Shown: positions 1 to 48,892 of the stretch, piece after piece | Position numbering within the stretch: position 1 is the stretch's first letter | Layout: each line of letters opens with the position of its first letter | Assembly: GCA_017501465.1 (NCBI GenBank) | Contig: JAFVWY010000003.1 | Coordinates: 1 to 48,892, forward strand | Reading direction: 5' to 3' | From: Bacilli bacterium | GTDB taxonomy: Bacteria; Bacillota_I; Bacilli_A; ML615J-28; CAG-313 | Length of the DNA: 48,892 nt | Notes under the pieces: model-generated | Told to the model about the DNA's origin: nothing | The model's input: the letters and a program-made list of their open reading frames with translations, nothing else | Database searches by the model: none | Translations under genes and position numbers: made by a program

Positions 1-479
1 CTTTATCTAAGACTTTATCTTCAATCTTAATTAAACGATTATTAATTGAAGTTACTTGATTCTTTAGTTCAATATAGTTATCATTAGAAACAATTACTCG
101 ATTCTCATTTATGACATAACCTTTTAATAAATATTCTTTTAGTACTTTATTAGCCCATTGTCTAAACATTATTCCTCTTTTAGAATTAACTCGATATCCT
201 ACTGCCAATATCATATCTAAATTATACATTAAAATATATTTTGTTTTTATATAAGATAATTCGGTTTTTCCGAATTTTCTTACGACGTTCTCAACATCTA
301 ACTCATTTTTTTAAAATATTTTTAATATGTTCATTAATCGTTGATTTAGCTTTATTAAATAAAATAGACATTTGTTATTGAGTCATCCATATAGTTTCTT
401 CTTTTGGATTAACACTTACTTCTAATTCAAATTCACCATCAATAAATTTTACAATATCATAATTTTGTGTTTTGTTCAT
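1..479 (-). pseudogene. RhuM-family protein, broken and cut by the window edge
   Basis: Read on the minus strand from an ATG at 479, the conceptual protein begins MNKTQNYDIVKF and passes through the RhuM-type HTH segment (IWMTQ-stop-QMSILFN, then KSTINEHIKNI) and the core NLDMILAVGYRVNSKRG followed by FRQWANKVLKEYLLKGY. Two lesions are visible: a TAA at 375-377 where the family has CAA (Gln of MTQQQ), and a one-base frame loss in a run of seven T at 306-312. RhuM-family proteins are accessory-genome proteins of unclear function, found near phage and restriction loci. The reading frame runs off the window start, so the C-terminal part is not visible. A sequencing error could explain the homopolymer frameshift but less easily the nonsense codon. 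Confidence 0.75.
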
Positions 480-498
480 ATTTATCCTTTATAATAAA

Positions 499-530
499 AA
501 AAGAGAATTAAAAATATTTAATTCTCTTTT
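499..530. terminator. Bidirectional terminator after the HTH gene
   Basis: Perfect 14-bp inverted repeat (AAAAGAGAATTAAA, 4-nt loop, TTTAATTCTCTTTT). It lies just after the stop of the HTH gene at 580 and before the RhuM pseudogene on the same strand. The A/T tails on both sides allow termination in either direction. Confidence 0.7.
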
Positions 531-579
531 AATTATAGTTTATGAAAATTAATAAATAAAGTTTTTTATGTTTCGAAAA

Positions 580-1284
580 TTACATGTTTACTTTATTGGC
601 TTGAACATTACCCATAATTGTATTACAATCAACATTACCCATAGTAGTCACATTACCACCAATATTATCACATTCTACATAGCTTGACGCATTAACATCC
701 CTACCTACATTACCACATTCAATATAACTTCCGCATGTGACATCACCACTTATATCGCCACATTCAATATAACTTCCACAAGCAACATTACCAGTTATTG
801 CACCGCATTCTATATATGAACCACAGTTAACACCTTCTTTAACATCTCCACACTCTACATATGAGCCAGCATTCACTGATCCTCCTACATCTTTACACAT
901 TACTGAAAAATGTGAATCTACACTTCCAGGAATTGGTTCTTCAAACACTATACAAACTTTATCACCATTTCTAATTTCTCTTTTCTTTAATATTTTACTA
1001 TTTAAGATTGCAACTATTCTAACTACATTATCATTAGGCATTTGAAAAACTTCTTCTTTGGCTTCTTCTTTCTTTTCATAGAATAAATCATTTAAAGTGA
1101 TATTAAAAATTTCACATAGTCTTAATAAACTACCAAGATCTGGAATAGTTAAACCATTTTCCCATTGGCTAATTGCTTGATGTGTAATGAACATTTCTTC
1201 TGCAAGTTCAGTTTGTGTCATTCCTTTGTTTTTTCTTAGGTCTGCCAATTTATTCCCTAATTCTTTTATTTGATTATTTTCCAT
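580..1284 (-). CDS. XRE-family regulator with C-terminal cysteine-rich 15-residue repeats
   Basis: Protein of 234 residues. Residues about 8-62 form an XRE/Cro-type helix-turn-helix (LRKNKGMTQTELAEEM, then HQAISQWENG). A middle part of about 70 residues has no recognisable domain. Residues about 138-227 are six tandem 15-residue units of the type NCGSYIECGxIxGxV, each with one or two cysteines at fixed positions, which suggests a short beta-solenoid as in polymer-forming or pentapeptide-like proteins. The start was placed at the ATG at 1284 because AAGGAGG lies 5 nt upstream; an upstream in-frame ATG overlaps that ribosome site and is unlikely to be used. No membrane segment. It probably represses its own promoter (palindrome at 1372-1388). 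What the repeat domain senses is unknown. Confidence 0.75.
   Translation of the reverse strand: MENNQIKELGNKLADLRKNKGMTQTELAEEMFITHQAISQWENGLTIPDLGSLLRLCEIFNITLNDLFYEKKEEAKEEVFQMPNDNVVRIVAILNSKILKKREIRNGDKVCIVFEEPIPGSVDSHFSVMCKDVGGSVNAGSYVECGDVKEGVNCGSYIECGAITGNVACGSYIECGDISGDVTCGSYIECGNVGRDVNASSYVECDNIGGNVTTMGNVDCNTIMGNVQANKVNM
604..873 (-). repeat. Six tandem 45-bp coding repeats
   Basis: The 3' part of the HTH gene consists of six 45-bp units, each encoding 15 residues. Units 1-4 end their first half in ECG; unit 5 has ECD and unit 6 (TTMGNVDCNTIMGNV) is the most divergent. The bases differ at many silent sites, so the array is old rather than a recent slippage product. Confidence 0.85.
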
Positions 1285-1371
1285 ATGTACCTCCTTCAAA
1301 AATACAATTTCATTTTACTAATAAATAGAGAAAATGTCACTCAAGTATTTATTGAATTCTATATATTTTCT

Positions 1372-1388
1372 TGCAAGTGATACTTGCA
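1372..1388. promoter_or_regulatory. Palindrome upstream of the HTH gene, likely operator
   Basis: TGCAAGT-GAT-ACTTGCA is a 7-bp perfect inverted repeat 84 bp upstream of the HTH gene start. A related half-site (TCACTCAAGTATT) lies at about 1337-1349. XRE regulators commonly bind such palindromes in their own promoters; this assignment is inferred from position only. Confidence 0.4.
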
Positions 1389-1404
1389 TTAGCTTTTATA
1401 AGAA

Positions 1405-1428
1405 AAGTAGGAATTAATATTCCTACTT
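1405..1428 (-). terminator. Terminator of tyrS
   Basis: AAGTAGGAAT / ATTCCTACTT inverted repeat beginning 2 bp after the tyrS stop, followed on the minus strand by a T-rich tail. Confidence 0.75.
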
Positions 1429-1429
1429 A

Positions 1430-2659
1430 TTAGTGTTTTAGTAAATAGTAATTTTTCTTACCGCGTCTAATGATAGTATATTTATTTCCAATAGCACTCT
1501 CTTTTGACACAACAAATTCTAAATCTTTTTGTTGAATACCATTTACAAGTACCGCACCATTTTCAATAAATTGTCTAGCTTCTCTTTTTGAACTAGCAGC
1601 TTTTGATAATACTAAAGCATCAATTAATAATAAATTGTCTTCTACTTCAACTTGTGGCATACCACCAAAAGCTATTTCGATTTCTTCAACTGTTAATTGA
1701 CTAATGTTACCACTAAATAATGCTTGTGTAATTTTTTCAGCTTGTTCTAAACCACGTGTACCATGAATTAATTCTGTCATAGCTTTTGCTAAAGCTTTTT
1801 GAGCAACTCTTAAGTGAGGTTCTGCAATAAATGATTTTTCAATTTCTTCGATTTCTTCAACGCTTAAGAAAGTAAATTGTTTTAATCTCATCATTACATC
1901 TGAATCAGGTGTATTAATCCAGAATTGATAGAAATGATATGGACTAGTTTTTTCAGGATTTAGCCAAACAGCACCACCTTCGGATTTACCAAATTTAGTA
2001 CCATCACTCTTTAATACTAGTGGAACTGTAACACCATACGCAACAGCTTTATCACCATGGATCTTTCTAATTAATTCTAAACCACCTGTAATATTACCCC
2101 ATTGGTCTTGTCCACCAACTTGTAATTGACAGTTATATTCTTTATATAAATGTTCAAAGTCTAAAGCTTGTAAAATTTGATATGAGAATTCAGTATATGA
2201 AATACCACTATCAAGTCTTGCTTTAACTGTCTCTTTGTTAATCATATAATTTACATTAAAGAATTTACCATAGTATCTTAGGAATGTTAAGATATCTAAA
2301 TCATGTGTCCAATCATAGTTATTAACTAAAATGGCAGGAAATAAACCTTTAACTTGTTCATATAAACATTCAGCATTATGTTTTGTAACCTCAGCTGATA
2401 GTAATTGTCTTTCGCTTCCTGGTTTTGGATCACCAATAGAACCTGTTGCTCCACCAATTAAGAATATAGGTTTATTACCAACTGATTCTAAACGTTTAGC
2501 AAATAAATAAACTAACAAATGACCAACATGTAAACTATCTCCTGTAGGATCAGCACCTAAATAGAAAGTTAATTCACCATTATTAATTTTTTCAATTACT
2601 GCTTCATCAGTAACATTATGAATTAAACCTCTCCATTTTAATTCTTCAAATAACGTCAT
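1430..2659 (-). CDS. tyrS: Tyrosyl-tRNA synthetase
   Basis: Class I aminoacyl-tRNA synthetase of 409 residues that charges tRNA-Tyr in the cytoplasm. Visible signatures: the HIGH-type motif HVGHL at about 45-49 within YLGADPTGDSLHVGHLL, the KMSKS-type loop KFGKS at about 223-227, and a C-terminal S4 RNA-binding domain (SSKREARQFIENGAVLVNG). Length matches bacterial TyrRS (about 410-420). GGGAG lies about 9 nt before the ATG. The gene starts 15 bp after the CcpA-like regulator and is probably cotranscribed with it. No T-box-like leader is visible, so tyrosine control of the usual Firmicutes kind seems absent. Confidence 0.97.
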   Translation of the reverse strand: MTLFEELKWRGLIHNVTDEAVIEKINNGELTFYLGADPTGDSLHVGHLLVYLFAKRLESVGNKPIFLIGGATGSIGDPKPGSERQLLSAEVTKHNAECLYEQVKGLFPAILVNNYDWTHDLDILTFLRYYGKFFNVNYMINKETVKARLDSGISYTEFSYQILQALDFEHLYKEYNCQLQVGGQDQWGNITGGLELIRKIHGDKAVAYGVTVPLVLKSDGTKFGKSEGGAVWLNPEKTSPYHFYQFWINTPDSDVMMRLKQFTFLSVEEIEEIEKSFIAEPHLRVAQKALAKAMTELIHGTRGLEQAEKITQALFSGNISQLTVEEIEIAFGGMPQVEVEDNLLLIDALVLSKAASSKREARQFIENGAVLVNGIQQKDLEFVVSKESAIGNKYTIIRRGKKNYYLLKH

Positions 2660-2674
2660 ATCAATATATCTCCC

Positions 2675-3694
2675 TTATTTAATACTTTCTCTTTCAATTA
2701 CATTATAATTAATAAATTGTTTAATATCTGTAATTTCTTCATCTTCTTCTTTTTCCATTAACTTAGTAAGTAAATCCATTGCTTTTTCACCCATTTCATA
2801 AATAGGAGTATTTACACTTGTAAGTTTAGGTCTTGCAAGTTCTGCGTATCTTGTATTTTGGAAACCAATTACTTGTAATTCTTCTGGAATATGAATATGT
2901 AAAAGTCTCGCAACATTTATAAAAGATACAGCCATAGAATCTCTTACTACGATTGCAACATCTGGATGTTCTTCTTTTAAAAGTTCTTTAAAACTAATTT
3001 CATTTCTTTCAGTTAGACCGCTAACCTCAATAATTCTTGGCTCTAAATTAGCTTCTTTCATCGCTTGTAAATAACCTTCAACTTTTAAATTGTTCATCGC
3101 ATAATTACGAATAGTTTTAATCATCCAAATCTTTTTATTACCACGATCAATCATTTCTTTTGTTACACCATATGCAGCTCTATAATAATCAATTGATACT
3201 TGTGGGATATCAGGATTAGTACATGGAGTATTTGTCAATACAACAGGCATTGGTACATCCGCTAATAACTTTTCATGTTCTTCTGTAAATTCATCATTAA
3301 TATATAATACACCATCTACACTTGATGAAACAACTGTAGACCATAATTCTTTTTCCGCTAATAATTGTTCTTCTGTGTTCTCGTAATTGTTTCTTCCCGC
3401 AACAAATAGTCTTAATAAATAACCACGTTTTGTTGCGCAATCAGCAATTCCGTTAACGATTTCTGCAATACTACTTCTTGTTAATTCAGGCACAACAACT
3501 GCAACAGTAGTTGATTTTGAACTAGCCAAACCTTTCGCATTCAAATTAGGTTTATAACCTAATTCTCTAATAATCTTTTCAATTTTGTCGCGAGTGGCAG
3601 GTTTAACTTTTTCAGGATGATTTAATACTCTAGATACAGTCGCTAAAGATACACCAGCTTTTCCAGCTACATCATAAATTTTAATTTGATTCAT
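2675..3694 (-). CDS. ccpA: LacI/GalR-family regulator, CcpA-like
   Basis: Protein of 339 residues with an N-terminal LacI-type HTH (IYDVAGKAGVSLATVSRVLN, residues 6-25) and hinge (KGLASSKSTT), then a periplasmic-binding-protein-like core. The HTH and hinge resemble CcpA, the catabolite control protein that with HPr-Ser-P binds cre sites. Other LacI paralogues with sugar effectors cannot be excluded from sequence alone. It is the first gene of a likely ccpA-tyrS unit. Upstream are a TTGAAA/TATAAT promoter and a 14-bp palindrome resembling a cre half-palindrome without the central CG. Confidence 0.72.
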   Translation of the reverse strand: MNQIKIYDVAGKAGVSLATVSRVLNHPEKVKPATRDKIEKIIRELGYKPNLNAKGLASSKSTTVAVVVPELTRSSIAEIVNGIADCATKRGYLLRLFVAGRNNYENTEEQLLAEKELWSTVVSSSVDGVLYINDEFTEEHEKLLADVPMPVVLTNTPCTNPDIPQVSIDYYRAAYGVTKEMIDRGNKKIWMIKTIRNYAMNNLKVEGYLQAMKEANLEPRIIEVSGLTERNEISFKELLKEEHPDVAIVVRDSMAVSFINVARLLHIHIPEELQVIGFQNTRYAELARPKLTSVNTPIYEMGEKAMDLLTKLMEKEEDEEITDIKQFINYNVIERESIK

Positions 3695-3743
3695 GTTCTG
3701 TCTCCTCTTACAAATATTAAAAGTAATTATTACTTCATTTTAT

Positions 3744-3772
3744 ATTATATATCAATTTTTTTCTTTTTTCAA
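3744..3772 (-). promoter_or_regulatory. SigA-type promoter of the CcpA-like gene
   Basis: On the minus strand TTGAAA (3767-3772), 17-bp spacer, TATAAT (3744-3749), about 50 bp upstream of the start codon. Confidence 0.65.
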
Positions 3773-3779
3773 GTGAAAA

Positions 3780-3793
3780 TGAAAATATTTTCA
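3780..3793. promoter_or_regulatory. cre-like palindrome at the murC/ccpA junction
   Basis: TGAAAATATTTTCA is a perfect 14-bp palindrome that fits the outer positions of the cre consensus (TGWnAnCGnTnWCA) but has TA in place of the central CG. It covers the murC stop codon (3791-3793) and sits upstream of the -35 box of the CcpA-like gene. It could equally be part of a weak murC terminator. Confidence 0.35.
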
Positions 3794-4987
3794 TTCTTTT
3801 TCATAAATTAAATACTTTTCTTTAAAACTTTTAATAATGCTGCCAGCACCTAGTAAAATTATAATACTATCCTCTATATTTTCATATTTAAAATCTTTAT
3901 ATTTTTTAAACATTTTAAATAAACTACTTATCTTATTTTCTAATGTTCTATTATATGGCTCTCTTTTAGAAGTAAATACCTTATCAATATAAACCAAATC
4001 AAATAAAGACAAACTATTTATAAAACCATCTATAAACTTAATTGTCCTAGAATAAGTATGTGGTTGAAACAATACTATTTTTCTTTTGTTGGGATATTTT
4101 ATTTTTAGCAAATTATATAATTCTTTTATTTCAGTAGGATGATGTGCGTAGTCCTCTATTATAATATTAGAATTTATTTTTGTTTCTTCTGTTCTTCTTT
4201 TAGGAAGTCTTAGATTATGAACCTTTGATGTTATATAACTTGTAGTAAAACCAAGTTTTATCAAAGTATAATAAGCTAATACAAAATTATATATATTATG
4301 AATGCCTACTATTGGTATTTTAATAATGGTATTATCAATTAATAATAATGTATAAGTACTTGTTATTTTTTTAATGGTAAAACTTGAATTTGACAAACAA
4401 ATGATGCTTCCAGCATTCATACTCGCTTTATAAAAAGATTTAATAGTAGTTTCAATATTTTTAAAATAATCAGGATGATCATAATCTATATTTGTTATTA
4501 CTAAAATATCAGGTCGATAACTTAAAAAATGATCTTGATATTCACAGGATTCATATATTAAATACTTGTAATCACTAGATGCATAACCTGTCCCATCACC
4601 TATAATATAGGCAATCTTTTCATCATATAATAATTGTCTAATAAAAGTGGCAGTAGTAGTTTTCCCATGTGTACCACTTACTCCAATTTTGACACCAGGT
4701 AATGTTGATATAAATTCATGATAATAATAGTATTTATAATCGTTACTTACTATTTTTTGGACCTCTACATTTTCCAAGTGATATGCGTTACCAATTATAT
4801 AAACATAATTAGGCAAGATATTAGATTCATCAAATGAATTTATTTTAATATTTCTTTTAAGTAATTCAGTTTCAAAACCAAAACTATAACTTATATCACT
4901 TCCAATTACCTCATGACCTAAATCATGTAAATAACAAGCTAACGCACTCATCCCTGTTCCTTTAATTCCCACCAAATATATTTTCAT
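3791..4987 (-). CDS. murC: UDP-N-acetylmuramate--L-alanine ligase
   Basis: Mur ligase of 398 residues that adds L-alanine to UDP-MurNAc with ATP in the cytoplasm, first amino-acid step of peptidoglycan stem synthesis. The N-terminal Rossmann domain starts with VGIKGTGMSALA; the ATP loop GVSGTHGKTTT is at about 101-111; NIDYDHPD and the C-terminal EDYAHHPTEI (substrate-binding) are present. It is shorter than typical MurC (about 430-480), with compact central loops, but all key motifs are intact. The stop is TGA, evidence for the standard code. It is divergent from the LytTR regulator gene. SD GGTGATTTT-ATG. Confidence 0.92.
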   Translation of the reverse strand: MKIYLVGIKGTGMSALACYLHDLGHEVIGSDISYSFGFETELLKRNIKINSFDESNILPNYVYIIGNAYHLENVEVQKIVSNDYKYYYYHEFISTLPGVKIGVSGTHGKTTTATFIRQLLYDEKIAYIIGDGTGYASSDYKYLIYESCEYQDHFLSYRPDILVITNIDYDHPDYFKNIETTIKSFYKASMNAGSIICLSNSSFTIKKITSTYTLLLIDNTIIKIPIVGIHNIYNFVLAYYTLIKLGFTTSYITSKVHNLRLPKRRTEETKINSNIIIEDYAHHPTEIKELYNLLKIKYPNKRKIVLFQPHTYSRTIKFIDGFINSLSLFDLVYIDKVFTSKREPYNRTLENKISSLFKMFKKYKDFKYENIEDSIIILLGAGSIIKSFKEKYLIYEKE

Positions 4988-5013
4988 AAAATCACCACTT
5001 CATTATATGATTA

Positions 5014-5069
5014 AACTTTGTTTAATATATATCTTTGATACTAAATTTATCCAAACATAAAACAAAGTT
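5014..5069. repeat. 10-bp inverted repeat between murC and the LytTR gene
   Basis: AACTTTGTTT (5014-5023) and AAACAAAGTT (5060-5069) are perfect inverted copies 36 bp apart in the divergent intergenic region. They could be paired operator half-sites or base-pair in the murC 5' leader. No known motif is recognised. Confidence 0.4.
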
Positions 5070-5097
5070 ATTATACTAATACTATATTTATAGTTTC

Positions 5098-5126
5098 TTT
5101 ACTTTTTTAATATAGTATGTTATAAT
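5098..5126 (+). promoter_or_regulatory. Promoter of the LytTR two-component operon
   Basis: TTTACT (5098-5103), 17-bp spacer, TATAAT (5121-5126). The ATG is only 16 bp after the -10 box, so the expected transcript begins at or in the GGTGA ribosome site (5133-5137): a very short leader. Confidence 0.65.
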
Positions 5127-5141
5127 ATATATGGTGATAAT

Positions 5142-5882
5142 ATGAGAATTGCTATTTGTGATGACAACAAAATGGATTTACAATATGTAACGATTGTTGT
5201 TGAAGAATTTTTTAATAAAAAAAATATTACGCCTAAAATTGATAAATTTGTTAATCCAAGACTTCTTCTTAATAAATTAACTGAAGATGAAAACTTATTA
5301 TATGATTTATTTATCTTAGACGTCGTAATGCCACAAAATGGAATAATTGTTGCACAAAAGATCAATAAACTTTTCCCTAATGCTGTTATTATTTTCCAAA
5401 GTACATCAAGAGATTTTGCGGCTGATGCTTTTAGAGTAAGAGCATTAGATTACTTTTTAAAACCAATTAACAAAATCCAAGTATTTGAGACTTTAGAAAG
5501 ATTATATGATTCGATTGCTCCATCAAATAAAACAGTAATTCAAATAAAGGATAGTGAATTTTTCTTAACAAGTATTGTGATTCAAGATATTAATTATATC
5601 GAATCATTTAATAGAAGACTACTATTTCATTTAATAGATGGAAGAACTATCTATTCTACAACTCTTAGAAGTAAATTTATTGATAGTATGCCATTTGATT
5701 TAGAAACAAATAATTTTATTGCGTGTCATGCATCATTCGTTGTTAATCTTAATCAAGTAAAATCAATATCTTCGAATTCATTTGTTATGTTTAATGGTAA
5801 AGTAATTCCAATTTCTAAGAAGTTATATAAAAACATTAAGAACCAATATATAACTTATCTAGTAGGTGATAATAATGAGTGA
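5142..5882 (+). CDS. LytTR-family response regulator (AgrA/ComE type)
   Basis: Protein of 246 residues. Residues 1-120 form a CheY-like receiver (IAICDDN acidic pocket near the N-terminus, phospho-acceptor Asp in LFILDVVMPQNG near residue 61, Lys in FLKPIN). Residues about 135-240 form a LytTR DNA-binding domain (INYIESFNRRLLFHL, then FIACHASFVVNLNQVKSI). Such regulators bind paired direct repeats and control peptide signalling, bacteriocin or cell-wall genes. The partner kinase follows directly with an overlap. No agrB/agrD-type peptide gene is present in the neighbourhood, so its signal is unknown. Confidence 0.9.
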   Translation: MRIAICDDNKMDLQYVTIVVEEFFNKKNITPKIDKFVNPRLLLNKLTEDENLLYDLFILDVVMPQNGIIVAQKINKLFPNAVIIFQSTSRDFAADAFRVRALDYFLKPINKIQVFETLERLYDSIAPSNKTVIQIKDSEFFLTSIVIQDINYIESFNRRLLFHLIDGRTIYSTTLRSKFIDSMPFDLETNNFIACHASFVVNLNQVKSISSNSFVMFNGKVIPISKKLYKNIKNQYITYLVGDNNE

Positions 5883-7173
5883 ACAATTTTATGTAATATG
5901 TTGGATATTATTTATTAATATCTTTACTTGTACGCTTACATTTTTTAATAGTAAAAAAAGATTTAATACTATTAGTCGAACAATAATTATTCTTTCATAT
6001 TTTATAGTTAGTACTTCTTTAAACATTTATTTTTTGTATAATAAAACTATAAAAGATTTAGAATACTTATACTTTTTTACTCTAATAATCCCATCAATTC
6101 CAATTATGTTATTAACAACTAAAAGTGGGATTATTTCTATTATTACAATATCTTTTAATATCTTTTTAGCAGTTTATTCAGTAATGGTCTTAAAAGATAT
6201 TACAGCTAGATATATAATTAAAAATACAGAATGGGTTGAAATAATTCCTGTAATACTTTTTCCAATGGTATGGATATATGTTAAGTATTTTTATCTAGAC
6301 TTTCAAAATGATATTGACGATACATCTAGTAAATTTTCTCTAATATTAATGTTATTTGGTTTAACTGTTACTTTAGAATTAGTATTATATACTTATCTTG
6401 CAAAAATTGTAGGTCAAGCTTTTCTTAGAACTGATCTATTCTGTATAGCACTTCTTAGCGTTTATTTCTTCTCATATTTAATATTTAAGCCTTTATTTAA
6501 ACTTTATACTAACGAATTAGTCAATATCACTAATACTGAGATCTTTAATAAAGAGGCTTTACATATTGAAGAAAGATTAGAATCTTCACAAAAAAATGAA
6601 GCAAAACTTAAGGTTTTAAAACATGATTTAAAACATATATTAGTTACTGTTAATCAACTAATAACCAACGATAAAATTGAAGAGGCTTCAAATTATCTAC
6701 AAGAATATACAAATAAGATTGATAACATTACTATTTCTAGTTATTCTACTAACCCAATTATTGATTCGGTACTTGGCTATTATATGTCTTATTGTGAGAA
6801 GAATGATATTGAATTTAAAATTCAAATTGATGACTTTGAAAATATTTTAAATATTCCAACTTTAGATTTTTCAGTATTTATTTCTAACTGTTTAGAAAAT
6901 GCTGTTAACGCAACTAAGAAATTACACAAAAATCGTAAAATTTCTTTATCTATTATAAATAACAGACAACGACTTGTTCTTCAAATTAAAAATACCTTTA
7001 ATGGTAAAATTAAATTTGGTGGTGATAATACACCAATATCTAATAAAAAGAATCATGGTATTGGCACAACATCAATTAAATGGTTTGTTGATAAATATCA
7101 TTTAGATATAAATTATATAATAGAAAAAAACAATTTTATTATTAATATTTTATTAAATGATGATAATAAATAA
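5875..7173 (+). CDS. AgrC/ComD-like sensor histidine kinase (GHKL ATPase)
   Basis: Protein of about 432 residues. The N-terminal half (about 1-215) holds some six hydrophobic segments, an integral-membrane sensor. A coiled region leads to the phospho-acceptor box VLKHDLKHILVTVNQL, then the GHKL ATPase with the N-box NCLENAVNA and G-box HGIGTTSIKW. It should phosphorylate the LytTR regulator encoded upstream. The ATG at 5875 was chosen over a GTG at 5866, because that GTG is part of the GGTGAT ribosome site. The start overlaps the regulator's last codons by 8 nt, implying translational coupling. Confidence 0.88.
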   Translation: MSEQFYVICWILFINIFTCTLTFFNSKKRFNTISRTIIILSYFIVSTSLNIYFLYNKTIKDLEYLYFFTLIIPSIPIMLLTTKSGIISIITISFNIFLAVYSVMVLKDITARYIIKNTEWVEIIPVILFPMVWIYVKYFYLDFQNDIDDTSSKFSLILMLFGLTVTLELVLYTYLAKIVGQAFLRTDLFCIALLSVYFFSYLIFKPLFKLYTNELVNITNTEIFNKEALHIEERLESSQKNEAKLKVLKHDLKHILVTVNQLITNDKIEEASNYLQEYTNKIDNITISSYSTNPIIDSVLGYYMSYCEKNDIEFKIQIDDFENILNIPTLDFSVFISNCLENAVNATKKLHKNRKISLSIINNRQRLVLQIKNTFNGKIKFGGDNTPISNKKNHGIGTTSIKWFVDKYHLDINYIIEKNNFIINILLNDDNK

Positions 7174-7200
7174 AAAGCTCTAGTTTCCTAGAGCTTTTTT
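7172..7200. terminator. Bidirectional terminator between kinase and permease genes
   Basis: AAAAAGCTCTAG / CTAGAGCTTTTT stem with a TTTC loop between two convergent genes, which end at 7173 and 7202. Confidence 0.85.
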
Positions 7201-7201
7201 A

Positions 7202-8548
7202 TTATTCACCTTTTTCTTCTTTTGGTTTTCTTAAGTTTACAATAAAGTTAGTAACGATACCTAAAATTAATGCACATGCAACAGTAGTAATAGTTACTTG
7301 TCCTAGTGGAATTACAATACCACCAACACCAGCAATTAAGATAACACTAACTACGAATAAATTTTTATTATCATTTAAATCAACTTTTTGGATCATTTTT
7401 AAACCAGATACAGCAATGAAACCATATAAAGCTACACATACACCACCCATAACACAAGAAGGGATAGTTGCTAAGAATGTAGAGAATGGTCCAAAGAATG
7501 AAATGATAATAGCCATAATAGCAGTAAAGAAAATTGTTTTAATAGATGCATTACCTGAAATAGCAACACAACCAACAGATTCACCATATGTTGTATTAGG
7601 ACATCCACCAAACAATGCACCAGCCATTGAACCAACACCATCACCTAATAATGTTCTATTTAAACCAGGTTCAGTTAATAGATCTTGTTCAATAATAGAT
7701 GATAAGTTTTTGTGGTCAGCGATATGTTCAGCAAATACAACGAATGCAACTGGAATATAAGCAACTGCAACTGTACCAACATATGACCAAGATAAATCTT
7801 TAAATCCACCAAATGCAGTAATGAATGTAAAATCAGGAATCCATTGGATATCTTTAAATAAAGAGAAATTAATTATTTTAAATGATTCTACATCAAAGAT
7901 AAAGCCAATACCAGTTAAAATACAAGCAGCAACATAACCAGCTAAGATACCAATGATAAATGGAATCATTTTTAACATCTTTTTACCATATACAGAACAA
8001 ATTACAACAGTAAAGAAAGTAACAAGTCCACAGAATAATGAAGCATATAAACTATATGTAGATGAAGTAAATTGTTTTGTTAAGTCTCCAATAGCATTAC
8101 CAGCTAATGATAAACCAATAATAGCAACAGTAGGACCAATAATAACTGGTGGCATTAATTTGTTAATCCATTGAACGCCAACATATTTAACGATTAATGA
8201 GATAACTACATAAACTAAACCAGCAAAAATAGCACCTAAGATAATACCTAAGTAACCTAAGGCAGCACTAGCAGCACCAGCAAATGCAGAACACATTGAA
8301 CCAATAAATGCGAAAGATGATCCTAAGAATACTGGACTTTTAAATTTAGTAAATAGTAAATAAACTAAAGTACCAACACCTGCACCAAATAAAGCAGCAG
8401 TAGCTGACATATTTGCATGAGCAAATGATTGATTGATAATTGCAGGTACAGCAATAGTAGCAGCCATAATTGCTAATAATTGTTGGATTGCAAAAACAAC
8501 TGTTTTACCAAAAGATGGTTTGTCTTGAACATTGTAAATTAGTTTCAT
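7202..8548 (-). CDS. uraA: Uracil permease (NCS2 nucleobase:cation symporter)
   Basis: Integral membrane protein of 448 residues with about 12-14 hydrophobic segments. The NCS2 signature is visible: the loop GGCPNTTYGESVGCVAISG near residue 320, and the upstream FVVFAEHIADHKN segment, typical of UraA/PyrP, with the His/Glu pair used for uracil binding in that family. It imports uracil with protons. Xanthine permeases are the main alternative, but the AEHIADHKN motif favours uracil. GAGGAGG lies before the ATG. Expression is probably controlled by the leader peptide and terminator just upstream. Confidence 0.88.
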   Translation of the reverse strand: MKLIYNVQDKPSFGKTVVFAIQQLLAIMAATIAVPAIINQSFAHANMSATAALFGAGVGTLVYLLFTKFKSPVFLGSSFAFIGSMCSAFAGAASAALGYLGIILGAIFAGLVYVVISLIVKYVGVQWINKLMPPVIIGPTVAIIGLSLAGNAIGDLTKQFTSSTYSLYASLFCGLVTFFTVVICSVYGKKMLKMIPFIIGILAGYVAACILTGIGFIFDVESFKIINFSLFKDIQWIPDFTFITAFGGFKDLSWSYVGTVAVAYIPVAFVVFAEHIADHKNLSSIIEQDLLTEPGLNRTLLGDGVGSMAGALFGGCPNTTYGESVGCVAISGNASIKTIFFTAIMAIIISFFGPFSTFLATIPSCVMGGVCVALYGFIAVSGLKMIQKVDLNDNKNLFVVSVILIAGVGGIVIPLGQVTITTVACALILGIVTNFIVNLRKPKEEKGE

Positions 8549-8568
8549 AATTAAATTCCTCCTCTTTT

Positions 8569-8601
8569 CAAAAAAATAGAGTTGATAAAAAAATCAACTC
8601 T
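8569..8601 (-). terminator. Attenuator terminator in the permease leader
   Basis: On the minus strand AGAGTTGAT, six T, ATCAACTCT, then ATTTTTTT: an intrinsic terminator starting exactly at the stop codon of the leader ORF and ending just before the permease ribosome site (GAGGAGG). Its position between the promoter and the gene, with no other gene to terminate except the leader, makes it an attenuator candidate. Confidence 0.75.
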
Positions 8602-8687
8602 TAGAAACTAAAATGGATAGGAAAAATTGTAGCTACTAAAACTACTAATACTATTTGATGATTACACATGCATAGTTCGTTTCTCAT
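8601..8687 (-). CDS. 28-residue leader peptide of the uracil permease gene
   Basis: ATG at 8687 preceded by GGAGAG; the peptide starts MRNELCMCNHQIVLVV and ends PIHFSF, with the stop overlapping the base of the downstream terminator stem. It has a hydrophobic centre rich in Val/Leu. Its coding sequence ends in U-rich stretches (ATTTTTCC, ATTTTAG), the arrangement used by UTP-sensitive attenuators such as E. coli pyrBI, where coupled translation prevents the hairpin. The mechanism is inferred; the peptide itself was not recognised. Confidence 0.6.
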   Translation of the reverse strand: MRNELCMCNHQIVLVVLVATIFPIHFSF

Positions 8688-8704
8688 AGTACACTCTCCA
8701 AAAA

Positions 8705-8724
8705 TTTAATATTCTTCTATTAAA
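8705..8724. promoter_or_regulatory. Hairpin in the permease 5' leader
   Basis: TTTAATA-TTCTTC-TATTAAA inverted repeat just after the -10 box and before the leader ORF. It could act as an RNA polymerase pause hairpin, synchronising transcription with leader translation. Confidence 0.35.
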
Positions 8725-8733
8725 TTCTTAAAC

Positions 8734-8762
8734 ATTATACCAAAATTCGTTTTTTTTTGCAA
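8734..8762 (-). promoter_or_regulatory. Promoter of the leader peptide-uraA unit
   Basis: On the minus strand TTGCAA (8757-8762), 17-bp spacer, TATAAT (8734-8739). The leader ORF starts about 46 bp downstream. Confidence 0.75.
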
Positions 8763-8784
8763 AACATTAGTCCTATAAAATTAA

Positions 8785-8806
8785 AAGACAAGAATAATCT
8801 TGTCTT
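8785..8806 (-). terminator. Terminator of cvfB
   Basis: AAGACAAGA, 4-nt loop, TCTTGTCTT, followed on the minus strand by TTTAATTTTAT, directly after the cvfB stop. Confidence 0.75.
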
Positions 8807-8808
8807 CT

Positions 8809-9636
8809 TTATTTTAGAATTGTTTCAAATTCATGAATTTCTACTAGCTCTAATTTATATAAATATCCCATTGCTCTTTTATATGCGCTTTTACTCATAT
8901 TAAGAACTTTAAATATTTCTTCAGGTGTAGAACTGTTACCAAGAGGTAATCTACCCCCCATATTCTGCATATAATCTAAAATATGTTTACCATCATCAAT
9001 ACGAGCTTTTTCTTTTTGTTCAATTGTAGAACCGATATAAATATTTTCCTTTTCGCCAATGACTTTAAATTCTATTGTTTCACCAATATGATATATATGT
9101 CTTAATAAACTTCTATTAATATTTACTATTTGAAAATCTTTAGTTGCAACATTTATACCAGAATGGAAAATGTTAATTACAACACCTGAATAAATTTCAT
9201 CTACTTTTAATGTTTTTTCTTCTATAACATCTCGTGGTTCAATGATTTTTGCAACTAATTGATTTGTTTTAACTTTAATAATACAAGGGATCAATTCCCC
9301 AACTCTTGGCCAAACTCTTTCATTTGGTGGTAAGAAATCCTTAGATAATAAAATATCTTTTGAAATTCCAATGTTTACAAATACGCCAGCAGCATTTAAA
9401 CCTACAACTTCTACAAAGCCATATTTTTTTGATGTAATTGATGGTGTTTCTAATGTAGCACAAAGTCTTTTCTTTTGGTCAAAATATAAAAAAGCATTAA
9501 CCTCATCCCCTATATTTAATTTACCTAGTGATTGATTAAAATGTAAAAAGACGTTTTCTACCCCATCAGTTAGTGAATAAGCAATATCCGTTTCTTTAAC
9601 TACTCTTAATTTATTAACGTTTCCATAATCTAGCAT
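8809..9636 (-). CDS. cvfB: CvfB/YitL-type S1 RNA-binding protein
   Basis: Protein of 275 residues, the usual CvfB length. It contains three successive S1-like beta-barrel segments (for example YGFVEVVGLNAAGVFVNIG at about 70-90 and YSGVVINIFHSGINVATKD at about 145-165) and a C-terminal winged helix (MSKSAYKRAMGYLYK). CvfB-family proteins bind RNA and affect virulence-factor expression in staphylococci; the cellular role here is not known. It stands alone, minus strand, divergent from rplS. Confidence 0.85.
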   Translation of the reverse strand: MLDYGNVNKLRVVKETDIAYSLTDGVENVFLHFNQSLGKLNIGDEVNAFLYFDQKKRLCATLETPSITSKKYGFVEVVGLNAAGVFVNIGISKDILLSKDFLPPNERVWPRVGELIPCIIKVKTNQLVAKIIEPRDVIEEKTLKVDEIYSGVVINIFHSGINVATKDFQIVNINRSLLRHIYHIGETIEFKVIGEKENIYIGSTIEQKEKARIDDGKHILDYMQNMGGRLPLGNSSTPEEIFKVLNMSKSAYKRAMGYLYKLELVEIHEFETILK

Positions 9637-9717
9637 ATATAATCTCCTATATCATTTTTATTATATCAAATTATTTTTAGAATTGCTAATAAATATATAT
9701 ATTTTCTATTTAATTAC

Positions 9718-9746
9718 TTGCTATTTTTTAAATAAAATGTTATAAT
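9718..9746 (+). promoter_or_regulatory. Promoter of rplS
   Basis: TTGCTA (9718-9723), 17-bp spacer, TATAAT (9741-9746). Confidence 0.75.
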
Positions 9747-9752
9747 AAATAA

Positions 9753-9834
9753 GCTGTAATATATAACAGCATTGTTCCGCTACTATTGTAATGATAGGAA
9801 TGAACATAAGTTTGAAAAAAATTCAAATGAGAAA
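9753..9834 (+). promoter_or_regulatory. Structured rplS leader, possible L19 autoregulatory RNA
   Basis: The 95-nt untranslated leader can form GCTGT/ACAGC (9753-9770) and a larger stem TGTTC/GAACA enclosing CTAT/ATAG (about 9773-9806). Many Firmicutes carry an L19 leader that binds the protein for feedback control. The match to that family was judged by eye only. Confidence 0.4.
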
Positions 9835-9846
9835 AGGAGTGTTATT

Positions 9847-10203
9847 ATGAGTCAAGCGTTAATTAATGCTGTAACTAAAAGTTACTTAAAGAATGATGTG
9901 CCTAACTTTAGACCTGGTGACAGTGTAAAAGTACACGTTAAAATTAAAGAAGGCGAACGCGAAAGAATCCAAATTTTTGAAGGTTTAGTAATTGCTCGTC
10001 ACGGTGGTGGCATTAGCGAAACTTATACAGTTCGTAAAATGTCAAGCGGTGTTGGTGTTGAAAGAACTTTCCCAGTTCATTCACCAATGGTAGCAAAAAT
10101 TGAAGTACTTCGTCATGGTAAAGTTCGTCGTGCTAAATTACATTACATTAGATCTTTATCAGCAAGAGCTGCTAGAATCAAAGAAAGTACAAGACGTCGT
10201 TAA
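9847..10203 (+). CDS. rplS: Ribosomal protein bL19
   Basis: Protein of 118 residues, the family length, located at the 30S-50S interface. Typical segments are visible: [36 protein letters not shown] and the basic C-terminus ([19 protein letters not shown]). The start is the ATG at 9847 with AAAAGGAG upstream; an open frame extends further upstream but covers the structured leader and is not coding. In Bacillus rplS is the last gene of the rpsP-rimM-trmD operon; here it is inverted and stands alone about 2 kb away from trmD. Confidence 0.96.
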
Positions 10204-10204
10204 T

Positions 10205-10237
10205 AAAAAGTGGTTACAATTTGTAACCACTTTTTTT
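10205..10237. terminator. Bidirectional terminator between rplS and pepF
   Basis: AAAAAGTGGTTACAA / TTGTAACCACTTTTT stem between convergent genes, with runs of A and T on the two flanks. Confidence 0.9.
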
Positions 10238-11996
10238 ATTCCTCTAAAAGTTTTTCTAACATATCAACAAGTTCAGCTAATCTGTTTGTGACTGCTTCAA
10301 ATGTTTCACGTTTAGTAAAATCAACACCAGCTTCACGCGCTTCATCTACAGGATATTTTGATCCACCAGCTTTTAATAAGTTAGTGTAACGTTCAAAAGC
10401 GCCCGGAACATTATCTTTAACATCTTGATATAGTTTAAAGCTCGCTGCAAAACTAGTTGCATATTGATAAACATAGAATGGTGTACCAAATAGATGTGGA
10501 ATATAGGCCCACACATATTGTTTAACTTCTTCTTTAGTAATATCTAAGCCATAATACTTTTGATATAAATCAATCATTATATTTGATAATACTTGATGAT
10601 TAATCGGTTTATCTTCTTCTTTTAATCTTGAAGCTGTTAATTCATATTCAGCAAACAATGTTTGACGATAAAATGTTCCCATAATTGAATCAATAGAAGT
10701 TTGTAATAAAGTTATTTGTTCTTCTTTTGATAAAGTTCCGCTAGACATTAAATAATCTAGTAAATTATGTTCATTAAATGTTGATGCAATTTCAGCAACA
10801 AAGATAGTATAGTTTTGTAGCATAGGAGGTTGGGCACTACCTGCATATAATGAATGGATAGAATGGCCTGCTTCATGTGCTACAGTAAATACATCTGATA
10901 AAGTATCAGTATAGTTTAATAAAATGAATGGATGCATATTACATACACCAGAAGAATATGCACCAGTTCTTTTACCACTTTGTTCATAAACATCAACATA
11001 TCCATCTTCTAATGCAGAATGTGCATGTTGTTTAAATTCTTCATCAAACTTTTCAATTGACTTAAAGAACAATTCTTTTGCTTCTGGATATGTATATTTT
11101 TTATCACTAGTTGCAAGTTTTAAGAATCTATGATAAGTATGATACTCATCTAAATGAAGATGTTTTTGTCTTAATTTAATATATCTTTTTAAGGCTTCGT
11201 TTTGTGAACCAGCAACTTCAACTAAAGTTTCATATACACTAGTTGGAATATTATTTCTAAATAAATGAGATTCTAAAATACTCTTATATCCTCTTGCTTT
11301 TTGAATTGCTTTATTTGATTCTAAAATAGCATCATAAATCTTTGCATAAGTATTCTTGTTTTGTTCGTACTTTTTAAAGATTGCTTCAAACACTTTTTTT
11401 CTGTCTTCTTCATTTTTTGCATATTCAACAAGTGAAGTCCAATTACCTTGAGTAACAAATACTTTTTGTCCATCATATTCAATTTCAGTAGGGTTTCCAT
11501 CAGCTGTTGATAACATACTGTATAATTCACTACCAGGGTTTAATGCTGGACTTACAACAGATAATAATTCTTCTTGTTTTTTATCTAAAATATGTTCATT
11601 TTGATGAAATAGTTTTTCAAATCCAAATCTGAACTCTTCAATTTCAGGATTATGATCAACCATTTGCATTACTTTATCATATCCTAGTTTTAAAATTTCA
11701 GGTTCTTCAAATGATACACTTTGCATATACATATGAAGCAATACCATACATTTTTGAACTAATGCAGCTTTTTCTACATCTTTTTTATTTAAATCGCTTT
11801 GAAGATGAGCATATAAATATAGCTTAGATGCCTTTTCTTCAAACTCTCTTTGCATAATATAAAATTCTTTAAATGAAGCTTCATCACTTAACTTTCCTTC
11901 AAAGCTTTTTGCTTTGTTTGGGTATGTGCTTAATTCTTGATATGCAGATAAGAAATCTGCTTCTGTTTTAAAAACTTTAGTTAAATCCCATTTCAT
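10236..11996 (-). CDS. pepF: Oligoendopeptidase F (M3 metallopeptidase)
   Basis: Cytosolic zinc peptidase of 586 residues that degrades oligopeptides of about 7-17 residues. The M3 active site HEAGHSIHS is near residue 373, with the downstream glutamate in TFNEHNLLDY. N-terminal helical half and catalytic half follow the PepF plan, and length is as usual (about 600). It is the last gene of the minus-strand rimM-trmD block, 13 bp after the lipoprotein gene. Confidence 0.95.
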   Translation of the reverse strand: MKWDLTKVFKTEADFLSAYQELSTYPNKAKSFEGKLSDEASFKEFYIMQREFEEKASKLYLYAHLQSDLNKKDVEKAALVQKCMVLLHMYMQSVSFEEPEILKLGYDKVMQMVDHNPEIEEFRFGFEKLFHQNEHILDKKQEELLSVVSPALNPGSELYSMLSTADGNPTEIEYDGQKVFVTQGNWTSLVEYAKNEEDRKKVFEAIFKKYEQNKNTYAKIYDAILESNKAIQKARGYKSILESHLFRNNIPTSVYETLVEVAGSQNEALKRYIKLRQKHLHLDEYHTYHRFLKLATSDKKYTYPEAKELFFKSIEKFDEEFKQHAHSALEDGYVDVYEQSGKRTGAYSSGVCNMHPFILLNYTDTLSDVFTVAHEAGHSIHSLYAGSAQPPMLQNYTIFVAEIASTFNEHNLLDYLMSSGTLSKEEQITLLQTSIDSIMGTFYRQTLFAEYELTASRLKEEDKPINHQVLSNIMIDLYQKYYGLDITKEEVKQYVWAYIPHLFGTPFYVYQYATSFAASFKLYQDVKDNVPGAFERYTNLLKAGGSKYPVDEAREAGVDFTKRETFEAVTNRLAELVDMLEKLLEE

Positions 11997-12009
11997 ATAT
12001 ATTTACCTC

Positions 12010-12474
12010 TTAACATCCACAGTCATAGGTTCCTGTAGATTCTTCTACTTTAATTTTAAATGAATCAGCTTGTTTTAGGTTTTGGTAACCTAACTCGTAG
12101 CTGATTATTTTTTTATATCCAGCTTCAGTTAAATAATCAATAATAGTAATGTGTTCGTTATTTCCTGAATCAACTAGTATAATTGTTGTTTTTTTGTTTT
12201 TTAAACCTGTTATCCAAGTTATGAAAGTATCTTTATTTTGTTTTTTAAAATCATATGATAAAGCACCATGGATATGACCTGTTGCGTAATCATCTTGATT
12301 GATATCATTTTCTAAAGGTCTAAGATCAATAATACACGCATTATCTAACTCTCCTCTAGAATAGTCATATAAAACATTAATGAAGTATTCACTATCACTT
12401 GTCTTTTCAATTTTTTTACACCCAGTAAGAACAATCAATAATAAAAATATATATAATAGCTTACTTATTTTCAT
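12010..12474 (-). CDS. Rhodanese-like lipoprotein without the catalytic cysteine
   Basis: Protein of 154 residues with a lipoprotein signal peptide (lipobox LTGC, Cys about 19), so it is probably anchored outside the membrane. The remainder resembles a rhodanese domain: IIDLRPLENDINQDDYATGHIHGA is the classic D-R...GHIxGA segment. The active-site loop, where a Cys is expected, reads ILVDSGNNEH, so sulfurtransferase activity is unlikely. The protein ends in DCGC, a possible metal or redox pair. Start overlaps the trmD end by 14 nt. Function unknown. Confidence 0.7.
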   Translation of the reverse strand: MKISKLLYIFLLLIVLTGCKKIEKTSDSEYFINVLYDYSRGELDNACIIDLRPLENDINQDDYATGHIHGALSYDFKKQNKDTFITWITGLKNKKTTIILVDSGNNEHITIIDYLTEAGYKKIISYELGYQNLKQADSFKIKVEESTGTYDCGC

Positions 12475-13189
12475 TTTTAATCTCCCATAACATTTGATAA
12501 TCTTTCAAAGTCAAATGAGCTTTTTTTATTAAATCAGGTCTTACTAAATAAGTTTTTTTAAGTGATTGATATCTTTTCCATTTTTCAATGTTAGCGTGAT
12601 GTCCACTTAATAAAATATCTGGAACCTTAAATCCATCATATTCATATGGGTGAGTATATTGTGGATATTCTAATAAATCACTTGAAAATGATTCATCAAT
12701 TGGTGAATCAGAACTTATAACACCAGGGACAAGTCTTGAAACAGCCTCTATTATAACCATAGCTGGTACTTCTCCACCCATTAAAACGTAATCGCCAATT
12801 GATACTTCTTCGTCAACATAATTTAAAATTCTTGCATCAATACCTTCATAGTGACCACACACTATTACAATGTGTTCAAAAGTTGCTAATTCTTTAACTT
12901 TTTCTTGCGTCAAAGTTTTACCGCCAGGTGACATTAAAAGTTTTTTGGCATTATTTAAATTAGGGATTGTCTTCATTGCAAGATGGATCGGTTCAACGCT
13001 TATTAACATTCCTGCTCCACCTGAGTATGCATAATCATCTACGGTTTTATGTTTATTAGTAGAAAACTCTCTAAAATCAATGAGATTAACTTCAATTTGT
13101 TTATTATTTATCGCACGCTTAATTATTGAGTCACTAAGTAGGCCCTTAATCATATCTGGAAACAATGTTAAAATATCAAATCTAATCAT
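12461..13189 (-). CDS. trmD: tRNA (guanine-37-N1)-methyltransferase
   Basis: SPOUT methyltransferase of 242 residues that makes m1G37 in tRNAs reading CNN codons, preventing +1 frameshifts. Signatures: RFDILTLFPDMIKG at the start, the knot segment IVCGHYEGIDARI at about 110-122 and EEVSIGDYVLMGGE. Its start overlaps the rimM stop by 4 nt (ATGA), the usual coupling in Firmicutes. Length is normal. Confidence 0.97.
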   Translation of the reverse strand: MIRFDILTLFPDMIKGLLSDSIIKRAINNKQIEVNLIDFREFSTNKHKTVDDYAYSGGAGMLISVEPIHLAMKTIPNLNNAKKLLMSPGGKTLTQEKVKELATFEHIVIVCGHYEGIDARILNYVDEEVSIGDYVLMGGEVPAMVIIEAVSRLVPGVISSDSPIDESFSSDLLEYPQYTHPYEYDGFKVPDILLSGHHANIEKWKRYQSLKKTYLVRPDLIKKAHLTLKDYQMLWEIKNENK

Positions 13190-13686
13190 AAGAATTCCTC
13201 AATTCTTTCAATTAGAATATGTTCTTTTGTTACATCATTAATATATATATTAATAAAAGGCACCATCACTGTTTTATCATTTTCTAATTTAATTTCAATT
13301 ACAACAGATGCCGGTAAATCATATACCTCTATAACTTTACCATAAACTTTATTATTACCATCAATTACTGTTAAACCAATTAAATCATCAAAATAGTATT
13401 GATTTTCTTCTAAATCATCCATTTCTTCTCTATCGATATAAAAATAATTATTAACATATTTTTCAACTAAATTAATATCATAAAGTTCATTGATGGTCAC
13501 CATATACATCCCTTTATGAACTCTTACTGAACTAATTGTTACTTTGGTTAAATGATTAATGTTTCTGCCAAGATATAAAGTAGCCCCTTCAACAAAACGA
13601 TTAGTTGTGCTATCGCTTACTACTTTTAGCTCTCCTTTTAAACCAAAGACACCAACTATTTTTCCTGTTTCTAAATACTTACTCAT
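13186..13686 (-). CDS. rimM: 16S rRNA processing protein RimM
   Basis: Protein of 166 residues that helps mature the 30S head and binds S19. N-terminal beta-barrel begins GKIVGVFGLKGELKV; the linker EENQYYFDDLIGLTV leads to the PRC-barrel domain ending VPFINIYINDV. The start codon lies 8 nt inside the end of the zinc ATPase gene, so translation of RimM is probably coupled to that of the transporter, which is unusual. Confidence 0.95.
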   Translation of the reverse strand: MSKYLETGKIVGVFGLKGELKVVSDSTTNRFVEGATLYLGRNINHLTKVTISSVRVHKGMYMVTINELYDINLVEKYVNNYFYIDREEMDDLEENQYYFDDLIGLTVIDGNNKVYGKVIEVYDLPASVVIEIKLENDKTVMVPFINIYINDVTKEHILIERIEEFL

Positions 13687-16150
13687 CTTTTTTTGCTCCT
13701 AAATAACGTTTATAAAAGATTCTATTAATTCTTAAAGCATTTAAAATAGCAAGTAATGAAACCCCAACATCAGAAAAAATAGCAAGCCAAATAGTTGTAT
13801 GGACATTTAATATATTAACAATAAATACTGCAAACTTAATTGCAAGTGACATAACAGTATTTTGTATAACAATTTTTTTAGTAATTTTAGATATTTCAAT
13901 TGCTTCATTAATCTTTTTTAGTTTATCGTTCATTACAACGACATCTGCAATGGCAATTGAACCTTCAGAAGCAGTAACACTCATCGCAATACCAACGTCT
14001 GCGCCACTAATTACTGGAGCATCATTGATACCATCTCCTACAAAGACAACTTTTTTACCTTCTGACACAGCATTTTTATGTTCTTCTAATACTTTAACTT
14101 TATCTTGTGGGAAAAGCTCAGCATATATATTATCAACACTAAGAGTTTTACCTACTGATTCACTTACAAGCTTATTATCACCTGTTAATATAGAAACTTT
14201 TTTAATACCTTGTTTTCTTAAATTTTTAATTGTTTCACTTGCGTCTTCTCTTATTGTATCACCAATAATAACGTAACCAATCATTCTCTTTTCTCTTAAG
14301 ATATATAAAACAAGATTTGGATTTTCAATTTTTTGATACTCAATTTTATTTTCATCAAGCATCTTACTATTTACTACCGCAATTCTAGCTCCATTGATGT
14401 ATGCTCTAACCCCATAACCAGGTAAATGAACATAGTCATCAATAATCTCTGGGAAAATTAAATCTTTCCCATATGATTCTACAATTGATATTCCTATTGG
14501 ATGAGTTGAATGGTACTCAGCATATGCCATTAATTTATGTAATTCTTCAACTTTAAAGTTTGGATCGACTGATACAATTTCTTGAACAGCAAAATCACCT
14601 TTAGTTAATGTTCCAGTTTTATCAAATAAAATATATTCCGTGTTGCTTAATGCTTCTAAATAATTTGAACCTTTAACAAGAATACCTCTTTTAGAGGCAA
14701 GACCAATTCCACCAAAGAATGCAAGAGGTATTGATATTACTAAAGCACAAGGACATGCGATTACTAAAAATACCATACCAGTATAAATGAAACCACGAGA
14801 CTCTCCATCACCTAACATATATTTCCAAGTTAGTGAAATATCTCCTTCAAATAAAGCAAACGCAAATGGTAGTAAAAATGATACTATCATAGCAATAACA
14901 ACTACAACTGGAGTATATACTTTTGCAAACTTAGTAATAAAGTTTTCAGTTTTAGCTTTAGCAGCAGAAGCATTTTCTACCATATCTAAAATTTGTGACA
15001 TTGTTGAATCACGATAAATCTTCTTTGCTTTTACTTCAATTACATTACCCATATTGATAGCACCACTTCGAACCGAATCACCAACTTTTACATTTTGATA
15101 AATTGATTCACCAGTTAAAGCTTTTGAATCAAGGAATGTTTTACCCTCAACAATAACACCATCAATCGGAATCATTTCACCAGTTTTAATGATTAAGATA
15201 TCACCTGGTAAAACACTTTCTACTTCAACTTCTAATTCTTCATCATCAACTTTAAGTCTTGCAGATGTTACTTCATATGATAATAATTCTTTAATCGATT
15301 TTCTTGAGTGATTAATCGCTTTTTCTTGTAACATTTTTCCAACTTGATAAAGAATCATAACAGCAACCGCTTCAATATTGTGTCCTGTTACTACTGCACC
15401 AATTGCAGCAACTGTCATTAAAAATTTTTCATCTAGTTCTCTTCGTTTAAAAATATTTACAATGAAATCTAGAATTACTTGATAACCTGTTAAAAACATT
15501 GCAACAAGTAATATAATAATTTCATATAACTCAAAAGGGTACAAATCATCAGCGAATAACCATTTAACAGTACCTAGATTAATAGATTTAATTGTTACAT
15601 ATGTTCCCACAATTGATACGCCAATTAAAAACAAAATCAATTGGAACAAAGGCATTAATGGTTTTTCATCTAAATCGTGATATTGTTTTTTACTTTCCAT
15701 ATCACAAACAATAATTTTTGGATCTACTTTATGAGCAATCTTTTCTACTTCATTTAAAATATTATTAAATAATTCTTTATCTTTAGTCTCAATAATAAAT
15801 CTCTCGGTTGAAAAGTCAACAGCTATTCTTTCATAGTTTAATTGTTTTTTTGCAATCGACTCAATTCTAGCAGCACAGTGACCACAATCAAGTCCTTTTA
15901 ATAGAATTACTTTACGATATACTTCAGTTGCGATGACTTCTTCTATCCTAGCACTCTTTTCATATTCATTTAAACATTTTAATATTTTACTATCTAATTC
16001 TATAATATCATCATTACATTCTATATATAGAACTTCTTTTTCTTTATTCAAATTAACATTATTAACACCATCAATGTGTCTGATACCACCAATAATTCTT
16101 CGGTAGTTTCTTTTATTATTGACTTTTAATATTTGATATGTCTTTTTCAT
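13679..16150 (-). CDS. zntA: Zn/Cd/Pb-exporting P1B-type ATPase
   Basis: Membrane ATPase of 823 residues. N-terminus: a degenerate ferredoxin-like region (1-60) without CxxC, then a heavy-metal domain with GLDCGHCAARIES (Cys 89 and 92). TGES is at 346-349, the membrane CPC at 466-468, the phosphorylation motif DKTGT at 510-514, and GDGINDAP follows. The last helices carry SLAIKFAVF and SDVGVSLLAILNALR, the Lys and Asp typical of the ZntA/CadA (Zn2+/Cd2+/Pb2+) group rather than copper pumps. It follows the ArsR-family gene by 2 bp and overlaps rimM, forming one operon. Confidence 0.93.
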   Translation of the reverse strand: MKKTYQILKVNNKRNYRRIIGGIRHIDGVNNVNLNKEKEVLYIECNDDIIELDSKILKCLNEYEKSARIEEVIATEVYRKVILLKGLDCGHCAARIESIAKKQLNYERIAVDFSTERFIIETKDKELFNNILNEVEKIAHKVDPKIIVCDMESKKQYHDLDEKPLMPLFQLILFLIGVSIVGTYVTIKSINLGTVKWLFADDLYPFELYEIIILLVAMFLTGYQVILDFIVNIFKRRELDEKFLMTVAAIGAVVTGHNIEAVAVMILYQVGKMLQEKAINHSRKSIKELLSYEVTSARLKVDDEELEVEVESVLPGDILIIKTGEMIPIDGVIVEGKTFLDSKALTGESIYQNVKVGDSVRSGAINMGNVIEVKAKKIYRDSTMSQILDMVENASAAKAKTENFITKFAKVYTPVVVVIAMIVSFLLPFAFALFEGDISLTWKYMLGDGESRGFIYTGMVFLVIACPCALVISIPLAFFGGIGLASKRGILVKGSNYLEALSNTEYILFDKTGTLTKGDFAVQEIVSVDPNFKVEELHKLMAYAEYHSTHPIGISIVESYGKDLIFPEIIDDYVHLPGYGVRAYINGARIAVVNSKMLDENKIEYQKIENPNLVLYILREKRMIGYVIIGDTIREDASETIKNLRKQGIKKVSILTGDNKLVSESVGKTLSVDNIYAELFPQDKVKVLEEHKNAVSEGKKVVFVGDGINDAPVISGADVGIAMSVTASEGSIAIADVVVMNDKLKKINEAIEISKITKKIVIQNTVMSLAIKFAVFIVNILNVHTTIWLAIFSDVGVSLLAILNALRINRIFYKRYLGAKKDE

Positions 16151-16152
16151 AA

Positions 16153-16443
16153 TTACTCTCCATGAAACATGTGAGTTAGACCGTTTTGAACGATCATTTC
16201 TACATGTTGATCAGATATACTATAATAAACTGCTTTGCCTATTTTTGTAGCTTTTAGTATTCTAGCATCTTTCAATATTCTTAATTGGTGGCTAACAGCT
16301 GATTGTGTCATTCCTAAATGATCTACTATATCACTAACTTTTTTCTCTCCACCTGTTAAATATACTACAATTTCTAAGCGATTAATATCGCCAAGCACAT
16401 CAAACATTTGTGCAAGTCTAACCATTTTTAAATTGTTTTCCAT
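16153..16443 (-). CDS. ArsR/SmtB-family zinc-type repressor (CzrA-like)
   Basis: Winged-helix metal sensor of 96 residues. HTH: KVSDIVDHLGMTQSAVSHQLR. The C-terminal alpha-5 helix carries DQHVEMIVQNGLTHMFHGE, where Asp, His, His and His are spaced exactly as in the CzrA zinc/cobalt site (D-x-H, then H-x-x-H 11 and 14 residues after the first His). No cysteine CxC alpha-3 site is seen. It should repress its own operon, including the zinc ATPase, until zinc binds. The ATG at 16443 is preceded by GAGGTGAT; the longer open frame upstream covers the promoter and operator. Confidence 0.9.
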   Translation of the reverse strand: MENNLKMVRLAQMFDVLGDINRLEIVVYLTGGEKKVSDIVDHLGMTQSAVSHQLRILKDARILKATKIGKAVYYSISDQHVEMIVQNGLTHMFHGE

Positions 16444-16469
16444 ATAAATCACCTCACAAATATATGAAC

Positions 16470-16489
16470 ATATGAATATTTCTTCATAT
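16470..16489. promoter_or_regulatory. Probable ArsR-family operator
   Basis: ATATGAA, 6 nt, TTCATAT palindrome directly downstream of and touching the -10 box, with a further TGAACA half-site at 16465-16470. It resembles the AT-rich TGAA-containing 12-2-12 sites of CzrA/SmtB. Repressor here would block the promoter. Confidence 0.55.
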
Positions 16490-16518
16490 ATTATAGCATC
16501 TATATAATATACTGTCAA
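16490..16518 (-). promoter_or_regulatory. Strong promoter of the arsR-zntA-rimM-trmD operon
   Basis: On the minus strand consensus TTGACA (16513-16518), 17-bp spacer and TATAAT (16490-16495). It is downstream of the khpA terminator, so it is the first promoter that can serve rimM and trmD. Confidence 0.8.
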
Positions 16519-16531
16519 GAAAATAATAAAA

Positions 16532-16553
16532 AAGCACTATAAAAATAGTGCTT
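16532..16553 (-). terminator. Terminator of rpsP-khpA
   Basis: AAGCACTAT, 4-nt loop, ATAGTGCTT overlapping the khpA stop codon, followed on the minus strand by TTTTTTATT. It separates rpsP-khpA from the arsR-zntA-rimM-trmD transcript. Confidence 0.8.
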
Positions 16554-16821
16554 AGTTTTGTTCTTCTACTTCTTCTGAAGCTAAATCGATATCAATACGC
16601 ATATTATCACGAATAGCTGCAGCATGAGCTATCGTTCTAATTGCATTTGCGATTCTGCCTTTTCTTCCGATAATACGTCCTAAATCTTCAGGATCTACAC
16701 TAACTTTTAATTTAATGTATTTATCAGATTCTTCAACAATAGAGATTGCAACCTCATTAGGGTTAGATACTAAAGGCTTGATTAATTCAGAAAGTAGTAC
16801 TTCATAATTAACAACGCCCAT
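16552..16821 (-). CDS. khpA: KH-domain RNA-binding protein KhpA (YlqC)
   Basis: Protein of 89 residues, a single KH domain with the GxxG loop in DLGRIIGRKGRIANAIRTI. KhpA pairs with KhpB/EloR to bind RNA and affect cell division and elongation in Firmicutes. Placement after rpsP with a 9-bp gap is the conserved order in this phylum. Confidence 0.9.
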   Translation of the reverse strand: MGVVNYEVLLSELIKPLVSNPNEVAISIVEESDKYIKLKVSVDPEDLGRIIGRKGRIANAIRTIAHAAAIRDNMRIDIDLASEEVEEQN

Positions 16822-16830
16822 TGCTTAAAC

Positions 16831-17097
16831 CTACTTAGCTTTGCTTTCTGTGAATTTTGCAATGATACCTTGTTTAGATAATAAAGCTCTAACTGTATCA
16901 GTTGGTTTAGCACCATTTGATAACCAGTTAAGTACCTTTTCTTCATCGAATGTAACTGTTGCAGGATTTGTTAGCGGATTGTATGTACCAACAATTTCAA
17001 TAAAACGACCATCACGAGGATTGTGAGAATCAGTAGCAACTACACGATAGAAAGGAGCTTTAGTTTTACCAAATCTTTGTAATCTTAATTTAACCAT
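16831..17097 (-). CDS. rpsP: Ribosomal protein bS16
   Basis: Protein of 88 residues starting [33 protein letters not shown], the bS16 signature. It is an assembly protein of the 30S body. First gene of the rpsP-khpA unit; the ffh gene that often precedes it in Firmicutes is absent. AGGAGG lies before the ATG. Confidence 0.97.
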
Positions 17098-17129
17098 ATT
17101 ATAAGTCCTCCTATTTATTATTCTTCTAT

Positions 17130-17158
17130 ATTATACTACATTTGATTTTATATGTCAA
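17130..17158 (-). promoter_or_regulatory. Promoter of rpsP
   Basis: On the minus strand TTGACA (17153-17158), 17-bp spacer, TATAAT (17130-17135): full consensus, as expected for a ribosomal protein operon. Confidence 0.8.
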
Positions 17159-17174
17159 GTATTTTACCTTAACA

Positions 17175-17402
17175 TCAATTACTATTTAGATATTTAATCA
17201 TACTATTTATAAAATTTAATTGTTTTTGAAAATTATTAATCTTATCACTCAATGTGATTTTAAGGTCCTTTTTAAGTGTTTTTTCGAATTCTTTAAATGC
17301 ACTTGGATATCTTTCTAGAATCATATACCATTTAGGATGATATCTTAAGTATTTTAAGTAAACCGGATTTTGATACATTAAAGTTAGAACACTTTGATCC
17401 AT
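17175..17402 (-). CDS. ylbE: YlbE-like sporulation-associated protein
   Basis: Protein of 75 residues matching the YlbE plan: LMYQNPVYLKYLRYHPKWYMILERYPS then a C-terminal amphipathic helix (DKINNFQKQLNFINSMIKYL). Function unknown; in Bacillus the gene follows ylbD. Start at the ATG at 17402, which overlaps the ylbD stop (TAATG) with GGTGGG upstream; an upstream TTG in frame lies inside the ylbD 3' end and was not used. Confidence 0.75.
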   Translation of the reverse strand: MDQSVLTLMYQNPVYLKYLRYHPKWYMILERYPSAFKEFEKTLKKDLKITLSDKINNFQKQLNFINSMIKYLNSN

Positions 17403-17734
17403 TAATCCCACCAACTATTGTAGTTACCATTATATAAACTTGTTCTTCCACCAAAAGATTGAGAAATTTGTAATACCTTTTGAATAGTATTTAATGTTTT
17501 ACTAATAGAATCTGGATTAATCTTTTTGACATAATTCATAATATTCTTCATTCCATCACTAGATAAAAAATCAATACTCTTTCTTTCTTTATATTTATCC
17601 CAAATATTGTTATCTGGTCCTAAAATAACAAAATCTTCATATATACTTTGCCAGGTTCTATTTTTATTAATAACATCTTCTCTAATTTTTGGGTACTTAT
17701 TCACAAATGATCTAAATTCATCCATTCTACTCAT
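17402..17734 (-). CDS. ylbD: YlbD-like spore coat protein
   Basis: Protein of 110 residues whose N-terminus (FRSFVNKYPKIREDV, TWQSIYEDFVILGP, WDKYK) matches the YlbD coat-protein family. The C-terminal part is rich in Asn, Gly, Tyr and Trp (GRTSLYNGNYNSWWD), typical of coat proteins. Start is preceded by GAGGTGAT. Its expected place is the spore coat. The neighbouring divergent genes also look sporulation-related. Confidence 0.78.
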   Translation of the reverse strand: MSRMDEFRSFVNKYPKIREDVINKNRTWQSIYEDFVILGPDNNIWDKYKERKSIDFLSSDGMKNIMNYVKKINPDSISKTLNTIQKVLQISQSFGGRTSLYNGNYNSWWD

Positions 17735-17777
17735 TATATCACCTCATTATAATTTATTCTTAATATTAATTTTTGTG

Positions 17778-17804
17778 ACATTTTTATACAAATTACATAT
17801 TTTA
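17778..17804 (+). promoter_or_regulatory. SigK-like promoter of the small coiled-coil gene
   Basis: AC (17778-17779), 16 bp, CATATTTTA (17796-17804): exact fit to the SigK consensus AC-N16/17-CATAnnnTA. Transcription would start right at the ribosome site. Confidence 0.45.
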
Positions 17805-17819
17805 TATTGAGGTGGTAAA

Positions 17820-18014
17820 ATGTTGAAACGTTTTTTTAATCCCAATAATTATCAAAACCAATATAATAATCCTAATAATTTTGAAAATTATGATTATAAA
17901 AGATTAGAAACAGAACTAAATGAATCGAAACGATTAATCAATGAATTGACAAAAAGAGTAAACAAGCTTGAAAACTACTTAGGAATTAATATTAACCAAA
18001 AATATTATTATTAG
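17820..18014 (+). CDS. Small Asn/Tyr-rich coiled-coil protein, probably spore-associated
   Basis: Protein of 64 residues not recognised as a named family. N-terminal 25 residues are rich in Asn, Tyr and Gln; residues about 28-54 form a strongly predicted coiled coil (LETELNESKRLINELTKRVN, then KLENYL); the tail ends in KYYY. GAGGTGG precedes the ATG. It lies between ylbD and a YjcZ-type gene and has a SigK-like promoter, so a coat or mother-cell role in sporulation is inferred. Confidence 0.65.
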   Translation: MLKRFFNPNNYQNQYNNPNNFENYDYKRLETELNESKRLINELTKRVNKLENYLGININQKYYY

Positions 18015-18026
18015 GTGATTATCCAA

Positions 18027-18053
18027 ACTTACTTTTGTAATTTTCATACTATA
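18027..18053 (+). promoter_or_regulatory. SigK-like promoter of the YjcZ-type gene
   Basis: AC (18027-18028), 16 bp, CATACTATA (18045-18053): exact fit to AC-N16/17-CATAnnnTA, 22 bp before the start codon. Confidence 0.5.
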
Positions 18054-18074
18054 TAGAGAAAAGGAGGGAAAACG

Positions 18075-18215
18075 ATGTATCAACCTAATTATGGATATGG
18101 ATGTTGTCAACAAACTAATACATGTTGTAATAACCAATCATTTGGTGGTTATGGCTATGCTTTAATTTTAGTATTATTTATTTTATTAGTAATTATTGGA
18201 ACTGCACGTTGGTAG
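18075..18215 (+). CDS. YjcZ-type tiny sporulation membrane protein
   Basis: Protein of 46 residues starting MYQPNYGYGCCQQTNTCCNN and ending in a single transmembrane helix ALILVLFILLVIIGTARW. The combination of a Gly/Tyr/Cys-rich head, the FGGYGYALILVLFILLVIIG-type helix and tiny size matches the YjcZ family found in spore formers. Four cysteines occur as two CC pairs. AAGGAGGG ribosome site 7 nt before the ATG. A SigK-like promoter precedes it and a terminator follows. Confidence 0.8.
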   Translation: MYQPNYGYGCCQQTNTCCNNQSFGGYGYALILVLFILLVIIGTARW

Positions 18216-18223
18216 TTAAAAAG

Positions 18224-18251
18224 AAAAATGACTAGGTAACTAGTCATTTTC
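18224..18251. terminator. Bidirectional terminator between the YjcZ-type gene and def
   Basis: GAAAATGACTAG-type stem (AAAATGACTAG / CTAGTCATTTT, loop GTAA) between two convergent genes. Confidence 0.85.
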
Positions 18252-18824
18252 TTCTTCTCCTGCAAATTTAATTGGCGTAGAATTACTTGGAACAAAGAAT
18301 GGGTTTTCTTTATTAATACGATCTGGGAATAAGATGCCTTGTAAGTGATCATATTCATGTTGGAAAACAACTGCAAGATAACCTTTTAAAGTAATTACTT
18401 TTTCCACAAGTAAATTATCTTCTAAAACTAATGCTTTAAACTTAATTTTCTTTCTTCTGTGTACTAATCCTTCAACATCTCTATCAACTGATAAACATCC
18501 TTCTCCAGTTTTTAAATAAGTAAGTTCATCAGAATAACTTAAAATTTTAGGATTTATTAATGGGAAGTCGTATAGTCTTCCTTTTTCATCATATGCTGAT
18601 ATTGCGATAATTTTTTTATTAATGCCAATTTGTGGAGCAGCCAGTCCTACGGAAGGTCTTAAATTATATTTAGGGCCAATTTCTTCATCCACAGAATTAT
18701 GAACATATTCAAGCATTTGTTTTAATAAATTGATGTCTTCTTCTTTTACAGGTATTTCGACATCAACACTTTTAACTCTTAATAGTTCATTACCTTCTCT
18801 TATTATATCATTCATTAAAATCAT
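18240..18824 (-). CDS. def: Peptide deformylase
   Basis: Metalloenzyme of about 194 residues that removes the formyl group from nascent proteins. The three deformylase motifs are visible: GLAAPQIGINK, EGCLSVDRD (metal-binding Cys) and QHEYDHLQGI (two metal-binding His and catalytic Glu). The insert and length fit the Gram-positive type 2 deformylases. Start at 18824, nine nt after AAAGGAG, which is inside the last codons of the upstream HAD gene. Confidence 0.95.
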   Translation of the reverse strand: MILMNDIIREGNELLRVKSVDVEIPVKEEDINLLKQMLEYVHNSVDEEIGPKYNLRPSVGLAAPQIGINKKIIAISAYDEKGRLYDFPLINPKILSYSDELTYLKTGEGCLSVDRDVEGLVHRRKKIKFKALVLEDNLLVEKVITLKGYLAVVFQHEYDHLQGILFPDRINKENPFFVPSNSTPIKFAGEEEND

Positions 18825-18825
18825 A

Positions 18826-19608
18826 CTACCATACTCCTTTAATAATTTGGTCAAGTGCATATTCTAAACCACCATCTGATAATGTTTTAGTAATATACTT
18901 AGCATGCTCTTTTGCTTGATCAGTTCCATTTCCCATACAGATTGGATTATCAACAAGTTTAAACATTGGAATGTCATTCCCTGAATCTCCTATTGCATAA
19001 GTAATATAGTCACCTTTTAAATATCTTAATAATTCTATGATTCCAAGTGCTTTAGTTGTATTGTTTAAAACAATATCAGAACCAATTTTTCCCCATTTAA
19101 AAAAGGTAAAATTACTTGGTAGTCTTTTTTCCATTTCATTAATTTTATCTAACTCATCAAATGACCATGCCATATTATATTTAATATCTAAATTAAAATT
19201 ATAATCGCTTACTACTTCAATGCTATTATGATCTCTAGGTGTTAAAGCATAATCAACGATATCGGTCATTTCATTTACATAAATTATCTTATCTGTTATT
19301 AAACCAATATTACTATTTAATTCTTTAGCAACTTCAATTAATTTAATTAAGTCGCTTTTTTCAACAATTTTTTCGGATATTAATTTATTATCATAGGTAA
19401 CATAAGAACCATTTGATAATACAAAACCTTTAAAATATTGTTTAGCTTCTCTTAAACAAGTAAGAGCTAAACCACATCTACCGGTTGATACGAATAAATC
19501 AACATACTCAGATGCTTCTTTTAATTTTTGTTTAATGCTTTCACTAATAGAATCTTCATGTGCGTGATACATTGTACCATCTACATCAATAAAAACAATT
19601 TTTTTCAT
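18826..19608 (-). CDS. HAD-superfamily Cof-type phosphatase
   Basis: Protein of 260 residues with HAD motif I FIDVDGTMYH (residues 5-14), motif II FVSTGR and motif IV YAIGDSGNDIPMFKLVD, with a C2-type cap between. Cof-type enzymes hydrolyse phosphorylated sugars or cofactors; the substrate is not predictable. It is transcribed with def, whose start follows 1 bp after its stop. Confidence 0.88.
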   Translation of the reverse strand: MKKIVFIDVDGTMYHAHEDSISESIKQKLKEASEYVDLFVSTGRCGLALTCLREAKQYFKGFVLSNGSYVTYDNKLISEKIVEKSDLIKLIEVAKELNSNIGLITDKIIYVNEMTDIVDYALTPRDHNSIEVVSDYNFNLDIKYNMAWSFDELDKINEMEKRLPSNFTFFKWGKIGSDIVLNNTTKALGIIELLRYLKGDYITYAIGDSGNDIPMFKLVDNPICMGNGTDQAKEHAKYITKTLSDGGLEYALDQIIKGVW

Positions 19609-19629
19609 AATAGCACCTCTAATATATAT

Positions 19630-19658
19630 AGTATATCATAATATTCTATTTTTGTAAA
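19630..19658 (-). promoter_or_regulatory. Promoter of the HAD-def unit
   Basis: On the minus strand TTTACA (19653-19658), 17-bp spacer, TATACT (19630-19635). Confidence 0.6.
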
Positions 19659-19666
19659 TTAAATAC

Positions 19667-19695
19667 TTTCCAATAATTTTTAAAAATGGTATAAT
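19667..19695 (+). promoter_or_regulatory. Promoter of the RNase J gene
   Basis: TTTCCA (19667-19672), 17-bp spacer, TATAAT (19690-19695); the ATG at 19732 is preceded by AAAGGAGG. Confidence 0.65.
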
Positions 19696-19731
19696 ACATA
19701 TAGCTAAAATATTATAAGAAAGGAGGATTTC

Positions 19732-21405
19732 ATGAAAAAGAAAACTAATCAAACTGATATTTTAATCGCTTCTTTAGGTGGACTTGGCGCAGTTGGTATG
19801 AACTGTTACATCGTTGAACAAAATGATGAAATAATTATTATGGATGCGGGAATTCTTTTTGCAAACGGTGAAACCCCTGGTGTTGATTATATCATTCCAG
19901 ATTTTACTTATTTAAAAGAAAATGAATCAAAAATTAAAGCTTTATTTGTAACCCATGGTCATGAAGATCATATTGGTAGTTTTCCATTTCTATTAGAAAA
20001 AGTAAAAATACCTGTGATTTACGCAAGTGGAATTGCCTATAATTTAATTAAAAATAAAATGTATGAATATCCTAATATTGAATACAATCTAAAAACATTC
20101 ACAGATAATTCTGAATTTAAATATAACAACTTTACTATTAGTTTTTTTAGAACTAACCATTCTATTCCAGACTCATTTGGTATTGCTATCAAAACTAATC
20201 TAGGTTATATTGTTAATACTGGTGATTTTAAATTTGACTTGACTCCTGTTGGAAAATGTGCAGACTACTATACAATGACAAAACTTGGTCATGAGGGAGT
20301 TTTATGCTTACTTGCTGATAGTACTAATGCAGATATAGCTAATTTTTCTCTTTCGGAAAAACAAATTTCAGAAAACATTAAGTTATCATTTAAACAAGTA
20401 ACAGGTAGAATTATATGTGCGACTTTTGCTTCTAATGTTTTTAGAGTTCAACAAATACTAGAAGCAAGCCAAGAATGTGGAAGATATGTTGCTGTATTTG
20501 GCCATAGTATGGAAAAAAATATTGAAGCAGCTATGAAGCTAAAATATATTAACATTAATAAAGATTTATTAATTTCACAAAGAGATATTCATAAATATCC
20601 ACCACACAAACTTACAATACTTTGTACTGGTTCGCAAGGTGAACCACTAGCAGCTTTATCAAGAATTGCTAATGGTACACACAAACAAATTAAATTACTT
20701 GAAAATGATACTATTATTTATTCTAGTAAACCAATTCCTGGTAATGAAGAATTCATCAATAGAAATATTAACATGTTAATTAAAAGAGGAGCTAAAGTAA
20801 TTAGAAATACTCCATTAACTGGTACTCACACAACCGGCCATGCTTCAAAAGAAGAAATGAAATTAATGTTAACCTTTATGAAGCCTAAGTACTTTATGCC
20901 AGTACATGGTGAATACAATATGTTAAAACAACACGCAAATATAGCTATTGAGCTTGGTACTCCTAAAAAGAATTGTTTTTGTTTAGATAATGGGGATGTT
21001 TTACATATATCTAAAAAAGGTGCACGAGTTGTTAAAAAAGAAATACCTGCAGATGAAGTATACTTGGATTCTAACTTAAGTGATGTTAATAGTGCGATAT
21101 TAAAAGAAAGAAAACATTTGTCTGAAGAAGGTTTAATCTCTTTAACATTTACTATTAATAAGAAAAAAGAACTATTATGTCCTGTTAAATATGCTTCCAA
21201 AGGATTTACAGATTCGGTTACTTCAGCAAATTTAATTAATCAAATTAGAACCAAGGCAACCTCAATTTTTAAAAAACTTTTAGATGCAAAAAAGACAATT
21301 AATATTAAATATATCAGAAATGAATTAACTCTACAATTATCTCAATATATATATGATATTATTGAAAAGAAACCTTTTATTATTTTAACAATTCATTTAA
21401 TTTAA
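19732..21405 (+). CDS. rnj: Ribonuclease J
   Basis: Metallo-beta-lactamase/beta-CASP ribonuclease of 557 residues with endo- and 5'-exonuclease activity, central to mRNA decay in Firmicutes. The zinc motif THGHEDHIG is at about 76-84, further metal ligands in VNTGDFKFD, the beta-CASP segment GSQGEPLAAL and the C-terminal-core motif TGHASKEEMKLML with MPVHGEY. Length matches RNase J1/J2 (about 555). Whether it is the J1 or J2 paralogue cannot be told here. Confidence 0.93.
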   Translation: MKKKTNQTDILIASLGGLGAVGMNCYIVEQNDEIIIMDAGILFANGETPGVDYIIPDFTYLKENESKIKALFVTHGHEDHIGSFPFLLEKVKIPVIYASGIAYNLIKNKMYEYPNIEYNLKTFTDNSEFKYNNFTISFFRTNHSIPDSFGIAIKTNLGYIVNTGDFKFDLTPVGKCADYYTMTKLGHEGVLCLLADSTNADIANFSLSEKQISENIKLSFKQVTGRIICATFASNVFRVQQILEASQECGRYVAVFGHSMEKNIEAAMKLKYININKDLLISQRDIHKYPPHKLTILCTGSQGEPLAALSRIANGTHKQIKLLENDTIIYSSKPIPGNEEFINRNINMLIKRGAKVIRNTPLTGTHTTGHASKEEMKLMLTFMKPKYFMPVHGEYNMLKQHANIAIELGTPKKNCFCLDNGDVLHISKKGARVVKKEIPADEVYLDSNLSDVNSAILKERKHLSEEGLISLTFTINKKKELLCPVKYASKGFTDSVTSANLINQIRTKATSIFKKLLDAKKTINIKYIRNELTLQLSQYIYDIIEKKPFIILTIHLI

Positions 21406-21407
21406 AA

Positions 21408-21436
21408 AAAACGTAGATATTATTTATCTACGTTTT
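21408..21436. terminator. Bidirectional terminator after the RNase J gene
   Basis: AAAACGTAGATA / TATCTACGTTTT stem between convergent genes ending at 21405 and 21435. Confidence 0.85.
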
Positions 21437-22289
21437 ATTTTTTATTAGCATATCTTTTAAAACAATTATAAACTTGTGAAGTTACTAACGCATCAGTTAA
21501 AGCATCATGTGATTGAACTTTATCAAAAGTCTTATCAAAATATTCTAAAGCTTTAAATAGTCCAACATCTGATTTTAATCCGAAATAATTTTTCATTAAC
21601 TGCATCAAATTTATAAAAGAGGCTCTACTTGTTAGTGGTTCTAAGTTGTTCATTTCATAAAAAGAATTTAACATTTGAATATCATTAGTACCCCAAACCA
21701 TTATAACTGGTTTATATTCATTTAATGCTTCTTTAAAAGTATTATAAAAATCGCTTATTGAAGAAGCTTTTTTGAAGTCATCTTGATCTAAGTTTAAGAA
21801 ATCCATTGTTCGATCAGATACTCCATTTTTATCATTAATTTCTATTAATGAAGATTCTTCAGTTAAAATTATACCATTTTCATCTTCAATAATAAAACCA
21901 TACTCAACTATTTCGCTTTCAAATTCGCCACTTGGATTATATGGTGGCATCGTAAATTCTAAATCAATAAACATTTTATTTCCTGGTTTATTTAAAACAT
22001 GTTTGACTCCATCTTTAATAGTATCCATGTCAAAATAAACGGTTCTTTTATTTCGTGTTATACTGATTAACTTAATAAAACCAATTACAGGATATGCTAA
22101 AACTTTACCACGTTTTTCTTTAACCTCACTATATTCAAGTTGAACAAAGAAACCGACTTGTAAATAATTTTTAAACTTTTGTAATTGTGATCTAGTTAAG
22201 TAAAAATATTCAATTTTATTTCTTTTTAAAATTTCGAATGTTCTATCTTCTAAATTAACATTCCTAATTCTACCACTAATCTTTTCCAT
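21435..22289 (-). CDS. DEDD-type 3'-5' exonuclease-like protein
   Basis: Protein of 284 residues. Residues 1-100 form an unrecognised beta-rich domain; residues about 105-280 resemble a DEDDh exonuclease: Exo I MFIDLEFTMPP (Asp and Glu), Exo II VWGTNDIQML, Exo III HDALTDALVT (His and Asp). All four acidic residues and the His are present, so it is likely active on RNA or DNA ends. The KapD/PolC-epsilon family is the nearest. It starts 7 bp after gerE and is likely cotranscribed, which hints at a sporulation link. Confidence 0.75.
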   Translation of the reverse strand: MEKISGRIRNVNLEDRTFEILKRNKIEYFYLTRSQLQKFKNYLQVGFFVQLEYSEVKEKRGKVLAYPVIGFIKLISITRNKRTVYFDMDTIKDGVKHVLNKPGNKMFIDLEFTMPPYNPSGEFESEIVEYGFIIEDENGIILTEESSLIEINDKNGVSDRTMDFLNLDQDDFKKASSISDFYNTFKEALNEYKPVIMVWGTNDIQMLNSFYEMNNLEPLTSRASFINLMQLMKNYFGLKSDVGLFKALEYFDKTFDKVQSHDALTDALVTSQVYNCFKRYANKK

Positions 22290-22296
22290 ATTTATC

Positions 22297-22509
22297 TCAC
22301 TTTAATGATATTTCATTCATTCTTATTAGTTCAAGTATTGCTTGAGATCTACTTCTAACACCTAGTTTTTGAATCACATTAGATATATGATTTCTAACTG
22401 TTTTACTACTTATATTTAAATATGCCGCAATATCTTCTGTATTCTCATTTTGAACTAATAGTTTAAATATTTGTTTTTCTCTTTTTGTTAAAAAACCTTT
22501 TAATTGCAT
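22297..22509 (-). CDS. gerE: GerE-like late sporulation regulator (LuxR-type HTH)
   Basis: Protein of 70 residues consisting only of a LuxR/FixJ-type HTH: LTKREKQIFKLLVQN, then KTVRNHISNVIQKLGVRSRS, then QAILELIRMNEISL. The residues and minimal length agree closely with Bacillus GerE, which acts in the mother cell with SigK to switch on or off coat genes. The ATG at 22509 follows GGGGG by 5 nt; an in-frame GTG four codons upstream coincides with the ribosome site. A free-standing LuxR-type domain of another role is possible but less likely. Confidence 0.8.
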   Translation of the reverse strand: MQLKGFLTKREKQIFKLLVQNENTEDIAAYLNISSKTVRNHISNVIQKLGVRSRSQAILELIRMNEISLK

Positions 22510-22529
22510 ACAAACCCCCACATCAATTC

Positions 22530-22556
22530 ATACTATGATGAAATATGCAATATGGT
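22530..22556 (-). promoter_or_regulatory. SigK-like promoter upstream of gerE
   Basis: On the minus strand AC (22555-22556), 17 bp, CATAGTATG (-10 at about 22529-22537), one mismatch from AC-N16/17-CATAnnnTA. It fills the gap between uvrC and gerE. Confidence 0.35.
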
Positions 22557-24334
22557 TACTTATTTAATTCATTAAAAAGATTTTCAATAACATCATTTGG
22601 TAGACCAAGTGCTTTTAGTCTATCTTTAGATGCTTTTTTTATTTCTTCAATATTATCAAAAGCTTCTAAAAGCTTATTTTTTCTATTCTTGCCAATACCT
22701 TTAACATTATCAAGAATTGAGGAAGTCATTGACTTTTGAATCGTTTTTCTGAAAAAAGTAATTGCAAATCTATGAACTTCATTTTGCATTGCTTCTAATA
22801 ACAAGAATAAATTACTCTTCTTGTCAACATTAATTTCTTCTAATTGGCTGTTTATGATAGCTTTAGTTTTATGATTATCATCTTTAACTAAACCCATAAT
22901 ATTAATATCTGTAATACCTAGTTTATAAATGGCTTCCTTGGCAGCTTTTACTTGAGGCATCCCACCATCTACAATTAAAAGATTAGGTTTTTCTAAATTG
23001 TCAGTTAAAACTCTTTTATATCTTCTAGTAATTACTTCAATCATTGTGTGAAAATCATCAGCACCTTCAATCGTTTTTACTTTATATTTTCGATAATCTT
23101 TTTTAGATGGCATACCATCAATATATACAACCATTGCTGAAACACTAGATGTCCCAGAAATATTTGAGTTATCAAATAATTCTATGCGTTTTGGATAACT
23201 AATATTTAATAGTCTGCCTAGTTCTTCTATTGTCTTTGTAGTTTTGTTAATCTTATTTAATCTTTCTATTTTTCTATTTTCTAATGTGTTTTTGGCATTA
23301 TCACAAACCAAATCTAACAGTTGTTTTTTATTACCTTTAACAGGGATTATAACCTTCGTATCTAAAACATTTTCAAGTATTTCGCTATTTTCAATATAAG
23401 GGATAATAATTTCAGGAGGCAATATATTAGAAGACATATTGTAGAATTGTAATATATATGAAGACAAAACTTCATCTATACTACCATAAAGTTCGAATAC
23501 ATCACCACTTCTCATAATTACTTTACCAAATCGAATATGGAACACTTGAATATTAATCATATCATCTTTAGTATAATAACCAAAGATATCTCTATTACCA
23601 ATATCAGTTGAAGTAATTTTTTGTTTATCTTGAAGTATTTTAATATTTTTTAACATATCTCGATACATAATAGCTTTTTCAAAATCCATATTTTCGCTTG
23701 CATCATACATTTTCTTCTCAATTGTATCATATAAAACAGAATCATCACTTGTTAAAAATTTGTTTACTAATTGTTTATATTCGTTATAAATTTCATTATC
23801 TATTTTGTTAATACATGGTGCTAAACATTGACCTAATGAATAATACAAACATTCCTTTTTTGGAATATTTCTACATTTTCTAAAAGGTAACATTTTATTT
23901 AACATGTCAACTGTATCTCGACATGCTTTAACATTAGGATATGGACCATATAATTTCCCTTTGGTTCTTTTTTTGAATTTTGCAGGATCTCTTGTAAGAA
24001 TTAGTCTTGGGTGTATCTCATCTGTTAAATATATATATGGATATGTTTTGTCATCCATTAAAAGAATATTATATTTTGGTCTGTATTCTTTAATCAAATT
24101 AATTTCTAAAATAAATGCCTCTACTTCAGTAGAAGTTATAATGTATTCAAAATCATAAATATTTTCCACAAGCTTAGTAGTTTTTGCGTTGTGTTTACCG
24201 GTAAAATAACTCTTAAGTCTATTTTGTAAATTTTTTGCTTTACCCACATAAATGATTTGATTATTAGAATCCTTCATTTGATAACAACCAGGTTTTTTAG
24301 GGACAAGTGCTAATTTCTCTTTAAAATCTCTCAT
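22556..24334 (-). CDS. uvrC: Excinuclease ABC subunit C
   Basis: Protein of 592 residues that makes both incisions in nucleotide excision repair with UvrAB. N-terminal GIY-YIG nuclease (GCYQMKDSNNQIIYVGKAKN), a cysteine-containing segment (FRKCRNIPKKECLYYSLGQC), a UVR motif near 200, the RNase H-like nuclease (RIELFDNSNISG, VVYIDGMPSKKDYRKY) and a C-terminal helix-hairpin-helix (VKGIGKNRKNKLLEAF). Length is normal. Confidence 0.97.
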   Translation of the reverse strand: MRDFKEKLALVPKKPGCYQMKDSNNQIIYVGKAKNLQNRLKSYFTGKHNAKTTKLVENIYDFEYIITSTEVEAFILEINLIKEYRPKYNILLMDDKTYPYIYLTDEIHPRLILTRDPAKFKKRTKGKLYGPYPNVKACRDTVDMLNKMLPFRKCRNIPKKECLYYSLGQCLAPCINKIDNEIYNEYKQLVNKFLTSDDSVLYDTIEKKMYDASENMDFEKAIMYRDMLKNIKILQDKQKITSTDIGNRDIFGYYTKDDMINIQVFHIRFGKVIMRSGDVFELYGSIDEVLSSYILQFYNMSSNILPPEIIIPYIENSEILENVLDTKVIIPVKGNKKQLLDLVCDNAKNTLENRKIERLNKINKTTKTIEELGRLLNISYPKRIELFDNSNISGTSSVSAMVVYIDGMPSKKDYRKYKVKTIEGADDFHTMIEVITRRYKRVLTDNLEKPNLLIVDGGMPQVKAAKEAIYKLGITDINIMGLVKDDNHKTKAIINSQLEEINVDKKSNLFLLLEAMQNEVHRFAITFFRKTIQKSMTSSILDNVKGIGKNRKNKLLEAFDNIEEIKKASKDRLKALGLPNDVIENLFNELNK

Positions 24335-24356
24335 AATTCAATACCTATTTTTTATT

Positions 24357-24385
24357 ATTATACCACATAAATATAATAAAAACAA
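24357..24385 (-). promoter_or_regulatory. Promoter of uvrC, -35 inside the upstream terminator
   Basis: On the minus strand TTGTTT (24380-24385), 17-bp spacer, TATAAT (24357-24362). The -35 hexamer is the distal arm of the anti-sigma gene terminator stem. Confidence 0.6.
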
Positions 24386-24405
24386 CCAATAAATATTGGT
24401 TGTTT
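24380..24405 (-). terminator. Terminator of the sigma/anti-sigma operon
   Basis: AAACAACCAAT, AAAT loop, ATTGGTTGTTT beginning at the stop of the anti-sigma gene, followed on the minus strand by TTATTATATTT. Confidence 0.75.
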
Positions 24406-24922
24406 ATTCTCCAACTGTTATTTCTAAATTATAGTCTTCTGTTACTTCATTTAATTTATAAAGTCTAATTTCATAATTATTAGCGCCATAATTTAAATTT
24501 AAGTTATTTTTATCTTGAATTTCTCCATCTTTATAAACTTGCCAATTATCTGATGTAAATTCAAGTTCTTCTGCTAAATTACATCCTATTGCTGCAAGAG
24601 GATAATTAATATATATATTATCTTCACTTACCCTAACACTCTCATTTACTTTTTCTAGTTTTAAGTTAGAGTTAGTAATATCTTTATATAACTTATCAAA
24701 CTCTTTATTATCATTTTGTCTAATAGCCATAAAACATATTAAACAAATACATAAAATAAGAGAAAATGATGATAAACAAATTCTTGGTATATTAATGTTT
24801 TTTCTTTTAATATTTATCTTATGAATATTCTTATAATTAATTTGATGTTTAATCTCATTAAAATTTGATGTTACGTTAATTTGGTTAAACTGAGATTTAA
24901 ATTTCGATTTTAATTTATTCAT
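24404..24922 (-). CDS. Single-pass membrane protein, probable anti-sigma factor
   Basis: Protein of about 172 residues. The N-terminal 45 residues are basic and cytoplasmic, one transmembrane helix follows (CLSSFSLILCICLICFMAI), and about 110 residues lie outside. This plan plus overlap with the ECF sigma gene suggests an anti-sigma factor, but no ZAS motif or RsgI domain was recognised. The ATG at 24922 was chosen, since the GTG nine nt upstream is part of the GAGGTGAT ribosome site. Overlap with the sigma gene is 8 nt. Confidence 0.6.
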   Translation of the reverse strand: MNKLKSKFKSQFNQINVTSNFNEIKHQINYKNIHKINIKRKNINIPRICLSSFSLILCICLICFMAIRQNDNKEFDKLYKDITNSNLKLEKVNESVRVSEDNIYINYPLAAIGCNLAEELEFTSDNWQVYKDGEIQDKNNLNLNYGANNYEIRLYKLNEVTEDYNLEITVGE

Positions 24923-25460
24923 TAAAATCACCTCGCTTATAATGTTGTTTTAAAATTTTAAGGGCTTTTTGATATTTAGTATAAACAATACTTGTTGTTG
25001 AATTATAGTATTTAGCAATCTCTTTTAATTTCATATCATAATAGATTCTAAATACTAAGATTTCTATTTCTTCTTCAGTTAGAATATTTTTAAATTCATC
25101 GATAAAACGATCAAAAGAATCGTTATAGGATACTTCTTTATTAACATATTCTTCATCTAAAACTATATTATCTCTTTTTTGTTTATTATAGAAATTTATA
25201 GCTTCATTTTTACCAATTCTAACTAACCAAGATTTAATACTTGAATTATGAGTATTTAAATCTAGTTTATCAATATGATTAAATGCTTTTAAGAAAACAT
25301 CATTAACAACCTCTTTACAACTTTCAGGGTCTTTAATTATTTTAATAACAATAAAATATATTAACTTATAATAGTCATTATAAATTTGTTCAAAGACTTC
25401 TTCAATTAATAAAGAGTTATTAGAAAGCAATGCTTCTTTTAATTCTTTAATTTCGATCAT
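24915..25460 (-). CDS. ECF-type RNA polymerase sigma factor
   Basis: Protein of 181 residues with region 2 (LIYFIVIKIIKDPESCKEVVNDVFLKAF, then SIKSWLVRIGKNEAINFYNK) and region 4 HTH (EEEIEILVFRIYYDMKLKEIAKYYNST, ending in TKYQKALKILK). The sizes and spacing fit extracytoplasmic-function sigma factors of the SigW/SigM type, although the sequence is divergent. It would direct a small regulon, probably a membrane or stress response sensed by the partner encoded downstream. Confidence 0.85.
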   Translation of the reverse strand: MIEIKELKEALLSNNSLLIEEVFEQIYNDYYKLIYFIVIKIIKDPESCKEVVNDVFLKAFNHIDKLDLNTHNSSIKSWLVRIGKNEAINFYNKQKRDNIVLDEEYVNKEVSYNDSFDRFIDEFKNILTEEEIEILVFRIYYDMKLKEIAKYYNSTTSIVYTKYQKALKILKQHYKRGDFNE

Positions 25461-25527
25461 TTTGCCCTTCCAATTAACATAACAATTAAATTTATGTTTT
25501 TTTTGATTTTTTTAAATTTTTAATAAA

Positions 25528-25553
25528 AGCACATTAGAAACTTCTAATGTGCT
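25528..25553 (-). terminator. Terminator of the rimP-nusA-infB-rbfA operon
   Basis: AGCACATTAGAA / TTCTAATGTGCT stem with a 2-nt nominal loop, just after the rbfA stop, followed on the minus strand by TTTTATTAAAAATT. Confidence 0.8.
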
Positions 25554-25559
25554 ATTTTT

Positions 25560-25895
25560 TTATTTAGATTGATTTAGAAGTTCTTCTATTCTTTTTCCAT
25601 ATTCTAGTGATTCATCATATTTAAATTTTAAATCAGGAGTTTTTCTAATATCCAATCTTTTTGATAATTCACTTCTTAAGAATCCTTTTGAATCGATTAA
25701 AGCTTTTTTAGTTGCTTCAATTTCATCAGTTTGTCCAATTACACTAAACCAAATAGTAGCAAGTGACATATCATTTGTTAGTGAAACTTTCGTAATTGAA
25801 ACATATTTTAATAAATGGTTTTTTGCTTCCATTAAAAGAATAGTAGAAAGTTCTCTTTCAATAATCTTTCCCGTTCTTTCTACATGGTGTGCCAT
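25560..25895 (-). CDS. rbfA: Ribosome-binding factor A
   Basis: Protein of 111 residues, a KH-fold factor for 16S rRNA 5' end maturation and cold adaptation. Typical segments: HVERTGKIIERELSTIL at the start, TKVSLTNDMSLATIWFSV, and KTPDLKFKYDESLEYGKRIEEL. The start overlaps the infB stop by one base. The truB and ribF genes that often follow are absent; a terminator and a sigma operon follow instead. Confidence 0.95.
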   Translation of the reverse strand: MAHHVERTGKIIERELSTILLMEAKNHLLKYVSITKVSLTNDMSLATIWFSVIGQTDEIEATKKALIDSKGFLRSELSKRLDIRKTPDLKFKYDESLEYGKRIEELLNQSK

Positions 25896-28333
25896 TAAAT
25901 TTCTACCTCTTCCATGATAAAGAATTCTAACATATCACCAACTTTAATATCATTATAATGTTCAATAGTTAAACCACAATCATATCCTTGTTTAACTTCT
26001 TTAACATCATCTTGGAATCTCTTAAGTGATGATAACTTACCAGTATATACTACAATACTATTTCTAATAACACGAACGCCTGAATTTCTTTGAACACTAC
26101 CACTTGTGATATAACAACCACCGATAGTACCAATCTTAGATACTTTATAAATTTCTCTAACTTCTGCTTGTCCTATTACTTTTTCTTCATAAACAGGATC
26201 TAATAAACCTTTAACAGCTTTTTCAATATCTTCTTGAAGCTTATAAATAATAGAATACATTCTAATTTCAATACCGTGTTCTTTAGCCATATCAACAACA
26301 TATGCGATAGGACGAACATTAAAACATATTATAATAGCTTTTGATGCGATAGCTAAGTTAACATCTGATTCAACAACACCGCCAACACCAGATGCAATTA
26401 CATCAATATTAGTTCCTTCAATATCAATTTTTGATAAAAGTCCTTTAACAGCTTCAATTGAACCTTGAACATCACATTTTAAAATAATATTTAATTGTTT
26501 GATAGATTCATCTTTCTTATTCTTTAACATTTCAGATAATGAAATGCTGCTGCCAATACCTTTATCTTTTTCAAACTTCTTAAATGCTCTAGCCTCAGCT
26601 ACTTCTCTAGCTTTCTTTTCGTTATTATAAATCATGAATTTTTCACCAGCAAAAGGTACTTCTTCAATACCTGTAACTTCAACTGGTTTAGAAGGTCCTG
26701 CTATTTGGACTGGTTTACCTTTTTCATCATTCATAGAACGAATTTTACCATAAGTATTACCTACTACTAAAATATCGCCAACTTTAATTGAACCATTTTT
26801 AACAAGTAAAGTTGCCAATGGACCACGATTTTTATCAAGTCTAGCTTCTATTACAACACCAAGACCAAGTCTATTTGGATTTGCTTTGTAATCTCTTAAA
26901 TCAGCAACCAATAAAATCATTTCTAATAATTCAGGAACGCCTTCACCTTTTAATGCAGAAATAGGTACGAAAATAGTATCTCCACCCCATTCTTCTGCAA
27001 CAAGACCATATTCTGTTAATTCTTGTTTAATTCTTTCAGGGTTAGCTCCAGGTCTATCCATTTTATTAATAGCAACAATAATAGGAACATTGGCTGCTTG
27101 GGCGTGTTGAATAGCTTCTCTTGTTTGAGGCATTACGCCATCATCAGCAGCAACAATTAAAACAACAATATCAGTAATTTGTGCTCCACGTGCTCTCATT
27201 TCAGTAAATGCAGCATGTCCTGGAGTATCAATAAATGTAATTAATCTTCCATTTTTTTCTACTTGATATGCACCTATATGTTGAGTAATCCCACCTGCTT
27301 CACCTTGTACAACATGAGTGGCTCTAATATTATCAATCAAAGTTGTTTTTCCATGGTCAACGTGACCCATAACTGTAACGATGGCAGGACGACCTACAAG
27401 ATCTTTTTCATCATCAACAACTTCCATTTCATCAAAACGAGTCATATCTGTGATTTGTTTATCTTGTACTTCGAAATCATATTCAATTGCGATAAGTTCA
27501 GTTGTTTCTCTATCAAGAGGAGAATTTGCACTTACCATCATACCCATTGAAACAAATAATTTTTTAACTAATTCAGTAACAGCAACATTCATAGCTTCGG
27601 CAATTTCAGCAACTGTCATACCATTTTCAAAGAATAAAATTCTTTCTTCTAAATTAGAGTTTACATTTTCATTCTTTTTTACTGGTTTGTTATTTTTATT
27701 TCTTTTCTTTCTATTTTGTGTTTCAATATCTTTAGGACCATGATTAGATTTTTTTCTTGCATTTCTTGCAATTTCATATTCATCTTCATCTATAAATTGT
27801 TCATATCTAACTAAAGTTTCTTCATCAACTTTAACAGCTACAACTTCAGCAGTTTCTAAAATTTTTGTTCTAGGTCTTTCTACTTGTTTTTCAATAGGAG
27901 CAACATTTTCTACAGGCTTTTCTTGTTTTTTCTTTTCAACTGGCGTTGTATTTTTAGTTGTTCCTTGTGCTCCATTTCCATTTTTTTGACTATCTTTTTG
28001 TAGCGGCTTGTTATCAGCTTTTTTAATATCTCTTTGTGGAGCTGGCGCTTTCTTTGTTGAAGTAGCATTTGTTGTTGGTTTTGAATCTTTATTTGTTGAA
28101 CTTGTTTTTTCGTTTGTTTTTGCATTTGGAATTACCACCTTATTAACAGGTTTAGGTTTTGCTTGACTCTTAAAAGGATATGCAACATTATATCTTTTGG
28201 CAAGTTTCTTTTCTGTTGCAGCATCAATCATAGTTTCTTCTTGTTGGTCAAGATTAACACCAACATTTTCCAATAAGTTTAAAAGCTCATTAATATTGAC
28301 TTTAAAAATCTCTGCTAATTCTTTTACTCTCAT
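25895..28333 (-). CDS. infB: Translation initiation factor IF-2
   Basis: GTPase of 812 residues that places fMet-tRNA on the 30S subunit. An IF2-N subdomain ([20 protein letters not shown]) is followed by a low-complexity Lys/Asn/Thr/Gln linker to about residue 180, a second IF2-N-like segment ([20 protein letters not shown]), the G domain starting [12 protein letters not shown] near 321, with DTPGHAAF and NKMDRPG, and C-terminal beta barrels and fMet-tRNA-binding domain. Length and layout are normal. Confidence 0.97.
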
Positions 28334-28348
28334 ATATATACCTCTTTC

Positions 28349-28651
28349 TTAAGAATTCTTATTTACCTCTAATATAGCATTGGCTAAACCTAAGTCATCA
28401 ATGCCAACCATAACAGCATGTTTTAATCCTGTTGCACTACAAATTTCATTAACATTGAATTTTTCAATAACAGGAACATTGTAGAAATAAGCTTTCTTAA
28501 TAATTTTATCTTTTGTAGCTAAAGATGCATCACTGGCTAAAATAATTAAATATAATTTATTACTTTGAAGTTCTCTAATAGTAGTGTCTGTTCCCCAGAC
28601 TAAATGTCTACTTCTTCTAGCAATTCCTAAATAATTTAATATTTTATCCAT
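28349..28651 (-). CDS. ylxQ: L7Ae-family RNA-binding protein YlxQ
   Basis: Protein of 100 residues of the L7Ae/L30e fold (KILNYLGIARRSRHLVWG, LIILASDASLATKDK, VPVIEKFNVNEI). The family binds kink-turn RNA; the exact target is unknown. It sits between ylxR and infB, the conserved nusA-operon order. Confidence 0.88.
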   Translation of the reverse strand: MDKILNYLGIARRSRHLVWGTDTTIRELQSNKLYLIILASDASLATKDKIIKKAYFYNVPVIEKFNVNEICSATGLKHAVMVGIDDLGLANAILEVNKNS

Positions 28652-28661
28652 GTAATTTACC

Positions 28662-28919
28662 TCACACTAGCTTTTTTAATTCATCATAAATTTCATCTGG
28701 TATAGCAATTTCTAAAGCACGATCCAATGTTTTTTTCTTTTGAGCAAGTTCGATAACTTTTTTATCCTTGCAAACATATGCACCATGGCCTCTGACTTTA
28801 CCAGTTAAATCTATAACTACTTCTTTTTCTGGTGTTCTAACAACTCGTATTAGTTCACTTTTAGGATGTTGTTCGTTAGTAATAACACACTTACGAAGTG
28901 GTATTTTTTTCTCTTTCAT
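28662..28919 (-). CDS. ylxR: YlxR/RnpM-family RNA-binding protein
   Basis: Protein of 85 residues with the YlxR signature PLRKCVITNEQHPKSELIRVV and GKVRGHGAYVCKD. The family is a small nucleic-acid-binding protein, reported to bind RNase P RNA in Bacillus. It follows nusA by 11 bp. Confidence 0.9.
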   Translation of the reverse strand: MKEKKIPLRKCVITNEQHPKSELIRVVRTPEKEVVIDLTGKVRGHGAYVCKDKKVIELAQKKKTLDRALEIAIPDEIYDELKKLV

Positions 28920-28930
28920 ATATCTACCTT

Positions 28931-30010
28931 TTATAAAACATTAATTTTAAATTTGATTTTTTCACGATATGCAGTAGATTCATCTTTGATATCAATTTTC
29001 CATCCAGTTACTTGTGAAGCTAAGCGAGCGTTTTGACCAGCTTTACCGATAGCTAAAGAATATTGCATATCAGGTACAATAATTAATGCTTGTTTTAATT
29101 CAGGATATACTAATACACTTAAAGCTTTTGCAGGAGAAATTGATTGAGCAATCAATTGAACTGGATCATCATTCCAAACAAAGATGTCAATTCGTTCATC
29201 ATTTAAAGCTTGATTTATTTGTTTAATACGTGCTCCTTGTAAACCAACACAAGCACCTTTTGCTTCAACATTTGGATTAGTTGATCTAACTCCAATTTTT
29301 GTACGATAACCAGCATCACGAGCCATAGCAACAATTTCAATTGTTCCATCAGCAATTTCTGGTACAGCCATTTCAAATAAACGTTTAACGATACCAACGT
29401 GTTTTCTAGAAACATACACTTTTGGTCCTTTACCAGTTTCTTCAACTTTAGTGATATATACTTTAGTATTTTCTCCAGTTACCAAAGTTTCATTTGGTAA
29501 TGCTTCTTTTTTAGGCATATAGGCATCGTAATCTAAACCAATACTTAAAATATATGCATCATCTAAAACTCTTACTACTCTTGCAGTAATCATTTCATCT
29601 TCATGTTCTTTAAAGAATTCGTATGCACGTTTTCTTCCAAGTTCTTTTAAACCTTGACTAAATACTTGTTTAAATTGAGAAGCACCTTTTCTTCCAATGT
29701 GTTTTTCAATTTTAATTCTTGTCTTAATTACTGAACCAACTTTAACTCTTTCTTTAATTAATTTAGCTTCTTCTAAAGTAATTTGTCCAACTGGTCCTTC
29801 TGGATCAATTTCTGATACTACATATTTAAATTCAGTAATTTTAATTTCTTTCTTTTCATAATTAAATTCAACTTCGATTTCCCCTGTGAAACCTTCTAAA
29901 GCACAGGCTTTCTTTAAAGCAGTTGCTACTTTACTCATTACATCTTCTAATGAAAGATTCTTTTCTTGTGCAACAACTTCTGCCCACTCATAAAAACTTT
30001 TACTTGTCAT
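28931..30010 (-). CDS. nusA: Transcription termination/antitermination factor NusA
   Basis: Protein of 359 residues, the Gram-positive length without the C-terminal acidic repeats. N-terminal RNAP-binding domain (1-125), S1 domain (ITARVVRVLDDAYILSIGLDYDAYMP), then KH1 and KH2 (GACVGLQGARIKQI; AIGKAGQNARLASQVTGWKIDI). It stimulates pausing and intrinsic termination and may regulate its own operon through the leader terminator upstream of rimP. Confidence 0.97.
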   Translation of the reverse strand: MTSKSFYEWAEVVAQEKNLSLEDVMSKVATALKKACALEGFTGEIEVEFNYEKKEIKITEFKYVVSEIDPEGPVGQITLEEAKLIKERVKVGSVIKTRIKIEKHIGRKGASQFKQVFSQGLKELGRKRAYEFFKEHEDEMITARVVRVLDDAYILSIGLDYDAYMPKKEALPNETLVTGENTKVYITKVEETGKGPKVYVSRKHVGIVKRLFEMAVPEIADGTIEIVAMARDAGYRTKIGVRSTNPNVEAKGACVGLQGARIKQINQALNDERIDIFVWNDDPVQLIAQSISPAKALSVLVYPELKQALIIVPDMQYSLAIGKAGQNARLASQVTGWKIDIKDESTAYREKIKFKINVL

Positions 30011-30022
30011 GATTATACTCCT

Positions 30023-30502
30023 TTAAAATTTTACCGCAAGTCTTACTTTTGCGATTTTATTTCTTTCTATGATTATTTGTTTCTTTTTTGTTTTTACTAC
30101 AACATCAACCGTTAAAGTATTTTCATCAAAGTCTAATAAATCTCCTTCAAATTCTTTAACTTCATATTTGTCAATTAATATTTTAGCATAAGTCTTAACA
30201 TTAATATATTTTCCAATTGATTTTTTTAAATCATTTTCATTTTTAAGTTCTCTTTCACAACCAGGTGATGATACTTCTAAACAATAACTAGTATCAATCG
30301 GATCAACTACATCTAATAAATCACTCAGTTCTTGATTAACATTTACTGCATCATCCATAGTGATACCTGATTCATTATCAATAATGATTTCTAAAATGTT
30401 CTCTCCTCTTTGTTTTTTAAAATTAACTTCCACCAACTCTACATTGTTTTTCTCACAAATAGGTAAAGCTAAATCCCAAATCTTTTGTTCTAATGTTGTC
30501 AT
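30023..30502 (-). CDS. rimP: Ribosome maturation factor RimP
   Basis: Protein of about 159 residues needed for 30S maturation. The family core is present: VNQELSDLLDVVDPIDTSYCLEVSSPGCERELK. First gene of the rimP-nusA-ylxR-ylxQ-infB-rbfA operon. The ATG at 30502 (MTTLEQKI) has AAAGGA upstream; a longer frame extends across the leader terminator and is not likely translated. Confidence 0.93.
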   Translation of the reverse strand: MTTLEQKIWDLALPICEKNNVELVEVNFKKQRGENILEIIIDNESGITMDDAVNVNQELSDLLDVVDPIDTSYCLEVSSPGCERELKNENDLKKSIGKYINVKTYAKILIDKYEVKEFEGDLLDFDENTLTVDVVVKTKKKQIIIERNKIAKVRLAVKF

Positions 30503-30514
30503 AATGTTCCTTTC

Positions 30515-30546
30515 AAAAATAAAAAGCAAGTATCTAGTACTTACTT
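30515..30546 (-). terminator. Leader terminator/attenuator before rimP
   Basis: On the minus strand AAGTAAGTA, 5-nt loop, TACTTGCTT, then TTTATTTTT, located 12-45 nt before the rimP start inside the transcript. A weak intrinsic terminator in this place is the arrangement by which NusA represses its own operon in Bacillus subtilis; here it is inferred from position and sequence. Confidence 0.6.
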
Positions 30547-30574
30547 CAATTAGCAAATATCTTGTTGTATATAT

Positions 30575-30603
30575 ATAATATCATAAATATTGATTATAGT
30601 CAA
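30575..30603 (-). promoter_or_regulatory. Promoter of the rimP-nusA-infB operon
   Basis: On the minus strand TTGACT (30598-30603), 17-bp spacer, TATTAT (30575-30580). Confidence 0.7.
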
Positions 30604-30673
30604 GTAAAGCAAGTTTTTATTTAAGTATACAACTTTTCATATATTTTAATTTGTCACATTTTTTAGAAAACTA

Positions 30674-30702
30674 TTGATATTTTATCATTTTTTTGTTAAA
30701 AT
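30674..30702 (+). promoter_or_regulatory. Promoter of the nucleoside kinase gene
   Basis: TTGATA (30674-30679), 17-bp spacer, TAAAAT (30697-30702). The ATG follows 16 bp after the -10 box, giving an extremely short leader with GGTGAT as ribosome site. Confidence 0.65.
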
Positions 30703-30717
30703 AATATTGGTGATAAA

Positions 30718-32358
30718 ATGATTCAAATTAAATTAAAAGAAAAAACAATAACTGTTCCAAAAGGAACTCCACTTTTAAATCTGTTAGAAAAAGATGAACA
30801 AAAGAAGTATTATACTTGTTTAGTAAATAAAAGAGTAAGAGAATTAAGTTTTAAAATTAGTTTTGATGCCGAAATAGAATTCTTAGATATAACTAATATT
30901 GAATCAATGAAAGCATACGAGGCAAGTGTAAGATACTTAATCGCAAAAGCATTTTATGAGTTATATCCAAGCGAATCTATTTCATTTAGTTATAATGTAT
31001 CTAGAAGTATATTTGTTAAAAGTAATAATCCTAATTTTATTATTGATCAAAATGTTATAAATAGAGTAAGAGAATATATAGATGAATTAATTAAACAAGA
31101 TTTACCAATCGAAAGAGTTACATTTACTCTAGAAGAAGGTAAGAGAATATATGAAAAATTTAATTTAACTGATAAATTAGATATTTTAAAATATCGACCT
31201 GAATCTAATGTTCATCTATATAAATGCGGAGACTATTATAACTATATGCATAGTTATATGGTTCCATCAACTGGCTTTATTACTTCATATATTTTAAAAA
31301 CATATTCTCCTGGAATGATCGTTCAATATCCAAGAAGTGAAACAAATGGTGTAATTCCTACTTTTGAACAATCAAGAATATATGGTTCAACTTTAAAGAA
31401 AGCATCTGTGTGGGCTAAAATGATTGGTTGTGAAACTGTTAGTAAAATTAACGACCATGTTACTAAAGAATTATCTAGAGATTTTATTCAAACTTGTGAA
31501 ACAAGACACAATAATGCTTTAGCAGAGCTTGGAGAACTAATTGAAAAAGATAAAGAGAATATTCGTTTAATTGCAATTGCAGGCCCATCATCAAGTGGTA
31601 AAACTACTTTTTCTAATCGTCTAAGAATAGAATTAATGTCTAGAGGAATTAGACCTGTAACTCTAAGCATTGATAACTATTATATTGATAGAGATAAAAT
31701 TGCTCCAGATGAATTTGGGAATATTGATTTAGAAGATATTAACACAATTGATGTCGACTTATTTAATGAGCATTTATTATCACTTATAAATGGTGAAGAA
31801 GTTGATATGCCAATTTTTGACTTTAATGTTGCTAAAAGAACACATACAGTAAAAGTTAAAGTACCTATGAATGTTCCAATTATTATAGAAGGTATTCATG
31901 CTTTAAACGAACAACTTAGTGCATCTATTCCATCTCATCAAAAATTTAAAATTTTTATTTCTCCACAAATTCAAGTAAATATTGATAATCATTCACCAAT
32001 ATCTACAACAGATTTAAGATTAATTAGAAGAATTGTTCGTGATAAACAATTTAGAAATGCTAGCGCAGAACACACTTTAAGTATGTGGAAATCAGTAAGA
32101 AATGGTGAATTCAAATGGATTTATCCACATCAAGAATCATCAAATTATGTATATAATTCAGAACTTACCTATGAACTTTGTGTATTGAAAAAATATGCAA
32201 TGCCTTTATTAAAAGAAATTAATAGTGATAGCCCATACTTTATTACCGCAAACAGACTTATCAAATATTTAAAATATTTTAAAGAAATTGATGAATCATC
32301 AATTCCTTGTAATTCATTAATTAGAGAGTTTATTGGTGGTAGTTGTTTTGAAGTATAA
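30718..32358 (+). CDS. TGS-domain nucleoside (uridine-type) kinase
   Basis: Protein of 546 residues. Residues 1-60 form a TGS domain and the next part resembles the threonyl-tRNA synthetase second additional domain (SIFVKSNNPNFIIDQ; DYYNYMHSYMVPSTGFI). From about residue 285 a uridine-kinase P-loop domain follows (IAGPSSSGKTTFSNRL, then SIDNYYIDRDKIAPDE and IFDFNVAKRTH). This fused form is common in Firmicutes and phosphorylates uridine/cytidine or related nucleosides by family inference. It stands alone, flanked by its promoter and a terminator. Confidence 0.88.
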   Translation: MIQIKLKEKTITVPKGTPLLNLLEKDEQKKYYTCLVNKRVRELSFKISFDAEIEFLDITNIESMKAYEASVRYLIAKAFYELYPSESISFSYNVSRSIFVKSNNPNFIIDQNVINRVREYIDELIKQDLPIERVTFTLEEGKRIYEKFNLTDKLDILKYRPESNVHLYKCGDYYNYMHSYMVPSTGFITSYILKTYSPGMIVQYPRSETNGVIPTFEQSRIYGSTLKKASVWAKMIGCETVSKINDHVTKELSRDFIQTCETRHNNALAELGELIEKDKENIRLIAIAGPSSSGKTTFSNRLRIELMSRGIRPVTLSIDNYYIDRDKIAPDEFGNIDLEDINTIDVDLFNEHLLSLINGEEVDMPIFDFNVAKRTHTVKVKVPMNVPIIIEGIHALNEQLSASIPSHQKFKIFISPQIQVNIDNHSPISTTDLRLIRRIVRDKQFRNASAEHTLSMWKSVRNGEFKWIYPHQESSNYVYNSELTYELCVLKKYAMPLLKEINSDSPYFITANRLIKYLKYFKEIDESSIPCNSLIREFIGGSCFEV

Positions 32359-32385
32359 AAAAAGAGAGATTAAATCTCTCTTTTT
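32359..32385. terminator. Bidirectional terminator after the nucleoside kinase gene
   Basis: AAAAAGAGAGAT, TAA loop, ATCTCTCTTTTT between convergent genes ending at 32358 and 32390. Confidence 0.85.
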
Positions 32386-32389
32386 ATTT

Positions 32390-33046
32390 TTAATTAAAAA
32401 TGTTGATATCCGTTTTAATAATATTTTTATGAATCATTTTAGAAAATATCGGAATTTCTACAGATAGTAAAATCGATGCAAGCAAAGTATTTATATTAAT
32501 AATATCACTTCTGTTAAGAATTAAAACACCAATAACAAAAGCTACAATAATACAAACTAAAGCAACAATCATTCTTCCGATACTATATTTAATTTTCTTA
32601 AACACTTTATTAATAATAAAAGGCAAAGCATCATAAGGTGCAAGACCTAAATTGACACTACCATATAAGGCAATTCCTAGTGAGATTAATGAAATCCCAA
32701 TAAAAGAATAAAGAGCTCTTAAAACAAATATATCTGTATCCATTTTAATTAATGAAAATAAATATATACAAAGATCTACACAAATACCGGTTAAAGTAAA
32801 ATTTAAAATACTTCCAATATGAATTTTATCTTTGGAAAAAATTAATACTAAGATACAAAAGATTCCGTTAATTATAAAGTAACAAACACTATAAGTAAAA
32901 AAAGGTAAATCAATTAAATAATGAATTGAAAAAACCAAAGCAGCCAAACAATCTTGACCAAGTTTTGAATAAGTAGTAAATGCAATACCTAGCCCTATTA
33001 TAAAAGTTCCAATTAATACTATTATTATTTTTTTAACAATATTCAT
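32390..33046 (-). CDS. YczE/YitT-type integral membrane protein
   Basis: Protein of 218 residues with about five or six transmembrane helices. The N-terminal helix IVLIGTFIIGLGIAFTTYSKLGQDCLAAL and the internal SLISLGIALYGSVNLGLAPYDAL are the paired signature segments of the YczE/YitT group, whose function is unknown. It follows the SpoU gene by 2 bp and is likely cotranscribed. Confidence 0.75.
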   Translation of the reverse strand: MNIVKKIIIVLIGTFIIGLGIAFTTYSKLGQDCLAALVFSIHYLIDLPFFTYSVCYFIINGIFCILVLIFSKDKIHIGSILNFTLTGICVDLCIYLFSLIKMDTDIFVLRALYSFIGISLISLGIALYGSVNLGLAPYDALPFIINKVFKKIKYSIGRMIVALVCIIVAFVIGVLILNRSDIININTLLASILLSVEIPIFSKMIHKNIIKTDINIFN

Positions 33047-33048
33047 AC

Positions 33049-33786
33049 TTAATTAGTTAAACTATATAAAACAATTGATGTCGCAATTGCTACGTTTAAC
33101 GATTCAATATTATTTTGAATAGGGATAATTACTAACTCATCTGCATATTGTTTTGATACGTCGCTGATTCCATTGGCTTCATTACCTACAACTACAGCAA
33201 ACTTATTTGGTTTAGCTAAATTATTTAAGGTTTGTTTAGCTTCAAGTGATGTTACAATAATTTTTATTTCTTCTTCTTTAAATGTTTTATAGATATTTTC
33301 TAAATCTGTATAATAAATATTTGCTTTAAAAATAGCACCTTGGGTAGCTCTAATAACCTTTTCATTATAAACATCTACAGTATTATTGCTAAGAATTAAA
33401 TTATTAATACCAAAGGCTAATGAAGTTCTAATAATAGTTCCAAGATTCCCCGGGTCATTTACACCATCTAATACAACATACCGATCCGATTTAATTAATT
33501 TGTTTTCTTGCATTTTAGCAACACCAATAACACTTTGCGGAGTTTTTGTTGAAGATAACTTTTCTATTATAGTATCACTAACTTGGACTGTTCTAACATT
33601 TTTATAATTTTCTAAATAGGTTTTATCAGTTGAAAGCACTACTAAAAGTACATTATTTTTATATGCCTCTTCTACTAAATGTTTCCCTTCAAGAATAAAT
33701 TCTTGTTTCTCTAATCTTCTTTTCTTTTGTTTTAAAAGATTAATATCTTTTATTAATTGATTGCTAACAGATGTAATAATTTCCAT
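33049..33786 (-). CDS. SpoU-family RNA 2'-O-methyltransferase
   Basis: Protein of 245 residues with an N-terminal substrate-binding part (LIKDINLLKQKKRRLEKQEFILEGKHLVEEA) and the C-terminal SPOUT knot: motif 1 LDGVNDPGNLGTIIRTSLAFG, motif 2 VVVGNEANGIS, motif 3 IPIQNNIESLNVAIATSI. It probably methylates rRNA (RlmB/TsnR-like); the exact nucleotide is not predictable. The start ATG at 33786 lies one base after the stop of the upstream gene with little ribosome site of its own, so reinitiation is likely. Confidence 0.88.
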   Translation of the reverse strand: MEIITSVSNQLIKDINLLKQKKRRLEKQEFILEGKHLVEEAYKNNVLLVVLSTDKTYLENYKNVRTVQVSDTIIEKLSSTKTPQSVIGVAKMQENKLIKSDRYVVLDGVNDPGNLGTIIRTSLAFGINNLILSNNTVDVYNEKVIRATQGAIFKANIYYTDLENIYKTFKEEEIKIIVTSLEAKQTLNNLAKPNKFAVVVGNEANGISDVSKQYADELVIIPIQNNIESLNVAIATSIVLYSLTN

Positions 33787-33787
33787 A

Positions 33788-34351
33788 TTATTGCACAAAT
33801 GGAAGAATAACATATCTAATACAAGTAATTACACTAGATATTAAAAGACTCGCCCAAAATACTAAAGATAAATAAAAGTAAACTTTTTTTGTTTCAGCTT
33901 TTTTAAAGAAGAAATTAGGTATAACATTTAATAATAATAACGCAGCAGGTAATATTAAGAATGCACAAACAATAACAATAATTTGACTAGTAGTTCCCAT
34001 ACTAGCAACTTGTTCCATATATATAAACTTAATCATAATATTTACATCGATTGCTTGGAATAAAGGATAGAAACTTAAAACTATTAATATAAACATATAA
34101 GGCCAAATCCAAAAAGCAGCCCTATTAATTAAGTTATCGTTTTCTACTTTTTCATGATAATGATTTTTTTGTAAATATTTATCAATTTCTTCAAGTTTAT
34201 TTTGAATAGAAAGATACTCTTGATTAAATTCTTCTGATGAAGTTGATTCATCATTTTCAAAAATCATTTTATTACATTCATCTATTTTTTTTAATAATTC
34301 TTCTTGTAACTCTAATGCTTCTTCAATTGAAGTGAATTTTAAATCTTCCAT
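33788..34351 (-). CDS. Unrecognised membrane protein with N-terminal coiled coil
   Basis: Protein of 187 residues. Residues 1-65 are acidic and helical (EEALELQEELLKKIDECNKM; QNKLEEIDKYLQKN), probably a cytoplasmic coiled coil. Three hydrophobic segments follow (WIWPYMFILIVLSFYPLFQA, IIVIVCAFLILPAALLLL, VYFYLSLVFWASLLISSV). GAGGAGG is upstream of the ATG at 34351. It begins a three-gene unit with the SpoU and YczE-type genes. No family recognised. Confidence 0.65.
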   Translation of the reverse strand: MEDLKFTSIEEALELQEELLKKIDECNKMIFENDESTSSEEFNQEYLSIQNKLEEIDKYLQKNHYHEKVENDNLINRAAFWIWPYMFILIVLSFYPLFQAIDVNIMIKFIYMEQVASMGTTSQIIVIVCAFLILPAALLLLNVIPNFFFKKAETKKVYFYLSLVFWASLLISSVITCIRYVILPFVQ

Positions 34352-34407
34352 TTTAATCCTCCTCGAATATGTATATAATATCATAAACTACTGATTTTGT
34401 AAAGAAA

Positions 34408-34432
34408 AAAAGCACTTTGAATCAGTGCTTTT
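34408..34432 (-). terminator. Terminator of the SASP gene
   Basis: AAAAGCACT, loop, AGTGCTTTT just after the SASP stop, followed on the minus strand by TTTTTTC. Confidence 0.75.
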
Positions 34433-34447
34433 ATTAATTAAAATTCA

Positions 34448-34663
34448 CTATTTTGAATTTTGTTTTGATTTAGCCATTGAAACTAAACGTTTTGTCATTT
34501 CACCACCAACAGATCCGTTTTGACGTGCAGTAGCATCAGGACCTAGGTTAACGCCTAATTCATTAGCAATTTCATACTTCATATTAGCTTCTTTATTTAC
34601 AGTTTTTGTAGTAGAAGCTTTTTGTGTTGTTTTTTTACTTTTAGAAGTAGAAGAACTATTCAT
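34448..34663 (-). CDS. Alpha/beta-type small acid-soluble spore protein
   Basis: Protein of 71 residues. Residues about 28-66 match alpha/beta [24 protein letters not shown] then [17 protein letters not shown], with the conserved E-I-A site attacked by the GPR protease and the two DNA-binding helices. These proteins coat spore DNA and protect it from UV and heat. The usual N-terminal Ala-rich segment with LLVPGA is replaced by a Ser/Thr/Lys-rich tail. Start at 34663 with GGAGGTG upstream. Expected to be SigG-controlled, but no convincing promoter match was found. Confidence 0.93.
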
Positions 34664-34731
34664 GGTTTGCACCTCCATTCATATATATTGTTTACACATA
34701 TATAAAATATATAAATGGAAATATTATCCAA

Positions 34732-35946
34732 TTAGAAGAAATCTTCTTCATCTTTAATAACTTGATAGTTCTTATCGCTAGTTAAAACAATATGTTCAAT
34801 ATTTGAAATAGCCTCATCAATTAACTCTTCATAATTAATCTTATTTTCTAAGCTTTTCGCAACATCTAAACGTGGTTTTATTTGAGGATGTTTTGGAACA
34901 AATACCGTACAACAATCTTCGTAAGGTTTAATTGAAATTTCATAAGTACCATATTTATAGGCTTTTTCAATAATATCTTTTTTATCTAAAGTAGCAAGTG
35001 GACGAATAATTGGCATATTAGTAACTTCATTAATAACAGAGATACTTTCTAAAGTTTGACTAGCAACTTGACCAATATTTTCGCCATTGACTATGACTAA
35101 AGCTTTTTGATTTTGTGCTACTTTTTCTGCAATACGATACATCATTCTTCTCATAATAGTAATTCCATAATCATCTCTTATGTTTTGATATATTGCATCT
35201 TGAATTTTTGTAAATGGTACAACGTGTAAGAGAATTCTTGCATCTTTTTTATAATTAGTAACTACTTGTAATAAATCTACTACTTTTTGTAGTGCCATAT
35301 CTGATGTATATGGAGGAGACGCATAATGAATGGCTTCAATATCCATTCCTCTTTTAACCACTTCAATTCCAGCAATTACACTATCAATACCACCACTTAT
35401 CATCAACATTGCTTTACCTAGAGTTTGACTTGGTAATCCGCCTAAACCAAGAGTTGAATCAGTATATATAAAACTTCCTTCTTTTCTAACATCAACATTA
35501 ATAGTAATATCTGGATGATGAACATCAGCTTTTAAATTTTCAATATTCTTAAATAAATGTCTAGAAATTTCTTTTGTAATCTCTAATGAAGTCATTGGAA
35601 ATAGTTTATCTGCTCGATTAGTTTCAACTTTAAAAGTTTTATTTTGATAATCCATTTGACTTAATACATCCAATGCTAATGATTTGATTTGTTCAATATC
35701 TGAATCACATCTTTTTACTTTACTAAAAGAATAAATGCCGGGAATCATTTTAAGTTTATCTTCAACTAATTTAGCATCTGTTCCATTTAAGATACAGTAG
35801 AATCTCATATAATCAGATTCAAAAGTAACATTAGGAAAACACTTTAAGGCATTCTTAATATGAGTATTAACTGATTTAATAAATTGATTACGATTAGCTT
35901 TTTTTAAACTTAATTCGCCATATCTAATTAAAATATGATTATACAT
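34732..35946 (-). CDS. thiI: tRNA 4-thiouridine synthase ThiI
   Basis: Protein of 404 residues: N-terminal ferredoxin-like and THUMP domains (residues 1-165) and a PP-loop ATPase (MLMISGGIDSVIAG near residue 180). A C-terminal rhodanese domain is lacking, as in most Firmicutes. It makes s4U8 in tRNA, accepting persulfide sulfur from the cysteine desulfurase encoded 9 bp upstream. The cysteine pair in KPYEDCCTVFVPKHP is the conserved CC site near the end. Confidence 0.96.
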   Translation of the reverse strand: MYNHILIRYGELSLKKANRNQFIKSVNTHIKNALKCFPNVTFESDYMRFYCILNGTDAKLVEDKLKMIPGIYSFSKVKRCDSDIEQIKSLALDVLSQMDYQNKTFKVETNRADKLFPMTSLEITKEISRHLFKNIENLKADVHHPDITINVDVRKEGSFIYTDSTLGLGGLPSQTLGKAMLMISGGIDSVIAGIEVVKRGMDIEAIHYASPPYTSDMALQKVVDLLQVVTNYKKDARILLHVVPFTKIQDAIYQNIRDDYGITIMRRMMYRIAEKVAQNQKALVIVNGENIGQVASQTLESISVINEVTNMPIIRPLATLDKKDIIEKAYKYGTYEISIKPYEDCCTVFVPKHPQIKPRLDVAKSLENKINYEELIDEAISNIEHIVLTSDKNYQVIKDEEDFF

Positions 35947-35955
35947 AAAACATAC

Positions 35956-37080
35956 CTACTTTGTTATATAATTTCTTAGTTCATCAACAAGAATATCAAT
36001 TTCTTCAAAAGTATTTAAATGAGATAAACTTATTCTAATACTAGTAGTTGATAATAATTGATCGTTTGTGATAGCATAGATGGTTTTTTCTGGTTTTTTA
36101 GTTTTAGATCCACATGCAGAACCAATTGAAACATATATTTCTTTTTGTTCTAAATAATGCATTATAGTTTCTGCATTAAACTCCTTAATACTAATATTAA
36201 ATATAAATGGACTGGCATATTTTGTATTTGTATTAATTGCTATTTGATCTATTTCTTTTATCTTATTCTCTAAATATTTATTTAATTCTAAAACTTTATT
36301 AAAATGTTCACTTTGATATTTAACAGCATTTTGAATTGTTTTTGCACAAGTAACACTTGATGCTAAATCAATAGTACCAGGTTTAATGCCTAATTGTTGA
36401 TTAGCTCCTACTAAATGATTAGTAAGATTAATCTTATTATTATAAATTAACGCTCCACTTCCTTTAATTCCTTCTAGTTTATGAGAACTCATTGTGAATA
36501 AATCAATTTCATTAAAATTAAAATCTGGTTTAATTTTCCCTAAACCTTGAACACTATCAACATGTAATTTACATCTTGGATAATCTTTCAATATTTTAAC
36601 TATTTCTTTGATTGGTTGAATTGATCCAATAATATTATTAACCCACATAATAGAAACTAAGATGGTATCTTTATTTAAACTACTTTTTAGTTGTTCTAAG
36701 TCAACAATACCAAATTCGTTTACATCTAGATAAATAACATCAAATCCTATTTCTTCTAATCTTTTAAAAACATTATAAACAGATGGATGTTCAATTTTAG
36801 ATGTGATTATTCTCTTAGTATCTTTTAAATAATTATTACAAATACCAAATATTGCAAGATTGTTAGCTTCTGTAGCACCTGATGTAAAAATAACATTATG
36901 ATTAGCTACACCTAAACTTTCTTTTACAATATTTTGAGATTTAATTAATAGGTTATTAGCTTTTAATGCCACATTGTATGCACTACTTGGATTATACCAA
37001 TATTCACTAGATACTTTATTGTATAATTCCAGTATTTCTTTTGTAGGCTTAGTTGTTGCAGTTGAATCAAAGTAAATCAT
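35956..37080 (-). CDS. Cysteine desulfurase (NifS/NifZ type)
   Basis: PLP enzyme of 374 residues that takes sulfur from cysteine as an enzyme persulfide. PLP-binding lysine in SSHKLEGIKGSG, N-terminal FDSTATTKP, and the catalytic cysteine in SIGSACGSKTKKP. It is followed by thiI, as in the Bacillus nifZ-thiI pair, so sulfur transfer to tRNA thiolation is its likely task. Divergent from the TSCPD gene, sharing a promoter element. Confidence 0.93.
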   Translation of the reverse strand: MIYFDSTATTKPTKEILELYNKVSSEYWYNPSSAYNVALKANNLLIKSQNIVKESLGVANHNVIFTSGATEANNLAIFGICNNYLKDTKRIITSKIEHPSVYNVFKRLEEIGFDVIYLDVNEFGIVDLEQLKSSLNKDTILVSIMWVNNIIGSIQPIKEIVKILKDYPRCKLHVDSVQGLGKIKPDFNFNEIDLFTMSSHKLEGIKGSGALIYNNKINLTNHLVGANQQLGIKPGTIDLASSVTCAKTIQNAVKYQSEHFNKVLELNKYLENKIKEIDQIAINTNTKYASPFIFNISIKEFNAETIMHYLEQKEIYVSIGSACGSKTKKPEKTIYAITNDQLLSTTSIRISLSHLNTFEEIDILVDELRNYITK

Positions 37081-37100
37081 AGTCCACCTCTATTTATATA

Positions 37101-37129
37101 ATTATATCTAAAAAGCATTAATTTTGCAA
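37101..37129 (-). promoter_or_regulatory. Promoter of the desulfurase-thiI operon
   Basis: On the minus strand TTGCAA (37124-37129), 17-bp spacer, TATAAT (37101-37106). The -35 hexamer is palindromic and is also the -35 of the opposite promoter. Confidence 0.7.
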
Positions 37130-37152
37130 ATATAATTAAAAAATTATATAAT
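37124..37152 (+). promoter_or_regulatory. Promoter of the TSCPD gene, sharing its -35 with the opposite promoter
   Basis: TTGCAA (37124-37129), 17-bp spacer, TATAAT (37147-37152); the ATG at 37183 has GAGGTG upstream. Confidence 0.7.
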
Positions 37153-37182
37153 GAAATTACAAAAATATAAAGAGGTGAATAC

Positions 37183-37437
37183 ATGAAACATTTTGAATAC
37201 CTTCCATCTCCTATGGTATGCTGTAAAAAAATTGCTTTTGATATTGATGATGAAAAAAGAATTTATAACTTAGTATTTACAGGTGGATGTAATGGGAATT
37301 TAAAAGCAATTGCCAAACTTTGTGAAGGTCAACAAGCTGAACAAATTATTGTCTTATTACAAGGAAATACTTGCGGGATGAGAAATACAAGTTGTGCAGA
37401 CCAATTAACAAAAGCAATTAGTTCTGCTTTAAATTAA
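37183..37437 (+). CDS. TSCPD-domain protein (TIGR03905-like)
   Basis: Protein of 84 residues with cysteines in MVCCKKIAF, TGGCNGNL, KLCEGQQA, GNTCGMRNTSCADQL. The last segment is the TSCPD motif also found at the ribonucleotide reductase C-terminus. The stand-alone family is uncharacterised and often metal-linked by its cysteines. It is read with the next gene (1 bp gap). Confidence 0.8.
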   Translation: MKHFEYLPSPMVCCKKIAFDIDDEKRIYNLVFTGGCNGNLKAIAKLCEGQQAEQIIVLLQGNTCGMRNTSCADQLTKAISSALN

Positions 37438-37438
37438 T

Positions 37439-38155
37439 ATGGAAACTAAACAAATTATTGATTTAGTTAATAATGACTTATCAATTAAAGAATCGATTGG
37501 AACTAGAAAAGAAAAAACTATTCATCAGTTTTTAAAATACTTTATATCAAACAATTCTAAGAATCATGAAGTTCATATTGATAAAAATATTGTTGATGTT
37601 TTAATCGATAATCATATATATGAAATTCAAACCAAAGGCTTTAATAATCTAAGAATTAAACTTGAAAAACTACTTCCTAATTATTTAGTGACAATTGTAT
37701 ATCCAGTTGTCTATACTAAACTAATTTATAAAGTAGATAAAAATGGTGAAGTGGTTGATATTAGGAAATCTCCTAAAAAAACTCATCCATTATCTATAGG
37801 TGAAGAACTATATAAAATTAAAAGTTTTTTAAAACATCCAAATCTTTCTTTTAAAATAGTAGTGTTTGATGTGGAAGAATATGATACTACCAGAGTTAAT
37901 AGAAGAAAACAAACTAGGCTTTCTAAAATTGATCAATATCCAAAAAAAATACTTAGTATTTATGATATTAATAACGTTTTGGATTGGCAACAACTAATTC
38001 CTGATATGAAAGATTTTTCAACAAAGGATTTTATGAAAGAAACTAAACTTTCTTTGAAAAAAGCTTCCCACGCATTAAATGTTTTAAGATACTTAGAAGT
38101 TATTTGGGTAACTAATAAAAAAGGTAATGCCTTTATTCATAACATAAAAAAATAG
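37439..38155 (+). CDS. Unnamed protein with possible PD-(D/E)XK nuclease core and C-terminal wHTH
   Basis: Protein of 238 residues. Residues about 40-75 (HEVHIDKNIVDVLIDNHIYE then IQTKGF) show the D...ExQ(T)K pattern on adjacent strands typical of PD-(D/E)XK nuclease-fold proteins. Residues about 190-235 resemble a winged helix (STKDFMKETKLSLKKASHALN then RYLEVI). A basic middle segment (TTRVNRRKQTRLSKIDQYPK) could bind nucleic acid. No named family was recognised; nuclease activity is an inference from one motif. The start has almost no untranslated gap after the TSCPD gene. Confidence 0.6.
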   Translation: METKQIIDLVNNDLSIKESIGTRKEKTIHQFLKYFISNNSKNHEVHIDKNIVDVLIDNHIYEIQTKGFNNLRIKLEKLLPNYLVTIVYPVVYTKLIYKVDKNGEVVDIRKSPKKTHPLSIGEELYKIKSFLKHPNLSFKIVVFDVEEYDTTRVNRRKQTRLSKIDQYPKKILSIYDINNVLDWQQLIPDMKDFSTKDFMKETKLSLKKASHALNVLRYLEVIWVTNKKGNAFIHNIKK

Positions 38156-38180
38156 TCTATACTTTTGTATAGACTATTTT
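38150..38180. terminator. Bidirectional terminator at the TSCPD operon end
   Basis: AAATAGTCTATAC, TTTT loop, GTATAGACTATTT covering the stop of the plus-strand gene and ending before the convergent minus-strand gene. Confidence 0.85.
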
Positions 38181-38182
38181 TA

Positions 38183-38656
38183 TTATTTTAAAGCATCAAT
38201 TAATGAGATAATACCTTCAATAATTACTAATACGCCAAATACGATAAATGCCCAATCAAGACCATTACCGAAAATAACGAATAAACCAGCAACTACTGAT
38301 AAAACAGGTACAGCCCAAACCATGATAGTTTTTACTAAGTTTTCTGCCTTTTTGTTTGATTTAACGATGTCAAGTATTTGTACAACACCACTTAACACGA
38401 TAAGAACACCAAGAATAATTACAGCAACTTGAGTAACTAACCATGCTAATAAAACAGCAACAGCACCGATAGCAATTTTAATAATAGCAGTTGTTAAATC
38501 TTTCTTTTGAACAATTTCTATTATACCCATTACTATTAGGTAAACTCCAAATACTGTGATAGCAATACTTATTACACCTGTTTTCCAGATAATTAATAAG
38601 GCACCTAAAACAATAGTAATTAAAGCTTGTAATAATTTGTTTCCTTGTAATTTCAT
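38183..38656 (-). CDS. DUF308/HdeD-like membrane protein
   Basis: Protein of 157 residues with about six short transmembrane helices arranged as repeated hairpins (for example LITIVLGALLIIWKTGVISIAI; VAVIILGVLIVLSGVVQIL; VVAGLFVIFGNGLDWAFIVFG). The repeated hairpins and Gly-rich turns are typical of the DUF308 family (HdeD in E. coli). Function unknown. AGGAGGC precedes the ATG. Confidence 0.75.
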   Translation of the reverse strand: MKLQGNKLLQALITIVLGALLIIWKTGVISIAITVFGVYLIVMGIIEIVQKKDLTTAIIKIAIGAVAVLLAWLVTQVAVIILGVLIVLSGVVQILDIVKSNKKAENLVKTIMVWAVPVLSVVAGLFVIFGNGLDWAFIVFGVLVIIEGIISLIDALK

Positions 38657-38692
38657 GACTTGCCTCCTTTCACAATATTTCTATTTCCAAAA

Positions 38693-39520
38693 TTACTTTT
38701 TACCAAGTTTTTTCATAATGAATGAATAAATAGCTGCAATAATAAAGAATGTTAAATTCACTAAAACAATTGATGCAGCACTTGAATATCTAGAGAATAA
38801 TAAGAATGCAATTAAAAAAGATAAGATAGAAATTATAATTGATGATACTACCACTTTTTTAAAGTTATTAAATAATCGCATTGATGTTAAAGCAGGAAAA
38901 ATAATTAGACTAGAAATTAATAATGTTCCCATTACCTTTATTCCAATTACAACAATTATAGCTGTACTAAGGGCAAAAATCATATTATAAAGTCTAGTAT
39001 TCATTCCACTTGCTTTAGCAAAGTTTTCATCAAATGTAACTGCAAATATTCTATTATATGTAAATAAGAACAAGATAATGATTGTTAACGAAATTGGAAC
39101 AATATAACCAAGTTCTGTAATAGTCGCTGTTGTAATACTTCCAAACATATAGCTATTAATATCAGATGAGAAACCATCAGATAAATTTCCCGCTAAAAAT
39201 CCAATTGCAAGTGCACTAGAAGAAATCAATCCAATAGCTGCATCAGTATGAGTTTTTTTGTTTTCACCAAGTCTAATTAATATATATGCTGCAACAACAA
39301 CAATAGGAAGAGAAATATATAACGGTTCTGTTCCAATTGCTAATGCAACTGCTGTAGCACCAAAACCAACATGTGATAAACCATCACCAATCATTGAGTA
39401 TTGTTTTAAAACTAAAACAACCCCAAGCATTGCTGCTGTAATAGAAAGTAGTAAACCAACAATTAGTGGAATTTTCATATATGTAATTATGTCAGAGATA
39501 TAAGATAAAGTATTAAGCAT
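38693..39520 (-). CDS. znuB: Zinc/manganese ABC transporter permease
   Basis: Integral membrane protein of 275 residues with about eight helices of the ABC-3 family (GDGLSHVGFGATAVALAIG; ALSTAIIVVIGIKVMGTLLIS). Partner of the ATPase and His-rich binding protein encoded upstream; start overlaps the ATPase gene by 8 nt. Metal specificity is set by the binding protein, here most likely zinc. Confidence 0.88.
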   Translation of the reverse strand: MLNTLSYISDIITYMKIPLIVGLLLSITAAMLGVVLVLKQYSMIGDGLSHVGFGATAVALAIGTEPLYISLPIVVVAAYILIRLGENKKTHTDAAIGLISSSALAIGFLAGNLSDGFSSDINSYMFGSITTATITELGYIVPISLTIIILFLFTYNRIFAVTFDENFAKASGMNTRLYNMIFALSTAIIVVIGIKVMGTLLISSLIIFPALTSMRLFNNFKKVVVSSIIISILSFLIAFLLFSRYSSAASIVLVNLTFFIIAAIYSFIMKKLGKK

Positions 39521-40220
39521 GATCTTTACCTCCTTGATAACTCTTAGAAAAATCTGATTCTAAATATTCACTAGGTGTACCAACAAATGATTCATTGTGA
39601 CCTAAATATATTACTTTATTAATATATTTCATCGCAATTGAAATATTGTGGGTAATCATCACAATTGTTACATCTTCTTCTTTATTAATTTTTGATAAAA
39701 TATCATAAAGTTTTTTAGAAGCTTCCATATCTAAACCTTGAAGTGGTTCATCTAAAAATAACAACTTATCAGTAGAACATAATGCTCTTGCAATTAAAGT
39801 CTTTTGTTGTTCGCCGCCACTAAGTCTTTTAAATGGTTTATTCTTTAAATGAGTAATACCTAAATACTCCATATACTTATTAGCAAGCTCTTTCTCTTTT
39901 TTAGTATAGAATAATTTACCATTCATTCTACCAATACAACCGCTTATTACTATTTCATAAACAGTTGCTGGAAAGTTTTCTTTTACTTGTAAATCTTGTG
40001 TTAAGTAACCAATTGATGATTTTTTCAATTCAATATCAAATAATATTTTACCGCCTAAAGAAGGAATAAGTTTTAATAATGTTTTAATTAAAGTAGATTT
40101 ACCAGTACCATTATTACCAATGATACAAATAAAATCTCCACTATAAATTGATAAATCTAAAGTATTTAAAACATGATTACGATGTCCTATTTTTAAATTA
40201 CTACATTCGATTAGTTTCAT
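39513..40220 (-). CDS. znuC: Zinc ABC transporter ATP-binding protein
   Basis: ABC ATPase of 235 residues: Walker A IIGNNGTGKSTL, Q-loop LTQDLQV, signature LSGGEQQKTLIARAL, Walker B LLFLDEPLQGLD, switch His in VMITHN. Middle gene of znuA-znuC-znuB with overlaps on both sides. Confidence 0.92.
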   Translation of the reverse strand: MKLIECSNLKIGHRNHVLNTLDLSIYSGDFICIIGNNGTGKSTLIKTLLKLIPSLGGKILFDIELKKSSIGYLTQDLQVKENFPATVYEIVISGCIGRMNGKLFYTKKEKELANKYMEYLGITHLKNKPFKRLSGGEQQKTLIARALCSTDKLLFLDEPLQGLDMEASKKLYDILSKINKEEDVTIVMITHNISIAMKYINKVIYLGHNESFVGTPSEYLESDFSKSYQGGKDHA

Positions 40221-41125
40221 TTGTTAATCTCCTTTCTTAAGGCATTAATGTTATTTCGCATTATTTCTAATAAAGTTATTCCTTTTTCAAAATCACTACT
40301 AGATACATTATGACCAGAATGTAACACTTCTAATTGAATATCAGTATTTAAGACTAATCTTTCAGCAACACTAGTAGATACTAACTCTTTAATAAAAACA
40401 TGTGATACATTCGATTCAATAATTGTCTTATGCATACTAATTATATCATCAATAGATGGTTCAATTTCCGTTGCACAAGTCTCATAAATCGATTCAAATT
40501 TTAAATCAAAATGATGAAATAAATAAAACATTGCAAATGGTGTTCCAAAATAGAAAGTAGTGTTTTGAGCTTCAATACTAACTTCATTCATTTCAATAAT
40601 AATTTTATCTAACTCTTCAATATATCTATTTTTATTATTAATAAAAACATCTTGATGAGTTGGATCTATTTCAATTAATGCATTACAAATATCTTCTACC
40701 ATATATTTTACATATATAGGGCTTGTCCATATATGTGGATCATGATCATGTTCTCCATGATGAGTATGATGTTCTTCTTTTTCTTGAACTTTTTCTAAAT
40801 GAATATTTGGATTATTTGATAATTCCAAAGTAATTCCATCATCTTTTAAACCAGGAGCCCATTGTTCTAAAGAAGGTGTTGTATATATAAATAAATCACA
40901 TTTCTTAATATTTAAAATATCATCAACAGATGGATCATAACTATGAGTATCAACACCAGGAGGAATTACTAAATAAACATCTAAGTAATCTTCTGCGATC
41001 CATTTAACGATATCATATTGAGGGAAAATAGTAACTACAACATCAGCATCAGTATTAGTAGTATATTTACACCCAGAAAGCATAAACAAAATACATAAAA
41101 TTAATAATGATAAATACTTACGCAT
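40217..41125 (-). CDS. znuA: Zinc-binding lipoprotein of the ABC importer
   Basis: Protein of 302 residues, family SBP_bac_9 (ZnuA/AdcA). Lipoprotein signal with lipobox LSGC (Cys about 19), so it is anchored outside the membrane. Metal ligands His in GVDTHSYDP, the histidine-rich loop EEHHTHHGEHDHDPH near residue 120-135, and the following HIWTSP. The His loop marks zinc rather than manganese proteins. AGGAGGTG before the ATG; first gene of the importer operon. Confidence 0.92.
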   Translation of the reverse strand: MRKYLSLLILCILFMLSGCKYTTNTDADVVVTIFPQYDIVKWIAEDYLDVYLVIPPGVDTHSYDPSVDDILNIKKCDLFIYTTPSLEQWAPGLKDDGITLELSNNPNIHLEKVQEKEEHHTHHGEHDHDPHIWTSPIYVKYMVEDICNALIEIDPTHQDVFINNKNRYIEELDKIIIEMNEVSIEAQNTTFYFGTPFAMFYLFHHFDLKFESIYETCATEIEPSIDDIISMHKTIIESNVSHVFIKELVSTSVAERLVLNTDIQLEVLHSGHNVSSSDFEKGITLLEIMRNNINALRKEINK

Positions 41126-41146
41126 ATTTTCACCTCCTATAATATT

Positions 41147-41165
41147 ATTATACCAAATTATACCA
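41147..41165 (-). repeat. Tandem TGGTATAAT in the znuA promoter
   Basis: ATTATACCA at 41147-41155 and 41157-41165; on the minus strand two copies of TGGTATAAT ten bp apart. Each is an extended -10 element. No clear -35 or Zur/AdcR palindrome was seen. Confidence 0.45.
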
Positions 41166-41203
41166 TTTTTTAAAAAGAAAAAGTAAATATTTTTTTAAAA
41201 GAA

Positions 41204-41226
41204 AAAAAGCTCTTTGAGAGCTTTTT
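41204..41226 (-). terminator. Terminator of the DegV operon
   Basis: AAAAAGCTCT, TTG loop, AGAGCTTTTT overlapping the degV stop codon, followed on the minus strand by T-rich sequence. Confidence 0.75.
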
Positions 41227-42082
41227 ATTTTTCTATATATAAAATACCAATACAACCTTGTCCACAATGGCTAGAAATTACACATCCAGCTCTTGTAATA
41301 AATAGATTCTTAATCTTTTCTTTAACTGGAGCTAATAAATTTAAAATAAAATCTTTACTATCATATGCTTCAGAATGAGTAACAAAAACAAATTCATCAT
41401 CCATTTTATTAAATTTATCTAGGTAATCATGGACCATTTGTGATAAAGCTTTTTTCATAGCACCAATTGTCTTTTTTGCTACTCGCATAGACTTTTCAAA
41501 AACTTCAATTTGAATACGAAGTTTTAAAATATTACCAATGAACTTAACAACACCGCTACATCTACCACCTTTATGTAGATAGTCTAGAGTTTCTACAACA
41601 AATTGTGATCTAACTTTTGGCACTAAACTTTCCATTAATTCTTTAATTTCCTTGGCGGATTTACCTTCTTCTTTTGCCTTACAAGCCTTTAATAAAAGTA
41701 AACCAATACCTGTAGATAAGTTACCACTATCTATAACAAATATACGATCTCCTTCTTCATCAATCATACTTGCAGCAGTTAATGCATTATTATATGTTAC
41801 TGACATTGTAGAAGAAATACCAGTATAAATAATATCATAACCTTCTTCATAATATGGAGTAAAAAAGTTTATAAAATCACCAACAGATGTTGCTGCAGTT
41901 TTTGGGATTGATTTTTTTTCATCAACAAGTTTATACATTTCTGGAGTAGTAATATCAATACCATCTTTATATTCTACACCATCAACATTTATATATAGGG
42001 GAACAACCTTAATATCATATTGTTCTAGAATTTCTTTTTCTAAATCACAAGTACTATCAGATGTGATTACTATTTTTCTCAT
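41225..42082 (-). CDS. DegV-family fatty-acid-binding protein
   Basis: Protein of 285 residues with the DegV hallmarks: ITSDSTCDLEKE at the start, PKTAATSVGDFINFF, and ISSTMSVTYNNALTAA. DegV/FakB proteins bind a fatty acid and present it to a kinase (FakA); the partner is not in the window. The start directly abuts the TPR gene stop (shared base). Confidence 0.88.
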   Translation of the reverse strand: MRKIVITSDSTCDLEKEILEQYDIKVVPLYINVDGVEYKDGIDITTPEMYKLVDEKKSIPKTAATSVGDFINFFTPYYEEGYDIIYTGISSTMSVTYNNALTAASMIDEEGDRIFVIDSGNLSTGIGLLLLKACKAKEEGKSAKEIKELMESLVPKVRSQFVVETLDYLHKGGRCSGVVKFIGNILKLRIQIEVFEKSMRVAKKTIGAMKKALSQMVHDYLDKFNKMDDEFVFVTHSEAYDSKDFILNLLAPVKEKIKNLFITRAGCVISSHCGQGCIGILYIEK

Positions 42083-43107
42083 TAGTTTTCCTCAACTTTC
42101 TTTTCAAGATATTGATTCAATTCTTCTTTAATAGCCGGATCCTTAGTCAAATCATATGCTATTGATAAAAAGTACTTCATTAATCTAGGATTAGATTTTG
42201 TTCTATCTTCTTCAATAATTCTTTTTAAAGTACTTAGTACTTTAGGACTTGGACCAAATTGAATTTTATGTAAATCTAAAACTTCTGTCATCTTCTTAAC
42301 ATCAGTAGGATCAATTGATTCTCCCGCAAGCATTAAAATATCATTATGTAATGAATCAATTTGTTCACTTTTTACATAATTAACTGATAAATAATAACAA
42401 GCCAATGCAACTTGTTTATTGCCAATACTTAAATAGTATCTAGCAAGTTGGAAATAACAGTTGGCCATATGGAATCTATTATATGCGTGAGTTAACGCTA
42501 AAGTAATATTATCTAAAAATAAGTCAACTCTACCTAAATGATAGTAGGCTTCCCCTTTTAAAATTATTGTATCTACTGATGCTTCATTGTATTGTAAACC
42601 AATGTTTAACATTTTAATCGCTTCTTCATAATCTTCTAATTGAAATAAAATATAACCTAAATGAAAATAATAGGTAGTAAGTGGTTCTTCCAATCTATAT
42701 AATTTTTGTTGACCTTTATTAATTACCATTTCATAATAAGCATTTTCAAACAAATTATGAAATGAAACTAATTTTTGATTATCCTTTAAATTTCTTTTTG
42801 TAGGAAAAGTATCAATCAATTTAACTATAATTTCTTGTGCTTTAGTATATTCTTTTTTTTGTTCTAAAATTACAGCTTCCTTATACATTTGTTTTCTTTT
42901 TTCTTGGGTTGCTTTTGCTTTAGAAATAATAAATTTTTTACCATCTTCCCCATACTTTTTTTCTAATAAAGAAAGAATAGGTGTAACAAGATCTGGTAAA
43001 CCAAGTTTAACAAAATGAGTAGCTTCTTGAAGTAAAAACTCATAATCCTTATCGATATCACCGCTCATTTTACTTTCTACAGCTTCTAATATTTTTTCAT
43101 TATTCAT
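42082..43107 (-). CDS. TPR-repeat protein
   Basis: Protein of 341 residues, almost entirely helical, with tetratricopeptide-like repeats (for example YYFHLGYILFQLEDYEEAIKMLNIGL and YFQLARYYLSIGNKQVALACYYLSV). No signal peptide or membrane helix, so cytoplasmic. Probably a protein-interaction scaffold; partner unknown. Between the HAD and DegV genes in one operon with 1-2 bp junctions. Confidence 0.75.
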   Translation of the reverse strand: MNNEKILEAVESKMSGDIDKDYEFLLQEATHFVKLGLPDLVTPILSLLEKKYGEDGKKFIISKAKATQEKRKQMYKEAVILEQKKEYTKAQEIIVKLIDTFPTKRNLKDNQKLVSFHNLFENAYYEMVINKGQQKLYRLEEPLTTYYFHLGYILFQLEDYEEAIKMLNIGLQYNEASVDTIILKGEAYYHLGRVDLFLDNITLALTHAYNRFHMANCYFQLARYYLSIGNKQVALACYYLSVNYVKSEQIDSLHNDILMLAGESIDPTDVKKMTEVLDLHKIQFGPSPKVLSTLKRIIEEDRTKSNPRLMKYFLSIAYDLTKDPAIKEELNQYLEKKVEEN

Positions 43108-43108
43108 C

Positions 43109-43963
43109 TTAAAACTCCTGTTGTTTTGTAAGTTCTATAGATATATCTAATAACTCATTATCTGCAGCAACTTTTTTAATTATTTGTTTTACAAGAGTTT
43201 CTAATTGAGAGTTTTCAGAATAATTACTTTCACAAATAAAATTAACTCTTTCATCTCTTAATAGAGGTTCAACTTTATGTTTTTCTTTCTTGTTATATAT
43301 AGCAATAGAATGACCGCCATATTGTTTAACAAGTTTCATACAAGGAACGTCTGTTAAACCATCACCAAAATATATCATATTTTGATATGGTATTCTTCTT
43401 TCTTCATCATGCATTTTAGTATTTAGTTTAACATCATCTAATACATCTAATACACCTTTTGATATTCTAAATAAAAATTGTGTTTTTGTGGTAAAGTTAA
43501 CAGCTTGTTGTGGCCAGTCAGCATTTCCTCTTTCATTATAGTGGAACTCACATGCATAAATCTTTTTAAATTCATCTGCGATTGGCGTTCCTTCGATAAT
43601 TTCTTTTAAGCCACTAGATAAAATATAATGTTCTATTTCAACACCTAAACTTTTACCATAATTATTAATTCGTTTAAACCAAGTCTTAACACCTTTATAT
43701 AAGATAACATCTTTACCTAAAGCTTGAAATGATTCTTTTGTAATTGGGAAATCATTTTTCTTAGCAGATTTCATCATCAAATACATATATGCTAAAATTC
43801 TATCCATGTTATTTTTAACTGCAATTTTATTAGCTTCTGCCCAGAATTCGGTAGCTTCCATCCCAATGTTTGGAATAAAGCTATACTCTTGCATATCTTT
43901 TGCACAAAGTGTTTTATCAAAGTCATATAATAAAGCAATTATGTGTTTTTTTGTTTTTTCCAT
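43109..43963 (-). CDS. HAD-superfamily phosphatase
   Basis: Protein of 284 residues. Motif I LLYDFDKTLCAKD, motif II YILSSGL, motif IV YFGDGLTDVPCMKLV; the cap is between. It is closest to the phosphoserine phosphatase-like branch, but the substrate is unknown. The ATG at 43963 follows AGGTGAT; the GTG nine nt upstream is part of that site. First gene of the HAD-TPR-DegV operon. Confidence 0.83.
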   Translation of the reverse strand: MEKTKKHIIALLYDFDKTLCAKDMQEYSFIPNIGMEATEFWAEANKIAVKNNMDRILAYMYLMMKSAKKNDFPITKESFQALGKDVILYKGVKTWFKRINNYGKSLGVEIEHYILSSGLKEIIEGTPIADEFKKIYACEFHYNERGNADWPQQAVNFTTKTQFLFRISKGVLDVLDDVKLNTKMHDEERRIPYQNMIYFGDGLTDVPCMKLVKQYGGHSIAIYNKKEKHKVEPLLRDERVNFICESNYSENSQLETLVKQIIKKVAADNELLDISIELTKQQEF

Positions 43964-43980
43964 ATTGATCACCTAATGTA

Positions 43981-44009
43981 ATTATAACTTATTTATCTGT
44001 TTTTTTCAA
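43981..44009 (-). promoter_or_regulatory. Promoter of the HAD-TPR-degV operon
   Basis: On the minus strand TTGAAA (44004-44009), 17-bp spacer, TATAAT (43981-43986). Confidence 0.65.
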
Positions 44010-44176
44010 GTGAATAAATTTATACTAAATTGAATTATTTATGAAGATTAATTGAAAATGTTGATTAATTCAATAAATCGTCTTCTAAAATTTAATTTAA
44101 GGCTTAAAATCTTGTCATTTTCGAACGTTTAACTTAATTCTTAATAAATACTAGTATCTAATTAAAAATGTGGAAT
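44010..44176. other. Intergenic stretch with no recognised element
   Basis: About 165 bp between the HAD promoter and the birA stop. Several short imperfect inverted repeats (for example around 44046-44083) but no intrinsic terminator for birA, no ORF with ribosome site and no known RNA motif was seen. Confidence 0.4.
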
Positions 44177-44932
44177 TTAGAAGTAGACTTTTATAACTTC
44201 TGTAGAATTTAGAGCAAATATTTTATTATTATATAAAACTACTAATTCACCATTTAAATTTATATCTACAACTTTTACTAATACTTCCTTTTGATCCAAC
44301 AATAGAGTTACATCTTTATTAATTAAATTTGATTTAGATTTATATTCTTCCATAAAATCTAGATTATCAAAATTTTCTAACGCAGTATTTAAATCATTAA
44401 TAATATCTATAATCATTTGATTTCTATCCACCCTAGTATTAGTTAAATCTTCAATACTACTAGCCTTTAATGATAACTCATTTTCAAAAGTTTGACAGTA
44501 TAAATTAATACCTATACCTATAATCAATTTTCTAAGCTCATTATTTTCTATTTTTGATTGTACTAATATACCACATATCTTTTTATTTTTTAAATAGATA
44601 TCATTAACCCATTTTATATATACTTTCTCACTAATATATTTTTCAATTACACGACTGACAACAACTGATGTAATCGCAGTGATTCTAGTAACATAGTCTA
44701 ATGGTATTTTTTTAAAAGTTAAAAGGCTCATATAAATGCCTTTATCTTTATTAGAAATAAATTCTCGATTTATTCTTCCAATTCCATTTGTTTGTTCATT
44801 AGTAATTAATAAAGTATCAGTTGTATAACTAGATTCTTTTAATAGAATATTAGTCGATGTACAAGAATCTAATACTATTACCTTCGTGTTTAAAATATTT
44901 TCTTGTAGGTTATTCCAATTTAGTTTATTCAT
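44177..44932 (-). CDS. birA: Biotin--protein ligase
   Basis: Protein of 251 residues without the N-terminal DNA-binding domain, so a plain ligase rather than a repressor. Motifs: ITNEQTNGIGRINREF (biotinyl-AMP loop), KWVNDIYLKNKKICGILVQS and GIGINLY. It attaches biotin to carboxylase carrier proteins in the cytoplasm. It is preceded by a TTGAAT/TATAAT promoter and stands alone. Confidence 0.93.
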   Translation of the reverse strand: MNKLNWNNLQENILNTKVIVLDSCTSTNILLKESSYTTDTLLITNEQTNGIGRINREFISNKDKGIYMSLLTFKKIPLDYVTRITAITSVVVSRVIEKYISEKVYIKWVNDIYLKNKKICGILVQSKIENNELRKLIIGIGINLYCQTFENELSLKASSIEDLTNTRVDRNQMIIDIINDLNTALENFDNLDFMEEYKSKSNLINKDVTLLLDQKEVLVKVVDINLNGELVVLYNNKIFALNSTEVIKVYF

Positions 44933-44950
44933 ACACTATTCCTCAAAATA

Positions 44951-44979
44951 ATTATATTAGAATTTAAGTTTTTATTCAA
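44951..44979 (-). promoter_or_regulatory. Promoter of birA
   Basis: On the minus strand TTGAAT (44974-44979), 17-bp spacer, TATAAT (44951-44956). Confidence 0.65.
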
Positions 44980-44988
44980 ATAAAAATA

Positions 44989-45015
44989 AAATAAACATCC
45001 ATTAGATGTTTATTT
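44989..45015 (-). terminator. Terminator of the aro operon
   Basis: AAATAAACATC, 5-nt loop, GATGTTTATTT at the aroF stop, followed on the minus strand by TTATTTTTATTTG. Confidence 0.75.
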
Positions 45016-46059
45016 TTTATTTCTATTTTTTCTTCTTAAATCAGCAATATCATAAATTAATTGTTCAGTTTTATCCCATCCAAGACAAGGATCTGTTATT
45101 GATTTACCATATACTTCTTCATTTGCTTTTTGACAACCATCTTCAATATATGATTCTATCATTAAACCTTTAACTAATTTATAAATTGATTCGTTTTCAA
45201 AAGTACTATATAAAACTTCTTTTGCTATTCTTACTTGTTGATCCCATTTTTTATTGGAATTAGAATGATTTGTATCAACAATGACAGCTGGATTTTTAAG
45301 TTCAGATTGATTATATGCATCAGCTAATGCTACTAGCTCTTCATAATGGTAATTAGGGTGAGATCTACCAAGTTTATCTACATAACCTCTTAAAATTGCA
45401 TGTGTATATTCATTACCACTACTAACTACTTCCCAACCACGATAGATAAATGTATGTGAATGTTGAGCCGCATAAATTGCATTCATCATAACAGATAAGT
45501 CTCCACTAGTAGGGTTTTTCATTCCCACAGGAATATCTAAACCACTTGCAGTTAAACGATGTTGTTGATCTTCAACCGATCTTGCACCAATAGCTACATA
45601 TGAAAGTAAGTCAGATAAATATCTGTGATTTTCTGGATATAACATTTCATCTGCACAAGAAAAACCAGTTTCTTTTAATGCTCTCATATGCATTTTTCTA
45701 ATAGCAATTAAACCTTTTAACATATCAGGGCTTTGAAGAGGATTAGGTTGATGTAACATCCCTTTATATCCGGCCCCTGTAGTTCTAGGTTTATTAGTAT
45801 AAATTCTAGGGATTATTATTATTTCATCTTTTACTTGTTCTTGAACAACTCTTAATCTCTTAATATAATCAATTACCGCATCTTCTCTATCAGCCGAACA
45901 TGGACCAATAACTAAAATAAATTTGTCTAATTCATTTTTAAAGACTTTTTTAATTTCTTCATCATTTTGTTTTTTAAGTAACTCTAATTCTTCACTTAAA
46001 GGATATAAATTCTTAATTTCTTGAGGAGTTGGTAATTTTCTTAAAAAATTCATATTCAT
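45010..46059 (-). CDS. aroF: 3-deoxy-7-phosphoheptulonate (DAHP) synthase
   Basis: Enzyme of about 349 residues that joins PEP and erythrose 4-phosphate, first step of the shikimate pathway. E. coli-like (type I-alpha) motifs: LVIGPCSADREDAV, PRTTGAGYKGMLHQPN, ARSVEDQQHR, PVGMKNPTSGDLS, DTNHSNSNKKW. No N-terminal chorismate mutase. The ATG at 46059 was chosen; the GTG nine nt upstream lies in the AGGACGTGAT ribosome site. Last gene of the aro operon. Confidence 0.93.
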   Translation of the reverse strand: MNMNFLRKLPTPQEIKNLYPLSEELELLKKQNDEEIKKVFKNELDKFILVIGPCSADREDAVIDYIKRLRVVQEQVKDEIIIIPRIYTNKPRTTGAGYKGMLHQPNPLQSPDMLKGLIAIRKMHMRALKETGFSCADEMLYPENHRYLSDLLSYVAIGARSVEDQQHRLTASGLDIPVGMKNPTSGDLSVMMNAIYAAQHSHTFIYRGWEVVSSGNEYTHAILRGYVDKLGRSHPNYHYEELVALADAYNQSELKNPAVIVDTNHSNSNKKWDQQVRIAKEVLYSTFENESIYKLVKGLMIESYIEDGCQKANEEVYGKSITDPCLGWDKTEQLIYDIADLRRKNRNKK

Positions 46060-46071
46060 AAATATCACGTC

Positions 46072-46923
46072 CTAGTTATCAAAATATTCTCTTCTTTTTG
46101 TCGATACTTTCATTATTTCTTTCATGGTATCTAAATCATCTTTTTCAATACATTCTTTTAATGTATTAAATTTCTTTAAAAATAACTCCATTTGATTTAA
46201 CAATTCTTGTTTATTAAGCAAAAATAATTCACTCCACATATTCTCATTGATTTTTGCAATTCTTGTTAAATCTCTAAATGAATCACCTGTATATTTTACT
46301 AAATGTTTTGAATCTTTACAACTCATTAAACTAACTGCAATACAGTGTGTTAGTTGTGATAAAAAACCTATCATTTCATCATGTTCTTCTTTAGATAGTT
46401 CTACAATGTTTTTAAATTGTAAAATTTTACCAATTTCTTTGACTACTTCAATGGCTTCTAATGTAGAACTATTTGAAGGTGTAATAATAAAATTAGCATT
46501 TAAAAACATATTTTTATCAGCATTTTCTACTCCATATACTTCTTTACCAGCCATCGGATGGTGAGCAACAAAACTAATATCTTCCCTTAAAAAAGATTCA
46601 ATCTCATTGATCAACCATGTCTTAATACCAGTAACATCAGTAATAATTGCGTTAGTCTTTAAATAACTTTGATAAAGTCGCAACCAATCAACAAACACTT
46701 TTGGATATAAACCAAAAATAACTAAATCAAATTGTTCAACAAATTCTTTTTGAACAATTGTTTTACCATCTTTAATAATTTTGTGTTCTAAGCCGTATTT
46801 AATAGCTTCTGGATTTTTATCAATAGCAGCAACATAATATCCTGCATCAGTTAAACCCATAGCGTAAGATCCACCAAGCAAGCCAAGACCAACAATTAAT
46901 ATTTTTTTATTAGTATTGATCAT
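46072..46923 (-). CDS. tyrA: Prephenate dehydrogenase
   Basis: NAD-dependent enzyme of 283 residues that makes 4-hydroxyphenylpyruvate for tyrosine. Rossmann loop ILIVGLGLLGGSYAMGL; conserved HHPMAGKE and LTHCIAVSL; GDSFRDLTRIA. No ACT or chorismate mutase domain. It overlaps the aroA 3' end by 14 nt. A tyrosine-specific branch gene in the shikimate operon implies tyrosine synthesis here. Confidence 0.93.
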   Translation of the reverse strand: MINTNKKILIVGLGLLGGSYAMGLTDAGYYVAAIDKNPEAIKYGLEHKIIKDGKTIVQKEFVEQFDLVIFGLYPKVFVDWLRLYQSYLKTNAIITDVTGIKTWLINEIESFLREDISFVAHHPMAGKEVYGVENADKNMFLNANFIITPSNSSTLEAIEVVKEIGKILQFKNIVELSKEEHDEMIGFLSQLTHCIAVSLMSCKDSKHLVKYTGDSFRDLTRIAKINENMWSELFLLNKQELLNQMELFLKKFNTLKECIEKDDLDTMKEIMKVSTKRREYFDN

Positions 46924-48118
46924 TTTCTATTACCTCAATATTAATTTTCTTTAAATCATTAAAAAAGTTAGGATAACTTTTATTAACCGCAGTAACACCT
47001 TGGATGGTACCACCAAACTTTGTTAACATTACACTTAATGCCATGACAATTCGGTGATCATTTTTTCCGTCTAGAATATCTCGTGGCTCATGTAAATTAC
47101 TATTATCAATCACAACAATATCTTCTTGTTCTATAACTTTAACACCAAATTTCAAAAGTTCAGATTTTAAATCTTGAATACGATCACTTTCTTTAATCTT
47201 TAATCTATTTGTTTTAATAAATCTAGCTCCATGTTTTAAACTTGCCATACAAAATAAAATTGGTCCAAGATCTATACAATTGCTAATATCTATTTCACAA
47301 AAACCGTTATCTAATTTTTTAAATAACTCAATGTATGCTTTATCTCCTTGTAATGAATTTTTATTTAAACCTATTAATTCTACATTACCACCTAGATAAT
47401 TTAAAGCATCAATAAAAGCAGAATTGGAATAATCACCCTCTACTAAATCATTTCTTGATATATATTGTTGATTACCTTTTATAAAATATTTGTTTTCATA
47501 AACATCAACTTTAATACCAAATCTATTTAAAACATCTAATGTTATGTCAATATAGTTTTTACTTTCTAAAGGAGTTGTTACTTCAATAATAGAATCCTCT
47601 TTTAACAAAGGTGCAACAAATAATAATCCACTAATAAACTGACTACTAATATTACCTGGCAATGTAAAGTGATCTGCTTTTAAATAACCTTCAAATATCA
47701 TCTCATTTTCTTTAATAACAACATTAATGTTTTGTTTCTTACATATATCTAAATACGGACCAATTCCTCTTTCTATTAATCTTTTACTACCAATAAATCT
47801 ACAACTAGGATATTTAGATAATGCAAGTGGAATTAAAAATCTTAAAGTGCTACCGCTTTCCAAACAATCAAATACCGGTTCTTTAAATACTTTTTCGCTT
47901 GGATTAATTGTAACAACTTTATTTAAAAAATTAATATCTTTATTAAAATATTTTAAGTTATTTAAAGTTGCCAAAATATCTTGACTAAGTTCTACATTTT
48001 CAATATTAGTAATACCATTAGATAATGCCCCTGCAATTAGTAAGCGATGAGCATAACTTTTTGATGGTGGTACAACCAAACTACCTTTAGCAATACTTTT
48101 CTTAATTGTTAAACTCAT
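46910..48118 (-). CDS. aroA: 3-phosphoshikimate 1-carboxyvinyltransferase (EPSP synthase)
   Basis: Enzyme of about 402 residues, sixth shikimate step. Motifs: VPPSKSYAHRLLIAGALSNG at the N-terminus, the LESGSTLRFLIPLAL region, and KESDRIQDLKSEL. The length is short for the family (about 430). It starts at the ATG at 48118, 6 nt after AAAGGA; an ATG two codons upstream directly abuts that site. Class I/II glyphosate type not assigned. Confidence 0.94.
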   Translation of the reverse strand: MSLTIKKSIAKGSLVVPPSKSYAHRLLIAGALSNGITNIENVELSQDILATLNNLKYFNKDINFLNKVVTINPSEKVFKEPVFDCLESGSTLRFLIPLALSKYPSCRFIGSKRLIERGIGPYLDICKKQNINVVIKENEMIFEGYLKADHFTLPGNISSQFISGLLFVAPLLKEDSIIEVTTPLESKNYIDITLDVLNRFGIKVDVYENKYFIKGNQQYISRNDLVEGDYSNSAFIDALNYLGGNVELIGLNKNSLQGDKAYIELFKKLDNGFCEIDISNCIDLGPILFCMASLKHGARFIKTNRLKIKESDRIQDLKSELLKFGVKVIEQEDIVVIDNSNLHEPRDILDGKNDHRIVMALSVMLTKFGGTIQGVTAVNKSYPNFFNDLKKINIEVIENDQY

Positions 48119-48133
48119 CGTCATTCCTTTCTA

Positions 48134-48562
48134 TTAGTTGTCTTGTAAGAATTTAATAGCTTCTATATAGCCAAGAAATCCAAGACCTGTATATCTTTTA
48201 ACACAAGCCATACCGACATAACTAATTTGTCTAAAATCTTCTCTTTGTTTTAAATCACTAATATGAACTTCTACGGTTTTGATATTAACTGATTTAACCG
48301 CATCAAGCAATGCTATACTAGTGTGTGTATATGCGCCAGGATTGATGACAATCCCATCAACCTTATCAAAATATGCTTGCTGAATTTTATCAACTAACAC
48401 TCCTTCATGATTAGACTGAAATATTTCTACTTCAATGTTTTCTTTACTACAATAATTTTGTATTAATTCACACAAATCATCATAAGTATCTTTACCATAT
48501 ACATTAGGTTCTCTAATACCTAAAAAATTCAAATTAGGTCCATTTAATACTAATACTTTCAT
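48134..48562 (-). CDS. aroQ: Type II 3-dehydroquinate dehydratase
   Basis: Enzyme of 142 residues, third shikimate step. LVLNGPNLNFLGIREPNVYG carries the flexible active-site loop (Arg and Tyr), followed by NPGAYTHTSIAL and VEVHISDLKQREDFR. The ATG at 48562 comes one base after the aroK stop with GAGG upstream. Confidence 0.95.
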   Translation of the reverse strand: MKVLVLNGPNLNFLGIREPNVYGKDTYDDLCELIQNYCSKENIEVEIFQSNHEGVLVDKIQQAYFDKVDGIVINPGAYTHTSIALLDAVKSVNIKTVEVHISDLKQREDFRQISYVGMACVKRYTGLGFLGYIEAIKFLQDN

Positions 48563-48563
48563 A

Positions 48564-48892
48564 TTAAGCCTCATTTTTAATTTTGTTTACTGCATCAAAT
48601 AATTCATCGTTATTTTCAATTGAAACATCTGCAGCCTCTTTGTATAATCGATATCTTTCTTTGTAAAGATGTTTTAAAGCATCTAAACTACTAGATAATG
48701 GTCTAGAAGTAGTAGCCATTAATAATTCAACATTTCGATCGATAAATACAATTTTACCATTTTGTTTAAGTCTTTCAATATTGATATTTCGTTTAATGAC
48801 TCCCCCACCAGTCGCAATAACAACGTTTGACTTTTTACTTAATTGTTTTATTACTTCTTCTTCAATATCCCTAAATTCATTTTCGTTATCAA
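48564..48892 (-). CDS. aroK: Shikimate kinase, N-terminus beyond the window
   Basis: The last 108 or so residues are visible: FRDIEEEVIKQL, the family segment VVIATGGGVIK, the lid/substrate Arg in TTSRPLSS and the C-terminal YKERYRLYKEAADVSIE. It phosphorylates shikimate with ATP. The P-loop half lies outside. First visible gene of the aro operon; the missing steps (aroB, aroC, aroE) are expected further upstream on the minus strand. Confidence 0.9.
   Translation of the reverse strand, partial: DNENEFRDIEEEVIKQLSKKSNVVIATGGGVIKRNINIERLKQNGKIVFIDRNVELLMATTSRPLSSSLDALKHLYKERYRLYKEAADVSIENNDELFDAVNKIKNEA

Follow-up and report, generated by a model that had tools for sequence, protein, structure and literature searches.

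The window analysed here is a 48,892-nucleotide stretch of a Bacilli genome (contig JAFVWY010000003.1, assembly GCA_017501465.1). Its minus strand carries a gene for an NCS2/UraA-type permease, preceded by a leader with the following features:

8734-8763, minus strand: sigma-70-type promoter with a TG-extended -10 element (consensus scan, 10/12 matches)
8703-8726, minus strand: early hairpin, 9 bp, A/U, where the transcript is predicted to begin (RNA fold)
8694-8699, minus strand: GGAGAG, the Shine-Dalgarno (SD)-like site of the leader ORF (sequence)
8601-8687, minus strand: leader ORF of 28 codons, MRNELCMCNHQIVLVVLVATIFPIHFSF and stop, from the ATG at 8687 to the TAA at 8603-8601
8602-8651, minus strand: U-rich 50 nt preceding the terminator hairpin, a proposed UTP-sensitive pause region (composition)
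8578-8601, minus strand: terminator hairpin, 9 bp with a 6-nt loop, -10.3 kcal/mol (fold and scan)
8570-8577, minus strand: terminator tail ATTTTTTT (T7) (sequence and scan)
8557-8565, minus strand: permease ribosome site AGAGGAGGA (sequence)
7202-8548, minus strand: NCS2/UraA-type permease of 448 aa, the regulated gene (profile and structure-relative searches)

An earlier note on this DNA had described a promoter, an early hairpin, a 28-codon ORF with its ribosome site, a terminator overlapping the stop codon and a permease ribosome site, and all of these elements were found on the minus strand; the architecture of the leader is real. The -10 element is TATAAT (8739-8734) with a TG upstream, and the -35 element is either TTGCAA (8762-8757) or TTTGCA (8763-8758), giving a spacer of 17 or 18. 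Taken by itself, the promoter match is at chance level in this AT-rich stretch (2 found versus 1.8 expected), though it sits at the position that the leader requires. The arms of the terminator hairpin are AGAGTTGAT-TTTTTT-ATCAACTCT (8601-8578), and its first base, 8601, is the final base of the leader TAA stop. The leader folds better than its shuffled versions (z -2.57), and the predicted fold contains no antiterminator hairpin that rivals the terminator. T makes up 0.50 of positions 8602-8651 versus 0.25 of the remaining ORF. Beside the permease, at 5142-7173 on the plus strand, lies what by eye is likely a LytTR-type response regulator and sensor kinase pair.

The coincidence of ORF and terminator is well beyond what shuffled sequence yields. 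Three terminator-like sites were found in a 351-bp scan versus 0.0 in shuffles, and none of 300 shuffles of the window leader reproduced the ORF together with the terminator. When both strands of the whole window were scanned for terminators at which an SD-led ORF of 20-50 codons ends, the permease leader was the sole qualifying case among 104 terminators. Among background terminators from the window's order, 6 of 995 qualified, and 2 of those 6 are themselves permease leaders.

The 448-aa product matches PF00860, and its top equivalog model is the uracil permease PRK10720, with a score under the model cut-off. The best relative of solved structure is UraA, the uracil permease of E. coli (E 9e-54). 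Orthologues from Clostridia are 65-77% identical to the window's permease, and many of them lie directly downstream of pyrR or have a leader with a PyrR-like stem (by eye), which ties the permease to pyrimidines. The designation of the gene as a uracil permease is thus backed by its best solved relative and by the pyrR-adjoining orthologues, and the protein is predicted to carry uracil.

How, then, might expression of this permease respond to pyrimidines? The earlier note had seen no PyrR-type stem, in keeping with an Rfam search of the window that returned neither a PyrR element nor any other family, with only sub-threshold matches (E up to 5) between 8500 and 9900. One of these, at 9773-9806 on the plus strand, resembles the leader of ribosomal protein L19 (19 bits, E 0.5) and lies before an rplS-like gene. 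The PyrR element RF00515 was found in none of the 43 genomes of the window's order, and a PyrR protein above the model cut-off was present in one of them (G026); judged by eye, the permease leader of that genome carries a PyrR-like stem and lacks an ORF. The window's own genome, which is 96.6% complete, gave no PyrR match above the cut-off. With neither element nor protein found, PyrR control of this permease was rejected. A purine riboswitch (RF00167) in the window's leader was likewise rejected, as not even a weak remnant was found.

The leader ORF recurs in relatives. Permeases were searched for in 150 relatives and their leaders were read, and the same layout was found at 15 Bacilli-side loci, counting the window (the others being L003, L004, L006, L007, L010, L012, L013, L016, L017, L023, L025, L074, L075 and L078). 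In L003, the only genome of the same genus, the ORF reads MKNTKMIMMNMYSCVVLMTTVFSVF and its stop lies 5 nt ahead of a closely similar hairpin. Of the Bacilli-side NCS2 leaders that bear a terminator, 16 of 37 qualify, where dinucleotide shuffles predict 0.31; L005, among these 16, was rejected as a leader, its ORF being the end of the upstream gene. In named genomes of Clostridia, 7 of 29 terminator-bearing leaders qualify versus 0.21 expected (L205, L209, L225, L228, L244, L253 and L282), and a further Clostridial set has an ORF leader at 17 of 82 permease loci; one of the 17, L284, duplicates L225. The earlier note had suggested looking for the ORF in relatives, and the SD, the ORF, its U-rich end and a stop at the hairpin do recur ahead of their NCS2 permeases. 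Across 38 leaders the distance from the end of the stop codon to the start of the hairpin runs from -6 to +21 nt with a median of 1.5, limits on this distance having formed part of the leader search. In E. coli, a stop codon a few bp away leaves a terminator almost wholly repressed, and beyond ~30 bp the terminator is free (PMC4824070); the observed distances fall within the range where a ribosome on the stop codon keeps the hairpin from folding.

Within the window's order, no ORF leader of this type was found on pyrB, upp or pyrG. The own genome's pyrB lacks a comparable SD-preceded ORF leader and has an unusual arrangement (L036, contig C1, ~106200), in which its only good SD (AAAGGAG) is upstream of a terminator hairpin that directly precedes the pyrB ATG, with a possible near-leaderless ORF of 13 codons. 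No CTP synthase (pyrG) turned up in the genome of the window or in several relatives (G000, G001, G002, G004, G005, G009 and G011). Many pyrG leaders in the set L143-L171 have a GGGC or AGAGCC-like sequence just past the TATAAT, plus a terminator, and resemble B. subtilis pyrG with its reiterative control by CTP. The sole layout of the ORF-leader type seen on a purine gene was at L066:773-1070, where a purine riboswitch is followed by a 27-codon leader ORF that ends at a terminator before a purE-like gene.

The U-rich 3' end of the leader ORF, which the earlier note had pointed out in the window, is repeated in composition across the relatives. In 22 leaders U is 0.50 of the last 50 nt versus 0.33 of the remaining ORF (p 5e-5), and in the 17 Clostridial leaders gathered afterwards, for which the last 45 nt were used, it is 0.41 versus 0.25 (p 3e-5). 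The stretch before the hairpin is also richer in U in ORF leaders than ahead of the permease terminators of PyrR genomes (0.45 versus 0.27, p 9e-9), and richer in the 15 Bacilli-side leaders than at 720 background terminators from the window's order (0.52 versus 0.34, p 6e-10). All of these p-values assume that loci are independent, and related leaders are not.

Whether the peptide or only the hairpin is conserved was a further question raised by the earlier note, and the answer is divided: the layout recurs, and the peptide is unconserved even between neighbours. The DNA of the window and L003 is alignable around the U-rich tract and hairpin, and a 2-nt length difference shifts the frame, yet both stops land at the hairpin. 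In L336, L344, L348 and L352, non-synonymous changes outnumber synonymous ones, and the length of 24 codons and the frame are retained. Peptide conservation that would serve as proof of coding was not found, alignable sets included, and since the codon changes show no purifying selection, the case for translation comes from the frame, the SD and the position of the stop. Judging from these sequence comparisons, constraint appears to act on the bases and not on the peptide.

Such divergence of the peptide with a kept frame argues for a role of the act of translation and of RNA composition, and against sensing of an amino acid through its charged tRNA or a peptide that arrests the ribosome. We consider the latter mechanisms very unlikely. 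The C-termini of the leader peptides are rich in Phe, Ser and Leu, all three of which increase toward the peptide ends, as might be expected if one of these residues were sensed; no residue or motif is common to the leaders, however, and they diverge even within a genus. Serine codon choice tracks U content, with TCN outnumbering AGY 66 to 11 in the last 13 codons and 38 to 17 earlier (p 0.03). Nor did we find the run of regulatory codons and alternative hairpins that mark an amino-acid attenuator, the predicted fold being without an antiterminator to compete with the terminator. The hisS/hisZ (PMC2965389) and bmrCD (PMC4191407) attenuators are likewise Gram-positive systems that combine a leader ORF with a terminator, but they rely on His codons or antibiotic stalling, whereas the window's leader has no codon run or conserved stall motif. 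It is still less probable that the product of the ORF is a small membrane peptide, or that the ORF stands before an ordinary terminator by chance. The C-terminus of the window's peptide is hydrophobic, but the relatives' peptides are wholly different and several are polar, and the ORF and terminator coincide far more often than chance allows.

A closer parallel is the pyrBI operon of E. coli with its leader peptide PyrL (NC_000913.3, L283). The two systems share an SD-led leader ORF without regulatory codons, an intrinsic terminator within reach of the ribosome, a tract rich in pyrimidines ahead of that terminator (in pyrL, GCCGTTTTTCTTCCC), and a pyrimidine-linked gene downstream. They differ in that the 135-nt pyrL crosses the hairpin and ends 27 nt past it, whereas the window ORF stops at the start of the hairpin, and in that the window's system governs a permease and belongs to a member of the Bacillota. 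No similarity to PyrL was seen by eye in the peptides of the 38 leaders, which are largely unrelated to it and to each other, and the likeness to pyrBI is apparently convergent rather than homologous. The pyrBI transcript starts AAUUUG, and the window's transcript could start AAUUUA. A pyrBI-like slippage start (TATAAT-GTTTAAG-AATTT) is suggestive in the window and was set aside after it was not found in relatives.

We propose that the leader is a ribosome-dependent, UTP-sensing attenuator that works like that of pyrBI, a reading to which we assign a probability of roughly 60%. Until now, UTP-sensing switches of this sort have been known from enteric bacteria. RNA polymerase would transcribe the leader ORF and a ribosome would begin to translate it. 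When UTP is plentiful, the polymerase would cross the final 50 nt of the ORF, the U-rich part, without delay and leave the ribosome behind, so that the hairpin would form and transcription would end before the permease gene. When UTP is low, the polymerase would be slowed in the U-rich tract, and the ribosome would catch up and disable the terminator. Comparison with relatives supports this reading, which the earlier note had put forward, as a working mechanism; that the leader is translated, that the polymerase pauses there and that UTP is the signal are steps that we infer. B. subtilis RNA polymerase outruns the lead ribosome (Johnson et al. 2020, as cited in PMC9226507), and on the strength of that citation coupling cannot be assumed in Bacillota. 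The result does not contradict the proposed mechanism, because the pyrBI logic needs the ribosome to catch up only at low UTP.

An alternative is that the coupled attenuator responds to translation as a whole (antibiotics, initiation or growth rate) instead of UTP, with the U-rich end merely aiding the pause. The position of the stop and the unconserved peptide would suit any attenuator based on coupling. We nevertheless regard general sensing as unlikely, given that it is a uracil-type permease that is regulated in case after case, that the ORF leaders avoid PyrR genomes and that the enrichment in U is specific. It is also possible, at rather long odds, that the signal is the wider pyrimidine pool (CTP and UTP), or pyrimidines weighed against purines. 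In the GC-rich genomes the tract is rich in both U and C, pyrimidines making up 0.67 near the end of the 17 Clostridial leaders versus 0.40, and a weighing of pyrimidines against purines would fit the purine riboswitch ahead of the ORF leader in six relatives and the one similar leader before purE. Against a wider pool, U is raised in nearly all leaders and C is low (0.13) in the AT-rich Bacilli set.

If a UTP-sensing attenuator of the pyrBI kind does replace PyrR, ORF leaders and PyrR might be expected in different genomes. PyrR attenuators (RF00515) also act by termination ahead of orthologous permeases, whereas the window has a leader ORF in place of the RNA element and the PyrR protein. 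In a Clostridial order from which 248 genomes were sampled and 82 permease loci read, 17 of 17 ORF leaders are in genomes that lack PyrR and none occurs at the 48 loci of PyrR genomes (Fisher 1.4e-8 over all loci, 2.4e-7 over those with a terminator). At L286, in a genome lacking PyrR, the ORF stops well short of the hairpin, beyond the set limits. Among the named genomes, six of the seven with ORF leaders are without PyrR, and four of the five with PyrR-type stems have it; L253 combines an ORF leader with PyrR, possibly through contamination of a MAG. On the permease tree, leader state changes only five times, and of the three well-supported independent pairs about two go the expected way and none the opposite way, which is not significant alone. 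Because independent contrasts by descent are few, these data suggest but do not prove that ORF leaders avoid PyrR genomes.

In six relatives (L003, L012, L017, L023, L074 and L078) the leader ORF lies behind a purine riboswitch, which mostly has a first terminator of its own, and in such tandems a purine input and a pyrimidine input would be read one after the other. Pyr­BI-like attenuators may be a widespread and repeatedly evolved replacement for PyrR at the uracil permeases of Bacillota, which in several lineages stands behind a guanine-type riboswitch to form a two-input purine/pyrimidine gate, a generalization for and against which we see the case as evenly balanced.

A review assigns PyrR to Gram-positive bacteria and nucleotide-dependent premature termination to Gram-negative ones (PMC13328217), and a survey of terminators, which also notes switches of sensing system, reports as novel a His leader peptide in bacilli (PMC2965389). 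Our search of the open literature, with subscription papers mostly outside it, turned up neither pyrBI-type control in Bacillota nor a leader peptide for uraA or pyrP, and the novelty of such control in this phylum is not certain. If the proposed mechanism is true, a regulator has been replaced, in Bacillota that lack PyrR, by a leader ORF without conserved sequence. A replacement of this kind would escape searches by RNA family and by protein family, and it would offer a natural test of functional transcription-translation coupling beyond the Proteobacteria.

Follow-up and report, generated by a model that had tools for sequence, protein, structure and literature searches.

The window is the whole stretch of 48,892 nucleotides that we analysed, from a Bacilli bacterium. 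Within it, a 102-base gap separates a cysteine desulfurase gene and thiI, read leftward, from a gene for a small TSCPD protein and a further open reading frame, read rightward. A GAGGTG-like ribosome-binding stretch lies immediately upstream of the start of each first gene. The features of the region are as follows.

34732–35946, minus strand: thiI, tRNA uracil 4-sulfurtransferase (TIGR00342, above its cut-off)
35956–37080, minus strand: cysteine desulfurase, NifS/IscS-like, Aminotran_5 (profile matches)
37101–37106, minus strand: -10 hexamer (TATAAT) of the predicted leftward desulfurase-thiI promoter (sequence and promoter scan; invariant in the family)
37115–37127, no strand: conserved GCA-N8-GC element, a candidate operator overlapping the -35, GCATTAATTTTGC in the window and GCAAAANTTTTGC in genera g3 and g4 (sequence comparison)
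37124–37129, no strand: shared palindromic -35 hexamer TTGCAA (invariant in nine distinct family sequences)
37147–37152, plus strand: -10 hexamer TATAAT of the predicted rightward TSCPD promoter (sequence and promoter scan; 5/6 positions invariant)
37183–37437, plus strand: TIGR03905-family TSCPD protein, 84 aa (profile matches above cut-offs)
37439–38155, plus strand: 238-aa open reading frame without profile match; among the loci seen, it runs in the direction of TSCPD in the window's genus alone

The first-pass annotation of this DNA, made from the letters alone, had called the rightward genes a 'TSCPD/nuclease-like operon'. The co-directional pair stands for the window's genus only: homologues of the 238-aa frame were found at 10 loci, on the same strand as TSCPD at two and on the opposite strand at eight, and in other genera they face TSCPD. 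We rejected the nuclease assignment, as no Pfam or NCBIfam profile matches the protein. Hairpins resembling terminators lie at 38148–38181, 32359–32385 and 41204–41226, each scoring on either strand, and 8 terminator-like sites were counted over 10 kb, against 1.9 in shuffles.

On the plus strand the gap reads ATTATA (37101–37106), 17 bases, the palindrome TTGCAA (37124–37129), 17 bases and TATAAT (37147–37152). The promoter scan recovered an outward-pointing TTGCAA-17-TATAAT on each strand of 37101–37152. That the geometry is exact, with a perfect TATAAT 17 bp off each side of a palindromic TTGCAA, had been claimed in the first-pass annotation, and both the sequence and the scan bear this out. 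Measured against a housekeeping-sigma promoter, the -10 hexamer is a perfect TATAAT on both strands, and the -35 position 17 bp upstream is filled by TTGCAA, which matches TTGACA at 4/6 positions. The core elements of the two promoters overlap in the sequence, one -35 serving both, and the layout is thus one of overlapping divergent (back-to-back) promoters, probably mildly coupled.

A hexamer with two mismatches to the consensus might be doubted as a -35 element, and the window's own genome offers an internal measure. TTGCAA-17-TATAAT occurs 28 times there, against once for the backwards pattern; TTGACA-17-TATAAT likewise occurs 28 times, against 2 backwards, so that at spacer 17 the two hexamers are equally frequent. 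Among the 88 TTGCAA...TATAAT pairs with spacers of 5–34 bases, 28 fall at spacer 17 and the other 29 spacings together account for 60. Because this peak is so sharp, we take TTGCAA to be a -35 element; by its spacing statistics, it acts as a genuine one in this genome. Simple arithmetic shows that it is also the sole palindromic hexamer starting with TTG, and therefore the obvious candidate where one box must be read in two directions.

We compared the locus across the window's family. TSCPD is present in all 15 family genomes, and in 10 of them, from 5/6 genera, the desulfurase is divergent from it. Conservation of the symmetric box in relatives had been put forward in the first-pass annotation as a check, and it holds: the exact geometry recurs at nine of these 10 divergent loci, the tenth (L019) being one base off with TATACT. 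The gap varies from 92 to 129 bases in length across the family loci, and the box-to-box distances are constant. After removal of one of two identical sequences (L009), nine distinct family sequences share 23/52 invariant columns, including 17/18 box positions. Family TSCPD proteins are 54–77% identical to that of the window, and unconstrained intergenic DNA should therefore have diverged.

Genomes in which the two promoters do not overlap provide a natural contrast, with the palindromic box found only where they do. Throughout genus g2 (five genomes), TSCPD lies behind thiI and is read in the same direction. Its promoter there has TTGAAA as the -35 in three genomes, TTGACA in one and no clear hexamer in one; read by eye, the desulfurase upstream region carries TTGAAG in three, TGGAAG in one and no clear -35 in one, 17 bases from TATAAT. 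The sister family f2 resembles the window in gene order, desulfurase-thiI and TSCPD being divergent in 14/15 loci (a contig end truncates the fifteenth, L026), but it differs in having no shared box, the exact geometry being found in 0/14. By our own scoring rule for promoter picks, the two f2 -35 hexamers start 7–46 bp apart in the 11 rows with plausible picks, rows L003, L025 and L029 being set aside for implausible ones, and 0/15 f2 TSCPD promoters have TTGCAA. Taken together, TTGCAA stands at the TSCPD promoter in 10/10 overlapping and 0/20 non-overlapping cases (g2 and f2; Fisher test), a contrast whose rows are related and which rests on about two evolutionary changes, roughly one gain and one loss. 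TTGCAA at the predicted TSCPD promoter thus accompanies overlap, and the palindrome goes with sharing.

As for the direction of change, a desulfurase tree puts g2 next to g3 inside the family (support 99/97); row L077 in that tree duplicates the L007 desulfurase and is mislabelled f2, and the g2–g3 placement is independent of it. Since g2 is nested in this way, the shared box probably predates g2 and was probably released once g2 separated the genes. In one f2 row (L011) the TSCPD -35 is TTGCTA, a single change from TTGCAA. We infer that the box was borrowed from TSCPD by the promoter of the desulfurase.

We weighed several other accounts of this locus. That it is a chance pattern is extremely improbable. 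TATAAT-like words are admittedly common in AT-rich intergenic DNA, and the generic promoter scan, which by itself says little in such DNA, marked 60 sites in 10 kb against 77.8 expected from shuffles. Against chance, dinucleotide shuffling of the 102-base gap gave the shared-box geometry in 0/300,000 trials, ATTATA-17-TTGNNA-17-TATAAT occurs only once in the 1.56 Mb of the window's own genome, at the window site itself, and the layout is conserved in the family. The shuffles and the conservation together rule chance out; the layout is more than chance, and conservation is the strongest evidence for this. A scan of the same genome for general enrichment of shared boxes found none. It is also quite improbable that the desulfurase is expressed mainly from another promoter, such as the minus-strand TTTATA-17-TATAAT at 37171–37143, with the shared box serving TSCPD alone. 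This candidate scores 10/12, like the shared-box promoter, but it is the leftward ATTATA with its 17-base spacing that is invariant in nine distinct sequences. In the right spacer, where part of the alternative leftward -10 would fall, no column is invariant.

The same asymmetry of the spacers raises the question of whether the constraint lies mostly on a regulator site (GCA-N8-GC) that overlaps the -35 and acts on one promoter or on both, with the palindrome belonging to that site. In the family, 6/17 columns of the left spacer are invariant against 0/17 of the right, and mean pairwise identity is 0.69 against 0.44. Left-spacer conservation centres on the GCA at 37115–37117, which makes an inverted repeat with the TTGC of the -35 box. 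Joined to TTTTGC, this GCA gives GCAAAANTTTTGC, perfect at the locus in 6/15 family genomes. Three g2 rows (L022–L024) and four f2 rows (L003, L004, L005 and L011) also have GCA at this spacing from the -35 of TSCPD, which suggests that the element goes with TSCPD. The available text on Acinetobacter UmuDAb supplies a precedent, a single repressor site over two adjacent -35s (PMC7273328). As the left spacer is conserved beyond what a core promoter needs, an operator may explain part of the constraint, and a regulator may bind the candidate GCA element. As the main explanation, however, we think an operator rather unlikely. Within the window's genus the repeat is not perfect, no regulator was identified, and an operator does not require two TATAATs at 17 bases. 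Nor is a multi-gene regulon supported, as the window's own genome has one GCANNANTTTTGCAA copy, and of the four other perfect GCAAAANTTTTGC copies in the family (two in G005, one each in G002 and G009) the two inspected both lie inside open reading frames. A perfect AAGCAA-N5-TTGCTT as the ancestral operator was tried and discarded; with at most one mismatch allowed, it falls at the TSCPD promoter in only 2/30 loci (L003 and L011), a match in L007 aside.

We return to a pair of housekeeping-sigma promoters that face away from each other on a single palindromic -35, driving desulfurase-thiI leftward and TSCPD rightward, a reading to which we give a probability of roughly three in four. Sigma region 4 would read TTGCAA in either orientation, and each polymerase binding event would commit the shared box to one gene. 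Assuming seven bases after the -10, the predicted starts lie at ~37094 (minus strand) and ~37159 (plus strand), ~65 bp apart. Since both promoters read the box, any change in it would alter the two together, and purifying selection would thereby hold the box and the spacer on either side fixed. In footprints, a bound polymerase extends well upstream of its own -35, and would hence lie over the other promoter's spacer. Simultaneous occupancy should thus be excluded, and on steric grounds we expect polymerase to be unable to fill both promoters at once.

Whether such exclusion has regulatory consequences is a separate matter. The first-pass annotation had proposed that the two operons exclude each other or are held at a fixed ratio. 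Its single symmetric -35 for two promoters is upheld by the spacing peak and the conserved geometry; the exclusion or fixed ratio sits poorly with the nearest experiments found, on E. coli promoters with a -10 in common, where, in the available text of Warman et al. 2026 (PMC12825309), basal transcription is too low for competition and interference appears only when one direction is activated. By analogy we expect weak coupling at the window locus, with competition slight at ordinary activity and noticeable if one side were strongly activated. The stronger view, that the layout is kept because competition for the box ties or opposes desulfurase-thiI and TSCPD expression as a switch or fixed ratio, could draw on its conservation over five genera, on the fact that the two polymerase sites overlap sterically and on the activated interference in the available E. 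coli account (PMC12825309), yet we judge it unlikely. The same account describes no competition at basal activity, g2 lost the layout yet kept both genes, and the f2 genes are divergent without a shared box; from g2 and f2 it follows that the genes do not in general require a fixed link.

The layout is also found at other gene pairs, cca|DAGK being the most notable. Exact ATTATA-17-TTGCAA-17-TATAAT occurs in 11/392 sampled genomes of the phylum, against 0 for the backwards control; with 13/13 spacers it occurs in 0/392 (one genome for its own backwards control), and a TTGACA-centred pattern in 1/392, as does its backwards control. The 11 genomes comprise three from the window's family, four from genus g131, two from g79 and one each from two other genera, and because they cluster by genus they represent only five or so independent places. 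Seven of the eight sites outside the family lie between divergent open reading frames; L207 does not. The flanking pairs, named by Pfam, are cca-like|UPF0029 in the four g131 genomes (L200–L203; Pfam on L200 only), deaminase|HAD hydrolase in L204 and IPP transferase|NLPC_P60 in L205 and L206 (Pfam on L205 only). We take the L204 deaminase to be tadA-like and the IPP transferase of L205 and L206 to be miaA-like. Each of these divergent shared-box pairs in the phylum, that with thiI included, has a gene likely to act on tRNA, which could be coincidence. A second symmetric TTGCAA site was noted in a relative (L074, 1501–1553; G008:C8:55324-55376), with one 18-base spacer and lying between open reading frames on the same strand.

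A scan of a species-genome collection, read among the matches listed and without a matched control, gave at least 119 stretches with the pattern, 80 of which were listed as loci. Thirty of these lie in divergent gaps, or 37 if over-extended starts from the simple ORF caller are allowed for. A divergent cca|DAGK/YegS-like pair flanks the shared box at 10 of the 80 (L083, L085, L087, L103, L111, L129, L135, L140, L143 and L149), nine from records titled Clostridia/Clostridiales and one Firmicutes. At an eleventh locus (L096) only cca was seen. The cca|DAGK loci have the identical symmetric layout, with quite different spacer sequences. Their ATTATA-17-TTGCAA-17-TATAAT between divergent genes is identical to that of the window, and their genes and organisms are unrelated to it. 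The same symmetric layout is seen in a related group (L110, L115, L127, L131, L152 and L159), mostly titled Chloroflexi/Anaerolineales; the two that were scanned, L115 and L159, are flanked on one side by a DeoR-type regulator. Neither the desulfurase, thiI, TSCPD nor the 238-aa frame was found at the 80 listed loci.

Recurrence hints at a class of shared-box promoters. Citing desulfurase-thiI|TSCPD, the clostridial cca|DAGK pair, cca-like|UPF0029 from a second family of the class and a DeoR-type pair in Chloroflexi, we tentatively suggest, as a possibility on the doubtful side, that exact-dyad TTGCAA pairs form a recurring second bidirectional class, selected at particular gene pairs in unrelated lineages, in which one binding decision would divide transcription. 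If one symmetric -35 does serve two genes, the orientation of polymerase would be a simple, regulator-free means of coupling two expression levels. The return of the layout at cca|DAGK and further pairs suggests a possible role for -35 symmetry, beside -10 symmetry, in shaping bacterial divergent promoters.

We found no description of a single shared palindromic -35 in the open-access literature, older subscription papers on overlapping divergent promoters lying outside its scope, and two described systems come close. In Acinetobacter, the umuDAb and ddrR promoters are likewise divergent, their -35 elements lying next to each other in a short stretch, but in the available text these are two separate hexamers beneath one repressor site (PMC7273328), where the window has one shared palindrome. 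The second comprises the bidirectional promoters of E. coli and Salmonella described by the Warman/Grainger group, in which, as far as the available text goes, DNA symmetry likewise offers two opposed, mutually exclusive polymerase orientations (PMC12825309). Those promoters share a -10 and their opposite-strand starts are 7–25 bp apart, which in the available text is also how they are defined (PMC10268837), whereas the window shares a -35, has two separate -10s and has predicted starts ~65 bp apart; in the available text the group does not term separate divergent promoters bidirectional (PMC12825309). The window layout would thus work like a bidirectional promoter yet falls outside that definition.
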